From contig CADCWF010000320.1 in NCBI GenBank assembly GCA_902806345.1, positions 1 through 57,785 on the forward strand: DNA of 57,785 bases. The letters run 5' to 3'. Of this stretch, positions 1 to 57,785 are shown one piece after another; positions within the stretch are counted from its first letter, which is position 1, and each line of letters opens with the position of its first letter. This DNA is from an uncultured Thermomicrobiales bacterium. GTDB lineage: Bacteria; Chloroflexota; Chloroflexia; Thermomicrobiales; UBA6265. Below the pieces are notes generated by a model that ran no database searches, was not told the DNA's origin, and saw only the letters and a program-made list of their open reading frames with translations. Position numbers and translations under genes: made by a program.

Positions 1-237
1 TACGGGGTGGGTGCCGCGGACGGCCGCTCGGACCGCGCGAGCAACGCCTTCTCGCTTGACTCGGCAGAGGACGCGGGGGGCTGGTGGGGTCCGTGCCCTG
101 CCACCGTTGCCGAACGAGCCATAGCTTGGCGTCCGCAATCGACTGTTGATGCGTCCGGCGGGCACCGGGGTATGCTGTTCTCGGTCCGCCGCCGCGCGAG
201 CGACGGTTTCGGACGCGCCCGTTCAGGAGGAGACCGC

Positions 238-1485
238 ATGGACTGGATCCGGATCGCCCGATCGCTCGTCGTGTCCGCGTTGCTGGCGTCGATCCTCGCC
301 GCGCCCGGAGCCGGCGGGGTGCTCGCCCAGGACGCCAGTCCCGTCGCGACGATCGAAGGATCGCCGGTCACGGTCGAGGCGTCGCCGGTGGTGACGGCGA
401 TGCCGCCGGTGCCGGACGGGGCGGAGGTCGTCGTCGCCGGGTTGGACAACCCGCGCCACCTGGTCTTCGGGCCGGACGGCGCCCTCTACGTCGCGGAGGC
501 CGGCGCCGGCGGCGAGGGGCCGTGCGTCGAGGGACCGGAGGGCGACCGCGAGTGCTACGGCCGGTCCAGCGCGATCACGCGGGTGGACCTGACCACCGGC
601 GACCATGAGCGGATCGTCGAGGGCGTCATCTCCCGCGGCATCGAAGGCAGTGGCGAGAACGCGACCGGGATCCACGACGTGGCCTTCGTCGACGACGCGC
701 TCCATGCCGTCATCGGCGTTGGGGCCGACCCGAACACGCGGGCGGAGGCCGAGATCGAGGGGCCGCCCCAGCTTGGCCGACTCTTCGCCGTCGACACGGA
801 GTCGGGCGAGTTGGCCGAAGTGGCGGACATTGCTGGGGTTGAGGAGCGCGAGAACCCGGACGGGGGCATCGCCGACTCCAACCCCTATGCGCTCGACGCC
901 CTGCCCGATGGCCGCCTCGTCGTCGCCGACGCCGGCGGCAATTCGTTGCTGGCGGTTTCCGCGGACGGCGCCATCGAGACACTGGCCGTCTTTCCCGAAA
1001 CGATGCAGGAGGCGCCCGACGGCTCCGAGATCCCGATGGAGGCGGTGCCGAACGCGGTCGCCGTCGGACCGGACGGCGACCTCTACGTCGGCCAGCTGAC
1101 GGGGTTCCCGTTCCCGGCCGGCGGCGCGAGTGTCTTTCGGGTGCCCGCCGGGGGCGGCGAACCGGAGGTCTTCGCCGAGGGGTTCACCAACATCATCGAC
1201 GTCGCCTTCGGCCCGGATGGCAGCCTCTACGTGCTGGAGTTCAACACCGGCGGCCTGATCAACATCGACCCTGCCGACCCGACCACCCTGGAAGGGCGGC
1301 TCGTCCGAGTCGGGCCGGACGGTGGCCAAGACGAGATCGCCGGTCCCGGGCTGATCGCCCCGAGCGGGCTGGCGGTGGCCCCCGATGGCGGCCTCTACGT
1401 CGCCTACCTCAGCGTCGCCTCTGGAGCCGGCACCGTCGTCCGCTTCCTGGCCCCCGACGGAGGGATTGCGACGCCGGCGGCGTAG
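238..1485 (+). CDS. Secreted ScyD/ScyE-like beta-propeller protein
   Basis: A 415-residue exported protein. The reading frame is open from position 7, but the ATG at 238 follows a good AGGAGG site (225-230) and begins a signal peptide: charged MDWIRIAR, a hydrophobic stretch, then cleavage near VLAQD. The mature protein starts with a short Pro/Val/Thr/Ser linker. The rest is built of repeated units of the type 'GPDGxLYVAExG', 'GPDGDLYVGQ', 'GPDGSLYVLEF' and 'APDGGLYVAY', which are NHL/SMP-30-like propeller blades. Overall it matches the ScyD/ScyE family of secreted propellers. No catalytic role can be read from the sequence; binding of a ligand or cell-surface component is likely. The 237 bases upstream hold no recognisable gene; a weak -10-like TATGCT lies near 171. 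Confidence 0.8.
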   Translation: MDWIRIARSLVVSALLASILAAPGAGGVLAQDASPVATIEGSPVTVEASPVVTAMPPVPDGAEVVVAGLDNPRHLVFGPDGALYVAEAGAGGEGPCVEGPEGDRECYGRSSAITRVDLTTGDHERIVEGVISRGIEGSGENATGIHDVAFVDDALHAVIGVGADPNTRAEAEIEGPPQLGRLFAVDTESGELAEVADIAGVEERENPDGGIADSNPYALDALPDGRLVVADAGGNSLLAVSADGAIETLAVFPETMQEAPDGSEIPMEAVPNAVAVGPDGDLYVGQLTGFPFPAGGASVFRVPAGGGEPEVFAEGFTNIIDVAFGPDGSLYVLEFNTGGLINIDPADPTTLEGRLVRVGPDGGQDEIAGPGLIAPSGLAVAPDGGLYVAYLSVASGAGTVVRFLAPDGGIATPAA

Positions 1486-2102
1486 GCGCGGGTAAAGATG
1501 CCCGGGCACGGGCGCGGCGGAGCGGGGAGCGGTTGGGAAGGCCCCTGCCGGCTGCGCAGTCGCCTCCGTCGGATTCCTGCCGGCGTTGTGGATTAGCCCA
1601 GGAGCACGGCCCCGACGCTCTGGACGATCCGAGGCCGTGCCCGTCCAGCGAAGTCTGGTCTCGCGCCTGATCGGACGCGTGGGGCTTACCTTGGGGGCGA
1701 CATCCGGGCCGAAGGGCCTCACCGCCCTTTCGTCCGCAGCTCCAGCGGTTTGCCGAAGAGTTGCCCCCTCCGTCATCCCGACCGGGACCGCGGGATCTCG
1801 TCGTCGCGGCGTCCCGGACGAGATCCCTCGGCTCCGCTCGGGATGACGGACAGGCGGCGCGGCCGACTGTTCCGCAACCCGCTGGTTGGGGTGGACGTCC
1901 GCTGTCCGCGACCTGGAGCTGGTTTGCTGGGAACTCGTCGTTACCCCGGAGAAGGACCCAACCGGGATGGTCCTCGAAGCGGCCGCCGGGAGCGCCGGGG
2001 GCGCCGGGGGCGGAGCGGTTGCCTCTCGGGTAGACGCGGCAACGGCGTGCTTCCCGTGGGCATGGGACGCGAGTGGGATCGGAGTGGCGGCCCGGTCGCT
2101 CG
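1486..2102. other. Intergenic region with one palindromic repeat
   Basis: About 615 bases between the converging propeller and gpmI genes. Short open frames here have no recognisable protein features. The only structured feature is the 79-bp inverted repeat at 1771-1849. Confidence 0.6.
1771..1849. repeat. 79-bp palindromic repeat (GTCATCCCGA type), copy 1
   Basis: The element begins CGTCATCCCGA and ends CTCGGGATGACG, so the outer arms are complementary and can form a long hairpin. A second copy of the same length, with better-conserved arms, is at 40283-40361, and a half copy is at 55034-55056. It lies in non-coding DNA between convergent genes. It looks like a REP-type intergenic element; a role as bidirectional terminator is possible. 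Confidence 0.75.
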
Positions 2103-3716
2103 CTAGTCTTGGCTCGGCGCCTCGACGATCAGCCCCGGCTCCGTCATCGCCGGCGGCGTCGGCAGTCCGAGCATCGCCAGGACGGTGGGCGCGACGGCGG
2201 CGAGGCGGCCGTCTTGGCGGAGCTCAGCGTGGCGGAGGGCGTGGCCGTCGGGGGCGACGAGCACCAGCGGCACCGGGTTGGTGGTGTGGGCGGTCATCGG
2301 CTGTCCCGTCTCGCGGTCGACCATCTCCTCGGCGTTGCCGTGGTCGGCCGTCACCAGCAGGGCACCGCCCGCCGCGAGCGTCGCCGCGACCACGTCGGCG
2401 AGGCAGCGGTCGACCGTCTCGATCGCCGCCTTCGCCGCGGCGAAGACCCCGGTGTGGCCGACCATGTCGCCGTTGGCGTAGTTGACGACGAGGAAGGCGT
2501 AGCGGCCGGAGCGGAGCGCGGCCACCACCGCCTCGGTCAGGGGGGCGGCGCTCATCCCCGGTTCAAGGTCGTAGGTGGCGACCTTCGGCGAGGGGACGAG
2601 CGACCGCTCTTCGCCGGGGTAGGGTTCTTCCCGCCCACCGTTGAAGAAGAAGGTGACGTGGGCGTACTTCTCCGTCTCGGCGGCGTGGAACTGCGCCAAA
2701 CCGGCCCCTGAGATCACCCGCGCCAGCGGCCAGACGACGTCGTGCGGCTCGAACAGCGCCGCCGCTGGCAACGCCTCCACGTAGCGGGTCATCGTCGCCA
2801 CGGCGAGATTCGGCACGGCCGGCCCGCGGTCCCAGCCGGCGAAGGCGGGGTCGACCAGGGCGGCGAGGAGTTGGCGGCCGCGGTCGGCCCGGAAGTTGAA
2901 GAAGAGGACGGCATCCCCCGGCCGCACCGCCGGCAGCGCCCCGCCCGCCGGCACGATCACGGTCGGTGGCACGAACTCGTCGGTGACGCCCCCGGCGTGG
3001 GCCCTCCCGACCGCGGCGGCGGCCGTCTCCGCCTCCTCGCCGCGGCCGAGGACGATCGCGCCGTAGGCGGCGCGGGTGCGCTCCCACCGGTGGTCGCGAT
3101 CCATCGCCCAGTAGCGGCCGGAGACGGTCGCGACTCGGCCGATGCCGAGACCGGCGAGGAATGCCTCCAAGTCGCGGACAAACCCGGCGCCGGCGGTCGG
3201 GGCGGTGTCGCGGCCATCGGTGAAGGCGTGGACGACCACGTCTGGAATGTCCTCGACGGAGGCCAGGCGGAGCAGGGCCTCCAGGTGGCGGACGTGGGAG
3301 TGAACGCCGCCGTCAGAGAGGAGACCGAGGAGGTGGAGCGTGCCGCCGGTCCGGCGCAGGTGGGCGAAGAGAGTGGCCAGGGCCGGGTTGCGCGCCAGGT
3401 CGCCCTGGGCGACCGCCTTGTCGATCCTGGTCAGCCACTGGTAGGGGACGAAGCCGGCGCCGAGGTTGAGGTGGCCGACCTCGGAGTTGCCCATCTGGCC
3501 GGCGGGCAGGCCGACATCCTCGCCGGAGGTCTCCAGGGTCGCGTGGGGGTAGGCCTCCCAGAGGCGGTCCATCGTCGGCGTTTCCGCCGCCAGCACGGCG
3601 TTGCCCGGTTCGTCCCGGCCGAGGCCCCAGCCGTCGAGGACGACGAGGGTGACCGGTCGGATCGGCGACCAGGGACTCGGGTCGCCGGCCGGCTCGCTCC
3701 GCTCGGTCTCCACCAC
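2103..3716 (-). CDS. gpmI: 2,3-bisphosphoglycerate-independent phosphoglycerate mutase
   Basis: Interconverts 3- and 2-phosphoglycerate in glycolysis and gluconeogenesis, in the cytoplasm. At 537 residues it is close to the usual 510-540. The alkaline-phosphatase-like fold is visible: VVLDGWGLG near residue 25 holds the first metal-binding Asp, GNSEVGHLN holds the phosphorylated Ser (about residue 78), and the C-terminal metal ligands are in GDMVGHTG and TADHGNAEE. The substrate-loop region HAFTDGRDTAP and the SGRYWAMDRD segment are also present. The N-terminus carries about 20 extra residues, so an internal start is possible. The gene stands alone, with an unrelated gene diverging from its start. 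Confidence 0.96.
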   Translation of the reverse strand: MVETERSEPAGDPSPWSPIRPVTLVVLDGWGLGRDEPGNAVLAAETPTMDRLWEAYPHATLETSGEDVGLPAGQMGNSEVGHLNLGAGFVPYQWLTRIDKAVAQGDLARNPALATLFAHLRRTGGTLHLLGLLSDGGVHSHVRHLEALLRLASVEDIPDVVVHAFTDGRDTAPTAGAGFVRDLEAFLAGLGIGRVATVSGRYWAMDRDHRWERTRAAYGAIVLGRGEEAETAAAAVGRAHAGGVTDEFVPPTVIVPAGGALPAVRPGDAVLFFNFRADRGRQLLAALVDPAFAGWDRGPAVPNLAVATMTRYVEALPAAALFEPHDVVWPLARVISGAGLAQFHAAETEKYAHVTFFFNGGREEPYPGEERSLVPSPKVATYDLEPGMSAAPLTEAVVAALRSGRYAFLVVNYANGDMVGHTGVFAAAKAAIETVDRCLADVVAATLAAGGALLVTADHGNAEEMVDRETGQPMTAHTTNPVPLVLVAPDGHALRHAELRQDGRLAAVAPTVLAMLGLPTPPAMTEPGLIVEAPSQD

Positions 3717-3903
3717 GTCTCCCCTCCCGTGCTCCCTCGATTCGGCCCGCGCTGCCTGGCGCGGCTCGCCGGCAGTGTGGCCGAGGCCCCCGGACCCGGC
3801 AACGTCCGGCGCCGCCCGGCCGGGGGGAGATTGGCGGTTCAGAGAAGAGGTGGCCCCCAGGAGGCATACACTGGAAGATACGTGGACGCGCCGGGAGGCG
3901 GAG

Positions 3904-4467
3904 ATGGCGATCGAGACCCGGATCGACGAGGAGGCCTACCTGCGGCTGGCGTTCGCCGAGCCGGACCGGAAGTGGGAGCTCGTCGATGGGCGGCTGCGTG
4001 AGAAGCCGGCGATGACGTTTCGGCACAACCAGTGGGAGATCACCGTCGGCTTCGCGATCCGCTCCCAACTCGATCTCTCGGTCTACGATGTACGGATCGA
4101 CGGCGGTCGGCTCCGGAAGCCGGGGGCGACCTACTACATCCCGGACGTGTTCGTCTTCCCGCTGGCGTTCGCCACGGAATTCAAGGACCGCGATGATGTC
4201 CTCGAGGTCTACGACGGGCCGCTGCCGCTCGTCGTCGAGATCTGGTCCCGCTCGACCGGCGACTACGATGTGGAGGAGAAGCTGGCCGACTACCAGGCCC
4301 GCGGAGATGCCGAGATCTGGCGCCTCCACCCCTTCGAGCGGACGCTGATGCGGTGGGTGCGGCAGGCCGACGGCAGCTACGAGGAGTCGCTCCTTCGCGG
4401 CGGGGTCATCCGGCTCGCCGCCCTGCCCGGCGTCGCGATCGACCTCGACGCCCTCTTTGCCGGCTGA
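3904..4467 (+). CDS. Uma2 family (DUF820) endonuclease-like protein
   Basis: A 187-residue cytoplasmic protein of the Uma2/DUF820 family, which has a PD-(D/E)XK nuclease fold. The start is the ATG at 3904, beginning MAIETRIDEEAYLRLA. The family core is visible: KWELVDGRLREKP near the N-terminus, YIPDVFVFP with the first acidic residue, then LVVEIWSRSTGDYDVEEKLADYQ and GDAEIWRLHP. Its biological role is unknown; such genes are highly multiplied in Chloroflexota and Cyanobacteria. A damaged paralogue with near-identical 'GDAEIWRLHPxERTL' lies at 8594-9419. The gene is monocistronic and diverges from gpmI. Confidence 0.85.
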   Translation: MAIETRIDEEAYLRLAFAEPDRKWELVDGRLREKPAMTFRHNQWEITVGFAIRSQLDLSVYDVRIDGGRLRKPGATYYIPDVFVFPLAFATEFKDRDDVLEVYDGPLPLVVEIWSRSTGDYDVEEKLADYQARGDAEIWRLHPFERTLMRWVRQADGSYEESLLRGGVIRLAALPGVAIDLDALFAG

Positions 4468-4603
4468 CGCGGACTCCCCGCCGCATCCCGGCCGACTCCC
4501 CCCATCCCTCAACCGCTGCTGGGTCCGCCCCGATCCGCTGGGTCTCGCGTGCGACAATGCGGCGACGGTTGGGTTGAGGCCACACGGAGGAACGGGGGCA
4601 GGC

Positions 4604-5680
4604 ATGGCATACCGAATCACGCTCATCCCCGGCGACGGGATCGGGCCGGAGGTGGCGGGGGCGACCCAACGGGTGCTCGACGCGACCGGCGTCGGGATCG
4701 AGTGGGATGTCCGCCCCGCCGGGATGACCGCCCTTGAGACGCACGGCGACCTCCTGCCGGAAGAGACGCTCGACTCGATCCGCCGGAACAAGGTCGGCCT
4801 GAAGGGGCCGATGACGACCCCGATCGGGACCGGCTTCCGCTCGGTCAACGTCGGGCTTCGGCATGCGCTCGGGCTCTACGCCAACCTCCGCCCCGGCAAG
4901 ACGATCGAAGGCGTCCAATCCACCTTTGACGACATCGACCTGGTGGTGGTGCGGGAGAACATGGAGGACCTCTACGCCGGGGTCGAGTTCGACACGGGCT
5001 CGGCCGAGGCTCGCCAGGTGATCGAGGGGATCAACGCGGTCAGCGCCAAGCAGATCGCCGCCGACGCCGCCCTCAGCATCAAGATGATCACGCCCGAGGG
5101 GTCTCGCCGGATCGTCCGCTACGCGTTCGACTATGCCCGCGCAAACGACCGGCGGTTGGTGACGGCGGTCCACAAGGCCAACATCATGAAGTTCACCGAC
5201 GGCCTCTTCCTGAAGGAGGCGCAGGCGGTGGCGGCGGAGTACCCCGAGATCGAGTTCAACGACCGAATCGTCGACAACATGTGCATGCAACTGATGCAGA
5301 AACCGCGCGACTACGACGTGCTGGTAATGCCGAACCTCTACGGCGACATCCTCAGCGACCTCGTGGCCGGCATGGTCGGCGGCCTCGGGGTGGCGCCGAG
5401 CGGCAACATCGGGCCGGACGCCGCGGTCTTCGAGCCGATCCACGGCTCGGCACCCAGCCACGCCGGCAAGAACGAGGCGAACCCGACGGCAATGATCCTC
5501 TCCGGCGCCCTGATGCTCCGCCACCTCGGCGAGCGGGATGCTGCCGAGAAGGTCGAGGGGGCGGTGGCCGGGGTGATCCGCGACGGCCAGGAGGTCACCT
5601 ACGACCTGCGCGCCGACCGCGACCCGAGCCGGGCCGCGACGACGACGGGGATGGCCGAGGCGATCGTCGCTCGCCTCTAG
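4604..5680 (+). CDS. icd: NAD-type isocitrate dehydrogenase (isocitrate/isopropylmalate dehydrogenase family)
   Basis: A 358-residue beta-decarboxylating dehydrogenase. The start is the ATG at 4604, after GGAGG about 14 bases upstream. The family signature is complete: ITLIPGDGIGPEV at the N-terminus, the substrate loop TGFRSVNVGLRHALGLYANLRP, VVRENMEDLYAG, the catalytic Lys in TAVHKANIMK, the metal-binding Asp residues in MPNLYGDILSDL, and the cofactor loop EPIHGSAPSHAGKNEANP. The short length and the loop resemble mitochondrial-type NAD-dependent isocitrate dehydrogenase rather than the longer NADP enzyme of E. coli. Isopropylmalate or homoisocitrate dehydrogenase activity cannot be fully excluded, but no leucine or lysine pathway genes are adjacent. 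Expected role: citric acid cycle, isocitrate to 2-oxoglutarate. Confidence 0.88.
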   Translation: MAYRITLIPGDGIGPEVAGATQRVLDATGVGIEWDVRPAGMTALETHGDLLPEETLDSIRRNKVGLKGPMTTPIGTGFRSVNVGLRHALGLYANLRPGKTIEGVQSTFDDIDLVVVRENMEDLYAGVEFDTGSAEARQVIEGINAVSAKQIAADAALSIKMITPEGSRRIVRYAFDYARANDRRLVTAVHKANIMKFTDGLFLKEAQAVAAEYPEIEFNDRIVDNMCMQLMQKPRDYDVLVMPNLYGDILSDLVAGMVGGLGVAPSGNIGPDAAVFEPIHGSAPSHAGKNEANPTAMILSGALMLRHLGERDAAEKVEGAVAGVIRDGQEVTYDLRADRDPSRAATTTGMAEAIVARL

Positions 5681-6040
5681 GAGCACTGCCGCCCCCGGGC
5701 CGAAATCGGGGATCACCGCTGGCCCGGCGTCGTCGATCCATTTCGCCGGTTCTGGGAGGCGATCCATTGCCCGCCCCGAGACCGGCTTGTCCCGTCTCGC
5801 GCGCCCGTCATCGGCACCGACCCGGGCTGCCTCGTCCGCTCTCCGCCCGCACGACCATCCGAGACCGCCGCGCCGGCGCGGACGCCTGATCACGCGAAAC
5901 CGAACGCCGCAGGGCCCGTCCACGCTGCCTGATCGGCCACCTCGGTGCGAGAACCCTCGGGTCCGGCTGCGGGCAGGGTTGGCGTTCGGGCGCCGTCCCG
6001 TACTCTCATCCTCGGCTAATCGCTCAACGCGGTCTTGGTG
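5681..6040. other. Intergenic region, nothing recognised
   Basis: About 360 bases between icd and the interrupted CGNR gene. No conserved protein, repeat copy or clear terminator was seen; the short open frames look random. Confidence 0.5.
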
Positions 6041-6190
6041 ATGAGCATGGACATCCGCGGGGAACCGCTCATGACGCGGCTGCCGCTCATCGGCGGTCGG
6101 GCCTGCCTGGACTTCGCCAACACCCTGTTCTGGCGGCTGCGGCAGGAACCGACGGAGGCGTTGACCGGCTCCGACGAGCTCCTGGTCTTT
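6041..6190 (+). pseudogene. N-terminal part of a split CGNR/ABATE regulator gene
   Basis: From the ATG at 6041 (an alternative ATG lies at 6047) the frame encodes the start of an ABATE domain: GGRACLDFANTLFWR followed by a stretch ending SDELLVF at 6190. At 6191 the frame runs straight into the inverted-repeat end of a 589-bp element and stops at 6212-6214 after seven foreign codons. The missing remainder resumes at 6781. ABATE/CGNR proteins are putative stress-linked transcription regulators with a C-terminal zinc-binding CGNR motif. Splitting removes the DNA-binding end, so this copy should be inactive unless the element can excise. Confidence 0.8.
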
Positions 6191-6208
6191 AGAGCGTGTT
6201 GCAAAACC
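6191..6208 (+). repeat. Left terminal inverted repeat of the VOC-carrying element
   Basis: AGAGCGTGTTGCAAAACC, an exact reverse complement of 6762-6779. Similarity stops after 18 bases, as expected for transposon termini rather than a larger duplication. Confidence 0.85.
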
Positions 6209-6280
6209 GCCTGAGGGCGGCGCGCGGGGACCGGGAATCGACATCTCGAGCAGCAAGGGTCACACGGGGAGGAGGGAGGC

Positions 6281-6724
6281 ATGAGGGTCTTGTTTGTGGC
6301 GGGGTTCGGGCCGGTGCTCCCCGACCGGGGAGCGGGCGCGGCTTTGTACGTGGACGCGCTCGCCCTGCCGCTGGACCGCGACGACGACGGCTACCTCCAC
6401 ACCGCCCGCCTGCCGGGCGTGAAGCATTTCGCGGTCTGGCCCCTGTCGCAGGCCGCGCGGTCCTGCTTCGGCACCGACGCCTGGCCGGAGGGCGTGCCCG
6501 TTCCCCAGGCGTGGATCGAGTTCGACGTGGACGACGTGGGGGCGGCCACGGCGGAGCTGGCGGCCCGGGGGTACTCGCTGCTCGTGGCGGCGCGGGAAGA
6601 GCCGTGGGGCCAGACCGTCACGCGCCTGCTCGGGCCGGAGGGGCTCCTGGTCGGCATCACGTTCACGCCATGGATGCGCGGCGACGACGCGCGGCAGGAC
6701 GACGACGGACCGCCGATTCGCTAG
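6281..6724 (+). CDS. VOC (glyoxalase/bleomycin-resistance) family protein, element cargo
   Basis: A 147-residue cytoplasmic protein. The ATG at 6281 follows GGAGGGAGG at a good distance. The sequence has vicinal-oxygen-chelate features: an early beta-alpha unit, an acidic strand IEFDVDDVGAATAELAARGYSLL, the segment EEPWGQTVTRLLGPEGLLVGITFTPW, and a polar tail. This second half closely matches VOC proteins, where W-G-Q and the D/E of the C-terminal strand contribute to the metal site; the N-terminal metal-binding residue is not obvious. The substrate is unknown. It is the sole gene of the inverted-repeat element that splits the CGNR gene and is intact, with its own ribosome binding site, so it may be expressed as cargo. 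Confidence 0.8.
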   Translation: MRVLFVAGFGPVLPDRGAGAALYVDALALPLDRDDDGYLHTARLPGVKHFAVWPLSQAARSCFGTDAWPEGVPVPQAWIEFDVDDVGAATAELAARGYSLLVAAREEPWGQTVTRLLGPEGLLVGITFTPWMRGDDARQDDDGPPIR

Positions 6725-6761
6725 CCCCCACCCGGGACCGACGGCCCGAGGGTCAGCGGCA

Positions 6762-6779
6762 GGTTTTGCAACACGCTCT
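6762..6779 (-). repeat. Right terminal inverted repeat of the VOC-carrying element
   Basis: Exact complement of the left end at 6191-6208. The CGNR coding sequence resumes immediately afterwards, with GLRAGVLTDAD from 6781. Confidence 0.85.
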
Positions 6780-6780
6780 T

Positions 6781-7359
6781 GGCCTCCGGGCGGGAGTCCT
6801 GACGGACGCGGACCACGAATCGCTCCGAGGCGCCGCCGACGCCAACCCCGGTGGGGCGTCGCGCGTAACCCAGCGGGCGAGGGAGCTGCGGGAGGCGATC
6901 CAGGCGCTCGTCGTCGGCGCGGCACACGGGCGGGCGCCCGATCCGGCCGGACTGGCGATGCTCAATCGCGAGTTGGAGGCGGCGATGGCCGCCGTCACGG
7001 TGGCTCCTTCGGGGGAAGGGTTCGTTTGGGGATGGCCGGAGTCGACGAGCGACCCGGATTTGGCTCGGCCGCTCTGGCCGCTGGCGCGGTCCGCGGCCGA
7101 GCTGCTGGTTTCGCCGGAGCGCTACCGACTCCGTCAGTGCGCGGGAGAGGGGTGCGGCTGGGTCTTCCTCGACGAAGCCCGCGACGGGCGGCGGCGCACG
7201 TGCGAGATGGCGAATTGCGGCAACCGCTTCAGGATTCGCGCCTTTGCCCGGCGCCGGGCGACCGCCGCGCAGCCGGCGGCAGTGCGGGGCGGTCGATCTG
7301 CCGTCGATGCGGCGCAGGTGCCGGACCGGGCCCCCGAAACGGCATCGAGCGACGGGTAG
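6781..7359 (+). pseudogene. C-terminal part of the split CGNR/ABATE regulator gene
   Basis: The frame resumes with GLRAGVLTDADHESLR and runs through the rest of the ABATE region (LREAIQALVVGAAHG, LNRELEAAM) to the zinc-ribbon-like CGNR motif: LRQCAGEGCGWVFLDEARDGRR followed by CEMANCGNRFR. The cysteine pairs and the CGNR tetrapeptide are intact. A stop lies at 7357-7359 after a basic, Ala-rich tail. With the piece at 6041-6190 it would form a protein of about 240 residues, a normal length for the family. As it stands it has no proper start of its own apart from in-frame codons within the element end. Confidence 0.8.
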
Positions 7360-7460
7360 GCTCCCCGGCGTTTCCACACCGAGGGTCGCATCCGGCCACG
7401 GGTCCTCCGCTGCGGGCAGGCAACGTTCGGCGTTCAGCGACGGGGTTCCAAGGAGGCAAC

Positions 7461-8410
7461 ATGCACCGGGTCCTACGGTTGTTCGGCGCCACCGCGGCGC
7501 TCTGGGCGCTCTCGACGGCCGATCTTGGGCCAGTCGCCGGTCAGGAGATCGACAGCGCGTTCAGTGACACACTCGTCCACGGGTTCGGCTTGCCGGAGGT
7601 CTCCGTCACCGTCGGCCCGAACGGGGTCGAGGCGCCGGCCGACCTGCCGGCGGGGTTCCACGTCGTCACCCTGGCGGCGACGGACGACCTTATCGGGTAC
7701 CTCGACATCGTCCAGGTGCCCGAGGGTTTGAGCCGGGAGGAGATGGAGGAACAGGCCCTGGCCGCGGGCGCCGGCGACGAGCCGCAGCCCGGCTGGGTCT
7801 ACGTCGGCGGGACCAACACCCCGGACCCGGGCCAGACGGCCACGTTCATCGTCGACCTGAAGCCCGGCGACTACCACTGGGCCGCGTCGTACTACAACCC
7901 GGCGGAGGAGTACGAAGAGGGCGCGGAGGTGATGCGGGTCGTGCCCTTCACCGTCGATGGGGGTGGTGCAACGCCCGCCGCCGGGAGCCAGGACGCGCCC
8001 GCGACCGACGGCGAGCCGACGGCGACCGTGACCCTGGAGGAGACAGACGACCTCCGCTACGTCGTCTCGCCGGACCCGGTGCCGGCCGGTCCCCAGGTGT
8101 GGGAGATCGCCAACGTCGGCGAACTCCAGGCCCACCACGTCGTGATGATGCGGGTGCCGGACGGCACGACCGCCGACCAGATCATCGGCGAGTTCTCGGG
8201 GATGATGGGCGGCACCCCCCCGCCGGCGACTCGGTGATCGCCCAGGCGGCCTGGGTTGGCTACGCCGCGCTGCGGTCGGGTGGTCAGACGACGCTGGCCG
8301 AGTTCGACCTGGAGCCGGCCACCTACGCGGTGATCTGCTTCATCATCGACCCGGCCACGGGCGAGCCCCACCTGATGAACGGGATGGTGACGATCTTCGA
8401 GGTCGCGTAG
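7461..8410 (+). pseudogene. Secreted cupredoxin-like protein, frameshifted in a C7 run
   Basis: The ATG at 7461 follows AAGGAGG and begins a signal peptide (MHRVLRLFGATAALWALS, cleavage near VAGQE). The first frame encodes two similar beta-rich halves with acidic linkers and stops at 8235-8237 after GGTPPPATR. The family's continuation, starting GDSVIAQAAWVGYAAL and ending MNGMVTIFEVA, is in another frame up to 8410. The switch coincides with a run of seven C at 8215-8221: one extra C, or two fewer, gives a continuous protein of about 316 residues. The C-terminal part ('YAVICFIIDPATGEPHLMNGM') resembles cupredoxin-like secreted proteins common in Thermomicrobia. This may be a real frameshift, a homopolymer sequencing error or slippage; the sequence cannot decide. 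Confidence 0.7.
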
Positions 8411-8420
8411 CGGCCGAAAC

Positions 8421-8479
8421 TCGACGCGCGGAGGCCCCCTTGGGGGTGCGTCCCGGGGGGCCTCCGCTTTGCGCGTCGA
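8421..8479. terminator. Long stem-loop after the cupredoxin-like gene
   Basis: Nested complementary arms: TCGACGCGC at 8421-8429 with GCGCGTCGA at 8471-8479, and GGAGGCCCCC with GGGGGGCCTCC inside. It starts ten bases after the stop at 8410, which suits a transcription terminator, although no long T tract follows. Confidence 0.65.
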
Positions 8480-8593
8480 ATGGACGTGAGTGTGCTGGTG
8501 GCCCAGAGGGTTGGCCTCGTTCCATCTCCTAGTCCCCGTCGCGCGGGTACGATACGCCCGTGGTCCCGATCCACTGCTCGAGGAGCGTCCCCG

Positions 8594-9419
8594 ATGAGCG
8601 TCGCGAACGGGATCGGAGAGCAGGCGTACCCCGAACTCGTGTCGAATGATCCGGACGGGTTCTGGGAGCTGTGGGATGGCGAGCCGAAGGCCCAAGCCGG
8701 GGATCGGCTACCGACACAACCGCGACATGTTCGAGCTCGGCCATGCCCTTCGCCTGCAGATCGCCCTGGACCAGTACGAGGTCAGGGTCAACGCCGCTCG
8801 CGTAGCGTACGCCGCACGCAATTACTTCATCCCGGACGTGCTGGTGCTTCCGGCGGCGCTGGCACGGGCACAACCGGACGAACCGGGCCTTCTCGAGCAG
8901 TGCGATTCGCCGCTGCCCCTCGTGGTCGAGGTTCGGTCGCGTTCTACCGGCGACTACGACGTGGCCGTCAAGCTGGCTGCCTACCGAGCGCGCGGCGACG
9001 CCGAGATCTGGCGGCTCCACCCCAGCGAGCGGACGCTGACCCGCTGGGTCCGGCAGGCGGACGGAACGGACGCCGAGGAAACCTTCGCCGGGGGCACCGT
9101 GGCGCTGGTCGGTCTCCCCGGCGTCATGGTCGACTTGGACGTTCTGTTTGCCCTGGAGGCGACCCTCACCCGACGCGCGGTGCCACCTCGGTCGCCAACA
9201 GCTCCAGCGTCTCCGACTCGCTCGCGTCCACCTGGACGACGAAGTACTGGATGCCGATGGCCTCGATCGCCCGGTAGTGGGCTGCGACCGTCTCCGGCGA
9301 GCCGACGACGAAGGCGCTGTGGTGGGAGCGGCGGGTGCCGGGTGAGGTGGATGGGCTGGCCAGGATCGCTTCCAGCTTCTCGGAGGCGGCGGCGTCCGTC
9401 CTGCCGATCACCAGCTTGA
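8594..9419 (+). pseudogene. Damaged Uma2 family (DUF820) gene
   Basis: The ATG at 8594 begins a Uma2 N-terminus (MSVANGIGEQAYPELV..FWELWDGEPK), but near 8685 the frame must shift to continue the domain (PKPGIGYRHNRDMFELG, YFIPDVLVLP, LPLVVEVRSRSTGDYDVAVKL, GDAEIWRLHPSERTL). After DLDVLFA, where the intact paralogue at 3904-4467 ends (DLDALFAG), the stop is missing. The frame then runs about 85 nonsense residues to 9419, antisense to the 3' end of the neighbouring LLM gene. So both ends are damaged: an internal frameshift and loss of the stop. The core PD-(D/E)XK residues are still present, so decay is recent or the frameshift is a sequencing error. Confidence 0.75.
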
Positions 9420-10152
9420 TCGTGAAGTGGGTCCGCAGGAGCTCCTCGTACGGTCGGCCGACAGCGTCGCAGTGGGCGCGGAGGGTCTCCAGCTTGCGGC
9501 GGACGCCTGCGGCACCTTCGGTGTTGCGCATCCCCTCGGGGGTAGCGGAGACCTCGTTGACGTTGCAGGCGTCGGCGTGTTGAGCGACGAGCTTCAGCGT
9601 CCGCGCCTCGCCGCTGCCGCCGATCATCAAGGGCGGCCGAGGACGCTGGACAGGCGGCGGCGCAACCCGGAGGTCGTTCACCCGGTAGTGCTCGCCGGCG
9701 AAGGAAAACGTTTCGTCGCCCCAGACACCGGGGAGGATCGCCAGCGTCTCCTCCAGGCGAGCGTAGCGCTCGGTGGGCGGGCCGAACGGCAGGTCGAACG
9801 CGGCGAACTCCGGGGCCAGCCAGCCGATCCCCAACCCGAGCAGGAGGCGGCCGTCGGAGAGGTTGTCGAGGTCGGCCGCGTACCGCGCCAGGAAGGCGGG
9901 GTGGCGGTAGCCAGCGCAGTTGACGACCGACCCCAGCCGCACCCGTTCCGTCACCGACGAGAGGGCGGCGAGGCACAACCAGGGGTCGGCCTGGAGGGCG
10001 GGATGGTCGAAGAGGAAGCAGCCATCGAACCCGAGCTGCTCGACGAGCCGCCCTTTCTCCCGCACGGCGCTCAGCCCGTCGTCTCCGAGCACGAGCTGGA
10101 CTGCCCAGCGGATGCCGTTGTCCGCCTCCGCCACCCACGGATGTCGCGCCAT
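9166..10152 (-). CDS. LLM class flavin/F420-dependent oxidoreductase
   Basis: A 328-residue luciferase-like monooxygenase-family protein. Key regions: IRWAVQLVLGDDGLSAVREKGRLVEQLGFDG at the N-terminus, LGSVVNCAGYRHPAFLARYAADLDNLSDGRLLLGLGIGW in the middle (the conserved barrel and cofactor region), and RPRPPLMIGGSGEARTLKLVAQHADACNV, where family members bind the cofactor phosphate. This pattern fits the F420-dependent TIGR03560-like branch, but FMN use cannot be excluded. The substrate is unknown. The 3' end overlaps the read-through tail of the damaged Uma2 gene on the other strand. It lies downstream of gltX on the same strand, with a micro-repeat in the 90-bp gap. Confidence 0.88.
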   Translation of the reverse strand: MARHPWVAEADNGIRWAVQLVLGDDGLSAVREKGRLVEQLGFDGCFLFDHPALQADPWLCLAALSSVTERVRLGSVVNCAGYRHPAFLARYAADLDNLSDGRLLLGLGIGWLAPEFAAFDLPFGPPTERYARLEETLAILPGVWGDETFSFAGEHYRVNDLRVAPPPVQRPRPPLMIGGSGEARTLKLVAQHADACNVNEVSATPEGMRNTEGAAGVRRKLETLRAHCDAVGRPYEELLRTHFTIKLVIGRTDAAASEKLEAILASPSTSPGTRRSHHSAFVVGSPETVAAHYRAIEAIGIQYFVVQVDASESETLELLATEVAPRVG

Positions 10153-10164
10153 GGTGCCTCCGAC

Positions 10165-10206
10165 GAGTCGTGAGTCGTGGGTCGTGGGTCGTGAGTCGGC
10201 GAGTCG
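10165..10206. repeat. Degenerate 7-bp tandem repeat (GAGTCGT/GGGTCGT)
   Basis: Five or more head-to-tail units of GAGTCGT, GAGTCGT, GGGTCGT, GGGTCGT, GAGTCG, then GAGTCGGCGA. It lies between gltX and the LLM gene and has no coding sense. Confidence 0.7.
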
Positions 10207-10241
10207 GCGACTGCGTTCCTGTTGGTGACTCGCCGGCTAGG

Positions 10242-11765
10242 CTACGCCGGAGCCGGGACGAGGGCGCGGAGCGCCTCGATCGCCGCGTCGAGCCGGCGGG
10301 TGCAGCGTGCGGCACCGACGACGCGCATCGTCTCGAACAGGCCGGGCGACTGGGTGCGGCCGGTGACCGCGACCCGGATCGGCATGAAGAGGGTGCCCGC
10401 CTTCAGGCCGAGCTCGTCGGCCAGGGCGCGGAACCGCGCTTCGGTCGCCGCCTCGTCGTCGAGGTCGACCTCCGGCAGCATCCGGGCGACGGCCTCCAGC
10501 GCCGCCAACGTCTCGGCCGAGGAGCCCTTCTTCGGCACGAGGAGCGCCGGGTCGTAGGACTCCAGTGCGTCCCGGAGGAAGGGAGCGAGGAGGTCGGGCG
10601 CCTCGGCCAGGGTCTCCATCCGGTCCTTCAGGAGGGCGACTGCTGGCCGCGCCCGGGCCCGGTCGGGGTGACTCGGGTCGGCGACCGCCGCCCGGTCGAC
10701 CAGTCCCGCGTCGGCGAGGAAGGGCGCCACCCGACCGACGAGGTCGTCTAGGGCGACGATGTGGTTGATGTAGTGGGCGTTGAACCAGCGCAGCTTGGCG
10801 TAGTCGAAGGTTGCTGGGGAGGGGCTGACCCGCTCCAGCGTGAACTTCTCCAGGAGGTCGGCCTTCGAGAAGATCTCGGTCTCGCCGTCGAGGCTCCAGC
10901 CGAGCAGCGCCAGGTAGTTCATCAGCGCCTCGGGCAGGTACCCCTGCGCCCGGAACTCCTCCATCGAGGTGCTGCCGTGGCGCTTGGAGAGTTTGCCGCC
11001 GCCTGGTGCCAAGATCAGCGGCAGGTGGGCCAGGGAGGGCGCTTCCCAGCCGAACGCGGCGTAGAGCCGGAGGTGGAGCGGCGCCGTCGGAATCCACTCC
11101 TCCCCCCGCAGGATATGGGAGACCGCCATGTCGTGGTCGTCGACGACGTTGGCGAGGTGGTAGGTCGGGAAGCCGTCCGTCTTCAGCAGGACGAGGTCTT
11201 CCAGGTTCGCGTTCTGGTAGACGATCTCGCCGCGGAGGGCGTCGTGGACGACCGTCTCCCCCTCGCGGGGCATCGCGAAGCGGATGACGTAGGGGTCGCC
11301 GGCCTGGGCCCGCGCGAAACTTGCGTCGCGTTCGATACCCCGGCAGTGACGATCGTAGCCCGGCGCTTCCTTGCGGGCGACCTGCGCCTCGCGTACCGCC
11401 TGCAGCCGCTCCGGGCTGCAGAAGCAGCGGTAGGCGTCGCCGGAGGCCAGCAACCGCTCGGCCGCCTCCCGGTAGAGCGCCGTCCGCTCCGACTGTCGGT
11501 AGGGGGCGTGGGGGCCGCCGACATCCGGCCCCTCGTCCCAGGTGAGACCGAACCAGGCCAGGACGTCGAGGATGCCCTGCTCGGCCCCCTCGACGAGACG
11601 GGCTCGGTCGGTGTCCTCGATCCGCAGGATGAATGCGCCGTCGCTGCCGGCGCGGCGTGCCTGGCCGTGGGCCAGCAGCCAGTTGAAGAGGGCGGTCCGG
11701 CCGCCGCCGACGTGGAGCAGCCCGGTCGGGCTGGGGGCGAAGCGGACGCGGACGGCGGGCGGCAT
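10242..11765 (-). CDS. gltX: Glutamyl-tRNA synthetase
   Basis: Charges tRNA-Glu (possibly also tRNA-Gln) in the cytoplasm. The class I signatures are clear: VRFAPSPTGLLHVGGGRTALFNWLL contains the HIGH-like motif, and GGGKLSKRHGS is the KMSKS-like loop. The zinc-site pattern CFC plus GYDRHC, found in many bacterial enzymes, is also present. The frame is open to 11795, but the ATG at 11765 (MPPAVRVRFAPSP) gives the usual family N-terminus. At 507 residues it has a complete C-terminal anticodon-binding region. No gatCAB genes are nearby; the amidase at 13830 is not clearly GatA. Confidence 0.96.
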   Translation of the reverse strand: MPPAVRVRFAPSPTGLLHVGGGRTALFNWLLAHGQARRAGSDGAFILRIEDTDRARLVEGAEQGILDVLAWFGLTWDEGPDVGGPHAPYRQSERTALYREAAERLLASGDAYRCFCSPERLQAVREAQVARKEAPGYDRHCRGIERDASFARAQAGDPYVIRFAMPREGETVVHDALRGEIVYQNANLEDLVLLKTDGFPTYHLANVVDDHDMAVSHILRGEEWIPTAPLHLRLYAAFGWEAPSLAHLPLILAPGGGKLSKRHGSTSMEEFRAQGYLPEALMNYLALLGWSLDGETEIFSKADLLEKFTLERVSPSPATFDYAKLRWFNAHYINHIVALDDLVGRVAPFLADAGLVDRAAVADPSHPDRARARPAVALLKDRMETLAEAPDLLAPFLRDALESYDPALLVPKKGSSAETLAALEAVARMLPEVDLDDEAATEARFRALADELGLKAGTLFMPIRVAVTGRTQSPGLFETMRVVGAARCTRRLDAAIEALRALVPAPA

Positions 11766-11995
11766 GCGGGGCGGCTCCTCGGCTCGGGCGGGCAACGCGA
11801 TGGGGTCGAGTATAGAGGGAAGGCGAGTCGCACCGTCCCGCAGCGTCTCCCGAATCGGGCCTGGCCGGTGTTCGACGGCCGGGGGAACGCCGCCGGCATC
11901 GCCACTACGGCCGTACCTCGCGCGATTTTGCGGAGGGGCGGTTCTGGTAGCCTTGGCGAGATCGAATCCGCCAATCGACCGGGAGATCCGACCGC

Positions 11996-13381
11996 GTGAA
12001 GGACTACCGCGCCTACAGCTACTGGCTCGAGACCTGCGGCGATGACCTCACCCCGCGGCCACCGCTGGCCGGGTCGACCGAGGTCGACGTCGCGATCCTC
12101 GGTGCCGGGTTCACCGGGCTCTGGACTGCCTACCATCTGCTGAAGCGGGAGCCGGGGCTGACGGTCGCCGTCGTCGAGGCGGAGATCGCCGGCTTCGGCG
12201 CCTCCGGCCGCAACGGCGGCTGGTGCTACGCCGGGATGGCCGTGCCCCCGGCCGAGATGACCCGCCGCTACGGCGAGGAGTCGGCCCGGGCGACCGCCCG
12301 GGCGATGATCGGCTCCGTCGACGACGTCGAGGCGGTCGCCGCCGAGGAAGGGATCGCTGCCGACATCACCCGCGGCGGCGCGATCGAGTTCGCCCGGGCC
12401 GAGTACCAACTGCCGAAGATCCGGGCGATGGCGGAGGAGTTCGCCGCGATCGGCCTCGGCGACCGCGTCGTCTGGCTCGACCCGCCCGAGGCGGCCGCCC
12501 ACCTCAACGTGCCGGGCGCCCTCGGGGCCGTCTGGACGAAGGACGGGCTGGCCGTCCAGCCGGCCAAGCTCGTCCGCGGACTGGCACGGGCGGTCGAGCG
12601 GCATGGCGGGGTCATCTACGAGCGGACCCCGGTCCTTGACTACACGGGCGGCGAGCGTCCCGTCCTGGTCACGGAGCGGGGCGAGGTGCGGGCGCGCCGG
12701 GCCATCATCCTGGCCGGGGAGGCCTATCTGGCGCGCCTGGACAAGCTGCGGCGGCACGTGATCCCGCTGACCTCGAACATCGTCCTGACCGAGCCGCTGC
12801 CCCCCGACGCCTGGGAGGAGATCGGCTGGGAGGGGCGAGCGACGGTCGGCGGGTTCGGCCCGAGCGGCGGCTACATCCAGCGCACCGCCGACGGCCGGAT
12901 CGCCTTCGGCCCCTACTGGGCGCGCTACCCCTTTGCTTCCCGCGTCGACGACGCGCTCGACCACGACGAGGAGGTCTACGAGCGCGCCCGCCGCTCGCTC
13001 CGGACCTGGTTTCCGCAGACCGAGCAGTGCCGGATCACCCATGCCTGGGGCGGCGTCCTCGGCGCCCCCCGCGACCAGATGCCGACGATGGGCTTCAACC
13101 GGCGGACCAAGGTCGGGCTCGCCTTCGGCTACACCGGCGAGGGCGTCGCCGCGGCGAACCTCTCCGGCCGGACCCTGGCCGACCTCATCACCGAGACCGA
13201 CTCGGTGCTGACCCGTCTGCCGATGGCCAACCACCTGCCGAAGGAGTGGGAGCCGGAGCCGTTGCGCTGGGCCGGCGTCAACTACGTCCGCAAGGCGTAC
13301 CGCAAGCTGGACGAGGAGGCCGAGCGGACCGGCAGCTACCCGAAGCGGAAGACGATGGCGCAGCTCCTGTTCGATCGGTAG
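11996..13381 (+). CDS. FAD-dependent oxidoreductase (DAO/PuuB-like), copy 1
   Basis: A 461-residue protein starting at the GTG at 11996 (VKDYRAYSYWLETCGDDL). The Rossmann FAD motif is VDVAILGAGFTGLWTAYHLL (residues about 30-49), followed by EAEIAGFGASGRNGGWCY, typical of glycine-oxidase and gamma-glutamylputrescine-oxidase relatives. The C-terminal FAD-contact region is GFGPSGGYIQRTADGRIAFG and FGYTGEGVAAANLSGR. It probably oxidises an amine or N-substituted amino acid; the substrate is unknown. A close paralogue is at 38731-40113 on the other strand, nearly identical over the first 45 residues, so one copy arose by duplication. It diverges from gltX. Confidence 0.88.
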   Translation: MKDYRAYSYWLETCGDDLTPRPPLAGSTEVDVAILGAGFTGLWTAYHLLKREPGLTVAVVEAEIAGFGASGRNGGWCYAGMAVPPAEMTRRYGEESARATARAMIGSVDDVEAVAAEEGIAADITRGGAIEFARAEYQLPKIRAMAEEFAAIGLGDRVVWLDPPEAAAHLNVPGALGAVWTKDGLAVQPAKLVRGLARAVERHGGVIYERTPVLDYTGGERPVLVTERGEVRARRAIILAGEAYLARLDKLRRHVIPLTSNIVLTEPLPPDAWEEIGWEGRATVGGFGPSGGYIQRTADGRIAFGPYWARYPFASRVDDALDHDEEVYERARRSLRTWFPQTEQCRITHAWGGVLGAPRDQMPTMGFNRRTKVGLAFGYTGEGVAAANLSGRTLADLITETDSVLTRLPMANHLPKEWEPEPLRWAGVNYVRKAYRKLDEEAERTGSYPKRKTMAQLLFDR

Positions 13382-13829
13382 GTCATGAGCGGCGGCGGCG
13401 TCTGCTCGGGGCGAGCCCTCACCCCCGGCCCCTCTCCCGATGCGGGGGAGAGGGGAGCACGCCGACCCGACGGGAACAGTCTTTAGTGAACCCGACGGCA
13501 ACTCTCCGCTCCGGTGGCTCGGCTTGTCGCGAGCCGGTCCACGATCAGGCTCGTCAACCCGAACTTCACGTGGGCCGCGACCATCGCGGTGATCCTGGCC
13601 GGCTGATCCGTACCCGGCATCAGGCCGACCCCGAAGGAGGGGCCGACCGAGACGGAGACAAATCCGAGACTGACTCGAGGCCCATCCCGAACCGGTCGTG
13701 GCGGCTCAACCCGGCGAGAACGACGTCCCTGCGGATCGCCTCGGACTCGGGCCCCAGCTCTCCACGGGCCATGCCGACTCGCGATAGAGTGCAACCCTCA
13801 ACCGCCGCCGGACCTTCGAGGAGCAACGG
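13382..13829. other. Intergenic region with one repeat and a possible gene remnant
   Basis: About 450 bases. It contains repeat copy A at 13416-13456. On the minus strand, 13483-13794 is an open frame of 103 codons whose second half (FVSVSVGPSFGVGLMPG, then ARITAMVAAHVKFGLTSLIV) looks protein-like and membrane-compatible. No family was recognised and no ribosome site is convincing, so it is not called as a gene. Confidence 0.4.
13416..13456 (+). repeat. CCCTCACCCC palindromic element, copy A
   Basis: CCCTCACCCCCGG followed by CCCCTCTCCC, a short GATGC loop and GGGGGAGAGGGG. It begins 34 bases after the stop of the FAD enzyme and is oriented with that gene. Confidence 0.85.
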
Positions 13830-15284
13830 ATGCCCGCCGACCTCGATCTCTGCTACCTGCCAGCGACCGAGGCGCTCGCCAAGTTCCGCCGCCGCGAGCT
13901 CTCGCCGGTCGAGCTGATGGAGGCGACGCTCGCCCGCGCCGAGGAAGTCGAACCGGTCGTCAACGCCTTTACCTGGCAATTCGCGGAGGAGGCAATGGCC
14001 GAGGCGCGGGAGGCCGAGGGGCGCTACCTCGGCCGCGGCCCGGCACCGGGTCCGCTGGCGGGGCTGCCGGTGGCGATCAAGGAAGAGATGGCGGTGGAGG
14101 GACAACCGTGGACCTCCGCTTCGCTCATCCTGGCCGACAAGGTGGCTACCCACACGGCGCCGTTGGCGCAGCGCGCGATCGACGCCGGCGGCATCGTCCA
14201 CGCCCGGACCACCCAGCCGGAGTTCGCGTGTGCCGGCTTCACCCACTCCCGTCTCTTCGGCGTCACCCGCAACCCGTGGAACCCGGCCTTCGACGTCGGC
14301 GGCTCCTCCGGAGGGTCGGCGGCCTCGCTGGCCGCCGGCACGGCCGCCCTCGCCGGCGGCTCGGATATCGGTGGCAGCATCCGCATCCCCGCCTCTTGCT
14401 GCGGCGTCGTCGGCTTCAAGCCGCCCTACGGCCGCGTCCCCGAGGAGCCGCCCTACAACCTCGACCACTACTGCCACGAGGGGCCGCTGGCGCGCACCGT
14501 CGCCGACTGCGCGCTCTTCGAGAACGTCGTCGCCGGGCCGCACCCGAACGATGTCGCCTCCCTCCGCGACGAGGTCTACATCCCTCCGGACCTGGGCGAT
14601 GTGCGGGGTTGGAAAATCGCCCTCTCGGTGGACCTCGATGGGTGGACCGTCGATCCCGCGGTGGAGGCCAACACCCGCGCCGTCGCGGCGGTGCTGCGCG
14701 ACGCCGAGGCGACCGTCGAAGAGGTGGCGATCGGCTGGGACCGGGCCGCCATCTCGGAGGCGGTCTCGATCCACTACGCCGCCATCTTCGGCTCGTCCGT
14801 CGCCGCGCTGCTGCCGGAGCACCGGGAGCGGATGACGCCCTACGCGGTCCGCTTCGGGGAACAGTTCGGCGAGCTGCCGCCGGGCAGCGTCCTCCGCGGC
14901 CTGGAGCTGGAGGGCGAGATTTACGGCCGCCTTGGCGCCCTCCTCGCTGAGTACCGGCTGCTGCTCTGCCCGACGACGGCCATCCCGGCGCTGCCGGCCG
15001 GTCACCAGGAAGCCGACCTCCGGCCGGACGCCTGGGGGATGGCCGCCTACCCGACCTGGGACCACCTGATGACGGTCCCGTTCAACGTCTGCTCGCGCTG
15101 CCCCGTCCTCAGCGTGCCCTCTGGGTTCTCGCCGGACGGGGTGCCGACGGGGGTGCAACTGGTCGGCCGGACCTACACCGATGCCGACCCCTTCCACGCC
15201 GCCGCCGCGATCGAGGCGCGGCTGCCGTGGCTCGACGCGGCGGAGCGGCGGCCGCGGATCGAGGGTGCCGGGGTTGCCGCGTGA
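13830..15284 (+). CDS. Amidase signature family hydrolase
   Basis: A 484-residue amidase of ordinary length; the ATG at 13830 follows GAGGAG. The Ser-cisSer-Lys triad of the family is visible: Lys in LPVAIKE (about residue 84), the cis-Ser in VGGSSGGSAASLAAG (about 159) and the nucleophile in GGSDIGGSIRIPAS (about 183). The C-terminal part ends with PVLSVPSGFSPDGVPTGVQLVG, also typical. It could be a broad amidase or a GatA relative; with no gatB or gatC nearby, an independent amidohydrolase is more likely. The amide substrate is unknown. Repeat copy B starts seven bases after its stop codon. Confidence 0.9.
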   Translation: MPADLDLCYLPATEALAKFRRRELSPVELMEATLARAEEVEPVVNAFTWQFAEEAMAEAREAEGRYLGRGPAPGPLAGLPVAIKEEMAVEGQPWTSASLILADKVATHTAPLAQRAIDAGGIVHARTTQPEFACAGFTHSRLFGVTRNPWNPAFDVGGSSGGSAASLAAGTAALAGGSDIGGSIRIPASCCGVVGFKPPYGRVPEEPPYNLDHYCHEGPLARTVADCALFENVVAGPHPNDVASLRDEVYIPPDLGDVRGWKIALSVDLDGWTVDPAVEANTRAVAAVLRDAEATVEEVAIGWDRAAISEAVSIHYAAIFGSSVAALLPEHRERMTPYAVRFGEQFGELPPGSVLRGLELEGEIYGRLGALLAEYRLLLCPTTAIPALPAGHQEADLRPDAWGMAAYPTWDHLMTVPFNVCSRCPVLSVPSGFSPDGVPTGVQLVGRTYTDADPFHAAAAIEARLPWLDAAERRPRIEGAGVAA

Positions 15285-15291
15285 CCGGAAC

Positions 15292-15335
15292 TCCCTCTCC
15301 CCCAGCCCCTCTCCCACTACGGCAGGAGCGGGGAG
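15292..15335 (+). repeat. CCCTCACCCC palindromic element, copy B
   Basis: A degenerate copy (CTCCCTCTCCCCCAGCC..CCTCTCCC..GGAGCGGGGA), seven bases after the amidase stop and in the same orientation. It forms an inverted pair with copy C. Confidence 0.7.
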
Positions 15336-15420
15336 TGCGCCGCTTGAGCGCGGCCCACGGTTCTATTCAACTCAGGGAGAATCCGGCTGGACTCCTTGTC
15401 GATCGGCGGGACGCCGGGTT

Positions 15421-15458
15421 CCCCTCTCACTTGCACGAGAGAGGGGCCGGGGGTGAGG
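15421..15458 (-). repeat. CCCTCACCCC palindromic element, copy C
   Basis: CCCCTCTCACTTGCACGAGAGAGGGG followed by CCGGGGGTGAGG, the element in reverse orientation. Together with copy B it makes a head-to-head pair in the amidase-glycosylase gap. Confidence 0.75.
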
Positions 15459-15552
15459 ACTCGCCTGGGGTGGCCGATCCTCCAGTTCCAGACGGACGCT
15501 CTCTGAGGGCGTTCTCCCCGATCGGCTGCACCGGGTCTCGAAGGTGCAGCCG

Positions 15553-16965
15553 ATGACCGCGGAATCCCTGACGCGCGATGAAGCCACGGCCCTCGCGACG
15601 ATCGCCCAGCGGCTCGACCGCCGGCCCCGGCCGACGCGCCACCCCGCCGTCGTCAAGCAGCGGCTGCACGAGACGGTCCGCGCCCTCGGCTGCGTCCAGC
15701 TCGACGCCATCTCCGTCGTCACCCGGACGCACGAGACGGTGCTCTGGAGCCGCCTCGGCCGCTACGACCCAGCGCTCTTCGCCGAGCTGCACTACCCGGA
15801 CGCCGCGCTCGCCGAGTACTGGGCGCACGCCGCCGCCCTGATCCCGATGGAGGACCTGCCGCTCTACCGACGGGTCATGGAGCGGTACCGACGGCAGGAC
15901 GAGGCGCCGGGGTCGTGGGCCGAGTCCAACCGGGAGACGATCGAGCGGGTGCTGGCGATCATCCGGGAAGAAGGCGCCTGCCCGTCGCGGCGGTTCGAGC
16001 GGACCGGCGGTAGCCGGCCCGAGCCGTGGGCTTGGTGGGGCGGCAAGGAGGAGCGGCGGGCGCTCGACCACCTCTGGTCGCGGGGCGAGCTGATGCCCCA
16101 GCGCCGGATCGGCTTCGAACGGGTCTGGGACGTGACGGAGCGCGTGGTCCCGGCCGCGGTGCTGGCCGCCCGGCCGACCCCTGAGGAGGAGCGGCGGGCG
16201 TTTGCCCTCAAGGCGCTGCGGGCACTCGGCGTCGGCACCGCGGGCTGGGTGGCCGACTACTTCCGCGCCGGCTCGACGCCCCACGTGCCCGTCCGCGAGA
16301 CGGCCAAGGAGCTTGGCGCACTCGCGGCCGACGGTCTGGCCGTCCCCGTCGCGATCGCGGGTCTCGAGGAGCCGGCCTGGCTCGACCCGTTGCTGCTGCA
16401 GCGGCTCGGTGACCTGCGGGAGGGGCGTGGCCGGCCTGTCCTGACGACGCTCCTCTCGCCCTTCGACAGCCTCGTCTGGCACCGTGGGCGGGCGCTCGCC
16501 CTCTGGGGATTCGACTACCGGTTGGAGAGCTACACCCCGGCCGCGAAGCGTCGCTACGGCTATTACACGCTGCCGATCCTCGACCGCGGCCGCCTCGTCG
16601 GCCGGGTCGACCCGTCGCTCGACCGCCGCGCCCGGGTCCTCACACTCCGGGCCGTCCACCTGGAACCGGGCGTCCTGCCCACGCCGGCGCTCGCCGTCCG
16701 CGTTGCCGGCGCGCTCTGGGACCTCGCGGGATTCATCGGCGCGGACGAGGTCGCTACCGTTGCGAGCGACCCGCCGGGGTTCGGCCCGGTGCTGGCGGGA
16801 GCACTTGCCCTGCCTCCGTCGACCATCGTCCCGACCCAAGCGGGACGCGTCGCGGCCGACGCCCCGCATCCGTCTGATACGGAATCTGGCTGGACGGTTC
16901 CGGTATCCGGCGCCGGGCCCTCACCCTCAACCCCCTCTCCCACCGCGCGGAAGAGGGGGCTCTAG
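15553..16965 (+). CDS. YcaQ/AlkX-type DNA glycosylase family protein (winged helix)
   Basis: About 470 residues of the winged-helix YcaQ family (Pfam HTH_42); characterised members excise alkylated or cross-linked bases. The family's catalytic QxD motif is visible near the N-terminus as LGCVQLDAISVV. THETVLWSRLGRY and EYWAHAAALIPMEDLPL follow, and LLSPFDSLVWHRGRALALWGFDYRLESY with RYGYYTLPILDRGRLVGRVDPSLDR are hallmark C-terminal segments. ATG 15553 fits the AAGG at 15541 better than GTG 15544. The last 30 or so residues (after about 16875) are encoded by the inserted 131-bp repeat element, so the original C-terminus was probably replaced. Confidence 0.88.
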   Translation: MTAESLTRDEATALATIAQRLDRRPRPTRHPAVVKQRLHETVRALGCVQLDAISVVTRTHETVLWSRLGRYDPALFAELHYPDAALAEYWAHAAALIPMEDLPLYRRVMERYRRQDEAPGSWAESNRETIERVLAIIREEGACPSRRFERTGGSRPEPWAWWGGKEERRALDHLWSRGELMPQRRIGFERVWDVTERVVPAAVLAARPTPEEERRAFALKALRALGVGTAGWVADYFRAGSTPHVPVRETAKELGALAADGLAVPVAIAGLEEPAWLDPLLLQRLGDLREGRGRPVLTTLLSPFDSLVWHRGRALALWGFDYRLESYTPAAKRRYGYYTLPILDRGRLVGRVDPSLDRRARVLTLRAVHLEPGVLPTPALAVRVAGALWDLAGFIGADEVATVASDPPGFGPVLAGALALPPSTIVPTQAGRVAADAPHPSDTESGWTVPVSGAGPSPSTPSPTARKRGL

Positions 16966-17005
16966 TGGCCGTCCGAACAGAACGAATCAACCGGATTCCG
17001 TATCA
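16875..17005. repeat. 131-bp MITE-like element with TGATACGGAATC ends
   Basis: The outer ends are inverted repeats: TGATACGGAATCTGGCTGGA at 16875 against TGATACGGAATCCGGTTGAT reading inward from 17005, 17 of 20 matching. Copy D of the CCCTCACCCC palindrome sits in its centre, about 43 bases from each end. A degenerate element of almost the same length is at 34317-34446, and single ends are seen at 26455 and 31982-32001. It overlaps the 3' end of the YcaQ-family gene and encodes that protein's last residues. Confidence 0.75.
16918..16961 (+). repeat. CCCTCACCCC palindromic element, copy D
   Basis: CCCTCACCCTCAACC then CCCTCTCCCACCGCGCGGAAGAGGGGG. It is the centre of the 131-bp inverted-repeat element and lies within the 3' end of the YcaQ-family frame. 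Confidence 0.8.
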
Positions 17006-17031
17006 ACCGCTCGAATCTGCCCCACCTGCTT

Positions 17032-17065
17032 CAGGTGCGACAGGTGCGACAGGTGCGACAGATGC
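17032..17065. repeat. 9-bp tandem repeat (CAGGTGCGA)
   Basis: Three exact units of CAGGTGCGA from 17032, then a variant CAGATGCGT. It lies just outside the 3' end of the nhaA-like gene on the minus strand and is non-coding. Confidence 0.75.
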
Positions 17066-17071
17066 GTCGGG

Positions 17072-18730
17072 TCAGGTCCCGTCCGCTGGCGGCGGCAGCG
17101 TCGCTCGGAGCACTACGTAGCCCAGCCCGCCGGCGACCACGGAGCCGAGCAGGATGCCCACCCGGGCGGCGTCGGCGACCGGCCCGGCCGCGAAGGCGAG
17201 CTCGGTGACGAAGAGGGAGATCGTGAAGCCGATGCCGCCAAGGAAGGCGATGCCGACGACGTGCGGCCAGGTGATGGCGCCCGGCAGGATCGCGACGCGC
17301 ATCCGCACCGCCAGCCAGGCAAAGAGGGTGATCCCGAGGGGCTTGCCGAGGACCAGCCCGGCCACGACGCCCAAGGTGACCCGGCTCGAAAGCGCCTCGC
17401 CGAGTCCTTCCCAGAGCGGGATGCCGGCGTTGGCGAAGGCGAAGATGGGCAGGATGCCGTAGGCGACCCACGGGTTGAGTCGGTGCTGGAGGTGGGTCAT
17501 CGGGGTCTCGACCTCCTCGCAGAGCTCCTCCAGCCCCTGCGTCGCCCGCTGCTGGGGCTCGTTGCTGAGGATCGTCGGCGCCAGGTAGCAGGCGCGCTCG
17601 AAATCCTCGATCAGCTTGCGGGACCGGACGAGGAACTCGCTCGGGTTGATCCACGAGCGGGCAGGCACCGCCATCGCCACGAGCACCCCAGCGGCGGTGC
17701 CGTGGACCCCGGACTCGAAGACCGCCAGCCAGACGGCGAAGCCGCCAAAGGCGTAGACCGGCCAGCGGTGGAACCCCGCCCGGTTGGCGAGGAAGAGCCC
17801 GCCGAGCAGGAGGCCGGCGACGCCGAGTGCCGGCCAGGAGATCGCCTCGGTGTAGAAGACGGCGATGACGAGCACGGCGACGATGTCGTCGACGATCGAG
17901 AAGGCGGTCAGGAAGACGAGGAGCAGCGGCCGGACGCGCCCCCCGAGCAGCGTGATCATGCCGAGGGCGAAGGCGGTGTCGGTCGCCATGGGGATGCCCC
18001 AGCCGCTCGCTCCCGGGCCGCCGATGTTCAACAGCGCAAAGATCGCGGCCGGCACCACGGCACCGCCGACCGCGGCGGCGATTGGGAGCGCCGCGAGGCG
18101 CGGCACCCGCATCTCGCCGACCAACACCTCGCGCTTGATCTCCAGGCCGACGATGAAGAAGAAGAGCGCCATCAGGCAGTCGTTGACCCAGTGGCGGAGG
18201 GACTCGGTGATGCCGAACGCCTCCGTCCCGACGGTCAGCTCCGTCTCCCAAAACGCCTCGTAGGTACCGGCCAGGGGCGAGTTCGCCGCGACCAACGCCA
18301 GCGCCGTGCCGGCCAGCAGCAGGCCGATGCCGGAGACGCTGGTGCGGACGAAGCTCTGGAGCGGCGTCATCGCCAGGACGAGCCGCTGCTCCTGCGCCGT
18401 GCCGGTGATGTTGGCGTAGCGGGGCGGCTCCTCGGCGAGTTCGTCGCCGATCGCGATCCAGGCCCGCCGCTCCTCCGACTCTTTCCAGGCGTGGAGGTTG
18501 CTCTCGCGGTCGAAGCTGAAGACGACCCGGAACTCGCGCTCGCCCCGTGCCGGTCGGAAGATCTGGGTGCCGAGGTAGCCGGGGAACTTGGAGGTCGTCT
18601 CCGTCAGGCCGCGGAGGTACTCCTCGAACTCCCGCTCGCGGCCGGGGCGGACGCGGCGGGTGGCGCTCAGCGTCACCGGCGGGTCGTCGGGCGCCGCCTC
18701 CGGTTTCGGCTCGGCTATCGGTTCCGTCAC
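17072..18730 (-). CDS. nhaA: ABM domain - NhaA Na+/H+ antiporter fusion
   Basis: A 552-residue two-part protein from the GTG at 18730. Residues about 18-105 form an antibiotic-biosynthesis-monooxygenase (ABM, dimeric alpha-beta barrel) domain: VTLSATRRVRPGREREFEEYLRGL, FPGYLGTQIFRP, FRVVFSFDRESNLHAWKESEERRAW. Residues about 120-545 form a full NhaA antiporter: VNDCLMALFFFIVGLEIKREVLVGE, the ATDTAFALG segment, the two ion-binding aspartates in FSIVDDIVAV, and FLGGIGFTISLFV near the end. NhaA exports sodium in exchange for protons at the cytoplasmic membrane. The fused ABM domain lacks a known role here; it might sense a small molecule or drive dimerisation. One uninterrupted frame covers both parts. 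Confidence 0.93.
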   Translation of the reverse strand: MTEPIAEPKPEAAPDDPPVTLSATRRVRPGREREFEEYLRGLTETTSKFPGYLGTQIFRPARGEREFRVVFSFDRESNLHAWKESEERRAWIAIGDELAEEPPRYANITGTAQEQRLVLAMTPLQSFVRTSVSGIGLLLAGTALALVAANSPLAGTYEAFWETELTVGTEAFGITESLRHWVNDCLMALFFFIVGLEIKREVLVGEMRVPRLAALPIAAAVGGAVVPAAIFALLNIGGPGASGWGIPMATDTAFALGMITLLGGRVRPLLLVFLTAFSIVDDIVAVLVIAVFYTEAISWPALGVAGLLLGGLFLANRAGFHRWPVYAFGGFAVWLAVFESGVHGTAAGVLVAMAVPARSWINPSEFLVRSRKLIEDFERACYLAPTILSNEPQQRATQGLEELCEEVETPMTHLQHRLNPWVAYGILPIFAFANAGIPLWEGLGEALSSRVTLGVVAGLVLGKPLGITLFAWLAVRMRVAILPGAITWPHVVGIAFLGGIGFTISLFVTELAFAAGPVADAARVGILLGSVVAGGLGYVVLRATLPPPADGT

Positions 18731-18853
18731 GTGCCGTCCCCATCCTGCGAGCGTCCGGCGACAACCGGAGCGATCCTCCCCGTGCCGGCCATCATCCCGA
18801 CCGTAGGTCAGGTTCGCCCGGCACGCGGCGCTGGCGGGCGCCCTTGAACGGTA

Positions 18854-19852
18854 TCACTCCTCGGTCGAGGCGTAGGCGATGAGCAGGGCCAGGATGAGCA
18901 CGCCCTGGACGATCATCCGGCCCGCCTCTGGGATGTTCTCTACGGTTAGCACGTTGACCAGCACCGTCAGCAGGAGGGCGCCGCCGATCGTGCCGACGAA
19001 CTTGCCCCGGCCGCCGAGGATCGAGGTGCCGCCGACGACCACGGCCGCGATCGACAGCAGCAGGAAGGGGTCGCCGGCCGTCTTCGAGCTGTAGCCGGTG
19101 CGGCCCAGGATCAGGAGCCCGGCCAGCCCGGCCAAGAGCCCCGACAGCGCGTAGGTGGCGACCTGGACCGTGCCGACCGGGACGCCGGAGAGGAAGGCCG
19201 CCCGCGGGTTGTTGCCGATGGCGTAGACCGCCCGCCCGTAGGCCGTCCGCTGGAGGAGGAGGACGCAGACGACGGAGACGAGCGCCAGCACCCAGACCGG
19301 GGTCGGCACCCGGAGCAGGAAGCCGAGCGCCCAGTAGCCGAGGAAGGCCGACTCGCCGCTGACCGGTTTGCCGGCGTTGTAGACGAGCAGGACCCCCTGG
19401 ATCACGTTCAGGCTGGCCAGGGTCATCACCAGTGGCGGCAGCCGGAGGGCGACGACGCCGAGGCCGTTTACGGCGCCGACCACCGCCGCGATCAGCAGCG
19501 TCAGGATGATTGCCGGCGCCTCGCCGACCGTGGAGATCAGGTTGCCGCCGACCACCCCCGCCATCGTCACCACGGCGGCGACGGAGAGGTCGATGCCGCC
19601 CATCAGGACGACCATCGTCTGCCCAGCGGCGACGATCCCGAGGAACGCCGCGACTCGGAGCGTGAAGAGGTTGTAGTCGACGGTGCGGAACCCCTCGACC
19701 CGGAGCAGGCTGTAGACCCAGAGTGCCAGCAGCACGACGAAGGTCAGCCAGACCGGGTCGACCCGGAACCGGCGGCGCGGCGTGGAGGCGTCCGAGTCGG
19801 CGGGTGCCGGGGCCGGAGAGGGGATGGCTGGCGGCAGGATTGGCGTCGCCAT
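18854..19852 (-). CDS. Sugar ABC transporter permease (RbsC-like)
   Basis: A 332-residue inner-membrane permease of the branched-chain/ribose (BPD_transp_2) family. The start is the ATG at 19852, two bases after the stop of the upstream ATPase-permease gene, so translation is coupled. About nine or ten hydrophobic segments are visible; family hallmarks are AAGQTMVVLMGGIDLSVAAV, YAIGNNPRAAFLSGVPVGTVQ and GRTGYSSKTAGDPFLLLSIAAVVVGGTSILGGRG. A short Pro/Ala-rich cytoplasmic N-terminus precedes the first helix. With the permease half of the upstream fusion it would give the two-permease pore. It ends the operon. Confidence 0.93.
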   Translation of the reverse strand: MATPILPPAIPSPAPAPADSDASTPRRRFRVDPVWLTFVVLLALWVYSLLRVEGFRTVDYNLFTLRVAAFLGIVAAGQTMVVLMGGIDLSVAAVVTMAGVVGGNLISTVGEAPAIILTLLIAAVVGAVNGLGVVALRLPPLVMTLASLNVIQGVLLVYNAGKPVSGESAFLGYWALGFLLRVPTPVWVLALVSVVCVLLLQRTAYGRAVYAIGNNPRAAFLSGVPVGTVQVATYALSGLLAGLAGLLILGRTGYSSKTAGDPFLLLSIAAVVVGGTSILGGRGKFVGTIGGALLLTVLVNVLTVENIPEAGRMIVQGVLILALLIAYASTEE

Positions 19853-19854
19853 CG

Positions 19855-22500
19855 TCAGCGGGCCTCCTCGATGCGGTAGGCGGCGAAGGCCCGGACCCCG
19901 AGGGCGACCACCAGGACCGCCCCGTAGATGACCCGCTGGTAGGCGGGCGAGAGCCCGGAGATGAAGAGGATCTGGGTCATCAGTCCGAGGGTGAGGGCGC
20001 CGGCGACCGCTCCCTTGAGCTGCCCCTGGCCGCCGAAGAAGCCGACCCCGCCGAGGACGGCCGCCGCGATCGAGGCGAGCGAATAGGGGGCGCCGATCAG
20101 CGGGTCGCCGGTCGCGGCGTAGGCGGCGAGGCCGATCCCGGCCAAGGCCGTCAACGCACCGGCGACGACGTAGGCGGCGATCCGGGCGGCGCGGACGGGC
20201 AACCCGGTGACGAAGGCGCCGCGCGGGTTGTCGCCGACCGCGTAGATTGCCAGCCCCAGCGGCGAGGATTTCAGTAGTTTCCAGATGACGAGCGTTGCCG
20301 CGAGGACCGCCAGGGTGGCCGGGAGCGCACCGCCGATCCTCCCCGTGAAGCCCTGGGCGAAGGAGACGGGCAGGTGGCCGCCCGGCACGTTCAGGACGTA
20401 GAGGGCCCAGCCAGCCCAGATGAACGACGTGGCGAGAGTGACGATGATCGCCGGCAGCTTGATGAGGGTGACGACGGCGCCGGTGAAGAGCCCGAGCAGC
20501 GCACCGCCGGCCAGGACGAGCGCCACCGAGCCGACCTTCGACCCCGGCGTGTCGAACATCTGGGTCGCCAGGACGACCGTCGCCAGGCTCATCATCTGGC
20601 CGACGGCGAGGTCGATTCCGCCGGTCAGCATGACGACCGACTGGGCCATCGCGACGAGGACGAGCGGGAAGAGGTAGGCGGATAGGTTGGTGACGGTGCC
20701 GAGCGAGAGCGAGTGCCGGGTCAGGAAGGCGTAAACCAGCGCGAAGAGCAGGGTGACGCCGAGGATCGGTGCGATCTCCTGCCAGGACCGCGGCAGCCAC
20801 CCGAGCGTCCGGCGTCGGGTGGTCGCCGCGGTTGGCGCGGCGTCGGCGGCGGTCGGGCCGGTGGCCGTCGCCCCGGTTTTCGGAGCAGCCCTCGCGAAGG
20901 GGACCGTCCCGTTGGCGGCGATTGCGTCGGGCCCACCGCGTTCGCCGACGATGGCGGCGTGGACGACGTTCTCCTCCGTCACCTCCGCGCCGGAGAGCAT
21001 CGCCACCGGCCGCCGCTCGTACATCACCAGCACCCGGTCGCACAGCCCGAGCAGTTCGATGGTGTCGGAGGAGATCAGCAGGATCGCGGCCCCGGCTGCG
21101 GTCAGCTCCCGCATCAGCCGGTAGATCTCCTGCTTGGTGCCGACGTCGATCCCCCGCGTCGGCTCGGCCAGCAGGTAGATCTCGGGGCCGAGCGGAAGCC
21201 ACTTGGCGATGGCGACCTTCTGCTGGTTGCCGCCGCTCAAGCGGAGCAGCGACTGCTTCGGGGAGCGGAGCCTGATCCGGAGCTTCTCGATCAGACCGGC
21301 GACCAGGTTCCGCTCGCGGCCGGAATCGAGCAGACCGAAGCGGTCGAGCCCGCCGAGGCTCGGCAGCGAGAGGTTGTCGGCGACCGGGAGCTGGACGATC
21401 AGCCCCTCGGTCTTGCGGTCCTCCGGCACGTGGGCGATCCGCCGCACCATCGCCGCCCGCGGATTCCGCACCGTCGCCGGCTGTCCATCGAGCAGCACGT
21501 CGCCCCGGACCGGGAAGAGCCCGAAGAGCGCCGCCATCAGCTCCCGCTGGCCCTGGCCCTGGAGCCCGCCGAGTCCGAGGATCTCGCCCGCGTGGAGGTC
21601 GAACGACACGTCGCGGAAGCGGCGGCCGGACGAAAGATTGCGGACGCTCAGCACGAGGGGCGCCGCCTCGATCACCGCCAGGGGAGGCTTCGGCGGGAAG
21701 ACGTCGCGCATCTCGCGGCCGACCATCAAGCGGACGAGGTCGGCGGCGGTCGTGCCGGCAGCCGGTACGGTCGCGACGTAGGCGCCGTCCTTGAGAACCG
21801 TGATCCGGTCGGCGACGGCGAAGATCTCTTCCAGCCGGTGGGAGACGAAGACGACCGCGGCGCCCCGGTCGCGGATGCGGCGGAGGGCGGCGAAGAGCAA
21901 TGCCACCTGCCCGCTGTCGAGTGCCGAGGTCGCCTCGTCGAGGATCAGCAGCCGCGGCCCGGCCACGAGGGCCTTGGCGATCTCGACGAGCTGCTGGTCG
22001 GCGAGGGAAAGGTCGCCGGCGAGGGCGGCCGGGTTGATGGCGACGCCAAGGTCGGCAAAGGCGGCCCGCGCTCCGGTCGCCATCCGACCGTAGTCGAGCC
22101 GTCCGAACCGCGTCGGCGCCCTGCCAAGGAAGACGTTCTCGGCGACGGTGAGGTGGGGGCAGAGGCTGAGTTCCTGGTGGACGGTCGCCACGCCGTGGGC
22201 TTCCGCCGCTCGTGGCGTCAACCCGGAGACGGTCTCGCTGCCCAGCTCGATCGTGCCGGCGTCCGGCTGGACGACGCCGGTGACGAGGTTGATCAGGGTG
22301 GACTTGCCGGCCCCGTTCTCGCCGACGAGGGCGTGGATCTCGCCGGCCAGCACCGTCATCCCGACGTCGCGCAGGACGACGTTGCCGGCGTAGGCCTTGG
22401 TCAGACCGGAGGTGCGGAGGGCGGGTGGCGGTGATGCGCTTTCGGGATCGTCCGCGAGATGCGTTTCGATCTCGCCGATGCCGGGAACTGTTGCGGTCAA
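19855..22500 (-). CDS. Fused sugar ABC ATPase (tandem, RbsA-like) and permease (RbsC-like)
   Basis: A single long frame. Residues about 30-520 are a tandem-ABC ATPase: Walker A GENGAGKST in the first half, signature LSLADQQLVEIAKAL, Walker B LLILDEATSALD, then a second half with signature LSGGNQQKVAIAKWL and the degenerate Walker A (GLQGQGQRE) usual in RbsA. After an Ala/Thr-rich linker of about 40 residues comes a complete permease (QSVVMLTGGIDLAVGQ, YAVGDNPRGAFVTGLPV, GVGFFGGQGQLKG). The frame stays open to 22662, but upstream codons come from repeats E and F, so a TTG at 22500 is preferred; the start is uncertain and no strong ribosome site is visible. Separate genes are the rule for this family, so the fusion is unusual. 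Confidence 0.88.
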   Translation of the reverse strand: MTATVPGIGEIETHLADDPESASPPPALRTSGLTKAYAGNVVLRDVGMTVLAGEIHALVGENGAGKSTLINLVTGVVQPDAGTIELGSETVSGLTPRAAEAHGVATVHQELSLCPHLTVAENVFLGRAPTRFGRLDYGRMATGARAAFADLGVAINPAALAGDLSLADQQLVEIAKALVAGPRLLILDEATSALDSGQVALLFAALRRIRDRGAAVVFVSHRLEEIFAVADRITVLKDGAYVATVPAAGTTAADLVRLMVGREMRDVFPPKPPLAVIEAAPLVLSVRNLSSGRRFRDVSFDLHAGEILGLGGLQGQGQRELMAALFGLFPVRGDVLLDGQPATVRNPRAAMVRRIAHVPEDRKTEGLIVQLPVADNLSLPSLGGLDRFGLLDSGRERNLVAGLIEKLRIRLRSPKQSLLRLSGGNQQKVAIAKWLPLGPEIYLLAEPTRGIDVGTKQEIYRLMRELTAAGAAILLISSDTIELLGLCDRVLVMYERRPVAMLSGAEVTEENVVHAAIVGERGGPDAIAANGTVPFARAAPKTGATATGPTAADAAPTAATTRRRTLGWLPRSWQEIAPILGVTLLFALVYAFLTRHSLSLGTVTNLSAYLFPLVLVAMAQSVVMLTGGIDLAVGQMMSLATVVLATQMFDTPGSKVGSVALVLAGGALLGLFTGAVVTLIKLPAIIVTLATSFIWAGWALYVLNVPGGHLPVSFAQGFTGRIGGALPATLAVLAATLVIWKLLKSSPLGLAIYAVGDNPRGAFVTGLPVRAARIAAYVVAGALTALAGIGLAAYAATGDPLIGAPYSLASIAAAVLGGVGFFGGQGQLKGAVAGALTLGLMTQILFISGLSPAYQRVIYGAVLVVALGVRAFAAYRIEEAR

Positions 22501-22538
22501 AGTGCTGCCAACGAAGCGAGGCGGCGCGGTTGGCGCGC

Positions 22539-22581
22539 GCCCTCGCCCCCTACCCCCTCTCTCGATGCGCGGGAGAGGGGG
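22539..22581 (+). repeat. CCCTCACCCC palindromic element, copy E
   Basis: CCCTCGCCCCCTACCCCCTCTCTCGATGCGCGGGAGAGGGGG. It lies in the gap between the binding-protein gene and the fused ATPase-permease gene and forms an inverted pair with copy F. Confidence 0.85.
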
Positions 22582-22645
22582 ACGATGCCGCGGTGTGTCA
22601 TCCAGCTCCGCCGCGTCACGGCGTTCGGTCCGTGGTGCCGAAGGC

Positions 22646-22687
22646 TCCCCTCTCCCGCGCATCGGGAGAGGGGATGGAGGTGAGGGA
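22646..22687 (-). repeat. CCCTCACCCC palindromic element, copy F
   Basis: CTCCCCTCTCCCGCGCATCGGGAGAGGGG then ATGGAGGTGAGGG. On the minus strand it follows the binding-protein stop by 41 bases in the same orientation as that gene. Confidence 0.85.
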
Positions 22688-22728
22688 CATCGTCGGAAAC
22701 CCCCAAGGGTTGGCCCCTAACTCGATCG

Positions 22729-23841
22729 CTACGCCGAGGCCGGCGTCGCGCCACTCTCCTCCGCCGCCAGCGCCTCGGCGATGATCTGGTCGACCTCGGC
22801 CGGACCCGGTACCTGCGGGATCGCGTACCAGTCGTCCGGCAGCGAGTCGTCCGCCCACTCGCAGACGTTGTCGTCGTCGATCATCGGCAGCGGCACGTCG
22901 ACGTAGGAGGGCGTCGGCTCGCCGGCCACGGCCTGGATGGCGAGGTCGAGCGAGATGACCGCCATGTAGTTGACCTGGGCGGTGGCGAAGGAGGAGAAGC
23001 CCTCCGGGACCAGGGCGCACCACTGCTTCAGGTAGGCGTTGTAGTTCTCGCCGGTGATCGGCACCAGCGGCAGCCCCATCTGCTGGAGCGTCTTGAGCGC
23101 CGCGGAGGCGTGGGCGCCGGCCTGGCACCAGATGCCGTCCACGTCCGGGTTGGCCGCCAGCAGGCTCGCCAACTCGGTCAGCGCCGGCGCCTCGTTGTAC
23201 TCGATGTTGGCGGTGCCGACGATCTCGATCCCTGGTGTGGCCTCGAAGACCGCCCGGGCGCCTTCCCAGCGGGCCTCGGAGACGGAGATCCCGGCCGGGC
23301 CGTTGATCGCCAGGATCCGCCCCTCGCCGCCGAGCTGGTCGACCATCCACTGCCCCGTCATCCGGCCCCACTCGATCTGATCGGTGTTGACCTTGGCGGT
23401 CAGTTGGTCGGTCGTCACCAGGCTGTCCCAGTTGACGACGACGACACCCGCCTCGTGGGCGCTGCCGACGACCTGGTCGAGCGCGGTGGCGGAGCCGGCG
23501 ATCAGGAGGCAGATGTCGTACTGCTGGTCGATCATCGTCTGGATCTGGGCGATCTGGGTGGCGGTGTCGCCGTTGGCGTCGAAGACCTGGAACTCAATCT
23601 CGAGGCCGAGGCCACGGAGCCGCTCGATCTCGGCCTCGATCTCGTTCTGCGTCTCCGTCATCCAGGACGGGGTGGTGTAGATCGTCGACCAGCCGACCCG
23701 GAGCGGCCCGACGTCCGGCACGGCCGGCGTCGCCTCCTGAGCCAGGGTCGTGAGCCGGCCGTGGCCGACGGCTGTGACCGCCGCTGCGAGCGCGGCCGAG
23801 CGGGAGACGAACGAGCGGCGAGAACAGCGGGCCGAGGTCAT
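22729..23841 (-). CDS. Sugar ABC transporter substrate-binding protein (RbsB-like)
   Basis: A 370-residue exported binding protein. The ATG at 23841 follows GGAGGG at a good distance. The N-terminus MTSARCSRRSFVSRSAALAA is Tat-like (paired Arg), with cleavage near LAQEA, then a type I periplasmic-binding fold: LRVGWSTIYTTPSWMTETQNEIE, DICLLIAGSATALDQVVGSAHEAGVVVVNWD, GQWMVDQLGGEGRILAINGP, DGIWCQAGAHASAALKTLQQMG. First gene of a three-gene operon with the ATPase-permease fusion and a second permease; the 228-bp gap after it holds two palindromic elements. The ligand is probably a monosaccharide or polyol, not determinable from sequence. Confidence 0.9.
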   Translation of the reverse strand: MTSARCSRRSFVSRSAALAAAVTAVGHGRLTTLAQEATPAVPDVGPLRVGWSTIYTTPSWMTETQNEIEAEIERLRGLGLEIEFQVFDANGDTATQIAQIQTMIDQQYDICLLIAGSATALDQVVGSAHEAGVVVVNWDSLVTTDQLTAKVNTDQIEWGRMTGQWMVDQLGGEGRILAINGPAGISVSEARWEGARAVFEATPGIEIVGTANIEYNEAPALTELASLLAANPDVDGIWCQAGAHASAALKTLQQMGLPLVPITGENYNAYLKQWCALVPEGFSSFATAQVNYMAVISLDLAIQAVAGEPTPSYVDVPLPMIDDDNVCEWADDSLPDDWYAIPQVPGPAEVDQIIAEALAAEESGATPASA

Positions 23842-24246
23842 GGGACTTCCCTCCACGTCACGACGGGACGACGAACCGATGGGCAGAGCGCCGGGTTTCG
23901 GGCATCCCCTCCTCGCCGGTGGGCAACGGCGCGCCCGCGCGGTCCATCCCTCGGGGGCCGGTTGCAGGCAGTCCATCTCCGATCCGAGCCAGGTGACGAT
24001 CTTATCGCAGGGGAGCCTGTAGCGGGCGACTGCTCCGAAACGGGCAGCGTAGGCGGAGCACGAACCGGCCAAGGGTTGCCATCTTCGGTAGGAACTGCCT
24101 CGGAGGTTTCCGCCGCCTCCTTGCCCGCGGCGCCGCCGAGGCACGCCCGTTCCTCCCGCCCGAGTACACTCAGCCGCATGACGCCTGCGGTCAACGTTGA
24201 TCAACGACCCACGACACCGCTCCTTGAGATACCTTAGGAGGCTCCT
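23842..24246. other. Divergent intergenic region of the ABC operon and murA
   Basis: About 400 bases serving two divergent starts. A possible -10 TACACT lies at 24165-24170 on the murA side, with no good -35. AGGAGG at 24236-24241 is the murA ribosome site. No conserved gene or repeat was seen. Confidence 0.45.
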
Positions 24247-25614
24247 GTGGCGACCACCCTCCAGGCCCCTGTCCAGAACGAGACGATCCCCGCCGAGCGG
24301 GTCATCCGGATCGAGGGGGGCGTGCCGCTGAGCGGCACCGTGACGATCGGTGGCGCCAAGAACGCGGCCTTGCCGGCTCTGGCCGCGACGCTGCTGACGG
24401 CCGAGGAGTGCATCCTCAACAACGTGCCCGACCTGGCCGACATCGGGACGATGGCCTCGCTGCTGCGCTCCCTTGGGGCGGCAGTGGAGGTTGACTGGGC
24501 CAAGCGGCGGATGCGGGTCCGTGCCGAGTCGATCGAGTGGACCGCGGCCCCGGCCGAGATCGTCCGCCGGATGCGGGCCTCGTTCCTCGTCGCGGGTCCG
24601 CTCCTGACCCGTTTCGGGGAGATGAGCGCCTCGACCCCTGGCGGCTGCCAGTTGGGCGCCCGGCCGGTCGACGTCGATGTCCGTGGCTTCCGCCAGATGG
24701 GGGCGGAGGTGTCGTTCGACGAGGGCGGCCGCTCGGTCGCGGCGAAGACGGTCGGTCTCCGGGGCGCCCGCATCTACATGGATTACCCGAGCCACACGGG
24801 CACCGAGAACCTGCTGATGGCCGCTACCCTGGCCGCCGGCAAGACCCAGATCGTCAACGCCTCGTGCGAGCCGGAGATCGTCTTCCTCGGCGGCATGCTG
24901 AACCGGATGGGGGCCAGGATCTCCGGCCTCGGCTCGCCGATCGTGACCGTCGAGGGGGTGGACCGCCTCCACGGCGTCTCCGAGACGATCCTGCCGGACC
25001 GGCTGGAGGGCGGGACCTTCGCCATCGCCGCCGCCATCACCGGCGGCGAGGTGGAACTGCGCAACGTGCGCCACGTCGACATGCTGCCGCTGACCGCCAA
25101 GCTACGCGAGGCCGGGGCGGAGGTCTGGACCGACGAGGAGCGGATGCTGGTGCGGACCCGCGGCGGGCTGCGCGCGGTCGAGATCCAGACGCTGCCCTAC
25201 CCCGGCTTCCCGACCGACCTCCAGGCCGCGTTTGCGGCGCTGATGACCCAGGCCCACGGGGTCTCCCGCCTCCACGAGCGGGTCTTCGAGGATCGCCTCC
25301 GCTACACCGACCAACTCCGCGCCCTGGGCGCCCGGATCGAGGTCGAGAAGGTCGTCCCGCTCGGTGCGGACGGCGCGCCGGTGGCGGGGAGCGCCCGCTA
25401 CGGCACGAAGGCGGAGATTTCCGGGCCAGCGGCGCTCCGGGGCGGCAGCGTCCGCTGCCTCGACATTCGGGCCGGCGCCGGGGTGGTGCTGGCCGGTCTG
25501 GTCGCCGAGGGCGTGACGACCGTCGGCGATGTCCACCATCTCGACCGAGGGTACGAGGCCTTCGTCCCCAAGCTGCGCGACCTCGGGGCGCGGATCGAGG
25601 ACTCGGCGGCGTAG
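24247..25614 (+). CDS. murA: UDP-N-acetylglucosamine 1-carboxyvinyltransferase
   Basis: First committed step of peptidoglycan synthesis: transfers enolpyruvate from PEP to UDP-GlcNAc in the cytoplasm. The GTG start at 24247 follows AGGAGG. At 455 residues it is slightly longer than usual (about 420), owing to an N-terminal extension of 20 residues and an insert near GADGAPVAGSARYG. Substrate Lys-Asn are in IGGAKNAALPAL (about 38-39), and the active-site cysteine loop is STPGGCQLGARPVDV with Cys near residue 134. This Cys is the residue fosfomycin alkylates, so the enzyme should be sensitive in principle. YPGFPTDLQAAFAAL and the C-terminal Arg/Asp regions are intact. Confidence 0.96.
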   Translation: MATTLQAPVQNETIPAERVIRIEGGVPLSGTVTIGGAKNAALPALAATLLTAEECILNNVPDLADIGTMASLLRSLGAAVEVDWAKRRMRVRAESIEWTAAPAEIVRRMRASFLVAGPLLTRFGEMSASTPGGCQLGARPVDVDVRGFRQMGAEVSFDEGGRSVAAKTVGLRGARIYMDYPSHTGTENLLMAATLAAGKTQIVNASCEPEIVFLGGMLNRMGARISGLGSPIVTVEGVDRLHGVSETILPDRLEGGTFAIAAAITGGEVELRNVRHVDMLPLTAKLREAGAEVWTDEERMLVRTRGGLRAVEIQTLPYPGFPTDLQAAFAALMTQAHGVSRLHERVFEDRLRYTDQLRALGARIEVEKVVPLGADGAPVAGSARYGTKAEISGPAALRGGSVRCLDIRAGAGVVLAGLVAEGVTTVGDVHHLDRGYEAFVPKLRDLGARIEDSAA

Positions 25615-25656
25615 TTCGCCTGGCGACACGCCCGGCGCGGCGTGAAGGAGCAGGCG

Positions 25657-26457
25657 GTGATCGATCCCCGTCGGATCGCGGTCGGGCCGATCCTGCTGCT
25701 CGGGATCACCTCGCTTGTCGGGCCGTCGGCCGCCGCCGTCGAGCAATGGTGGCAGCCGGCGACGGACGTGTCCTGGCAGATCCAGCTTTCCGGTGACCTC
25801 GACACCGAGATCCCGGTCGATGTCTACGACATCGACCTGTTCGACACCCCGAGGGCGACCATCGCCGACCTGCAGGACGACGGCCGCCGGGTGATCTGCT
25901 ACTTCAGCGCCGGGTCGTACGAGAACTGGCGACCGGACAAGGGCAGGTTCCCCGAGAACGCCCTCGGCAAGCCGCTCGACGGCTGGCCGGGCGAGCGGTG
26001 GCTCGATATCCGCTCCGCCGCGGTTCGCCGGATCATGCTGGCTCGGCTCGACCTGGCGGCGGATAAGGGCTGCGAGGCGGTCGACCCCGACAACGTCGAC
26101 GGCTACGCCAACCGGACCGGGTTCAGCCTGAAGGCGGCCGACCAGGTGCGCTACAACCAGTTCCTGGCCGGGGCCGCCCACGCCCGCGGGCTGGCGGTCG
26201 GACTCAAAAACGATGTGGAGCAGATCCCGGCGCTTGTCGACAACTTCGACTTCGCCGTCAACGAGGAGTGTTTCCGGTACGACGAGTGCGGCACTCTCGA
26301 ACCGTTCATCGCCGCCGGCAAACCGGTCTTCCAGATCGAGTACGTCAAGCCGGCGCGGGCGGACGCGATCTGCGGCGAGGCAAACCGGTTGGGGTTCCAG
26401 ACGCTGATCAAGAAGCTCAGCCTGTTGGCCTGGCGGATCGACTGCGGCGACCGCTGA
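25657..26457 (+). CDS. Secreted GH114 (endo-alpha-1,4-polygalactosaminidase-like) protein
   Basis: About 266 residues. GTG 25657 is chosen over GTG 25642 because AAGGAG (25645-25650) lies six bases before it. A signal sequence (RRIAVGPILLLGITSLVG) leads to a TIM-barrel domain of the GH114/TM1410 type: WWQPATDVSWQIQLSG, VYDIDLFDTP, RRVICYFSAGSYENWRPD, GERWLDIRS, and the acidic segments GCEAVDPDNVDGY and FDFAVNEECFRYDEC that hold the likely catalytic Asp and Glu. GH114 enzymes cut galactosaminogalactan-type polymers. The stop codon TGA at 26455 is the first three bases of a TGATACGG repeat end. Confidence 0.85.
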   Translation: MIDPRRIAVGPILLLGITSLVGPSAAAVEQWWQPATDVSWQIQLSGDLDTEIPVDVYDIDLFDTPRATIADLQDDGRRVICYFSAGSYENWRPDKGRFPENALGKPLDGWPGERWLDIRSAAVRRIMLARLDLAADKGCEAVDPDNVDGYANRTGFSLKAADQVRYNQFLAGAAHARGLAVGLKNDVEQIPALVDNFDFAVNEECFRYDECGTLEPFIAAGKPVFQIEYVKPARADAICGEANRLGFQTLIKKLSLLAWRIDCGDR

Positions 26458-26815
26458 TACGGTCTTCGGATGATCTGTTTGCCTACGACATTGGCTAGAC
26501 GCATCCCGTCTTCCTAAGCAAAGCGCATGATCTCTCGCCAGGGTGGGCCGATCGTTCGGTCGTTTTCCGGGCCGGAGAGAGATTCTTCGCCTGCGGGCTC
26601 AGAATACGGAGGTAGGTGGGCGGTTACCATCCTCCCACCCATCCTCCTCGGGGGCCGACTCAAGGAGGATGGGAGATCGGGTGGTAGGTGAACGGATCAA
26701 CCGGATTTCGCAGTGCACCGTGTCTCGGGGCCGAACCGCCTCCGCTCCCGACACACCGGGAGCGGAGGCGACGATCGACCGAGGGATCGTGTGGGCGCTG
26801 GTGGTGCCGGACCGG
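26458..26815. other. Intergenic region between convergent genes, with repeat ends
   Basis: About 358 bases, less GC-rich than its surroundings at the left. The left end begins with the TGATACGG-like element terminus that overlaps the GH114 stop, and a related inverted end (AACGGATCAACCGGATTT) is at 26690-26707, so this is probably a diverged repeat element of about 250 bases. A terminator-like stem-loop lies inside. Confidence 0.5.
26638..26673. terminator. Stem-loop between convergent genes
   Basis: CCCATCCTCCT at 26638-26648 pairs perfectly with AGGAGGATGGG at 26663-26673, an 11-bp stem with a 14-base loop. It could end transcription from either side; no strong T tract is present. Confidence 0.5.
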
Positions 26816-29800
26816 CTACCCCGAGCGCCGGTAGACGAGTAGCTCCGGCTGCCGCGGGTCGCGGCCAAGCAGGGTCTCGGGCCGGTCACCGGGGTCGGCC
26901 GAGTAGAAGGTGACCCAGCCGTTGGCGGTCGAGCCGGACGGCTCCCAGATCGCGACCAGCACGTAGCGCTGGAGCCCAGCCAGGGTTAGATCCGGGTTGA
27001 GGCCGTTGGCCTCGGCGGCTGCCTGGAGGTCAGGAGACGCGTCCCGAATCTCGCCTTCGGGCGCGTATTCGCCGACCACGTCGTCGTCCACGTCGTAGGC
27101 GTAGATCAACGGCGGGGTCTGGTTGGCCGGGTCCTCCGAGTAGAGAATCACGGTGGTGCTGGAGTAGATCGACCGGGGCCAGGTGGCACGGATCGAGTAG
27201 TTGGCGGCCGGCTGGTCGGCCGCCGGCCGCAGCGTGATCGTCTGCGGCCGTCCGGTCACCTGGAGCTCGACGTCCACCGTCGCGATTGCCTGGAAGCGGT
27301 AGACCGCGCCCTGCCCCTCGGCCGCACCAGGGACGCGGAGGAAAACGACCTCGCCGGCGTCCTCGAGGTCGGAACTGGCGATTTCGAAGGGACCGACGCA
27401 GCCGATTCGCGTCAGCGTGCCGGCTGCTCCGGCTTCGCCGCCGACGAGGCTGTAGGAAATGCCCTGGAGCTGGACCCGCGTCGGCAGGTTGCGCGGCAGG
27501 CCGTTGGGGCCGAGCGGGGCTGGGTCGCCGCTGCAGGCGTTGGGGCGAGGGACAGCGGTGGAGGCCGCAGATGATTGGGCGTTCGGCGGCGGCGTCGCGG
27601 CGACGGCCGACCGGAAGGGACGCGGACGTCGGGTTCGCCGGGCCTGCTCGACCACGGTCGTCTCGATGTACTGTCCGACCACCCGCCCGTCGTCGGCGAC
27701 GCCGAAGAGGCGGATCGGGCGCCCGCGCACGTCCTGCTCGGCGTAGACGGTCATGTTCGTGTTCTGGACCTGGATCACCTCGACCTCGACCAGGTTCTGG
27801 ATGTTGATGTTGGTCTCGACCTCGTTGAAGACGTAGGTTGCCCCCTGGACCTGAACGGTCGGCGGCAGGCTCGGTGGGGGAGCAGGCGCGGCCGCGGCGG
27901 CTGGCACGTAGCGCCCGAGGAGACGCCCGCGGCCGACGATCGCGTAGAGCGGCGCGACGACGCCTGGGTCGTCCTGTTCGGCGTAGATGGTCACGTTCTG
28001 GTTCTGGACCTGGACGACGTCGACTTCGACGAGGTTCCGGATGTCGATGTCGACCCGGCCCTCGGCAGGGACGAGGTCGTAGGTCGTGTTCCGGACGTCG
28101 AGCTGAGGCGGCAGCGCGTCAACCGCGGGTGGCGGTTGGGTAGCCGCCTCCTGGGCTGCAGCCGGCTCGGCGGTCGGGCTGGCCGCCGGGGGTGCGGGCG
28201 CTTCGGTCGCGGCTGCGTCGGCGGTCGTCGCGACGGGTGGCGTCGTCGGCTCCGGCGCCGGGGTCTCGGTCGGAGGCGCGGCCGTGGTGGCCGCAGCAGT
28301 GGGCTCTGGGGCGGTTGTGGGCTCCGGCGAGGGGGTCGGCGGGAGCGGCGTTGCCGTCGGCTCTGGGGTGGCGGTCGGGGCTGGAGTGCTCGTAGGCTCG
28401 GGCGCCGGGGTGGCGGTCGGTTCCTCAGTCGGGGCCGGAGTCGCGGTCGGAACAGGCGTGGCGGTCGGGGTCTCTTCGACGGGCGCGATCGGCGGGGCGG
28501 CTTCAGTCGGGGCTGGCGCTTCGGTTGGCGCTGCCGTCGCCTCCGGGCTTGCCGGAGGGGTTCCAACCGGGCCATCGACCGTGTCCGGTTCCTCCGTAGT
28601 CGCACGGAAGAGGAAGACGCGGTCGGCTACCGCGAGGTAGATGTCGGACAGTTGGCCGGCGTCTGCAGCGGACTCGGCCAGGACGGAGAACGGCCCGGCG
28701 CAGCCCACTCGGCCCAACGCCGCGCGGTCGACGCCGGTGGCCTCTTCAACGAAGGCGAACTCCTGGCCGCCGAAGGTGAGGTCATCACCGACCTGCTCGG
28801 GGAGCCCACGCTCGTCGAGGACGACGTAGCGGAGCAACCCGTCGTCGCTGGCGACGAAGAGTTCAGCGAACGCCTCGGCGCTCTCGGCGTAGACCGCCTG
28901 GTTGTCCGGCGTTGTCGCGATCTGCTGGAGGTCGTCAGGCGTCAGGTCCGGCTCGGGGCCGGCGAACACGAACTGCCCGCTCTCCCCGCCGTCGATCAGT
29001 CCGAGCTCGGCGGTCTCGGCCGGGCACGGCGCGTCCGGGTTGCCCCGCCGCTGGGAGAGGTAGCGGACGACGCCGCCGGCGGCGTCGGAGGCGAAGACCC
29101 GGTCGAACGGCTCGTCCCCGATCGCGTAGACGGTAAGGTCGCCCTGCTGGTCGATTTCGCTCAACAACTCGACCGGGACGGGGACGGGCCGGTCCAGCAG
29201 GTAGCGCCGTTCGCCGACGACCAGCTCTTCCGGCAGCTCGCCAGCGGCGGCGCTGGCGGTGGCCTCGGTCGCGGGCGTGGCCGCGCCAGGTTCCTCGCCG
29301 TCCACGGCGGCGGTCGCCTCGGGCTCGGTCGTCGCCTCCTCGACGGTCGGACTTGCGGCGGGGTCCGCCTCGTCGCCGGCCGCCTGCTCGGCGGGATCGC
29401 CGCCAGGGGCGACTGGCTCGGCAACGGTCGAGGCGGCGTCCTCGCCGGTGGCGGCGAAGCGCAGCGGCTGGCCGCCGACGACGGCGACGACCTCGTCCGG
29501 GGTATCCTCCTGGCCGGGGTCCGCGAAGAGGGGGAAGGCGCCGACACAGCCGATGCGTGTCAGCGCCCCGATGTCCTCGTCCGAGGGAGCGCTAAAGGCA
29601 AAGGCGCGGCCGGCGAACGGGAAGCCGTCGGCGAGGACCGCCGGCAGCCCCTGGTCGTCGAGGTGGACGAAGCGCTGCAGTCCCTCCGGGGCGTCGACAA
29701 GGATCTCTTCCAGCGGCTGTTCGGTGCCGATGTAGGCCGGGAAACCGTCCGGGGTGCTCCCGCTCTGGTCGAGACCGTCGGGCGACAGGTCCGGCTCGAG

Positions 29801-30253
29801 CCCGGCGAAGGCGAAGATGCCGGCTTCTCCGGCGGCGATCGATCCCAGTTCCGCCTCCTCGGCGCGGCAAGGCGTTTCGGGAGACGCGGCGTTTTCAGGA
29901 AGGTACCTCGCGATTGCTGCCTGTTCCCGCGGGGGAACGGAGGCGTAGACCTCGGCAAAGGGCGGCTCGTCGGTTCGGGCGTAGACGATGATGGGGTCGG
30001 CTTCGGCGATCCGGACGAGATCCTGGCGGCGGACCGGGACGACGCGGTCGAACACGTAGCGGGTATCCGCGACCACCAGTTCTGGCGTCAGACCCCGCGG
30101 GGGGCCGCCCCGCGGTCCACGCGGCTCGATGGTCTCCTCGCCTTGTTGGGCAACAGCGGGCAGCGGCGGCGCGACCAGGACTGACGAGAGCGCGATCGCC
30201 ACCAGCAGCGAGAACGCCGACGCCGCGTGGAACAGCCGGGACCAAACCGCCAT
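26816..30253 (-). CDS. Very large secreted repeat protein of unknown function
   Basis: A 1,145-residue exported protein. ATG 30253 follows AGGAGAGG; the signal peptide MAVWSRLFHAASAFSLLVAIAL is cut near AVAQQ. Layout: module 1 (about 57-260) and module 2 (about 335-560) are related, each starting 'ELVVxxxRYxxDRxVPV' and sharing 'FAGxEPDLxPDxL' and 'GCxGxF'. A linker of roughly 130 residues of (A/E)PTxTP-type repeats follows. Then come two copies of an 80-residue unit ('IQNLVEVEVIQVQN..VTVYAEQD'). A third partial GCVGPF module (LTRIGCVGPFEI) and a beta-rich C-terminal region complete it. No known family was recognised. It probably sits outside the membrane or in the envelope. It diverges from a secreted VWA protein across 327 bases, suggesting shared control. 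Confidence 0.85.
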   Translation of the reverse strand: MAVWSRLFHAASAFSLLVAIALSSVLVAPPLPAVAQQGEETIEPRGPRGGPPRGLTPELVVADTRYVFDRVVPVRRQDLVRIAEADPIIVYARTDEPPFAEVYASVPPREQAAIARYLPENAASPETPCRAEEAELGSIAAGEAGIFAFAGLEPDLSPDGLDQSGSTPDGFPAYIGTEQPLEEILVDAPEGLQRFVHLDDQGLPAVLADGFPFAGRAFAFSAPSDEDIGALTRIGCVGAFPLFADPGQEDTPDEVVAVVGGQPLRFAATGEDAASTVAEPVAPGGDPAEQAAGDEADPAASPTVEEATTEPEATAAVDGEEPGAATPATEATASAAAGELPEELVVGERRYLLDRPVPVPVELLSEIDQQGDLTVYAIGDEPFDRVFASDAAGGVVRYLSQRRGNPDAPCPAETAELGLIDGGESGQFVFAGPEPDLTPDDLQQIATTPDNQAVYAESAEAFAELFVASDDGLLRYVVLDERGLPEQVGDDLTFGGQEFAFVEEATGVDRAALGRVGCAGPFSVLAESAADAGQLSDIYLAVADRVFLFRATTEEPDTVDGPVGTPPASPEATAAPTEAPAPTEAAPPIAPVEETPTATPVPTATPAPTEEPTATPAPEPTSTPAPTATPEPTATPLPPTPSPEPTTAPEPTAAATTAAPPTETPAPEPTTPPVATTADAAATEAPAPPAASPTAEPAAAQEAATQPPPAVDALPPQLDVRNTTYDLVPAEGRVDIDIRNLVEVDVVQVQNQNVTIYAEQDDPGVVAPLYAIVGRGRLLGRYVPAAAAAPAPPPSLPPTVQVQGATYVFNEVETNINIQNLVEVEVIQVQNTNMTVYAEQDVRGRPIRLFGVADDGRVVGQYIETTVVEQARRTRRPRPFRSAVAATPPPNAQSSAASTAVPRPNACSGDPAPLGPNGLPRNLPTRVQLQGISYSLVGGEAGAAGTLTRIGCVGPFEIASSDLEDAGEVVFLRVPGAAEGQGAVYRFQAIATVDVELQVTGRPQTITLRPAADQPAANYSIRATWPRSIYSSTTVILYSEDPANQTPPLIYAYDVDDDVVGEYAPEGEIRDASPDLQAAAEANGLNPDLTLAGLQRYVLVAIWEPSGSTANGWVTFYSADPGDRPETLLGRDPRQPELLVYRRSG

Positions 30254-30580
30254 GCGTGCCCTCTCCTGCCGACCGGTGACCTTCGCCTGCTCAGAGGATG
30301 TCGGATCGAGTCGCGTGCGGGAGGCTGCCCGGAGCGTGGTCTGCTGAGGAGGTGGCCGCGTCGATCCGCTCAGTCTCAACCTGCTCAATCGGCAAGAGTC
30401 ACGCCACCGATCGGCCGCGATTGTACGGGCGCGCAGCGTCGGTCTGCGGCACACTTCGTGCCGGAGCCGTTGACCGGGACCGCCCGCCGGCGCTCGGGTC
30501 TCCGTTCAAAGGCGACGCACGGTGCCTCTGGGTCGAACGACGAGCGCAGCAGCGAACGCAAGATGGGAAGGGAGACGCGG
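30254..30580. other. Divergent promoter region of the repeat-protein and VWA genes
   Basis: About 327 bases with no gene. It must contain the promoters of both divergent secreted-protein genes, but no convincing -35/-10 pair stands out. Confidence 0.5.
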
Positions 30581-31819
30581 ATGCCGAACCGTTCCAACCG
30601 TCGGCCGATCGCCTGGTTGACGAGGACCCTCCTCCTGGTCGCGGTGCTGGCCCTGCTCGGCCCGGTGGCGGTGGTGGCTGGACTCTCCAGTATCGGCACC
30701 GTTGCCGCCCAAGCCCAGGATCAAGCCGCGCAACCGCCGACGCAGGCCGTCAACGTCGAGTTGATCCTCGATTCCTCGGGGTCGATGGAGCAGGATGTCG
30801 GGGGCGGCGAGACGCGGATGCAGGCCGCGAAGCGGGTCTTGCGCGATGTCATCGCGGCGATCCCCGAGCGGGAGGGGATCAACGTCGGCTTCCGGATCTA
30901 CGGCCACGAGGGGAACAACACCGAGGCGGGCCGTGCCGAGAGTTGCCAGTCCTCCGAGCTGGTCGTGCCGATCGCGGGCGTCGACAAGGCGGCCCTAAAC
31001 GCCCAGGTCGACGCAGCGAGGCCGGTCGGCTGGACCCCACTGACCATCTCGCTCGAGCGCGGTGCCGAAGATTTCGAGCCACCGGCCGAGGGGACCGTCA
31101 ACGCGATGGTGATGGTCACCGACGGTCTCGAGACGTGCGGCGGTGACCCCTGCGCGGCGGCGCGCTCGATCTACGAGGGCGATGTCCGGGCGACGATCCA
31201 CGTCGTCGGGTTCGGCCTCACCGCCGAAGAGCAGGGGACCATCGCCTGCATCGCCGAGAACGGCGGCGGCCTCAACCTCTCGGCCGGCAACGCTGCCGAG
31301 TTGAGTACGGCGTTGTTCACGATCCTGGAAGAGCTTCAGGTGGTCATCTCCACCGGCTTCCTCGAGATCGAGGAGTTCGGCGGCATCTTCCCGCGGGCGC
31401 TCATCCAGGGCGGGACGCAGGCCACGGATGCGAACCCCGAGGGCGAGGCAATCGAGATCCGGCTGACCGACAACAATCGGGTCGAGCTCAACGTCGGCGT
31501 CTACGACGTGAGCTGGGACAACCCCAGCGGCGAGGAGACGCGGATTCGGGCCAACATCGAGGCGGGCCGGACGACCTGGATCCGCGGCTCGCTCCTCAAG
31601 TTCCCGCAGGGCGCCGGCGAGATCTATCTCGTCACGGACCAGGGCGGCGTCGTCATCTGGCAAGACCAGTTCGAGCAGGGTGACTACGTCTGGGTGCTGC
31701 CCGGCATCTACCGGATGGAGCTGCTCGAGCGGGTCGGCGACCCGGTCCTGATCGGGGCCGAGATGCAGACGCTGCCGGGCACGGCGACCCAACTCGAGGT
31801 CTTCACCGCTGGGTCGTAA
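30581..31819 (+). CDS. Secreted von Willebrand factor A domain protein
   Basis: About 412 residues. ATG 30581 is preferred to ATG 30563 because AAGGGAG lies just upstream. Signal peptide: basic NRSNRRPIAWLTR, a long hydrophobic run, cleavage near VAAQAQ. A VWA domain follows (about residues 60-240): VELILDSSGSMEQDV is the metal-ion-dependent adhesion site DxSxS, the Thr is in VGWTPLTISL and the Asp in MVMVTDGLETCGGD, so the site is complete. The C-terminal 170 residues are beta-rich with no recognised family. VWA domains bind proteins in a Mg-dependent way, so this may partner the large repeat protein encoded divergently. Repeat copy G begins 36 bases after the stop. Confidence 0.9.
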   Translation: MPNRSNRRPIAWLTRTLLLVAVLALLGPVAVVAGLSSIGTVAAQAQDQAAQPPTQAVNVELILDSSGSMEQDVGGGETRMQAAKRVLRDVIAAIPEREGINVGFRIYGHEGNNTEAGRAESCQSSELVVPIAGVDKAALNAQVDAARPVGWTPLTISLERGAEDFEPPAEGTVNAMVMVTDGLETCGGDPCAAARSIYEGDVRATIHVVGFGLTAEEQGTIACIAENGGGLNLSAGNAAELSTALFTILEELQVVISTGFLEIEEFGGIFPRALIQGGTQATDANPEGEAIEIRLTDNNRVELNVGVYDVSWDNPSGEETRIRANIEAGRTTWIRGSLLKFPQGAGEIYLVTDQGGVVIWQDQFEQGDYVWVLPGIYRMELLERVGDPVLIGAEMQTLPGTATQLEVFTAGS

Positions 31820-31855
31820 ACGGGCGGGCCTCGCCGGACAACCGTCGCCGGACGG

Positions 31856-31900
31856 CCCTCACCCCCCAACCCCCTCTCCCGATGCGCGGGAGAGGGGGAG
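31856..31900 (+). repeat. CCCTCACCCC palindromic element, copy G
   Basis: CCCTCACCCCCCAACC followed by CCCTCTCCCGATGCGCGGGAGAGGGGG, one of the best-conserved copies. It lies between the VWA gene and the convergent sulfotransferase gene, oriented with the VWA gene. Confidence 0.88.
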
Positions 31901-31981
31901 CCCATGACGGACTCGACTGAACGGATCGGCCGGCGGGGTGGTCCGTTCGGTCGACCGCGGGGGAGGGAAGATCGGGCACTT

Positions 31982-32001
31982 GTCCATCGGACTGCGTATC
32001 A
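31982..32001 (-). repeat. TGATACG-type element end at the sulfotransferase stop
   Basis: Read on the minus strand this is TGATACGCAGTCCGATGGAC, close to the TGATACGGAATCCGGTTGA ends of the 131-bp element. Its first TGA (32001-31999) is the stop codon of the Stf0 gene. Confidence 0.65.
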
Positions 32002-32781
32002 GTCGTCTCGGCCCAACTCGTTCCGCGTCTCCTCGAAGCGGACGACCCAGGCTTCGGTTTCGTCGTCGGCGAGTTTGACCGTCCGCGGCTGGCCGAGATC
32101 GAGGTCCCGCGGCGGCTCGACGCCGAGGAACTGGAGCAATTCCCGGGTCGTCTCCTGGTAGCGGTCGACGAACTCCTCGTAGACGACGTGCATCGGTGCG
32201 ATGTCGCCGTCGCCGAAGAACCGCTCGATGGCCGCTTCCTCCTTCTCGATCGAGCGCAGCAAGGTGGCGATGCCGGCGAAGTCGAACGCGGGTGTCTTGC
32301 CGGTTCGGCGCGACTGCTTGACGATCGATCGCCGGCCCTGCCCGGTTCGCCCTGCCCTCGCCTCCTCCTTGCCCCAGATGCCGGACTCCTTCGCCTTCCA
32401 GTAGGAAATGGCTTGGCGGAGCTTGTCACGGCGGGTGATCCGGAGGTAACGCAGGTTCGGGAAGAGCTCGCCCAGGATCGCCGGCAGCGGCAGTTCGGCG
32501 AAACGCGGCTCGACGCGGGCGGTGCGCTCCAGGTGGAGCAGGTGGGCGTACAGCAGTTTGGCCCCGAACACGCCGTTCTCGGTCGCCCGCTCGCGCATCA
32601 GGTGGTCGACGAAGTCGGCAAGGCTCGTCGTGCCCCATTTGTTGGCCCAGAAGCCCATCTTGTGCCCGAAGTGCTCGCGGGGGTCGCCGGCGAGGTTCGT
32701 CGCGTTGAGCGCCTGGCCGAGCAGGGTGCTGCCGCTGCGCGGGGTGGCGAGGACGAGGTAGGTCGAAACGATCTCCGGCAT
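31999..32781 (-). CDS. Stf0-family sulfotransferase
   Basis: A 260-residue cytoplasmic enzyme. ATG 32781 begins MPEIVSTYLVLATPRSGSTLLGQAL, where TPRSGST is the 5'-phosphosulfate-binding loop for PAPS. Then come DPREHFGHKMGFWANKW, LRYLRITRRDKLRQAISYWKA (the 3'-phosphate-binding segment) and VVYEEFVDRYQETTRELLQFLGV near the C-terminus. These match Stf0, the enzyme that sulfates trehalose in mycobacteria; the acceptor here is unknown. The stop codon is supplied by an element end. The gene runs in the same direction as the channel-like gene, 55 bases downstream of it, and may share its transcript. Confidence 0.9.
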   Translation of the reverse strand: MPEIVSTYLVLATPRSGSTLLGQALNATNLAGDPREHFGHKMGFWANKWGTTSLADFVDHLMRERATENGVFGAKLLYAHLLHLERTARVEPRFAELPLPAILGELFPNLRYLRITRRDKLRQAISYWKAKESGIWGKEEARAGRTGQGRRSIVKQSRRTGKTPAFDFAGIATLLRSIEKEEAAIERFFGDGDIAPMHVVYEEFVDRYQETTRELLQFLGVEPPRDLDLGQPRTVKLADDETEAWVVRFEETRNELGRDD

Positions 32782-32836
32782 CGGCGGGGTGGCGCTCCTG
32801 GCGGCGCCGCCCGTGGCCGCGCCGCCCGCGTGGGGT

Positions 32837-34159
32837 TCAGGACAGGAAGAAGACGGCGTAGGTGGCAACGAACAGGATCCCGGTGAACACGGGCCAGTAG
32901 AGCAGCGTCGGCCAGATATTGTTGCGGTCGTCAAAGAACGCCGGAGCGTCGGGTCGGTCGCGGACAATGGCGTTGACGGTCACCAGCAGGATCAGCCCAT
33001 AGAGCGTGAACGGCAGCGTCTCGATGTAGGAGACCTGACCGGCGGAGACGGTGTCGCGGATACCGTTGTGCTCGACGACGACTGTCAGGAGCAGGGCACC
33101 GGTGGTGGCGATGACGGCCAGCGTCTGGAAGCCGAACCGGGAGCGGAGGTTGGGGTCGCTGGTGCCGAGCAGCATGATCCCGTAGAGCAGGCCGGCGATG
33201 GCGAGGGTGAACGGGAGGTGCTTGAGGAGCGGTCCGTGGTAGTCGCGCTTGAGGCCGAGGTTGAAGTAGAGCTCCGGCGCCTGATTGCGGTAGGAAACGT
33301 CGGTCAAGCCGAACCGGGTGTTGTAGGAGTGGAGGGTGTAGGTGAAGCCGGAGATGTAGGGGGTCCAGACGCTGGAGACCAACTCCTCCTCGATCCCGGG
33401 CCGTGAGGTCGGCACGATGTCTTTGTAGGAGGCGAAATCGGGGACGAGCACGGCGCCCCGGTCGGCGCTCGCCGACCAGAGGCGGAACCAGACATCCTGC
33501 CGGTCGAGCGGGTAGCGCGAGTAGTCGAAGGCCTGGCGGAGGGTCACCTCGAAGTACCACCCGATCAGGAGCGCGTCGCCGAGGTCGCTCCGGTACGCCT
33601 CCTCGAACACCCTGGTGTCGATCGCCTCGGGGAACACGACGGCGCGCTCGATCTCGGCCGGGATCGCGTCGGCGTAGCGCTGCCAGACGTAGCCGGCAAC
33701 AAGCACGTTGTCGCCGGAGAGGAACTCGAACTGCTGGAGGAAGAGCCCGGTCGGAATTTGGTAGGTCGGGGCGTCCGGTGGCAGGTGGGCCGCGAGGAAG
33801 GCGTCCGCCTCGGCCGGTGACGAGACGCGGGTGCCGGTCAGGCCGTCGAGTTCGACCTCCGAGTCGACGATCTGCCAAAGTCCGACGATGCCGACCAGGA
33901 GGGTCAAAGTCCAGGCCGCCGCCGTCCGCTTGAGGCTCCGGGTCCGCAGTCGCTCCGGGCGGAAGACGGCGACGGCCAGGAGCAGCAGGGCGACGACGGC
34001 CAGGAGCAGCGCTTGGCCCACCGGTCGCCCGGTCTCAAGCACTCCGCGGCCGGCGGCGAGGCCCGCCGCCCGGCGCAGCAGCACGACCGCCAGCCCAGCG
34101 GCGACCAGGCCCGCCACGAGGACGACGAGGTGGATGATGCGGCCGCGTGGCTCGGTCAC
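32837..34159 (-). CDS. Membrane protein resembling a pentameric ligand-gated ion channel
   Basis: About 440 residues from GTG 34159. A TTG at 34189 extends the frame, but a strong hairpin at 34192-34222 leaves no room for a leader there. Three hydrophobic segments open the protein (HLVVLVAGLVAAGLAVVLL, ALLLAVVALLLLAVAVF, AAAWTLTLLVGIVGLW). A soluble beta-rich region of about 200 residues follows, containing WYFEVTLRQAFDYSRYPLDR then QDVWFRLW. Four helices end the protein: HLPFTLAIAGLLYGIMLLG, GFQTLAVIATTGALLLTVVV, VSYIETLPFTLYGLILLVTV and YWPVFTGILFVATYAVFF. The order beta domain, YPxDRQ, PELYFNLxLKR, then four helices with VSYxxT before the third resembles Cys-loop receptors. Function is unproven; a general unknown membrane family is the alternative. 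Confidence 0.7.
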   Translation of the reverse strand: MTEPRGRIIHLVVLVAGLVAAGLAVVLLRRAAGLAAGRGVLETGRPVGQALLLAVVALLLLAVAVFRPERLRTRSLKRTAAAWTLTLLVGIVGLWQIVDSEVELDGLTGTRVSSPAEADAFLAAHLPPDAPTYQIPTGLFLQQFEFLSGDNVLVAGYVWQRYADAIPAEIERAVVFPEAIDTRVFEEAYRSDLGDALLIGWYFEVTLRQAFDYSRYPLDRQDVWFRLWSASADRGAVLVPDFASYKDIVPTSRPGIEEELVSSVWTPYISGFTYTLHSYNTRFGLTDVSYRNQAPELYFNLGLKRDYHGPLLKHLPFTLAIAGLLYGIMLLGTSDPNLRSRFGFQTLAVIATTGALLLTVVVEHNGIRDTVSAGQVSYIETLPFTLYGLILLVTVNAIVRDRPDAPAFFDDRNNIWPTLLYWPVFTGILFVATYAVFFLS

Positions 34160-34191
34160 GGGTCGTTCGGCCCTGCCCCCGACAGACAACC

Positions 34192-34222
34192 ACCCGGGCC
34201 GGCTTGGCGAGCCGGCCCGGGT
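34192..34222. terminator. Perfect 13-bp hairpin (ACCCGGGCCGGCT)
   Basis: ACCCGGGCCGGCT at 34192-34204 pairs with AGCCGGCCCGGGT at 34210-34222 around a five-base loop. It lies just before the channel-like gene and after the disordered-protein genes on the minus strand, so it may terminate or attenuate transcription between them. Confidence 0.7.
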
Positions 34223-34316
34223 TTCCTCGAACGGATTCAGGCGGTTAGGTTACCGCGTCGGGTCGGAGGCGGGGAAGGAACGCAGTCGAGGTCGCGCTCT
34301 TGATCCTGGCTGGGGT

Positions 34317-34446
34317 TGTACGGAACCCGGGTAAATCGTTCCGGTGCCTAACGGACGGCCCTCGCCCCCAACCCCCTCTCCCGCGCATCGGGAGAGGGGA
34401 CTCTTCCCCAGCGGGGAGTAGAAGCATTCAAGCGGATCTCGTATTA
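34317..34446. repeat. 130-bp MITE-like element with TGATACGG-like ends, degenerate copy
   Basis: The left end TGTACGGAACCCGGGTAAAT and the right end (read inward) TAATACGAGATCCGCTTGAA both resemble TGATACGGAATCCGGTTGA. Copy H of the palindrome is central, and the length matches the 131-bp element at 16875. The right-end TAA is the stop codon of the disordered-protein gene. Confidence 0.65.
34359..34400 (+). repeat. CCCTCACCCC palindromic element, copy H
   Basis: CCCTCGCCCCCAACC then CCCTCTCCCGCGCATCGGGAGAGGGG, the centre of the 130-bp element. Confidence 0.85.
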
Positions 34447-35052
34447 GGTGGCCGAGCGGAAGGCGTCGCCGCCCGCCTCGGCGTCGTCCTGGATCGGTTT
34501 CGGGCCGCCGCCGCCGACGGACTGGCCGCCGCCGAGGTCGCCGGAGCCGGCGGGTCGGGCCTGGGCCGATCCCCCGATCGCCTCGCGGGAGCCCTCGCTG
34601 GCGGCGATCTCCTGGTTGTTCTGGCTGACGCCGGTACCGCCACCGGTGTGGGCGAGACCAAGGGCGGAGTCGTTCGGGTGCTGGACGAAGCCGCCGGTTG
34701 TGCGGGCGGTATCGTAGCCGGTCGCCGGGTGGGTCGGTCCGGCGTGGGCCTGCCCCTCGGTGCCGGAGACGCCCTTGCCCGGGCCGGCCGGCCCCCAGTC
34801 CATCTCCATCGTTCCGTCGCCGCCGCCGGGGCTTGCCGGGGGGGCGCCGGCTGTGCCAGCCGCATCGACGCCGCTGGCCGCTCCTAGCTGCGATCCGCCG
34901 CCGGCGTCTCCGACGAACAGGGTGCCGCTGTCGTCTTCGTTGCCGGTGGTGGAACTGGCGCCGAGGTTGAGATCCCCCTCGGTGCCGCGGCCCGGTTGCT
35001 TCAAACCCGGTGCCCGTTTGTCGGTATCTTCGGTGGCGAAGCCCTGGCTCAT
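34444..35052 (-). CDS. Intrinsically disordered Gly/Ala-rich acidic protein, unknown
   Basis: A 202-residue protein without hydrophobic segments. ATG 35052 follows GAGGAG. It is dominated by Gly, Ala, Ser, Thr, Asp and Pro with few hydrophobic residues and no Cys (for example MSQGFATEDTDKR, GDAGGGSQLGAASGVDAAG, GGGQSVGGGGPKPIQDD). No signal peptide is visible. No family was recognised; the composition recalls hydrophilic stress-associated proteins, which is only an analogy. The stop codon TAA is the terminus of a repeat element. It is the second gene after the similar disordered gene at 35077, with 24 bases between. Confidence 0.65.
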   Translation of the reverse strand: MSQGFATEDTDKRAPGLKQPGRGTEGDLNLGASSTTGNEDDSGTLFVGDAGGGSQLGAASGVDAAGTAGAPPASPGGGDGTMEMDWGPAGPGKGVSGTEGQAHAGPTHPATGYDTARTTGGFVQHPNDSALGLAHTGGGTGVSQNNQEIAASEGSREAIGGSAQARPAGSGDLGGGQSVGGGGPKPIQDDAEAGGDAFRSAT

Positions 35053-35076
35053 GGTGGGATGCTCCTCTCGGTTGGG

Positions 35077-35364
35077 CTAGCTGCCGGCGGTCGGGTCGGC
35101 CTCTTCGGGCGCGACATCCGGTGCCAGCAAGGTGCCGCCGGGGGTGCTGGCGAAGCCTTCGCTGCCGCCAGTGACGTCGGGCGTGAAGAGGCTGTCGGCG
35201 CGACGGCCCGACTCGGCCGGGGGCGTCATCGGGCCGAGCGCGGCGCCGCCGTCGGTGGAGACCGCGGCGCCGCCGGCGACGGCCGTGGTGCTGGCGGGTC
35301 CGCCGAGCCCAGCGCCCTGGTCCTCGGTCCCCTCGGTCAGGTCCTCGTTGTCGATCTCCGCCAT
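35077..35364 (-). CDS. Small acidic disordered protein, unknown
   Basis: A 95-residue protein from ATG 35364, preceded by AAGGAGCGAAGA, a good ribosome site. The sequence is strongly acidic and low in hydrophobics (MAEIDNEDLTEGTEDQGAG, then AAVSTDGGAALGPMTPPAES). No signal peptide, Cys or known motif. It is probably co-transcribed with the disordered gene downstream; similar composition suggests a shared role. Whether it folds on a partner cannot be seen. Confidence 0.6.
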   Translation of the reverse strand: MAEIDNEDLTEGTEDQGAGLGGPASTTAVAGGAAVSTDGGAALGPMTPPAESGRRADSLFTPDVTGGSEGFASTPGGTLLAPDVAPEEADPTAGS

Positions 35365-35695
35365 TCTTCGCTCCTTCGATGCCTGGTTGGATTGCCCGCT
35401 CCGGGAGGAGCCCGGACCGCTGGCAACGGGGACGCAACCGAGGTGCCACCGGACGGACTGGTGCGCGACGGCGCTACTCCCTGGCTGGTGCGTCGATGCC
35501 TGCCTCGACGTTGCCGACCCGCCTGGGGAGCCTCGACCCGGAGGTCTCTCCGTAGGTCTGACGACCGCTGGACCGAGCCGGGATTCCGCGATCTCCCGGA
35601 TGCGCCCGCAGGTGACGTCGACGATGCTGGACGCGTGGTGAACCTCAGATGGGCAGAACGGCGGCGGGGAGCCGACGGGGCGAGGGGAGGACCAG
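35365..35695. other. Divergent intergenic region
   Basis: About 330 bases between the disordered-protein genes and the FAD oxidase. No repeat copy or gene seen; GGGAGGACC just before 35696 is the oxidase ribosome site. Confidence 0.45.
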
Positions 35696-37291
35696 GTGAG
35701 CGAGGAGAACCGCGGCGCGGGACTGGATCATCTTCTTCGGCCCGAACGTCTCTCGCGGCGGCGGGTCGTCCGGGACGGAGCCGGCCTGCTCGCGGGCGGA
35801 ATGGCGCTCGTCGCCGAGGCTCGCCCTGGAACCGCGAGGTCGCTGGCGCCGGGCGCGTGCTTCGAACCGTCCGCGGCCCCGATCCTGGTCAACGACGTCC
35901 ACTCGGGGTTGAACGCCACCTGGGTCCACGGCATCGTCCGGCCGGCGTCCCTGGCGGCGATCCAAGAGGCGGTCCTGGGGGCAGGGCACACCGGGCGGGC
36001 GGTCAGCGTCGCGGGTGGGCGGCACGCGATGGGCGGGCAGCAGTTCGGCAGCGGTGCCGTCTTGCTCGACATGGGGTCGATGGACCGCGTCCTCGCCTTC
36101 GACCTGGAGGCGGGCGAGATCGAGGTCGAGGCCGGGATCCAGTGGCCGGAACTTGTTGCCTTCCTCGTCGAGACCCAGCGCGGTCGGGCTCGCCAGTGGT
36201 CCATCCGCCAGAAGCAGACCGGGGCCGACCGACTCAGCATCGGCGGCGCCGTCTCGGCCAACGTCCACGGCCGCGGGCTGGCGATGGCGCCGTTCGTCTC
36301 GGACGTCGTCTCCTTCACCCTGGTCGATGGCCAAGGGCAAATCCTCCGGTGCAGCCGGGAGGAGAACGCCGAGCTGTTCCGGCTCGCCGTCGGCGGCTAC
36401 GGGCTCTTCGGTGTCGTCGTCTCGGTTCGCCTGCGCCTCGCGCCGCGCCAGAAGCTGGAGCGGGTCGTCGAGGTGCGCGAGGTCGACGGGTTGATGGCGG
36501 CGTTCGAGCGACGGATCGCCGCGGGCTACCTCTACGGCGACTTCCAGTTCGCGATCGACCCGGCCTCCGACGACTTCCTGCGGAGCGGCGTCTTCTCCTG
36601 CTACCGGCCGGTGGACCCGGGCACGCCGATAGCGGTGACCCAGCGCGCGCTCTCGCGGACGGACTGGCAGGAGCTGATCGCGCTCGCCCACGTCGACAAG
36701 CGACGGGCGGTCGACGCCTACACCGCCCACTACCTGGCGACCTCCGGACAGCTCTACTGGTCCGACCTGCACCAAATGGCGGACTACGTCGACGGCTACC
36801 ACGCGGTGATCGATGAACGGCTCGGGGCGGCGGTCCCAGCGAGCGAGATGATCAGCGAGCTCTACGTGCCGCGCCCGTCGCTGGCGCGCTTCATGGAGGA
36901 GGTCCGCGCGGATTTCCGGGCGAACGCGGTCGACCTCATCTACGGCACGATCCGGCTGATCGAGCGGGACGACGAGACCTTTTTGGCTTGGGCCAGGGAG
37001 CCCTATGCGTGCGTCATCTTCAACCTGCATACGGTCCACGACGAGGTGGGCATCGCCCATTCGGCCGATGCCTTCCGGCGGCTGATCGACCGGGCGATTT
37101 CCCATGGCGGCAGCTACTACCTGACGTACCACCGGTGGGCGACGCGGCAGCAGGTCGAAGCGTGCTACCCGCGGTTCGCCGAGTTCCTCCAGCTGAAGCG
37201 CCGCTACGACCCGGATGAGCGGTTCCAGAACGACTGGTACCGCCACTACCGGGCGATGTTCGCGGACGGCATCGGTGTCAATCGTGCCTAG
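35696..37291 (+). CDS. Tat-exported FAD-linked oxidase (PCMH/aldonolactone oxidase-like)
   Basis: A 531-residue protein from GTG 35696, preceded by GGGGAGGACCAG. The N-terminus has a Tat-like motif (LSRRRVVRDGAGLLAGGMAL). An FAD-binding PCMH domain follows at about 70-260: GIVRPASLAAIQEAVLGAGHTGRAVSVAGGRHAMGGQQ, LLDMGSMDRVLAFDLEAGEIEVEAGIQWPEL, SIGGAVSANVHGRGLAMAPFVSDVV, FRLAVGGYGLFGVVVSVRLRL. The C-terminus (YYLTYHRWATRQQVEACYPRF, LKRRYDPDERFQNDWY) matches oxidases of the aldonolactone/sugar-oxidase group. The His in GGRHAMGG may anchor FAD covalently. The electron donor is unknown. Confidence 0.88.
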   Translation: MSEENRGAGLDHLLRPERLSRRRVVRDGAGLLAGGMALVAEARPGTARSLAPGACFEPSAAPILVNDVHSGLNATWVHGIVRPASLAAIQEAVLGAGHTGRAVSVAGGRHAMGGQQFGSGAVLLDMGSMDRVLAFDLEAGEIEVEAGIQWPELVAFLVETQRGRARQWSIRQKQTGADRLSIGGAVSANVHGRGLAMAPFVSDVVSFTLVDGQGQILRCSREENAELFRLAVGGYGLFGVVVSVRLRLAPRQKLERVVEVREVDGLMAAFERRIAAGYLYGDFQFAIDPASDDFLRSGVFSCYRPVDPGTPIAVTQRALSRTDWQELIALAHVDKRRAVDAYTAHYLATSGQLYWSDLHQMADYVDGYHAVIDERLGAAVPASEMISELYVPRPSLARFMEEVRADFRANAVDLIYGTIRLIERDDETFLAWAREPYACVIFNLHTVHDEVGIAHSADAFRRLIDRAISHGGSYYLTYHRWATRQQVEACYPRFAEFLQLKRRYDPDERFQNDWYRHYRAMFADGIGVNRA

Positions 37292-37454
37292 CGCAGTTGG
37301 ACCCGAGAATGGGATGGGGACGGCGAATCCTCGAGGAGCGCCGCCGAGGTTCGCCGTTGGGGAGGGGCCGCGGGCCAGTCGAAGAGGTCAGCAGGTGCCC
37401 GCTTGAGCTTTGGAGAACCCGGATTGGACCGGTCATGCGAGAAGGAGGAGTACC

Positions 37455-38684
37455 GTGTCCCGTTTGCGGACGGTCGTCGCCTTGGCGTTCCTGTCAGCTC
37501 TTGCTCCATGGCTGGCAGGGGCGACCGGGAGACCGGTCTTGGTCACCGCGGCGACTCCTCAACCTGGGGGAGAGACGAACCCGTTCTACGAGCTGCCATC
37601 GCCACTGCCGCCGGGACAACCAGGCGCGTTGCTTCGGTCGGAGCCCATGGCCGCCCCACCGGGTGTCAAAGCCCGGCGCATCCTCTATCGATCGACTGGT
37701 CTCGATGGGGAGCAGGTCGTTGTCTCCGGCGCGGTCTTCGCTCCGGAGCGGGAACCGCCACCGCGAGGATTCCCGGTCCTCGCGGTGGGGCATAACACCA
37801 CCGGCGTGGCCCCAGCCTGCGCGCCGTCGCTCGACCCGTTCGAGCCATTGCCTGGGGCGGATGCGGCCTTCTACCAAGAGCAGGTGGAGGAGTTCGTCGA
37901 CGCAGGGTTCGCCGCCGTCGCTACGGACTACCGAGGGCTGGGAGCTCCAGCCGACGTCCATCCGTATCTCGTCGGAGAGGCCGCGGCCTACGACGTGCTC
38001 GACGCCGCCCGTGCTTCGCGGTACGTCCCCGGGCTTTTGCTCCGTCCCGAGACCATCCTATGGGGTCACTCGCAGGGGGGACACGCGGCCGCGTGGGCGG
38101 GCCAGGTGGTTGCGGACTACGCTCCGGACCTGCAGGTAATCGGGGTCGTCCTTGCCGCACCGGCTGCCCAACCCGCGGCACTCGTCGCGGCGGCGACGAG
38201 GGATCTTTCCGCCGAAACGCCGTTGACGGGCTACGTGGCGTCGTTGGCATACACGTGGGAGATCGTGTTCCCTGGTCTCGCCTCGGCGCCCGCGCTCCGG
38301 CCGGCCGGTCGAGCCTTGGCGCAGATCATTTCCAGGCAGTGCATCTGGACCGTGTCCTCGGCCTACGCCGACGGGCCGCTGGGCGACTATCTCGACCCGG
38401 AGGTCTTCTCGACCGAGACCTGGGCTGGGTTGCTCGAGCGCAATGCGGCCGGCGGATCACCCGTCAAATCGCCGGTGTTGGTCGTACAGGGTACGGACGA
38501 CCCACTCGTGCCGAGCGCGGCGACGCGGGCCTTCGTCCGCAAGCTCTGCCACAACGGAACGAGCGTTCGGTTGAATCTCTATCCAGAAGTCGGACACGGT
38601 GGGGTCATCCGCACCGCAATGCCCGACATCCTCGTTTGGGCCGGCGATCGGCTCTCCAGAACACCGGCAGGTTCGACCTGTTGA
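37455..38684 (+). CDS. Secreted lipase-like alpha/beta hydrolase
   Basis: About 409 residues. GTG 37455 follows AAGGAGG and begins a signal peptide (SRLRTVVALAFLSALAPWL, cleavage near VTAATP). The domain matches secretory-lipase-type hydrolases: FPVLAVGHNTTGVAPACAPS early, AVATDYRGLGAPADVHPYLVGE, the nucleophile elbow ILWGHSQGGHAAAWAGQ, the Asp in VVQGTDDPLVPSAATRAF and the His in YPEVGHGGVI, so the Ser-Asp-His triad is intact. The natural ester is unknown. The frame is open 45 bases upstream from a TTG, but the ribosome site decides for 37455. It converges on the FAD enzyme at 38731 with 46 bases between. Confidence 0.88.
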   Translation: MSRLRTVVALAFLSALAPWLAGATGRPVLVTAATPQPGGETNPFYELPSPLPPGQPGALLRSEPMAAPPGVKARRILYRSTGLDGEQVVVSGAVFAPEREPPPRGFPVLAVGHNTTGVAPACAPSLDPFEPLPGADAAFYQEQVEEFVDAGFAAVATDYRGLGAPADVHPYLVGEAAAYDVLDAARASRYVPGLLLRPETILWGHSQGGHAAAWAGQVVADYAPDLQVIGVVLAAPAAQPAALVAAATRDLSAETPLTGYVASLAYTWEIVFPGLASAPALRPAGRALAQIISRQCIWTVSSAYADGPLGDYLDPEVFSTETWAGLLERNAAGGSPVKSPVLVVQGTDDPLVPSAATRAFVRKLCHNGTSVRLNLYPEVGHGGVIRTAMPDILVWAGDRLSRTPAGSTC

Positions 38685-38730
38685 CGACGAGAGGGGAGAT
38701 CGGACGGAGGGATCGGAGGCAGGGCACTGG

Positions 38731-40113
38731 CTAATGCCGCCCCAGCCTTTCAACGAGGCTTGACCCGCTCGGCGCCACCCCTGTCCGCGTCGCCTCGCGG
38801 TCGAGCCTGGCAAACCCTTCCTGGACGAAGCGGATGCCGGCCCAGCGCAACGGCTCCGGTTCCCAGCGCGGGGAGCGGTGGTTGACCGAAGGCAGCGCCG
38901 TCAGCGCCGAGGGGGTGGCGGTGATGAGGTCAGCCAGGACGCGGCCGGAGAGGTTCGCCGTCGAGACCCCGGAGCCGGTGTAGCCGTAGGCGCCAGCGAT
39001 GCCGCGGTCGGCGTGGAAGAAGGTCGTCGGCATCCAGTCGCGCGGCATCCCGAGGGGGCCCCCCCAGGCGTGGGAGAAGCCGATCCCCTTCAAGGAGGGG
39101 AACCAGGCCTCGACCATGCTCCGCAACATGGCGTGGGTCGGCTCGTGCCGGTCCTGGGCGTCGGTGATCCGGGAACCGCGCTGGTAGGGGGCGCCCCGAC
39201 CGCCGAAGAGGATGCGGCCGTCGGCGGTGCGCTGGAGGTAGTCGACCGAGTAGCGGGACGAGGCGACCAACTCCCGGCCCGCCCAGCCGATCTCCGCCCA
39301 GCGCTCCTCCGGGATCGGCTCGGTCAGCACGATCAGGGAGTACATCGGGACGAGTGCCCGCCGCAGCCGGGCGAGGCGCGAGAGGTACGCCTCGCCGGCC
39401 AACACCAGCGTCTTGGCGGCGACATCGCCGTAGGGGGTGAGGAAGCGCGGCTTCGGGCCGGGGACGTAGTCTTCCACGTTGGTCCGCTCGTAGATCGTGG
39501 CGCCCCGCCGCTCGACGGCTCGGGCCAGTCCCCGGACCAGCTTGCCGGGGTGGATGACCGCGCCGTGTGGCGAGAAGAGACCGGCTTCGACATCGGTAAC
39601 GCGGACCCTCTCGGCAACCTCCTCGGGGGAGAGCAACCGGTAGTGCTCGCCGAGGCCGAGCGCCTGGGCCGTCTCGTAGGCGCCGGTGATGGCGGGGAGC
39701 TCGTGGCGGCCGCGGGCGAGGCGGAGGGCACCGCTCATCAGGAAGCCGCAGCCGATCCCCTCGGCGGCGTCGACCCGGCCGACCTCGTCGACCGACTCGT
39801 GCATCGCCTTCGAGACCGCCCGCGCGGCCTCCGGCCCGAACCGCTCGCGCAGACGGCCGAGGGTGACCGGGAAGCCGGGGTAGCACCAGCCACCGTTGCG
39901 GCCGGAGGCGCCATAGCCGGCGATCTCCGCTTCGACGAGCGCGATCTTGAGCGAGGGGTCGCGCTGCTGGAGGTAGTAGGCGGTCCAGAGCCCGGTGAAG
40001 CCGGCGCCGAGGATGGCGACGTCGACCTCGGTCGAGCCGGCGAGGGGCGGCCGGGGGGTGAGGTCATCGCCGCAGGTTTCGAGCCAGTAGCTGTAGGTGC
40101 GGTAGTCCTTCAT
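38731..40113 (-). CDS. FAD-dependent oxidoreductase (DAO/PuuB-like), copy 2
   Basis: A 460-residue paralogue of the enzyme at 11996-13381. The first 45 residues (MKDYRTYSYWLETCGDDL, then VDVAILGAGFTGLWTAYYL) are nearly identical to copy 1, and the remainder is clearly homologous (EAEIAGYGASGRNGGWCYPG, YLQRTADGRILFGGRGAPY, YGYTGSGVSTANLSGR). It probably oxidises an amine. Its position four genes before a polyamine-type ABC importer and next to a peptidase-like amidohydrolase suggests amine use, but this is inference. ATG 40113 is preceded by AAGGAG at a long spacing. Confidence 0.88.
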   Translation of the reverse strand: MKDYRTYSYWLETCGDDLTPRPPLAGSTEVDVAILGAGFTGLWTAYYLQQRDPSLKIALVEAEIAGYGASGRNGGWCYPGFPVTLGRLRERFGPEAARAVSKAMHESVDEVGRVDAAEGIGCGFLMSGALRLARGRHELPAITGAYETAQALGLGEHYRLLSPEEVAERVRVTDVEAGLFSPHGAVIHPGKLVRGLARAVERRGATIYERTNVEDYVPGPKPRFLTPYGDVAAKTLVLAGEAYLSRLARLRRALVPMYSLIVLTEPIPEERWAEIGWAGRELVASSRYSVDYLQRTADGRILFGGRGAPYQRGSRITDAQDRHEPTHAMLRSMVEAWFPSLKGIGFSHAWGGPLGMPRDWMPTTFFHADRGIAGAYGYTGSGVSTANLSGRVLADLITATPSALTALPSVNHRSPRWEPEPLRWAGIRFVQEGFARLDREATRTGVAPSGSSLVERLGRH

Positions 40114-40282
40114 GCCGGAGTGGTGTCTCCTTGGCGGTTGAACGATGGTCTCCTATCAGGAGTATGGTATCTGCCGGACGTCAAGGAACGATCGAGCAAT
40201 CGGTGCGCCAGGGTGAACGGAACGCGGTGTTCCTGCATCCCCCGACGTCCCGCGTCCCCCTCGGGCGCCCCGCGCACCCCCC

Positions 40283-40361
40283 CGTCATCCCGAGCGAAGC
40301 CGAGGGATATCGTTCCTGAGCGGCTATCGACGAGATCCCTCGGCTTCGCTCGGGATGACGG
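40283..40361. repeat. 79-bp palindromic repeat (GTCATCCCGA type), copy 2
   Basis: Arms CGTCATCCCGAGCGAAGCCG and CGGCTTCGCTCGGGATGACG are exact complements. The length matches copy 1 at 1771-1849. It is between two minus-strand genes, the GIY-YIG gene and FAD copy 2. Confidence 0.85.
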
Positions 40362-40372
40362 AGGCGGCAGGA

Positions 40373-40636
40373 TCACGTCGACCTGGTCGCCGCCAAGTCG
40401 TTCCAATCTGGGGTGCTTTTCTCGATCAGCGTCGCCTTCTTCTCTCGTCGCCAGCCTTTGAGTTGCTTCTCGCGGGAAATGGCGTCCCTCGGCGAAGCGA
40501 ACTCCTCGACGTAGACGAGGTGCTCGATTCGGTAGCGGGAGGTGAAACCTGAACCGGATCCCCGACTGTGCTCCACCACGCGCCGCTCAAGGCCATTGGT
40601 GACGCCGATGTAGAGCGTATCGGAGCGGTTGGTCAT
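40373..40636 (-). pseudogene. GIY-YIG nuclease family gene, apparently 5'-truncated
   Basis: From ATG 40636 the frame gives an 87-residue protein: MTNRSDTLYIGVTNGLERR with the YIG part, then HSRGSGSGFTSRY, HLVYVEEFASPRDAISREKQLKGWRREKK and DWNDLA, all typical of the small UvrC-like GIY-YIG family. The family normally begins with a first strand such as YYVYIL directly before TNR. Upstream in frame the codons read ATG AAG CCG ATG TAG GTC TCC ATC, so a TAG at 40646-40648 stands where a Tyr codon is expected. The shortened product lacks the GIY half and is probably inactive, unless the TAG is a sequencing error. Confidence 0.7.
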
Positions 40637-40682
40637 GATGGAGACCTACATCGGCTTCATGAGGGAAGCTCTCTCTACCTGC

Positions 40683-42305
40683 CTATGTCAGCCTCTCCCG
40701 TGCCTCCGGGTTGGGCGTCGGCAGCCACCACTCCTCGCCGCGCTCGGTGGTGACGTACTCGGGCCAGCGGAGGTCGATCGGGGGGAAGAAGTCGACCGGA
40801 AGCAGGGGGGCGACCCACTTGTTGCCTCCGATGCCACCGCCGGTGCGCTCGACGAACTCGGCCTTGGCCCGGGCCAACTCGGCTGGCTGCTCGATCAGGT
40901 CCAAGGCGGTGCCGGCGATCGTCTTCGCCGCCAGGAAGAGGCCCGGGTCGACGATTTCGGCCCGGCCGCCCATCGCGTTGTAGGACCAGGCCGGGTACTG
41001 GTAGCCGGGGGAGGGCGGGCGTAGCGTCGGCCGCCCGGTGTAGATGCGGACCGTTGGCGCGTGCCAGGTGTAGTCGACGTAGTCGTCGGAGGTGAAGTTC
41101 TTCTGCCACTCCGGCAGCAGCGTCCGCGTCGCCGCCTCGTACTCCCGGGGCGGGGTGAGTTTCTCGTAGGTGGGGGAGAAGGGCTCGGCCATCGGCTCCA
41201 GACCGAGGGCTTGCTGGAGGTCCCGGCCGAACTGCTTGGCCTCGGCGGAGAAGGTCGGGGCGCCGACGAGCTCCATGTTGCGGTAGGTGAGGTCGGCCAG
41301 GGCGTTGTTGGCGAGGCCGACCCGGGTCTTGGTCACCCACTGGACCCAGGCCTGGCAACCGGTGGCGGCGGCGGCCGCCTTGGCGTTGTTCTCCAGCACC
41401 CGCCAGATCCGCTCCTGGATATCGAGTTGGGGCGAGCGCCACGAATACTGAATCTGGGCGATCCGCGGCGGCAGGTTGTCGGCGGTGGCGTCACCGGCGG
41501 CCAGGACGAACTCGTTGAGCGTCCAGGTGCCGGTGTGGGGGAACATCGCCTCCTTGGTGTACTTGGTTGTGGTGTACATCAGGCAGAGGGCATCGATGGC
41601 GCCGGGGCAGCGGGCGGTGATGTGAGACGAGGCGGCGCTGTCCGTCATCGCGCTCGGCGACTGACCGAGCTCGGCCCATTTTTCGGGCTCGGCGCACTCG
41701 AAGGTGAAGACCGCGCTCCAGTAGGAGCCGCAGTGGGTCTCCCAGAGCGTCGTGTTGGCGTTCATCGGGTGGTAGGAGAGGAAGGCGTCGGCGCCGTCGT
41801 AGTAGCCCTTGGCGGCGTGGACCGGCTTCGAGCCGCAGACCTTCTCCGCCGGCTCCCCGAAGAAGCGGAGGGTGCCGGCCAGGCCGTGCCGCTCCATCGC
41901 CACCTTGGCGCCGAGGACGCCGGCCAGGGCGCCGACGCCGAGCATCGAGTGGGGGTCGGTGTGGCCGGCGGCGTAGGGGTGGAGGCCGGCCCGCGGCTGC
42001 TGGTAGGGCACGGGTTCCTGCGAGCTGGCTGGGGTCGCGTCGTATTCGGCGTAGGAGCCGATGACGGGGCCGTCGCCGTTGCCGGAGACCCAGGTGGCGG
42101 CGAAGGCGGTCGGCATGCCACTGCTGCCCTCCTCGACTTCGAACCCCTCGGCCCGGAGCAGTTCGACGTAAGCGCGGGCCGACCGGTACTCCCGCCAGGC
42201 GGGCTCGGCGTAGCGCCAGATCTCGAGGTCGAACGCCGAGAGGCGCTCCCGGTTGTCGTCGATCCAGGCGTGAGCGAAGCGTTTCGCCTCCGACTGCGAG
42301 GTCAT
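40683..42305 (-). CDS. M20-family amidohydrolase/aminoacylase-like peptidase (AbgB-like)
   Basis: About 540 residues from ATG 42305, preceded by GGGGAGG. It has M20/AbgB features: an early WRYAEPAWREYRSARAYVELLRAEGFEVEEG segment, the metal-site Asp in IGSYAEYDATP, HTDPHSMLGVGALAGVLGAK, the Glu in FFGEPAEKVCGSKPVHAAKGYYDGADAFL, YSWRSPQLD and the C-terminal YNAMGGRAEIVDPGLFLAAKTIAGTALDLI. Such enzymes hydrolyse amide bonds in N-acyl amino acids or aminobenzoyl-glutamate. The gene diverges from the polyamine-type binding protein gene, so a link to amine metabolism is possible. Confidence 0.87.
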   Translation of the reverse strand: MTSQSEAKRFAHAWIDDNRERLSAFDLEIWRYAEPAWREYRSARAYVELLRAEGFEVEEGSSGMPTAFAATWVSGNGDGPVIGSYAEYDATPASSQEPVPYQQPRAGLHPYAAGHTDPHSMLGVGALAGVLGAKVAMERHGLAGTLRFFGEPAEKVCGSKPVHAAKGYYDGADAFLSYHPMNANTTLWETHCGSYWSAVFTFECAEPEKWAELGQSPSAMTDSAASSHITARCPGAIDALCLMYTTTKYTKEAMFPHTGTWTLNEFVLAAGDATADNLPPRIAQIQYSWRSPQLDIQERIWRVLENNAKAAAAATGCQAWVQWVTKTRVGLANNALADLTYRNMELVGAPTFSAEAKQFGRDLQQALGLEPMAEPFSPTYEKLTPPREYEAATRTLLPEWQKNFTSDDYVDYTWHAPTVRIYTGRPTLRPPSPGYQYPAWSYNAMGGRAEIVDPGLFLAAKTIAGTALDLIEQPAELARAKAEFVERTGGGIGGNKWVAPLLPVDFFPPIDLRWPEYVTTERGEEWWLPTPNPEARERLT

Positions 42306-42618
42306 CGGTTCCTCCCCGTTCGCTGGTGTCCCGCCGCGGCCATGACCGGCATTGTAGACGGGTCCGACGGTGTGGCCGGGCTCGTCCGCCTTGTCCGGCA
42401 CCTCCTCCGGTTGCGGCGGCATGGCGGACAAGAGGCAGTCGATTGTTGACACGAGCGGACCCCTCCGGTAGCGTGCCCGCGAGACCGACGCCAAACTGAG
42501 CGCCCGTGCCCCGCCCCCGGCACAGACGAGTCCTTCCAGCGATCGCGGACCCCCTGGAGCGGTGGCGGCGAGGCGGCGGCGGCGGATCGATCGGCGAGAC
42601 GAACGATGGAGGCCCGAG

Positions 42619-43827
42619 ATGGTCGAACGGACCCGAGACCGCGACCCGTTGGCGTTCCTGAGTGGCCAGGGCGCGATGCGCCGCCGGATGCTGCGCGACC
42701 TCGACGCGATGAGCCGACGCGGCCTCTTGAAGATTGGTGCTGGAGCTGCGGGGGCGGGCCTGCTTTCCCGCGTTTGCGCCGGGCGGGTCGCCGCCCAAGG
42801 GACCCCGAGTGCCGGGGCGATGCCGGAGTTCGGCGAGATCCCCGAGGCGCTGATGGGCTCCGGCGAGGTGCGGATGTCCGGCTGGGGCGGCGCGATGCTC
42901 GAGGCGCAGCGGGTCGCCTACATCGAGCCGTTCCAGGAGCTGACTGGGATCACCGTCGTCGTCGCCGACCAGCAGCCCGATACCTCCAAGGTCAAGGCGA
43001 TGGTCGACACCGGCAACATCGAGTACGACGTCGCCCAGATGGACCGCTCCGACATCATCCGCCTCGCGCCGGAAGCCGACTACTGGGAGGAGGTCGATTA
43101 CTCGCTCTTCGACACGGAGAACATCGACGAGGGGCGGCGCTACACCTACAGCGTCGACATGCTGCCCTATGCCTGGGTCATCGGCTACCGCACCGATACC
43201 TTCCCCGAGGGACCGCAGGACCAGGCCGACTTCTTCGACCCCGCCGCGTTCCCCGGCCCGCGCTCGACGACGAGCGGCAGCGGCGCCCTCAACCCGTTCC
43301 TGGAGGCGGCGCTGCTGGCCGACGGGGTGCCGATGGGCGAGCTCTACCCGCTGGACATCGAGCGGGCGTTCGCCAAGATGTCGGAGATCCGGTCGGAGGT
43401 CGTCCAGTTCTGGGAGGCCGGCGCCGAACCGGCGCAGATGCTTGCCGACAACGAGGCGGTCCTGGTCCACGCCTGGAACGGGCGGATCGCGGCCATCCAG
43501 GCGGAGGGCTCGCCGGCGGCGATCACCTGGAACGAGGGGATGCTGGCGACCGATGTCTGGGCGGTGCCGAAGGGGTCGCCGAACGCCGAGAACGCCCAGA
43601 AGTTCATGGCCTTCACGACGCTGCCGGTGTCCCAGGCCCGGCTCTCGATGCAGATCCCCTACGGCTTCGTCAACAACGCCTCCGCCGAGATGATCCCGGC
43701 CGAGCGGTTGGCCGAGCTGCCGACCTCGCCCGAGTACGCCGAGCAGTTGTTCGTCCGGGATATCGCCTGGTGGGTCGAGAACTCCGAGGCGGTGGTCAAT
43801 CGCTGGAACGAGTGGTTGCTGGAATAA
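42619..43827 (+). CDS. potD: Spermidine/putrescine-type ABC substrate-binding protein (PotD-like)
   Basis: A 402-residue exported binding protein. ATG 42619 follows GGAGG. A Tat-like signal (MSRRGLLKIGAGAAGAGLLS) is preceded by about 35 extra residues, so translation might begin further in. The mature part is a type II binding fold of the PotD/PotF group: VRMSGWGGAMLEAQRVAYIEPFQELTGITVVV, NIEYDVAQMDRSDIIRLA, YAWVIGYRTDTFPE, AVLVHAWNGRIAAIQAEGSP and WAVPKGSPNAENAQKFMAF. It begins a potD-A-B-C operon. The ligand is probably a polyamine, based on family. A repeat element lies between it and potA. Confidence 0.87.
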   Translation: MVERTRDRDPLAFLSGQGAMRRRMLRDLDAMSRRGLLKIGAGAAGAGLLSRVCAGRVAAQGTPSAGAMPEFGEIPEALMGSGEVRMSGWGGAMLEAQRVAYIEPFQELTGITVVVADQQPDTSKVKAMVDTGNIEYDVAQMDRSDIIRLAPEADYWEEVDYSLFDTENIDEGRRYTYSVDMLPYAWVIGYRTDTFPEGPQDQADFFDPAAFPGPRSTTSGSGALNPFLEAALLADGVPMGELYPLDIERAFAKMSEIRSEVVQFWEAGAEPAQMLADNEAVLVHAWNGRIAAIQAEGSPAAITWNEGMLATDVWAVPKGSPNAENAQKFMAFTTLPVSQARLSMQIPYGFVNNASAEMIPAERLAELPTSPEYAEQLFVRDIAWWVENSEAVVNRWNEWLLE

Positions 43828-43933
43828 CTCGGATTCTTCGATGAGTGTCGCGTTCTCCACCGCGAGTCCTCACGTCCAGTCCGTCTCCCGGCAAGAGATG
43901 GGAGTGGGAGAGACGTTGCCGGCGAACGCGAAG

Positions 43934-43975
43934 CCCTCACCACCGGCCCCTCTCCCGATGCACGGGAGAGGGGAG
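43934..43975 (+). repeat. CCCTCACCCC palindromic element, copy I
   Basis: CCCTCACCACCGGCC then CCTCTCCCGATGCACGGGAGAGGGG. It lies 106 bases after the potD stop and 17 bases before the potA start, in the orientation of the operon. Confidence 0.85.
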
Positions 43976-43992
43976 AACGGTTCCCACTTGCC

Positions 43993-45138
43993 ATGACCAT
44001 GACCGCCGCCACCAAGACCACGAGCGAGCGGACGGCGTCGGAGCGCACGTTCGGCGCCGTCGGCGCCGCGGTGCGCTTCGATGGGGTCGAGAAGCGGTAC
44101 GGCGGCGGCGCCGTCGTCGCGGTCGATGGGGTTTCGCTGGACATCGCGGCCGGCGAGTTCCTGACCCTGCTCGGTCCGTCGGGCTCCGGCAAAACGACCT
44201 CGCTGATGATGCTGGCCGGGTTCGAGACGCCGAGCGCCGGCGAGATCTACGTCGACGGCGAGGCGATCGCGGCGGTTCCCCCGTACAAGCGCAACATCGG
44301 GATGGTTTTTCAGAGCTACGCGCTCTTCCCGCACATGACGGTCGGCGAGAACATCGCCTTCCCGCTCAAGTTGCGGAAACGGGCCAAGGCCGAGGTGGCC
44401 CGCTCGACGAAGGATGTGCTGGACCTCGTCGGCCTGCCGGGCTACGAGGGACGCTACCCGCGGCAGCTCTCGGGCGGCCAGCAGCAGCGGGTGGCGCTGG
44501 CGCGGGCGCTCGTCTTCGACCCCCGGGTGCTGCTGATGGACGAGCCGCTGGGCGCCCTCGACAAGCAACTGCGGGAGCGGCTCCAGCTCGAGATCAAGGC
44601 GCTCCACGAGCAGCTCGGGGTGACGATCGTCTACGTCACCCACGACCAGCAGGAGGCGCTGGTGATGAGCGACCGGATCGCCGTCATGGACGCCGGCAAG
44701 ATCGAGCAGATCGGTACCCCGAACCAGCTCTACGAGGAGCCGGCGAGCCGCTTCGTCGCCTCCTTCATCGGGGAATCCAACTTCCTTGCGGGCCGGCTGC
44801 AGGAGCAGGTAGATGGCCACGCCGTCGTCGACGTGCCGGGCGTCGGTCCGCTACGGGCCTCGACGGGTGGGCAGCACGCCGTCGGCGACGAGGTGGTTGC
44901 GACGGTGCGGCCGGAGAAGATCGTCTTCGCCGACGAGGCCGCCGAGACCGAGTTCAACGCGGTCGAGGCGACGGTCGAGTCGGTGGTCTTCGTCGGCGAC
45001 GCCTACCGCTACGAGGCGCGGCTCGGCGGCGGCCAGTCGATCGTCCTCAAACGGCAGCATCGGGCCGGTGTGGCCCAGCACGTCCGCGGGGAGCGGGTCC
45101 GGGTGGGCTGGGACGTGGCCGACGGGCGGCTGGTGTAG
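43993..45138 (+). CDS. potA: Spermidine/putrescine-type ABC ATP-binding protein (PotA-like)
   Basis: A 381-residue cytoplasmic ATPase. Walker A GPSGSGKTTS, a Q-loop in IGMVFQSYALFPHMTVGENIAF, signature LSGGQQQRVALARAL, Walker B VLLMDEPLGALD and the switch His in VYVTHDQQEA are all intact. The C-terminal about 120 residues carry the TOBE/OB regulatory fold, including RPEKIVFADE. This length and order match PotA and relatives. Translation may depend on the potD transcript, since no strong ribosome site precedes ATG 43993. The next gene, the first permease, starts about 290 bases later. Confidence 0.92.
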   Translation: MTMTAATKTTSERTASERTFGAVGAAVRFDGVEKRYGGGAVVAVDGVSLDIAAGEFLTLLGPSGSGKTTSLMMLAGFETPSAGEIYVDGEAIAAVPPYKRNIGMVFQSYALFPHMTVGENIAFPLKLRKRAKAEVARSTKDVLDLVGLPGYEGRYPRQLSGGQQQRVALARALVFDPRVLLMDEPLGALDKQLRERLQLEIKALHEQLGVTIVYVTHDQQEALVMSDRIAVMDAGKIEQIGTPNQLYEEPASRFVASFIGESNFLAGRLQEQVDGHAVVDVPGVGPLRASTGGQHAVGDEVVATVRPEKIVFADEAAETEFNAVEATVESVVFVGDAYRYEARLGGGQSIVLKRQHRAGVAQHVRGERVRVGWDVADGRLV

Positions 45139-45430
45139 AGGGGCGCCCTCAATGGGCGTGGCGCGGGATGAGGGCCGGCAGTGGCGCCGCCGGGCAACGA
45201 GCGGCGGTTGCTTGGGCATGCCTGGCGAACGATGAGTGAGGGCCAAGTGGCGACGGGGTCGCCGCTACCGGTGAAAAAGCAGCGGGCGACGAACGGCGGC
45301 TGCGCCGCCGAGCCCGGCCCTACGGGCAGAAACCGCGAAGGATTCTGAAGGGCCAGGAGTGCGGGCCGCGGAGCCGTTCACGCGGCCTCGGACGACCGGC
45401 GAGGGTGCCATCCGAGGCAAGGAGGCTGGT
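45139..45430. other. Gap between potA and potB with GC-rich hairpin repeats
   Basis: About 292 bases. No gene seen. GGCGACGGGGTCGCC (45249-45263) and GGCGGCTGCGCCGCC (45295-45309) are self-complementary. A similar module, GGGCGGGCATCGGGTCCGCC, occurs at 52833-52852, so a second kind of hairpin repeat is likely. The long gap inside an operon suggests an intergenic element insertion. Confidence 0.5.
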
Positions 45431-46354
45431 GTGGCGGTGGTTGGGCGGGAGGCGCAGGCGCGGCGGTTCGCGGGGCTGGAGCGGCGGGGGCAGGTGCGGC
45501 TGGCCCTGCTGCTGCTGCCGGCGGTCGCGTTCCTCCTCTTCTTCTACGGCTACCCGGTGGCGGCGATGCTGCTCCGCTCGGTCAACGACCCGGCCTGGGG
45601 TAGCCAAAACTTCGAGCCCCTGGTGACGGCCCGCTCGACGATCGACCTCGTCGTCGCCGAGCTGCCGATGAACGCCTACGTCCGCGTCTTCGGGATCACC
45701 CTCCAGATCGCGCTCGGGGTGACGGCGGCGACGCTGCTGCTGGGCTACCCGGTCGCCTACGCCCTCGCCTCCCTGCCGCCGACCCAGGCCAACCTGCTGA
45801 TGATCCTGGTCCTGGTCCCGTTCTGGACGAGCATCCTCGTCCGCTCCTACGCCTGGATGGTCCTGCTCGGCCGGGAGGGGCTGATCAACCAGTTCCTGGT
45901 CGGCGTCGGGTTTGCCGGTGAGCCCCTCCAGTTGCTGAACACCCGAGGGGCCGTCTATGTCGGCATGATCCACGTCCTGTTGCCATTCATGATCCTGCCG
46001 CTCTACGCGGTGATGCGCGGCATCGATCGCAGCCTCCTGCGAGCGGCGGAGAACCTGGGCGCCCGGCCCAGCCAGGTCTTCCGCTGGGTCTTCCTGCCGC
46101 TGAGCCTGCCGGGAGTGGCGGCCGGGTGCCTGCTGGTTTTCATCCTCGCGCTCGGCTTCTACATCACCCCGGCGCTGCTCGGCGGCCAGCGGGACGTGAT
46201 GGTTTCGATGCTGATCCAGCAGCAGGTGACACAGCTCAACTGGGGGGTGGCCTCGGCCCTCGCCCTGGTGCTCCTGGTGTTCGCGCTCGCGATCTACGTC
46301 GCCTTCACCCGCATCCTCGGGGTGCAGCGTCTCTTCGGCGGGGCGCGGGCGTGA
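45431..46354 (+). CDS. potB: Spermidine/putrescine-type ABC permease (PotB-like)
   Basis: A 307-residue inner-membrane permease. The GTG at 45431 follows AAGGAGG (45419-45425); the frame is open back to 45359. Six hydrophobic segments are visible, from LALLLLPAVAFLLFFYGYP to ALALVLLVFALAIYVAF. The cytoplasmic EAA-type loop contacting the ATPase is LLRAAENLGARPSQVFRWVFLPLSLPG. The YPVAYALASLPP segment and SYAWMVLLGREG also fit the PotB family. Its stop overlaps the start of the next permease by four bases (GTGA). Confidence 0.92.
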   Translation: MAVVGREAQARRFAGLERRGQVRLALLLLPAVAFLLFFYGYPVAAMLLRSVNDPAWGSQNFEPLVTARSTIDLVVAELPMNAYVRVFGITLQIALGVTAATLLLGYPVAYALASLPPTQANLLMILVLVPFWTSILVRSYAWMVLLGREGLINQFLVGVGFAGEPLQLLNTRGAVYVGMIHVLLPFMILPLYAVMRGIDRSLLRAAENLGARPSQVFRWVFLPLSLPGVAAGCLLVFILALGFYITPALLGGQRDVMVSMLIQQQVTQLNWGVASALALVLLVFALAIYVAFTRILGVQRLFGGARA

Positions 46355-47259
46355 GCGCGCCGAGCATCGCCGGACCGACCACCACGGAGCGGGTGGCGGG
46401 GCGCCGCGTCAGTGGTCGCCGACAACGACCCTCGGTCGGTCGGGTGCTGTTGCTGACGGCGACCGGTCTCGTGCTTGCCTATCTGGTCTTTCCGGTCTTC
46501 GTCGTCGTCCCGCTCTCGTTCAGTTCCGCCCGTTACCTGCAGTTTCCGCCGCCGGGCTGGTCGCTCCAGTGGTACCAGAACTACCTCTCGCGCGAGGCAT
46601 GGACCTCGGCGACCTGGCTGAGCGTCCAGATCGGGCTGGCGACGGCGGTCCTGGCGACGGTCCTGGGGACGGCGGCGGCGCTCGGGCTGGTGCGCGGCCG
46701 ATTCCGCGGGCGGGAAGCGCTCAACGCCTTCATCGTCTCGCCGCTGATCGTGCCCGGGATCATCGTCGCCATCGGGATCTACTTCTTCTACGCCCGGATC
46801 CAGATCATTGGTAGCCCGTTGGCCCTGGCGCTGGCCCACACCGCACTGGCGATCCCCTTCGTCGTGATCAACGTCTCGGCGACGCTGGAGGGGTTCGACG
46901 AGAAGCTGGAGTGGGCGGCGATGAACCTCGGCGCCAACCGCTGGCAGACTTTCCGCCTGGTCACCCTGCCGATCATCCGGCCGGGGGTTTTTGCCGGCGC
47001 CTTGTTCGCCTTCATCACCTCGTTCGACGAGCTGATCGTCGCCCTCTTCGTCTCCGGCTCGGGCGCCGTAACGCTGCCCCGCCGGATGTGGGAGAGCCTC
47101 CGTCAGGAGATCGACCCGACGATCGCGGCGGTCTCGACGGTCCTGATCGCTGCCTCGGTCCTGGTGCTCGCCGGCGCCGAGGTCCTCCGCATCCGGGGCG
47201 AACGACTGCGGACAGGCCGAGTCCCCGACGAGGCGGCGGCGCGGGGTGCGGTGGAGTAA
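46351..47259 (+). CDS. potC: Spermidine/putrescine-type ABC permease (PotC-like)
   Basis: A 302-residue permease starting at GTG 46351, overlapping the potB stop by four bases, so the two are coupled. A basic N-terminal tail of about 30 residues leads to six hydrophobic segments. Landmarks: VFVVVPLSFSSARYLQFPPPGWSLQWYQNYL, GRFRGREALNAFIVSPLIVPGIIVAIGIYF, the EAA loop EWAAMNLGANRWQTFRLVTLPIIRPG, and FDELIVALFVSGSGAVTLPRRMWESLRQEIDPTIAA, which is strongly diagnostic of PotC. Repeat copy J starts nine bases after the stop, as a likely 3' end of the operon. Confidence 0.92.
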   Translation: MSAPSIAGPTTTERVAGRRVSGRRQRPSVGRVLLLTATGLVLAYLVFPVFVVVPLSFSSARYLQFPPPGWSLQWYQNYLSREAWTSATWLSVQIGLATAVLATVLGTAAALGLVRGRFRGREALNAFIVSPLIVPGIIVAIGIYFFYARIQIIGSPLALALAHTALAIPFVVINVSATLEGFDEKLEWAAMNLGANRWQTFRLVTLPIIRPGVFAGALFAFITSFDELIVALFVSGSGAVTLPRRMWESLRQEIDPTIAAVSTVLIAASVLVLAGAEVLRIRGERLRTGRVPDEAAARGAVE

Positions 47260-47268
47260 CGCGGGATT

Positions 47269-47310
47269 CCCTCACCCCCTGCCCCTCTCCCGCCGCGGCG
47301 GGAGAGGGGA
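47269..47310 (+). repeat. CCCTCACCCC palindromic element, copy J
   Basis: CCCTCACCCCCTGCC then CCTCTCCCGCCGCGGCGGGAGAGGGG, nine bases after the potC stop and oriented with it. Inverted pair with copy K. Confidence 0.88.
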
Positions 47311-47373
47311 GCACCCTTGGACGACGGTTAGCCCATGTGCGAACGGGTCACAGATCCGGCGACCACGACGCTT

Positions 47374-47420
47374 CTCTCCCTCTTCTGCCGCAACGGGAGA
47401 GGGGGCTGGGGGGTGAGGGC
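47374..47420 (-). repeat. CCCTCACCCC palindromic element, copy K
   Basis: CTCTCCCTCTTCTGCCGCAACGGGAGAGGGGG followed by CTGGGGGGTGAGGG, reverse orientation, head-to-head with copy J. Confidence 0.82.
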
Positions 47421-47535
47421 TTCGCCGGAGTTGAGGGTAGCGCCGTGGCAGGGGATAATCCCCTGGTAGGGCGCGGCCGAACGGCGCCGCGTGCCGTGGC
47501 GCGTCGTCGGCGCCGGGGAGTCGATCCGCCACCCG

Positions 47536-48246
47536 ATGGCCAACCTGATCACCGTTGCCCGGCTCCTGCTCCTCTTCGTCGTCGTCGGCATGGTCGTCGC
47601 CGCGCCGGTCGGCCTCGCCCCCGTGTCGATGGTCCTGATCGTCGTCGTCTTCGCCGGCGACGGGATCGACGGGTGGGTGGCGCGCAAGCGCAACTCCGCC
47701 TCCCGCTTCGGCGCCGTCTTCGACATCGCCGGCGACCGGATGGTCGAGCAGGTGCTGTGGATCGTATTCGCCTACCTGCGGGCGGTGCCGCTCTGGGTTC
47801 CCCTGCTGGTCGTCGTCCGCGGCGGTCTCGTCGATGCCCTGCGCTCGCTGTCGTACGCGGACGGGATGACGGCTTTCGGTCCGCGGAACATGATGCGCTC
47901 GGCGCTCTCGCGCTGGCTGACCGCCGGCCGCTTCATGCGTGGGCTCTACGGCTACGCCAAGGCGGCCGCGTTCGTCTTCCTCGCCGGCTGGGTCGGCTAC
48001 CAACAGCCGGAGGCGGCCGGCACCTGGCTGGATGTCGTCTACCGGCCGGCAGTGATCCAACTGCTCGGCTGGGCCACGGTCTGGCTGGCGGTCGCGCTGA
48101 TGGTACTGCGCGGCGTCCCGGTCGTGCTCGACGCGCTCCCCTACGCCCAGCCCGCGGTGACGGCCGGGCCGACGTCGGAACCCCGCCCGACGGGGGCGTT
48201 CGCCGGTGACGGCCGCGGCCAGGCCGGCGCGGGGGAGGGGCGGTGA
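47536..48246 (+). CDS. CDP-alcohol phosphatidyltransferase (PgsA/PIS-like)
   Basis: About 236 residues. ATG 47536 gives MANLITVARLLLLFVVVG, the usual family start; GTG 47491 would add 15 residues. The CDP-alcohol motif DGxDGWxAR(x8)G(x3)D(x3)D is complete in DGIDGWVARKRNSASRFGAV then FDIAGDR. Several hydrophobic segments follow, ending in a polar tail. The enzyme joins CDP-diacylglycerol to an alcohol acceptor (inositol phosphate or glycerol phosphate) at the membrane. The next gene overlaps by four bases and encodes an acyltransferase, an arrangement known from actinobacterial phosphatidylinositol-mannoside clusters, so PI synthesis is a reasonable guess. Confidence 0.87.
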   Translation: MANLITVARLLLLFVVVGMVVAAPVGLAPVSMVLIVVVFAGDGIDGWVARKRNSASRFGAVFDIAGDRMVEQVLWIVFAYLRAVPLWVPLLVVVRGGLVDALRSLSYADGMTAFGPRNMMRSALSRWLTAGRFMRGLYGYAKAAAFVFLAGWVGYQQPEAAGTWLDVVYRPAVIQLLGWATVWLAVALMVLRGVPVVLDALPYAQPAVTAGPTSEPRPTGAFAGDGRGQAGAGEGR

Positions 48247-49331
48247 GCGGGGCCGACCCGATCGCCGGTCTCCCCGAGATCGCCGCGCCAACCGAAGCTC
48301 CCGCCTCCGCCGGCGATCACGGTCGGCCTGCCCCCAAGTTTCGGCTGGAGGAGCGGGACTGGCTCCGCCGCCGCCTCTCGATCCTCTTCGCCGACCTCCT
48401 GACCTGGACGGTCGGGCTCTTGCCGTGGCCGCTGCGCTTCTGGCTGGCCGACCGCGTCGGCGACCTCTGGTACCGCCTGGCCCCAACCTACCGCGCCAAC
48501 GTCCGGGCCAACCTTTCCCAGGTATTCGGCGGGGAGACCCCGGAGCGCCGGCTCGACGAGCTCGTCCGCGGGGTGTTCCGCCAGAACGCTCGGAACTTCA
48601 CGGACCTGTTCCGGATGCCCCACTGGGACGGCGCCGACTTCACGCGGCTCGTCGCCGTCGACGACGGCGGCTGGGCGCTGTTGGACGCGGCCCGCGCCCG
48701 CGGCAAGGGGATTGTCCTGGTGACGGCCCATCTCGGCGCCTTCGACGTGGTCGGCCAGGCGATCGGCGCCCGCGGCCACCCGATGACGGCGCTGACGGGG
48801 CGGACGACGGCCCGCTTCATCTTCGACGCGGTCACCCACCTCCGGCGGGGACACAACGTGGTCACCGTCGAGGCGACGCCGGGGGGGGTCCGCAAGGTCG
48901 TCCAGGCGCTCCGCCGCAACGAGCTGGCGGGGTTGGTCTCCGACTACGATTTCTTCCAGAACGGCCTGCCCGTCACGCTCTTCGGCCGCGAGACCACGAT
49001 GCCGCCGGGGCCGGTCCGCTTCGCCCGCGACACCGGGGCGTCGGTTGTCGGCGCGTTCGCCCGGCGGGCTGAGAAGGGCTACGCGATCGCGTTCTCCGGC
49101 CCCTTCGAGGTGCCCAAGACGCGCGATCTGGAGGCGGACATGGCGGCCGGGATGGCCAATCTGGCGGCGATGATTGAGGAGGCGATCGCGTCGGTGCCGG
49201 AGCAGTGGGTGATCCTTCAGCGCGTCTGGCCAACGGTGCGGCCGGAGACGGTCCGCGTCTTCCCGGTCGGCTCGCCCCGGGAGAGCGAACTGCTCAAGCA
49301 GGTGGACGAGCTGCTGCCGAAGCAGGTCTGA
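48243..49331 (+). CDS. Lipid A/PIM-type lysophospholipid acyltransferase (LpxL/PatA-like)
   Basis: A 362-residue membrane-associated enzyme from GTG 48243, overlapping the CDP-alcohol transferase stop by four bases. A polar N-terminal tail (about 40 residues) precedes LRRRLSILFADLLTWTVGLLPWPLR. The acyltransferase motif H(x4)D is visible in GIVLVTAHLGAFDVVGQAIG. Later segments LAGLVSDYDFFQNGLPVTLFGRETTMPPGPVRFARDTGASVV and EQWVILQRVWP match the Lip_A_acyltrans family. In actinobacteria the homologue PatA acylates phosphatidylinositol mannosides. The mannosyltransferase PimA that completes that cluster is not in this window. Confidence 0.9.
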   Translation: MSGADPIAGLPEIAAPTEAPASAGDHGRPAPKFRLEERDWLRRRLSILFADLLTWTVGLLPWPLRFWLADRVGDLWYRLAPTYRANVRANLSQVFGGETPERRLDELVRGVFRQNARNFTDLFRMPHWDGADFTRLVAVDDGGWALLDAARARGKGIVLVTAHLGAFDVVGQAIGARGHPMTALTGRTTARFIFDAVTHLRRGHNVVTVEATPGGVRKVVQALRRNELAGLVSDYDFFQNGLPVTLFGRETTMPPGPVRFARDTGASVVGAFARRAEKGYAIAFSGPFEVPKTRDLEADMAAGMANLAAMIEEAIASVPEQWVILQRVWPTVRPETVRVFPVGSPRESELLKQVDELLPKQV

Positions 49332-49340
49332 CGCACCGGC

Positions 49341-50852
49341 TCAGTCCGCCGCCGGGCTCTCGCGGAGCATCGGCAGCGGCTGGCCGCCTCGTCGCTCGGG
49401 CCGGTTATGGGTGGACTGGCGACGGGCCAGCTTGGCGCGGGCGCGGGCGGCGCGGCCGGCGCTCGCGCGAGCCTCGGCGGGGCGGACCGGCAGGCGCTCG
49501 GCGCCGGGGGCGTGGGTCCAGAGGTCGTAGGGACCGGCGGTGGCGACCTCCAACTCGACCAGGGAGCCGACCTCGTGGGTGCCGGGCACGAAGACCATGC
49601 CGTCCACCTCCGGCGCGTGGCGGCGGGCTCGACCGACCGCGATCGGCTCGGTGTTCCCGTCGTCGTCCTCCGCCTCGCCGACGGCCTCGATCAGGACCTC
49701 GATGGTGCGGCCAACGAGCGCCCGGTTCTTCTTCAGGCTGATCCCCTGCTGGAGCTCCATGATCGCCGCCCGCCGCTCCTCGGCGACGTCGGCCGGCACC
49801 CGCGGCAGGTCCAGTTCCACCGCCTTTGTGCCCGGCTCCGGCGACCAGGGGAAGACGCCGACGTGGTCGAACTCCTGCTCGGCGACGAAATCGTAGAGCG
49901 TCCGAAACGCCGCCTCCGTCTCGCCGGGGAAGCCGACGATCAGGGTCGTCCGCATCACGGGCTCGGCCAATGTGACGCGGGCATGGTCGATCAGGCGGCG
50001 GGTCATGTCGATGTCGCTCGGCCGGTTCATCGCCCGGAGGACGCCCTTGTCGGCGTGCTGGATCGGCATGTCGAGGTAGGGAAGCAAGGCATCGTGGCGG
50101 GCCATCGTGTCGACCATCTTCAGGGTCAGCGGCGAGGGGTAGATGTAGAGCAGCCGCAGCCAGGGGAGGTCGGGGACGCCCTCGACGATCGACTCCAGGA
50201 GCTGGGGTAGCCCGTGCTTGATGCCGAGGTCGGCGCCGTAGCGGATCGTGTCCTGGGCAACGAGGACAATCTCCTTGGTGCCGCGGGAGACGAGGTCGAC
50301 GACCTCGCCGAGGACGTGCAGCGGCCGTTTTGAGACCTGCCGTCCCTTGATCGCCGGGATGGTGCAGAAGGCGCAGGCGTGGTCGCAGCCGTCGGCCACC
50401 TTGACGTAGGCCGAGGGACCGGCCTGGGCGGCGGTGAACGTCGTCAGCATCCCCTCGCAGCCGGCGACTTCGGCCTGGGCAGGGTCGCCCAGCAGTTCGC
50501 CGACCACGTCGCCGATGCGGAACCACTCGCGGGTGGTCAGCACGCGGTCGACGCCAGCCGGGATGTCGTGCGCGTAGTTGCCGAGCGCCGGCATGCAGCC
50601 GGCGGCGATGATGACCTGGCCCGGTTGGCGGACGGCAAGCAACTCCTCGATCACCCCGACCGATTCCGCCCGCGCCGCGCCGAGGAAGCCACAGGTGTTG
50701 ACGATGACGACCCCGGCGTCCCCAGGCCGCGCCGACGGCGCCATGCCGCGCTGCCGCAGGAGGTGCTCCATGCCGTCGGAGTCGACGCGGTTCTTCGAAC
50801 AGCCGAGGGTGGCGATGTGGAAGCGGCGCTCGGTGGGCGGGGTGGCGGTCAC
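49341..50852 (-). CDS. rimO: Ribosomal protein S12 methylthiotransferase
   Basis: A radical-SAM enzyme that adds a methylthio group to an Asp of ribosomal protein S12; 503 residues, longer than the usual 430-450. The N-terminal cluster-binding Cys residues are in [23 protein letters not shown] and AAGCMPA. The radical-SAM triad CDHACAFC follows, with [47 protein letters not shown] and a TRAM domain at the end. [10 protein letters not shown] and S12-type spacing favour RimO over MiaB. The extra length is a basic, Ala/Arg-rich C-terminal tail (about 50 residues after GAERLP). It follows yajQ on the same strand, with a micro-repeat hairpin between. Confidence 0.94.
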
Positions 50853-50867
50853 GGGTGCTCCTGGGGC

Positions 50868-50940
50868 GTTGAGACGAGGAGACGAGGAGACGTGAAGACG
50901 AGGGAGAATGACGACGATTGGCCCTCGTCTCCTCGTCTCG
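50868..50940. terminator. Inverted micro-repeat between yajQ and rimO
   Basis: GAGACGAGGAGACGAGG at 50871-50887 can pair with CCTCGTCTCCTCGTCTC at 50924-50940. The arms are themselves built of 10-bp GAGACGAGGA repeats. It lies between two minus-strand genes and may terminate or separate their transcripts. Confidence 0.6.
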
Positions 50941-50942
50941 CT

Positions 50943-51434
50943 TCAGCGGTAGTTCGTGAATTGCAAGGCGACCGGGTGGTCTTCGGCCTTGAGGGCGGCA
51001 ATGACCGCCTGGAGGTCGTCCTTGTTCTTGGCGTTGACCCGGATGGCGCTGCCCTGGATCTGGGGCGAGACCTTTTTGAACTCGTCGCGGATGCGCTTGT
51101 TGATCTGCTTGGCCAGCTCCTCTGGGATGCCCTTCTGGAGTTTGACCACCTGGCGGACGCGGCCGCCGGAGGCGGGCTCCTCCTTGCCGTAGTCGAGAAT
51201 CTTCAAGGACAGGCCGCGCTTGATCAGCTTCGACTCCAGCACGTCGCGGACGGTTCGCAGGGTGTGCTCGGAGTCGGTGTTGATCGTCAACTCCTCGCCC
51301 TTGTGCTCGATGGTGGTGCCGGTGGCCTTGAGGTCGAACCGGGTCACGATCTCGCGCTCGGCCTGGTCGAGCGCGTTCTTGAGTTCCTGGGCATCGTAGT
51401 CGGAAACGATATCGAACGACGACTGTTGAGCCAT
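50943..51434 (-). CDS. yajQ: YajQ family nucleotide-binding protein (DUF520)
   Basis: A 163-residue cytoplasmic protein of normal length. ATG 51434 follows AAGGGGAGG. The sequence begins [20 protein letters not shown], the YajQ signature, then [55 protein letters not shown] and [25 protein letters not shown], ending LQFTNYR. Family members bind nucleotides and in some bacteria cyclic di-GMP; which one applies here is not visible. Confidence 0.94.
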
Positions 51435-51537
51435 GACCAAACCTCCCCTTCGCGCAAACGCGTAAGTGTACCCGACCAGGGCGGAGCGGCGTTGCGTGCC
51501 TTTCCAGGTGGAGACACGGCGGGAGCGCCAAGGGCGG

Positions 51538-51566
51538 TTCCGGCCGGGCCGGCGCTGCGCTATGAT
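51538..51566 (+). promoter_or_regulatory. Possible sigma70-type promoter of the 51.7-kb ABC operon
   Basis: TTCCGG (51538-51543), a 17-base spacer and TATGAT (51561-51566). The -10 is good, the -35 weak. It would give a leader of about 110 bases before ATG 51684. Confidence 0.4.
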
Positions 51567-51683
51567 CGTCGCCGAATCCGGCGCAGCCTGGATCGCGGGA
51601 CCGGCGTGCCACCGACGGGCACGGCGCGGTTCCCGAGGGGATCGGCGGCGATCCCCGTTTCGACGCGGAGACAGGAGGAGACG

Positions 51684-52673
51684 ATGACCCGTTTCGCCAG
51701 GGTGCTGGCCACGGTGAGCGTGGCGGCCGTGGCCGCCGTCGGGTTCGCCCCGAGCGCGTTCGGCCAGGACGACGGGGCGACCGAGCGCTCCGATCTGAAC
51801 TTCATCGTCGTCAGCCACGGCCAGGCGTCCGACCCGTTCTGGTCGGTCGTCCAGCAGGGCGTTGCCCAGGCGGCCGAGGATATGGGCGTCAACGCCGAGT
51901 ATCAAGCTCCAACGGCGGCCGGGCTTGACGTCACAGCCATGGCACAGTTGATCGACGCCGCGGTCGCGACCGAGCCGGACGGCCTGGTTGTCTCCGTGCC
52001 GGATGCCTCGGCGCTCGGCCCCTCCATCGAGGCGGCGGTCGAGGCCGGGATCCCGGTCGTCACCATGAACTCTGGCTCCGACGTGGCCGCCGAACTCGGG
52101 GCCCTGACCCACGTCGGCCAGACCGAGTACGAAGCCGGATTCGGCGGCGGCGAGCGGATGGCCGAGGCGGGCGTGACCAATGCCCTCTGCGTCAACCAGG
52201 AGGTCGGCAACACCGCCCTCGACCAGCGCTGCGAGGGCTTCACCGACGCGATGACCGAGGCCGGCGGCACGGTCGAGGTGCTGGCCGTCGAGCTGGCCGA
52301 CCCGACCGGCTCCCAGCAGCGGATCGAGGCGGCCCTGACCGAGGACGACACGATCGACGGCATCCTCACCCTCGGCCCGACGGGCGCCGCCCCGGCCTTG
52401 GCGGCGCTGGAGGCCAGTGGCGCCGCGGAGACCGTCCAGATCGGCACCTTCGACCTCTCGCCGGAGGTGCTCGAGGCGATCCGCGACGGCGAGATGCTCT
52501 TCGCGATCGATCAGCAGCAGTACCTGCAGGGCTACCTGCCGATCGTGCTGCTGACCCTGAACGCGACCAACCTGAACACGATCGCCAATGAGGTCCTGCA
52601 GACCGGCCCCGGCTTCGTCACCCAGGAGACGGCCGAGCGCGTCATCTCGCTCTCGGAGGCGGGGACGCGGTAG
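51684..52673 (+). CDS. Sugar/polyol ABC substrate-binding protein (FrcB/RbsB-like)
   Basis: A 329-residue exported protein. ATG 51684 follows AGGAGGAG; the signal peptide [21 protein letters not shown] is cut near AFGQDD. The type I periplasmic fold is clear: [127 protein letters not shown] and [17 protein letters not shown]. The form is close to fructose/inositol-type binding proteins. It leads an operon with a permease and a single-domain ATPase, followed by an IolE-like isomerase gene. Repeat copy L starts six bases after the stop. Confidence 0.92.
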
Positions 52674-52679
52674 GGGAGT

Positions 52680-52725
52680 CCCTCACACTCCCGACCCCCC
52701 TCTCCCGCCGCGGCGGGAGAGGGGG
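52680..52725 (+). repeat. CCCTCACCCC palindromic element, copy L
   Basis: CCCTCACACTCCCGACC then CCCTCTCCCGCCGCGGCGGGAGAGGGGG. It lies between the binding-protein gene and the permease gene, six bases after the first stop and in the same orientation. Confidence 0.87.
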
Positions 52726-52832
52726 CGCACCCGGTGGTTGTTGGCCGTTGAGGCGGACACTGTGCTCGGCCGCCGCGCGAAGCGCCGCCGTCCGCTTTGA
52801 TGGCGCGCACGGATGTGGGCCTTCGGCCCGTG

Positions 52833-52852
52833 GGCGGGCATCGGGTCCGCCC
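52833..52852. repeat. GGGCGGGC/GTCCGCC hairpin repeat
   Basis: GGGCGGGCATCGGGTCCGCC and the following CCTAC resemble the hairpin at 45249-45266 (GGCGACGGGGTCGCC then GCTAC). It lies in the same binding-protein/permease gap as copy L. Possibly a second family of short intergenic hairpins. Confidence 0.45.
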
Positions 52853-52938
52853 CTACTACCACGGCGGTTGCCGCCTCGACTGCCTCCCCCGCTCTTGCCG
52901 CAGTGGGGGACGGGGCCGGGGGACGAAGGAACCATGCC

Positions 52939-53993
52939 ATGAGCGCAGTTGGAGGCGCCGCCGTCCCGGCGGTCGACGAACGAGTCACCCGCGTCAATCC
53001 CCTCCGCCGGGCCTTCACCCGGCCGGAGATGGGGGCGGTCGCCGGGGCAGTCGCCGTCTGGGTCTTCTTCGCGATCGTCGCCGGCGGCAACGGCTTCCTG
53101 ACGCTGCGCGGCACCGCGAGCTACCTCGAAGTCGCGGCCGAACTGGGGATCCTGGCGGTGCCGGTCGCGCTGCTGATGATCGGCGGCGAGTTCGATCTCT
53201 CGATCGGCTCGGTCATCGGTGCCGGCAGCATGACGACGGCGTTGCTGGCGGCCCAGTTCGGCTGGAACATCTGGCCGGCGCTGTTCGTCTCGCTGGCGGT
53301 GGCGCTGGCGCTCGGGGCGTTCAACGGTACCCTCGTGCTGCGAACCGGGCTGCCGTCATTCATCGTCACCCTCGGCACCCTCTTCATGGTCCGGGGCGCG
53401 ACCATCGCAATCACCCGGATCACGACCGGCCGCACCCAGGTCGGCAACCTCGACGAGGTCGCCGGCTACGACGTTGCGCGGACGCTTTTCGCGTCGAGCA
53501 TCCCGGTCGGGCCGGCGGCGCTGCCGATCTCGGTCGTCTGGTGGCTGGCGCTGGTCGGTCTCGGCTCGTGGCTGCTGCTGCGGACGCGGTTCGGCAACTG
53601 GATCTTCGGCGTCGGCGGCAACACGGCGTCGGCGCGCAACGTCGGCGTCCCGGTCGGCACCGTCAAGGTCATCCTGTTCATGCTGACGGCCGCGGCGGCT
53701 TGGCTGGTCGCCACCATCCAGGCGGTCAACTTCGGCGGCGCCGACGTGCTGCGGGGGAGCGACCGCGAGTTCTTCGCGATCATCGCCGCCGTCATCGGCG
53801 GTAACCTGCTGACCGGCGGCTACGGCAGCGTCGTCGGGGCCGCCTTCGGCGCCCTGATCGTCGGCATGATCCAGCAGGGCGTCGTCTACGCCGGGATCGA
53901 CGCCGACTGGGTCCAGTTCTTCCTCGGCGCCATGCTGCTGATCGCGGTGCTGGTCAACCGCGCCATCCGGTCCCGGGCGATGGGAGGCAGGGG

Positions 53994-53997
<4 letters not shown>
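52939..53997 (+). CDS. Sugar/polyol ABC permease (FrcC/RbsC-like)
   Basis: A 352-residue permease. ATG 52939 follows GAAGGA. A 30-residue cytoplasmic tail leads to about nine or ten membrane segments. Landmarks of the family: [114 protein letters not shown] and [20 protein letters not shown]. It overlaps the ATPase gene by four bases (ATGA at 53994), so the two are translated together. Confidence 0.93.
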
Positions 53998-54896
<899 letters not shown>

Positions 54897-55033
54897 GGGG
54901 ACGAGACGGGGTGGGCGGCTCGCGCTCGGTTGCGGCTCGGGTGTCTCGGCGCTTCGCGATCAGGGGCGACGCGTAGGACGTGCCGTCGCAGCGGCGTCGT
55001 TCGCTCGGCTGCCGCGGGAGCCGGAGAGAGATT

Positions 55034-55056
55034 CTTGGCTTCGCTCGGGATGACGG
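55034..55056. repeat. Half copy of the 79-bp palindromic repeat
   Basis: CTTGGCTTCGCTCGGGATGACG, the right arm of the repeat at 1771 and 40283. The left arm is missing. A similar preceding string GGAGAGAGATTCTT also occurs near 26574, in the other repeat-rich gap. Confidence 0.65.
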
Positions 55057-55177
55057 CGTTGGCGCTGCTGTTGGGTGTCCTTGAACCGGCCGATTGACGA
55101 ACGACCGGGCCTCGATCGGAATCGACCGACCGTTCCGGCCGGGGCCGATGTTTCGGCGACGAAACGGAAGGATCACC

Positions 55178-56101
55178 ATGCGCATCGCCAACGCGCCGTG
55201 CTCCTGGGGCGTGCTCGAGTTCGAGGGGATGGCGCCCCAGCCCTATGGCTACGCCGCGGTCCTCGACGAGATCGCCGAGACGGGCTACGCCGGAACCGAG
55301 TTGGGCGACTGGGGCTTCATGCCGACGGACCCGGCGGTGCTGGCCAACGAGCTCGGGCAGCGCAATCTGGCCATGCTCGGCGCCTTCGTCCCGGTCCGGC
55401 TGCGCGACCGGGCCGCCCATGCCGCCGGCCGCGACCAAGCCGTCCGGACCGCCCGCCTCCTGGCCGCTGTCGCCGCCGCCAAGAGCCAGCCCGGTCCCTT
55501 CGTCGTCCTCGCCGATGACAACGGCGCGGACCCGGTCCGAACCGCCAATGCCGGCCGCGCCACCCGCGAGATGGCGCTCGATGCGGCGAGCTTGGAGGTG
55601 TTCATCGACGGCGCCGAGGAGATCGCCCGAGCGGTTCGCGACGCGACCGGGCTGCCGCTCGTCTTCCACCACCACTCCGCGGGGTTCGTCGAGACGCCCG
55701 AGGAGCTCTGGCGGTTCGCCGATGCTACCGACCCCGACCTCGTCGGGTTCGTCTTCGACACCGGTCACTACTGCTTCAACGCCGGTCCCAGCGATCCCAC
55801 GCCGGACGAAGCGCTCGAGCGGTTGGGCGGGCGGGTCCGCCACGTCCACTTCAAGGACTGCGACCCGGCCATCGCGGCTCGGGTCCGTGACGGCGGGTGG
55901 GATTACTTCACCGCCATCCGCCGGGGCGTCTTCTGCGAGTTGGGCCAGGGGGAGGTCGATTTCCCGGCCGTCGTGAGGGCTCTTCGCCAGGGCGACTACG
56001 ACGGTTGGATCGTTGTCGAGCAGGATGTCTTACCGGGGATGGGCGCACCGAGGGAGAGCGCCCGGCGAAATCGCGAATACCTGCGCGGGCTCGGGCTCTG
56101 A
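55178..56101 (+). CDS. Sugar phosphate isomerase/epimerase, inosose dehydratase (IolE)-like
   Basis: A 307-residue TIM-barrel protein of the AP_endonuc_2 type. ATG 55178 has only weak ribosome complementarity (GGAAGGATCACC). Landmarks: MRIANAPCSWGVLEFEG, characteristic of IolE-like proteins, GYAGTELGDWGFMP with the metal-binding Glu, LPLVFHHHSAGFVETPEEL with the His, VGFVFDTGHYCFNAGPSDP with Asp and His, VRHVHFKDCDP and WIVVEQDVLPGMG with the C-terminal Glu. IolE dehydrates scyllo-inosose in inositol degradation. Placement behind an ABC importer fits inositol or a related polyol as the shared substrate, but the enzyme could be another isomerase. Confidence 0.87.
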   Translation: MRIANAPCSWGVLEFEGMAPQPYGYAAVLDEIAETGYAGTELGDWGFMPTDPAVLANELGQRNLAMLGAFVPVRLRDRAAHAAGRDQAVRTARLLAAVAAAKSQPGPFVVLADDNGADPVRTANAGRATREMALDAASLEVFIDGAEEIARAVRDATGLPLVFHHHSAGFVETPEELWRFADATDPDLVGFVFDTGHYCFNAGPSDPTPDEALERLGGRVRHVHFKDCDPAIAARVRDGGWDYFTAIRRGVFCELGQGEVDFPAVVRALRQGDYDGWIVVEQDVLPGMGAPRESARRNREYLRGLGL

Positions 56102-56228
56102 CCAATGGCGACCGGGGGAATCCACGTGGCTCGCCACCGCGAGGTCGATTAGGCAGCCGATCCCAGACCCGCGTTCGTGCGATGATCCGGCGCCTCGTGA
56201 AGCGCGTACTACCAGGCGAAGGGGCACC

Positions 56229-56798
56229 GTGGCCGAGTCGGTCGACGACCTCCAACTGATCGAAGCGGTCGTGCGGCAGGACCCGGCCGCGTTGATGGCC
56301 CTTTACGACCGCCACGGCCGGCTGGCCTTCGCGCTCGCCTACCGCATCCTGGGTGACCCGGGCGCCGCCGAGGAAGCGGTGCAGGACGCCTTCATGCTCG
56401 TCTGGCGCCGTGCGGCAACCTTCGATCCGACGCGCGGCAGCGGGGCGCGGGCCTGGCTGACGACCATCGTCCACCACCGGGCGATCGACCTCCTCCGCAA
56501 ACGTTCCGGTCGGGTCACCAGCCAGACCCCGCTCGACGAGGCCGAGGCCGCGCTGGCCTCGCCGGAACCGTGGGGCGAGGTGGCGGCGCGGCTCGACCGC
56601 GATCGGGTGCGGGCGGCGGTCTCGGCGTTGCCCGACGACCAGCAGAAGGCGATCGAGCTGGCCTACTTCGACGGGCTCACCCACCGGGAGATCGCCGACC
56701 GCACGGGGATGCCGCTGGGGACGGTGAAGGGCCGGGTCCGGCTCGGGCTGCGCAAGCTGCACGGCCTGCTGGCCGAATCTCCCGGACCTGCAACGTGA
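56229..56798 (+). CDS. ECF sigma factor (SigK-like)
   Basis: A 189-residue extracytoplasmic-function sigma factor. GTG 56229 follows CGAAGGGG. Region 2 is ALMALYDRHGRLAFALAYRILGDPGAAEEAVQDAFMLVWRRAATFDPTRGS, then AWLTTIVHHRAIDLLRKR. Region 4 is VSALPDDQQKAIELAYFDGLTHREIADRTGMPLGTVKGRVRLGLRKL, an intact helix-turn-helix. It guides RNA polymerase to its own promoter set. The anti-sigma gene lies 82 bases downstream on the same strand, so the pair is likely co-expressed and self-regulated. The regulon is not known. Confidence 0.93.
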   Translation: MAESVDDLQLIEAVVRQDPAALMALYDRHGRLAFALAYRILGDPGAAEEAVQDAFMLVWRRAATFDPTRGSGARAWLTTIVHHRAIDLLRKRSGRVTSQTPLDEAEAALASPEPWGEVAARLDRDRVRAAVSALPDDQQKAIELAYFDGLTHREIADRTGMPLGTVKGRVRLGLRKLHGLLAESPGPAT

Positions 56799-56880
56799 TC
56801 GGCGGGACGCGGGGCACGACCCACGGATCGGCGAGACGGGACGACGGCACGGGCGGGACCGGCGGGGACAGGGGACCACG

Positions 56881-57726
56881 GTGACACCGAACGCGGCGGA
56901 TACAGCGCACGACGACCTTCGGGAGCTGCTGGGCGCGTACGCGCTCGACGCCCTCCCGGGGGACGAACGCGCCGCCCTCCGCGCCCACCTCGTCGGGTGT
57001 CCGGGGTGCCGGGCCGAACTGGCCGACCTCCGGATGGCGGTCGCGAACCTGCCGCTGCTCCTGGACGAGATCGAGCCGCCGGCGGCGCTGCGCGGTCGCC
57101 TCGAAGCGGACCTCCGGGCGGATCTGGCCGCGCGCGGGGCCGAGGAACGATCCGGGCCGGACAGGCCCGCTCCGGCCGCCGACGGGACAGGGCCGGGACT
57201 GCCGCGGCGAACCTCGCCGCTGCGCGCCCTCCCGATGCCGGAGCCGATCCTGCCTCGATCGCGCCCGGCCGCGCCGACGCCGATCCAAGCCGCCCCGTCG
57301 AAACGGTCGGTCGTCCCGTGGGCGGCGGCCGCCGCCCTGCTGTTGGTGGTTTCGGTCGGTCTGCTCCTCTGGAACCTCCGCCTCCAGGATCGGGCCGGGG
57401 CGCCGGCGGCCTCGACCGTCGCCCTGGTGCCGGCCGTTACGGCCCTTGGCGCGACCGGGGAGCTGCGGATCGACCCCGAGGCCGACCTGCTCGTGCTCGA
57501 CGTGCAGGGCCTGCCGCCGCTGGCGCCGGGTGAGGTCTACCAGGTCTGGCTGATCGGCGAGGGGGAGCCGGAGCCCTTCGGCGTCTTCGCCGCGCCGACC
57601 GCCCGCCACGCCGTCGCCGCCGACCCCGCCGCCTACCAGACGCTGGCGATCACCGCCGAGCCGGGCCCGCTCGGTTCCCCCGGCCCGACCGGCGAGATCG
57701 TCGCGACGGCTCCGCTCGGCGGCTAG
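56881..57726 (+). CDS. RskA-type anti-sigma factor with zinc-binding N-terminus
   Basis: A 281-residue single-pass membrane protein from GTG 56881. The N-terminal anti-sigma domain has a zinc motif H(x3)C(x2)C in AALRAHLVGCPGCRAELADL (His36, Cys40, Cys43). A Pro/Arg-rich linker follows, then one membrane helix, VVPWAAAAALLLVVSVGLLLW (about 140-160). The outside domain is of RskA type: ATGELRIDPEADLLVLDVQGLPPLAPGEVYQVWLIGEGEPEPFGVFAAP. It should hold the ECF sigma factor at the membrane until a signal, possibly redox or proteolysis, frees it. The 59 bases after the stop to the window end are non-coding and GC-rich. Confidence 0.92.
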   Translation: MTPNAADTAHDDLRELLGAYALDALPGDERAALRAHLVGCPGCRAELADLRMAVANLPLLLDEIEPPAALRGRLEADLRADLAARGAEERSGPDRPAPAADGTGPGLPRRTSPLRALPMPEPILPRSRPAAPTPIQAAPSKRSVVPWAAAAALLLVVSVGLLLWNLRLQDRAGAPAASTVALVPAVTALGATGELRIDPEADLLVLDVQGLPPLAPGEVYQVWLIGEGEPEPFGVFAAPTARHAVAADPAAYQTLAITAEPGPLGSPGPTGEIVATAPLGG

Positions 57727-57785
57727 GGCGAGGCCCCCGGCCACCGGGCCACGGCCGGGGCGGTCGCCGCGGCCGGCCGGGCCGT

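Follow-up and report, generated by a model that had tools for sequence, protein, structure and literature searches.

The window analysed here, a stretch of 57,785 nucleotides, is contig 320 in the 5.08-Mb draft genome (377 contigs) of an uncultured Thermomicrobiales bacterium. Copies of a short repeat, classed below as a MITE, adjoin or overlap four of its genes. Genes were called with an in-house codon-usage model, applied to draft genomes, and we take as presumptive the names GH114, Stf0 and YcaQ, which were assigned in the preliminary description from sequence alone. The relevant features, with their basis in brackets, are:

15553-16965, plus strand, YcaQ-family gene (gene call, orthologues)
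16878-17002, best preserved MITE of the window, 125 bp (PWM 28.9 and 39.1; sequence)
25642-26457, plus strand, GH114-type gene, 271 aa (gene call, orthologues)
26455-26457, plus strand, TNA target copy forming the TGA stop of the GH114-type gene (sequence, gene call, orthologues)
26458-26712, decayed MITE copy with two recognisable ends (PWM 16.9 and 15.6; sequence)
31862-31998, decayed MITE copy (right end PWM 13.3; shared core repeat D8)
31999-32001, minus strand, TNA target copy forming the TGA stop of the Stf0-type gene (sequence, gene call, orthologues)
31999-32781, minus strand, Stf0-type sulfotransferase gene, 260 aa (gene call, orthologues)
34319-34443, MITE copy, 125 bp, terminal inverted repeats (TIRs) TACGGAACCCGG / GCGGATCTCGTA (PWM 23.9 and 21.6; sequence)
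34444-34446, minus strand, TNA target copy forming the TAA stop of the gene at 34444-35052 (sequence, gene call, PWM)
34444-35052, minus strand, gene for a low-complexity (disordered) protein, 202 aa, with its stop on the target copy (gene call)
13414-13461, 22539-22586, 22644-22686, 43932-43979, 47262-47314, 47378-47424 and 52677-52726, hairpin cores without TIRs

The preliminary description held that three genes stop exactly at an element end, and the codon-model calls bear this out, with stops at TGA 26455-26457 (plus strand), TGA 32001-31999 (minus strand) and TAA 34446-34444 (minus strand). Likewise, a fourth copy, at 16875, does lie out of frame and encode the C-terminus of the YcaQ-family protein, as had been proposed. 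This gene reads into the copy and stops on a TAG inside the MITE (16963-16965); residues 442-470, its final 29 codons, are MITE sequence in a frame that differs from that of the TGA. Intact relatives of this protein mostly end at about residue 400-430.

Element ends were scored with a weight matrix (PWM) trained on 190 other termini, with five shuffled windows as control. Ends in the window score from 13 to 39, whereas the best of the five shuffles reached 8.7. The strongest are those at 17005 (minus strand, 39.1), 16875 (plus, 28.9), 34316 (plus, 23.9) and 34446 (minus, 21.6), and a weaker set comprises 26455 (plus, 16.9), 26715 (minus, 15.6) and 32001 (minus, 13.3). The end at 26455 is genuine: it marks the left side of a decayed copy that spans 261 bp, up to 26715, and whose right flank, GTG, has lost its match to TGA. 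The copy at 16878-17002 is flanked by TGA (16875-16877) and TCA (17003-17005), and that at 34319-34443 has as its opposite target copy TTG (34316-34318), a single base off TTA. The copy at 31862-31998 retains the right TIR and the internal hairpin; its left end has no recognisable sequence and perhaps lay near the TAA (31817-31819) of the convergent gene 30581-31819.

The window also holds another dispersed palindrome, at 40279-40364 (a 35-bp inverted repeat of 94% identity, CCCCCGTCATCCCGAGCGAAGCCGAGGGATATCGT) and at 1762-1803. Two paralogous genes, 11996-13381 and 38731-40113, separated by some 25-28 kb and oppositely oriented, share 241 bp of 87% complementarity.

Element ends and the duplicated target

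A scan of the 5.08-Mb genome for the end TGATACGGAATCCGG, allowing up to 2 mismatches, gave 65 termini; the reversed pattern gave 0. The copies are dispersed and short (~80-360 bp), and carry terminal inverted repeats of the form TACGGAATCCGG...CCGGATTCCGTA. With at most 1 mismatch the end was found in 27 of the 41 genomes of the relatives search, the window's genome included. MAGs that bear the labels Rubrobacter, Chloroflexia and Thermomicrobiales have it as well. All of these genomes are drafts, whose contigs are broken by repeats; copies in different genomes were counted as separate insertions only where their flanks differ, duplicates being dropped by flank sequence. Fresh, well-preserved copies lie in the Rubrobacter-labelled MAGs (loci L134-L171; JACCZN, JACDAJ, JACCWD and JACDFX contigs). 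The family is otherwise found mainly in Chloroflexota, and the Rubrobacter copies may reflect either horizontal spread or mislabelled bins.

Flanks were compared for 97 copies with both ends present. In 57 of these the same triplet stands outside TACGGAATCCGG on each side in direct orientation, 7 have it inverted, and none of the 97 shows a matching 4-mer. The middle base of the triplet is the same on both sides in 73 copies, against 26 expected and a maximum of 45 in 10,000 permutation runs; in the Rubrobacter-labelled set the triplets match in 18 of 19. All four middle bases occur (TCA 20, TGA 19, TTA 8, TAA 8), and in about half of the targets a C precedes and a G follows, a preference for CTNAG. 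Because the direct repeats comprise three bases and never four, the triplet is a TNA target-site duplication (TSD) and the element begins at TACGG. Flank comparison thus indicates that the TGA or TAA belongs to a 3-bp duplicated target outside an element that starts TACGGAATCCGG, which refutes the earlier placing of these bases in the repeat terminus.

A perfect TSD is absent from 40 of the 97 pairs, mostly old copies, and only 3 of 12 match in the window's genome; the 7 inverted pairs would require recombination or decay. One copy (L235) is nested inside another repeat; uninterrupted copies of that repeat can be aligned through the junction and have TCA only once there. At L123 there is an apparent empty site; it falls within diverged copies of a different element and is the weaker evidence. 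L245 and L272, where the alignments are gapped, were excluded from this evidence.

Stop codons as insertion sites

We tabulated copies by stop frame at 280 termini from the window's genome, G005, G021, G004, G012, G019, G042, four Rubrobacter-labelled MAGs and a few others. The three cases of the window fall outside this set because their cores carry at least 2 mismatches. The tabulation reveals the excess that the preliminary description had anticipated: 27 called genes have the outer TNA as their stop codon, the next offset, +16, has 5 genes, and every other offset has at most 3. The peak persists at stricter gene scores (22 and 13). The exact stops are TGA in 19 genes, TAA in 8 and TAG in none, against a background of 465/106/369. 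TAG thus accounts for 39% of background stops (369 of 940 called genes), and from these counts the chance of drawing none in 27 is about 2 in a million. A TNA target excludes TAG, and its absence is what such a target predicts.

At one locus in G005 (C18, L048, 1499-1662) two convergent genes stop on the two ends of a single element, with TAA on each strand; the flanks of this element are inverted, not direct.

Would TNA targeting alone place insertions on stops so often? Our null model assumed landing on TNA and survival only outside genes, with free TNA sites counted in the same DNA. Of the extragenic TNA sites 10.5% are stop codons, a share that rises to 12.7% with weighting by the target consensus. 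Among 163 non-genic insertions 26 (16%) lie on stops and 137 away from them; the expected number is 17.1 raw (P = 0.021) or 20.6 target-weighted (P = 0.13). Copies are depleted inside genes, which hold 4% of insertions but 68-78% of TNA sites, and in divergent gaps: the intergenic copies number 4 in divergent, 73 in convergent and 43 in tandem gaps, where there are 925, 1098 and 1910 TNA sites, respectively. The stop pattern is thus mostly insertion-site preference plus loss of harmful insertions, with a small residual of 1.3-1.5-fold, and little or no additional targeting of stops is needed. As to the original argument that chance could hardly place a terminus on three stop codons, the coincidence does recur genome-wide and in relatives, but TNA targeting and genic loss explain most of it.

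It had been suggested that the element targets gene ends or is kept where it provides a stop. A copy might be kept, for instance, if its hairpin served as a terminator or stabilised mRNA 3' ends. Active targeting and positive retention alike we regard as unlikely. Overall, 26 copies on stops exceed the 17-21 expected, and the copies in the window form strong hairpins (z of -1.7, -3.4 and -2.1 against shuffles), one of them clearly better than its shuffles. The excess is confined to tandem gaps, however, with 12 stops against 5.2 expected (P = 0.005); convergent gaps have 14 against 11.2 (P = 0.22), and overall the target-weighted null stands. In tandem gaps the stop is the site furthest from the promoter of the next gene, and the same excess is expected if insertions near that promoter are not tolerated. 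Moreover, the large majority of insertions lie off stops.

A probable IS630-family partner

The ends of the MITE are shared with autonomous elements. One locus (L210; G043/G004:C113) is a 1153-bp insertion sequence (IS) with perfect TIRs identical to the MITE ends. Its transposase, with Pfam domains HTH_33/HTH_29 and DDE_3, is split over two overlapping frames, and a TTCAAAAAAGGGGG run at the overlap suggests production by programmed frameshifting. The C-terminal part matches NCBIfam NF033545 (IS630) at 127.7 bits (cut-off 100). This is the only two-ended IS found, and its flanks, TCA and TAA, differ. The same end, followed by TNA, lies 25-28 bases after IS630-type transposases in G019:C199, G000:C19 and G000:C274, the last two in the window's own genome. 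G005, G012, G021 and G041 yielded no autonomous copy.

TNA duplication is typical of IS1031, so we also searched up to 25 genomes for IS5-type partners (PF01609, PF13359, PF13586). The 30 PF01609 loci and the PF13359 and PF13586 loci that were read had no MITE ends in the right place, and this candidate was rejected. An origin from IS5/IS1031 (PIF/Harbinger-like) MITEs, which would likewise account for TNA, or from REP/BIME palindromes spread by RAYT is very unlikely, the MITE ends matching IS630-type insertion sequences. A REP-like hairpin core, occurring also without TIRs, would fit the latter origin. These cores, CCCTCACCCCC..CCCCTCTCCCG..CGGGAGAGGGG, lie at the window positions listed above and may be either relics of greater age or a REP-like family of their own.

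We favour, with a probability of about 0.92, a reading in which the MITEs are moved by an IS630-family transposase with a TNA target, hits on stop codons being harmless and hits within genes being lost. The transposase would insert the MITE at TNA, preferably CTNAG, and duplicate three target bases. TNA matches TGA and TAA whichever strand the gene is on (TCA and TTA when read from the opposite one) and excludes TAG. An insertion at a stop codon would leave an intact stop on the gene side and the gene unharmed, while insertion elsewhere in a gene would usually be destructive and the copy lost; surviving copies would then be found in 3' intergenic space and on TGA or TAA stops. Shared ends make an IS630-type transposase the probable mover of copies such as those in the window, and the rarity of genic insertions suggests that selection, not targeting, removes them.

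The MITE described here is new, but its kind is known, as IS630 members with a similar TIR and 3-nt repeats have been published. ISDrpg7 and ISDrpg8, IS630-family elements of Deinococcus radiopugnans DY59, have the TIR TACGGACTCCGATTAA and 3-nt repeats TGA/TAA/TCA (PMC10017437). By that published description they resemble the MITE in TIR (TACGGAATCCGGTTGA here) and in 3-nt TNA repeats; they are autonomous IS, whereas the elements here are MITEs, and the passages describing them do not mention a coincidence with stop codons. IS630/ISY100 and Tc1/mariner elements, of the same transposase family (HTH plus DDE_3) as the partner IS, insert at and duplicate the 2-bp TA (PMC2170065), whereas the MITEs duplicate the 3-bp TNA. 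On Thermus thermophilus plasmids, an IS630-type element of ~1076 bp (L340-L344; transposase 51-52% identical, termini TA...TA) likewise duplicates TNA in all five copies (TGA 4, TAA 1). Its TIR, TACCCTTT, is unlike that of the MITEs, and at none of the five copies does an annotated gene stop on the target. ISTth6 of Thermus, also IS630, which may or may not be the plasmid element, was surveyed as having 2-bp repeats (PMC6352166).

Gene ends with and without an element

If the element itself bore the stop in its terminus (TGATACGG) and truncated genes, as the idea that the repeat supplies the stop of the preceding gene would have it, orthologues should not end where the MITE-flanked genes do. 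We compared them. For the GH114-type protein, 6 of 8 relatives stop 1-2 residues beyond alignment position 268 and the window protein 3 beyond; the two most distant relatives are unaligned at the C-terminal end. For the Stf0-type protein, all 8 relatives end at most 9 residues from the same place. Orthologues of two further exact-stop genes, in G021 (L252, 78% identical to a relative in the window's genome) and in G005 (L048), likewise end at about the same residue. Since orthologues end at about the same residue, the stop is the gene's own TGA or TAA, duplicated as the TNA target, and the GH114-type and Stf0-type genes were not truncated by the MITE.

An element-borne stop does occur, in the 5 genes that end at offset +16: they enter the element in a different frame and stop on its own TGA of TACGGAATCCGGTTGA. 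Together with the element-coded end of the YcaQ-family gene these are what such an account has in its favour, but for the exact-stop class it is contradicted by the direct repetition of the outer 3-mer with all four middle bases and by the orthologue ends, and is hardly credible. At L136, L161, L024 and other loci of the +16 class the element-coded tail reads TESG before the internal TGA. The enterobacterial RU-1 elements, small and with inverted repeats, are fused to gene 3' ends and duplicate a TA target (PMC2759123). The YcaQ-family gene resembles these cases, its stop replaced and an element-coded tail added, while the exact-stop MITEs differ from them in that the stop is preserved, not lost.

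In place of a repeat that supplies stops, insertion by the IS630-family transposase would yield a rule: a transposon that duplicates TNA can enter TGA or TAA harmlessly, and not TAG. Its prediction that TAG is not hit is borne out here, and the rule should extend to any IS or MITE that targets TNA. Such copies mimic gene-end elements in annotation and occasionally lend proteins new tails.

That stop codons also serve the transposon lineage as a safe harbour, beyond passive survival, we consider doubtful. If they did, a MITE ending in A would, at ATGA stop-start overlaps, keep the stop and rebuild the downstream ATG, and insertions between the genes of an operon would be doubly silent. Traces of this would be the excess in tandem gaps (12 against 5.2) and the two junction starts at L146 and L261.

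The last A of the element and a TGA target copy do form an ATG, and a gene starts there at the right end of L342, at L146 (position 6081) and at L261; these starts are annotated or called, those of L146 and L261 being called.
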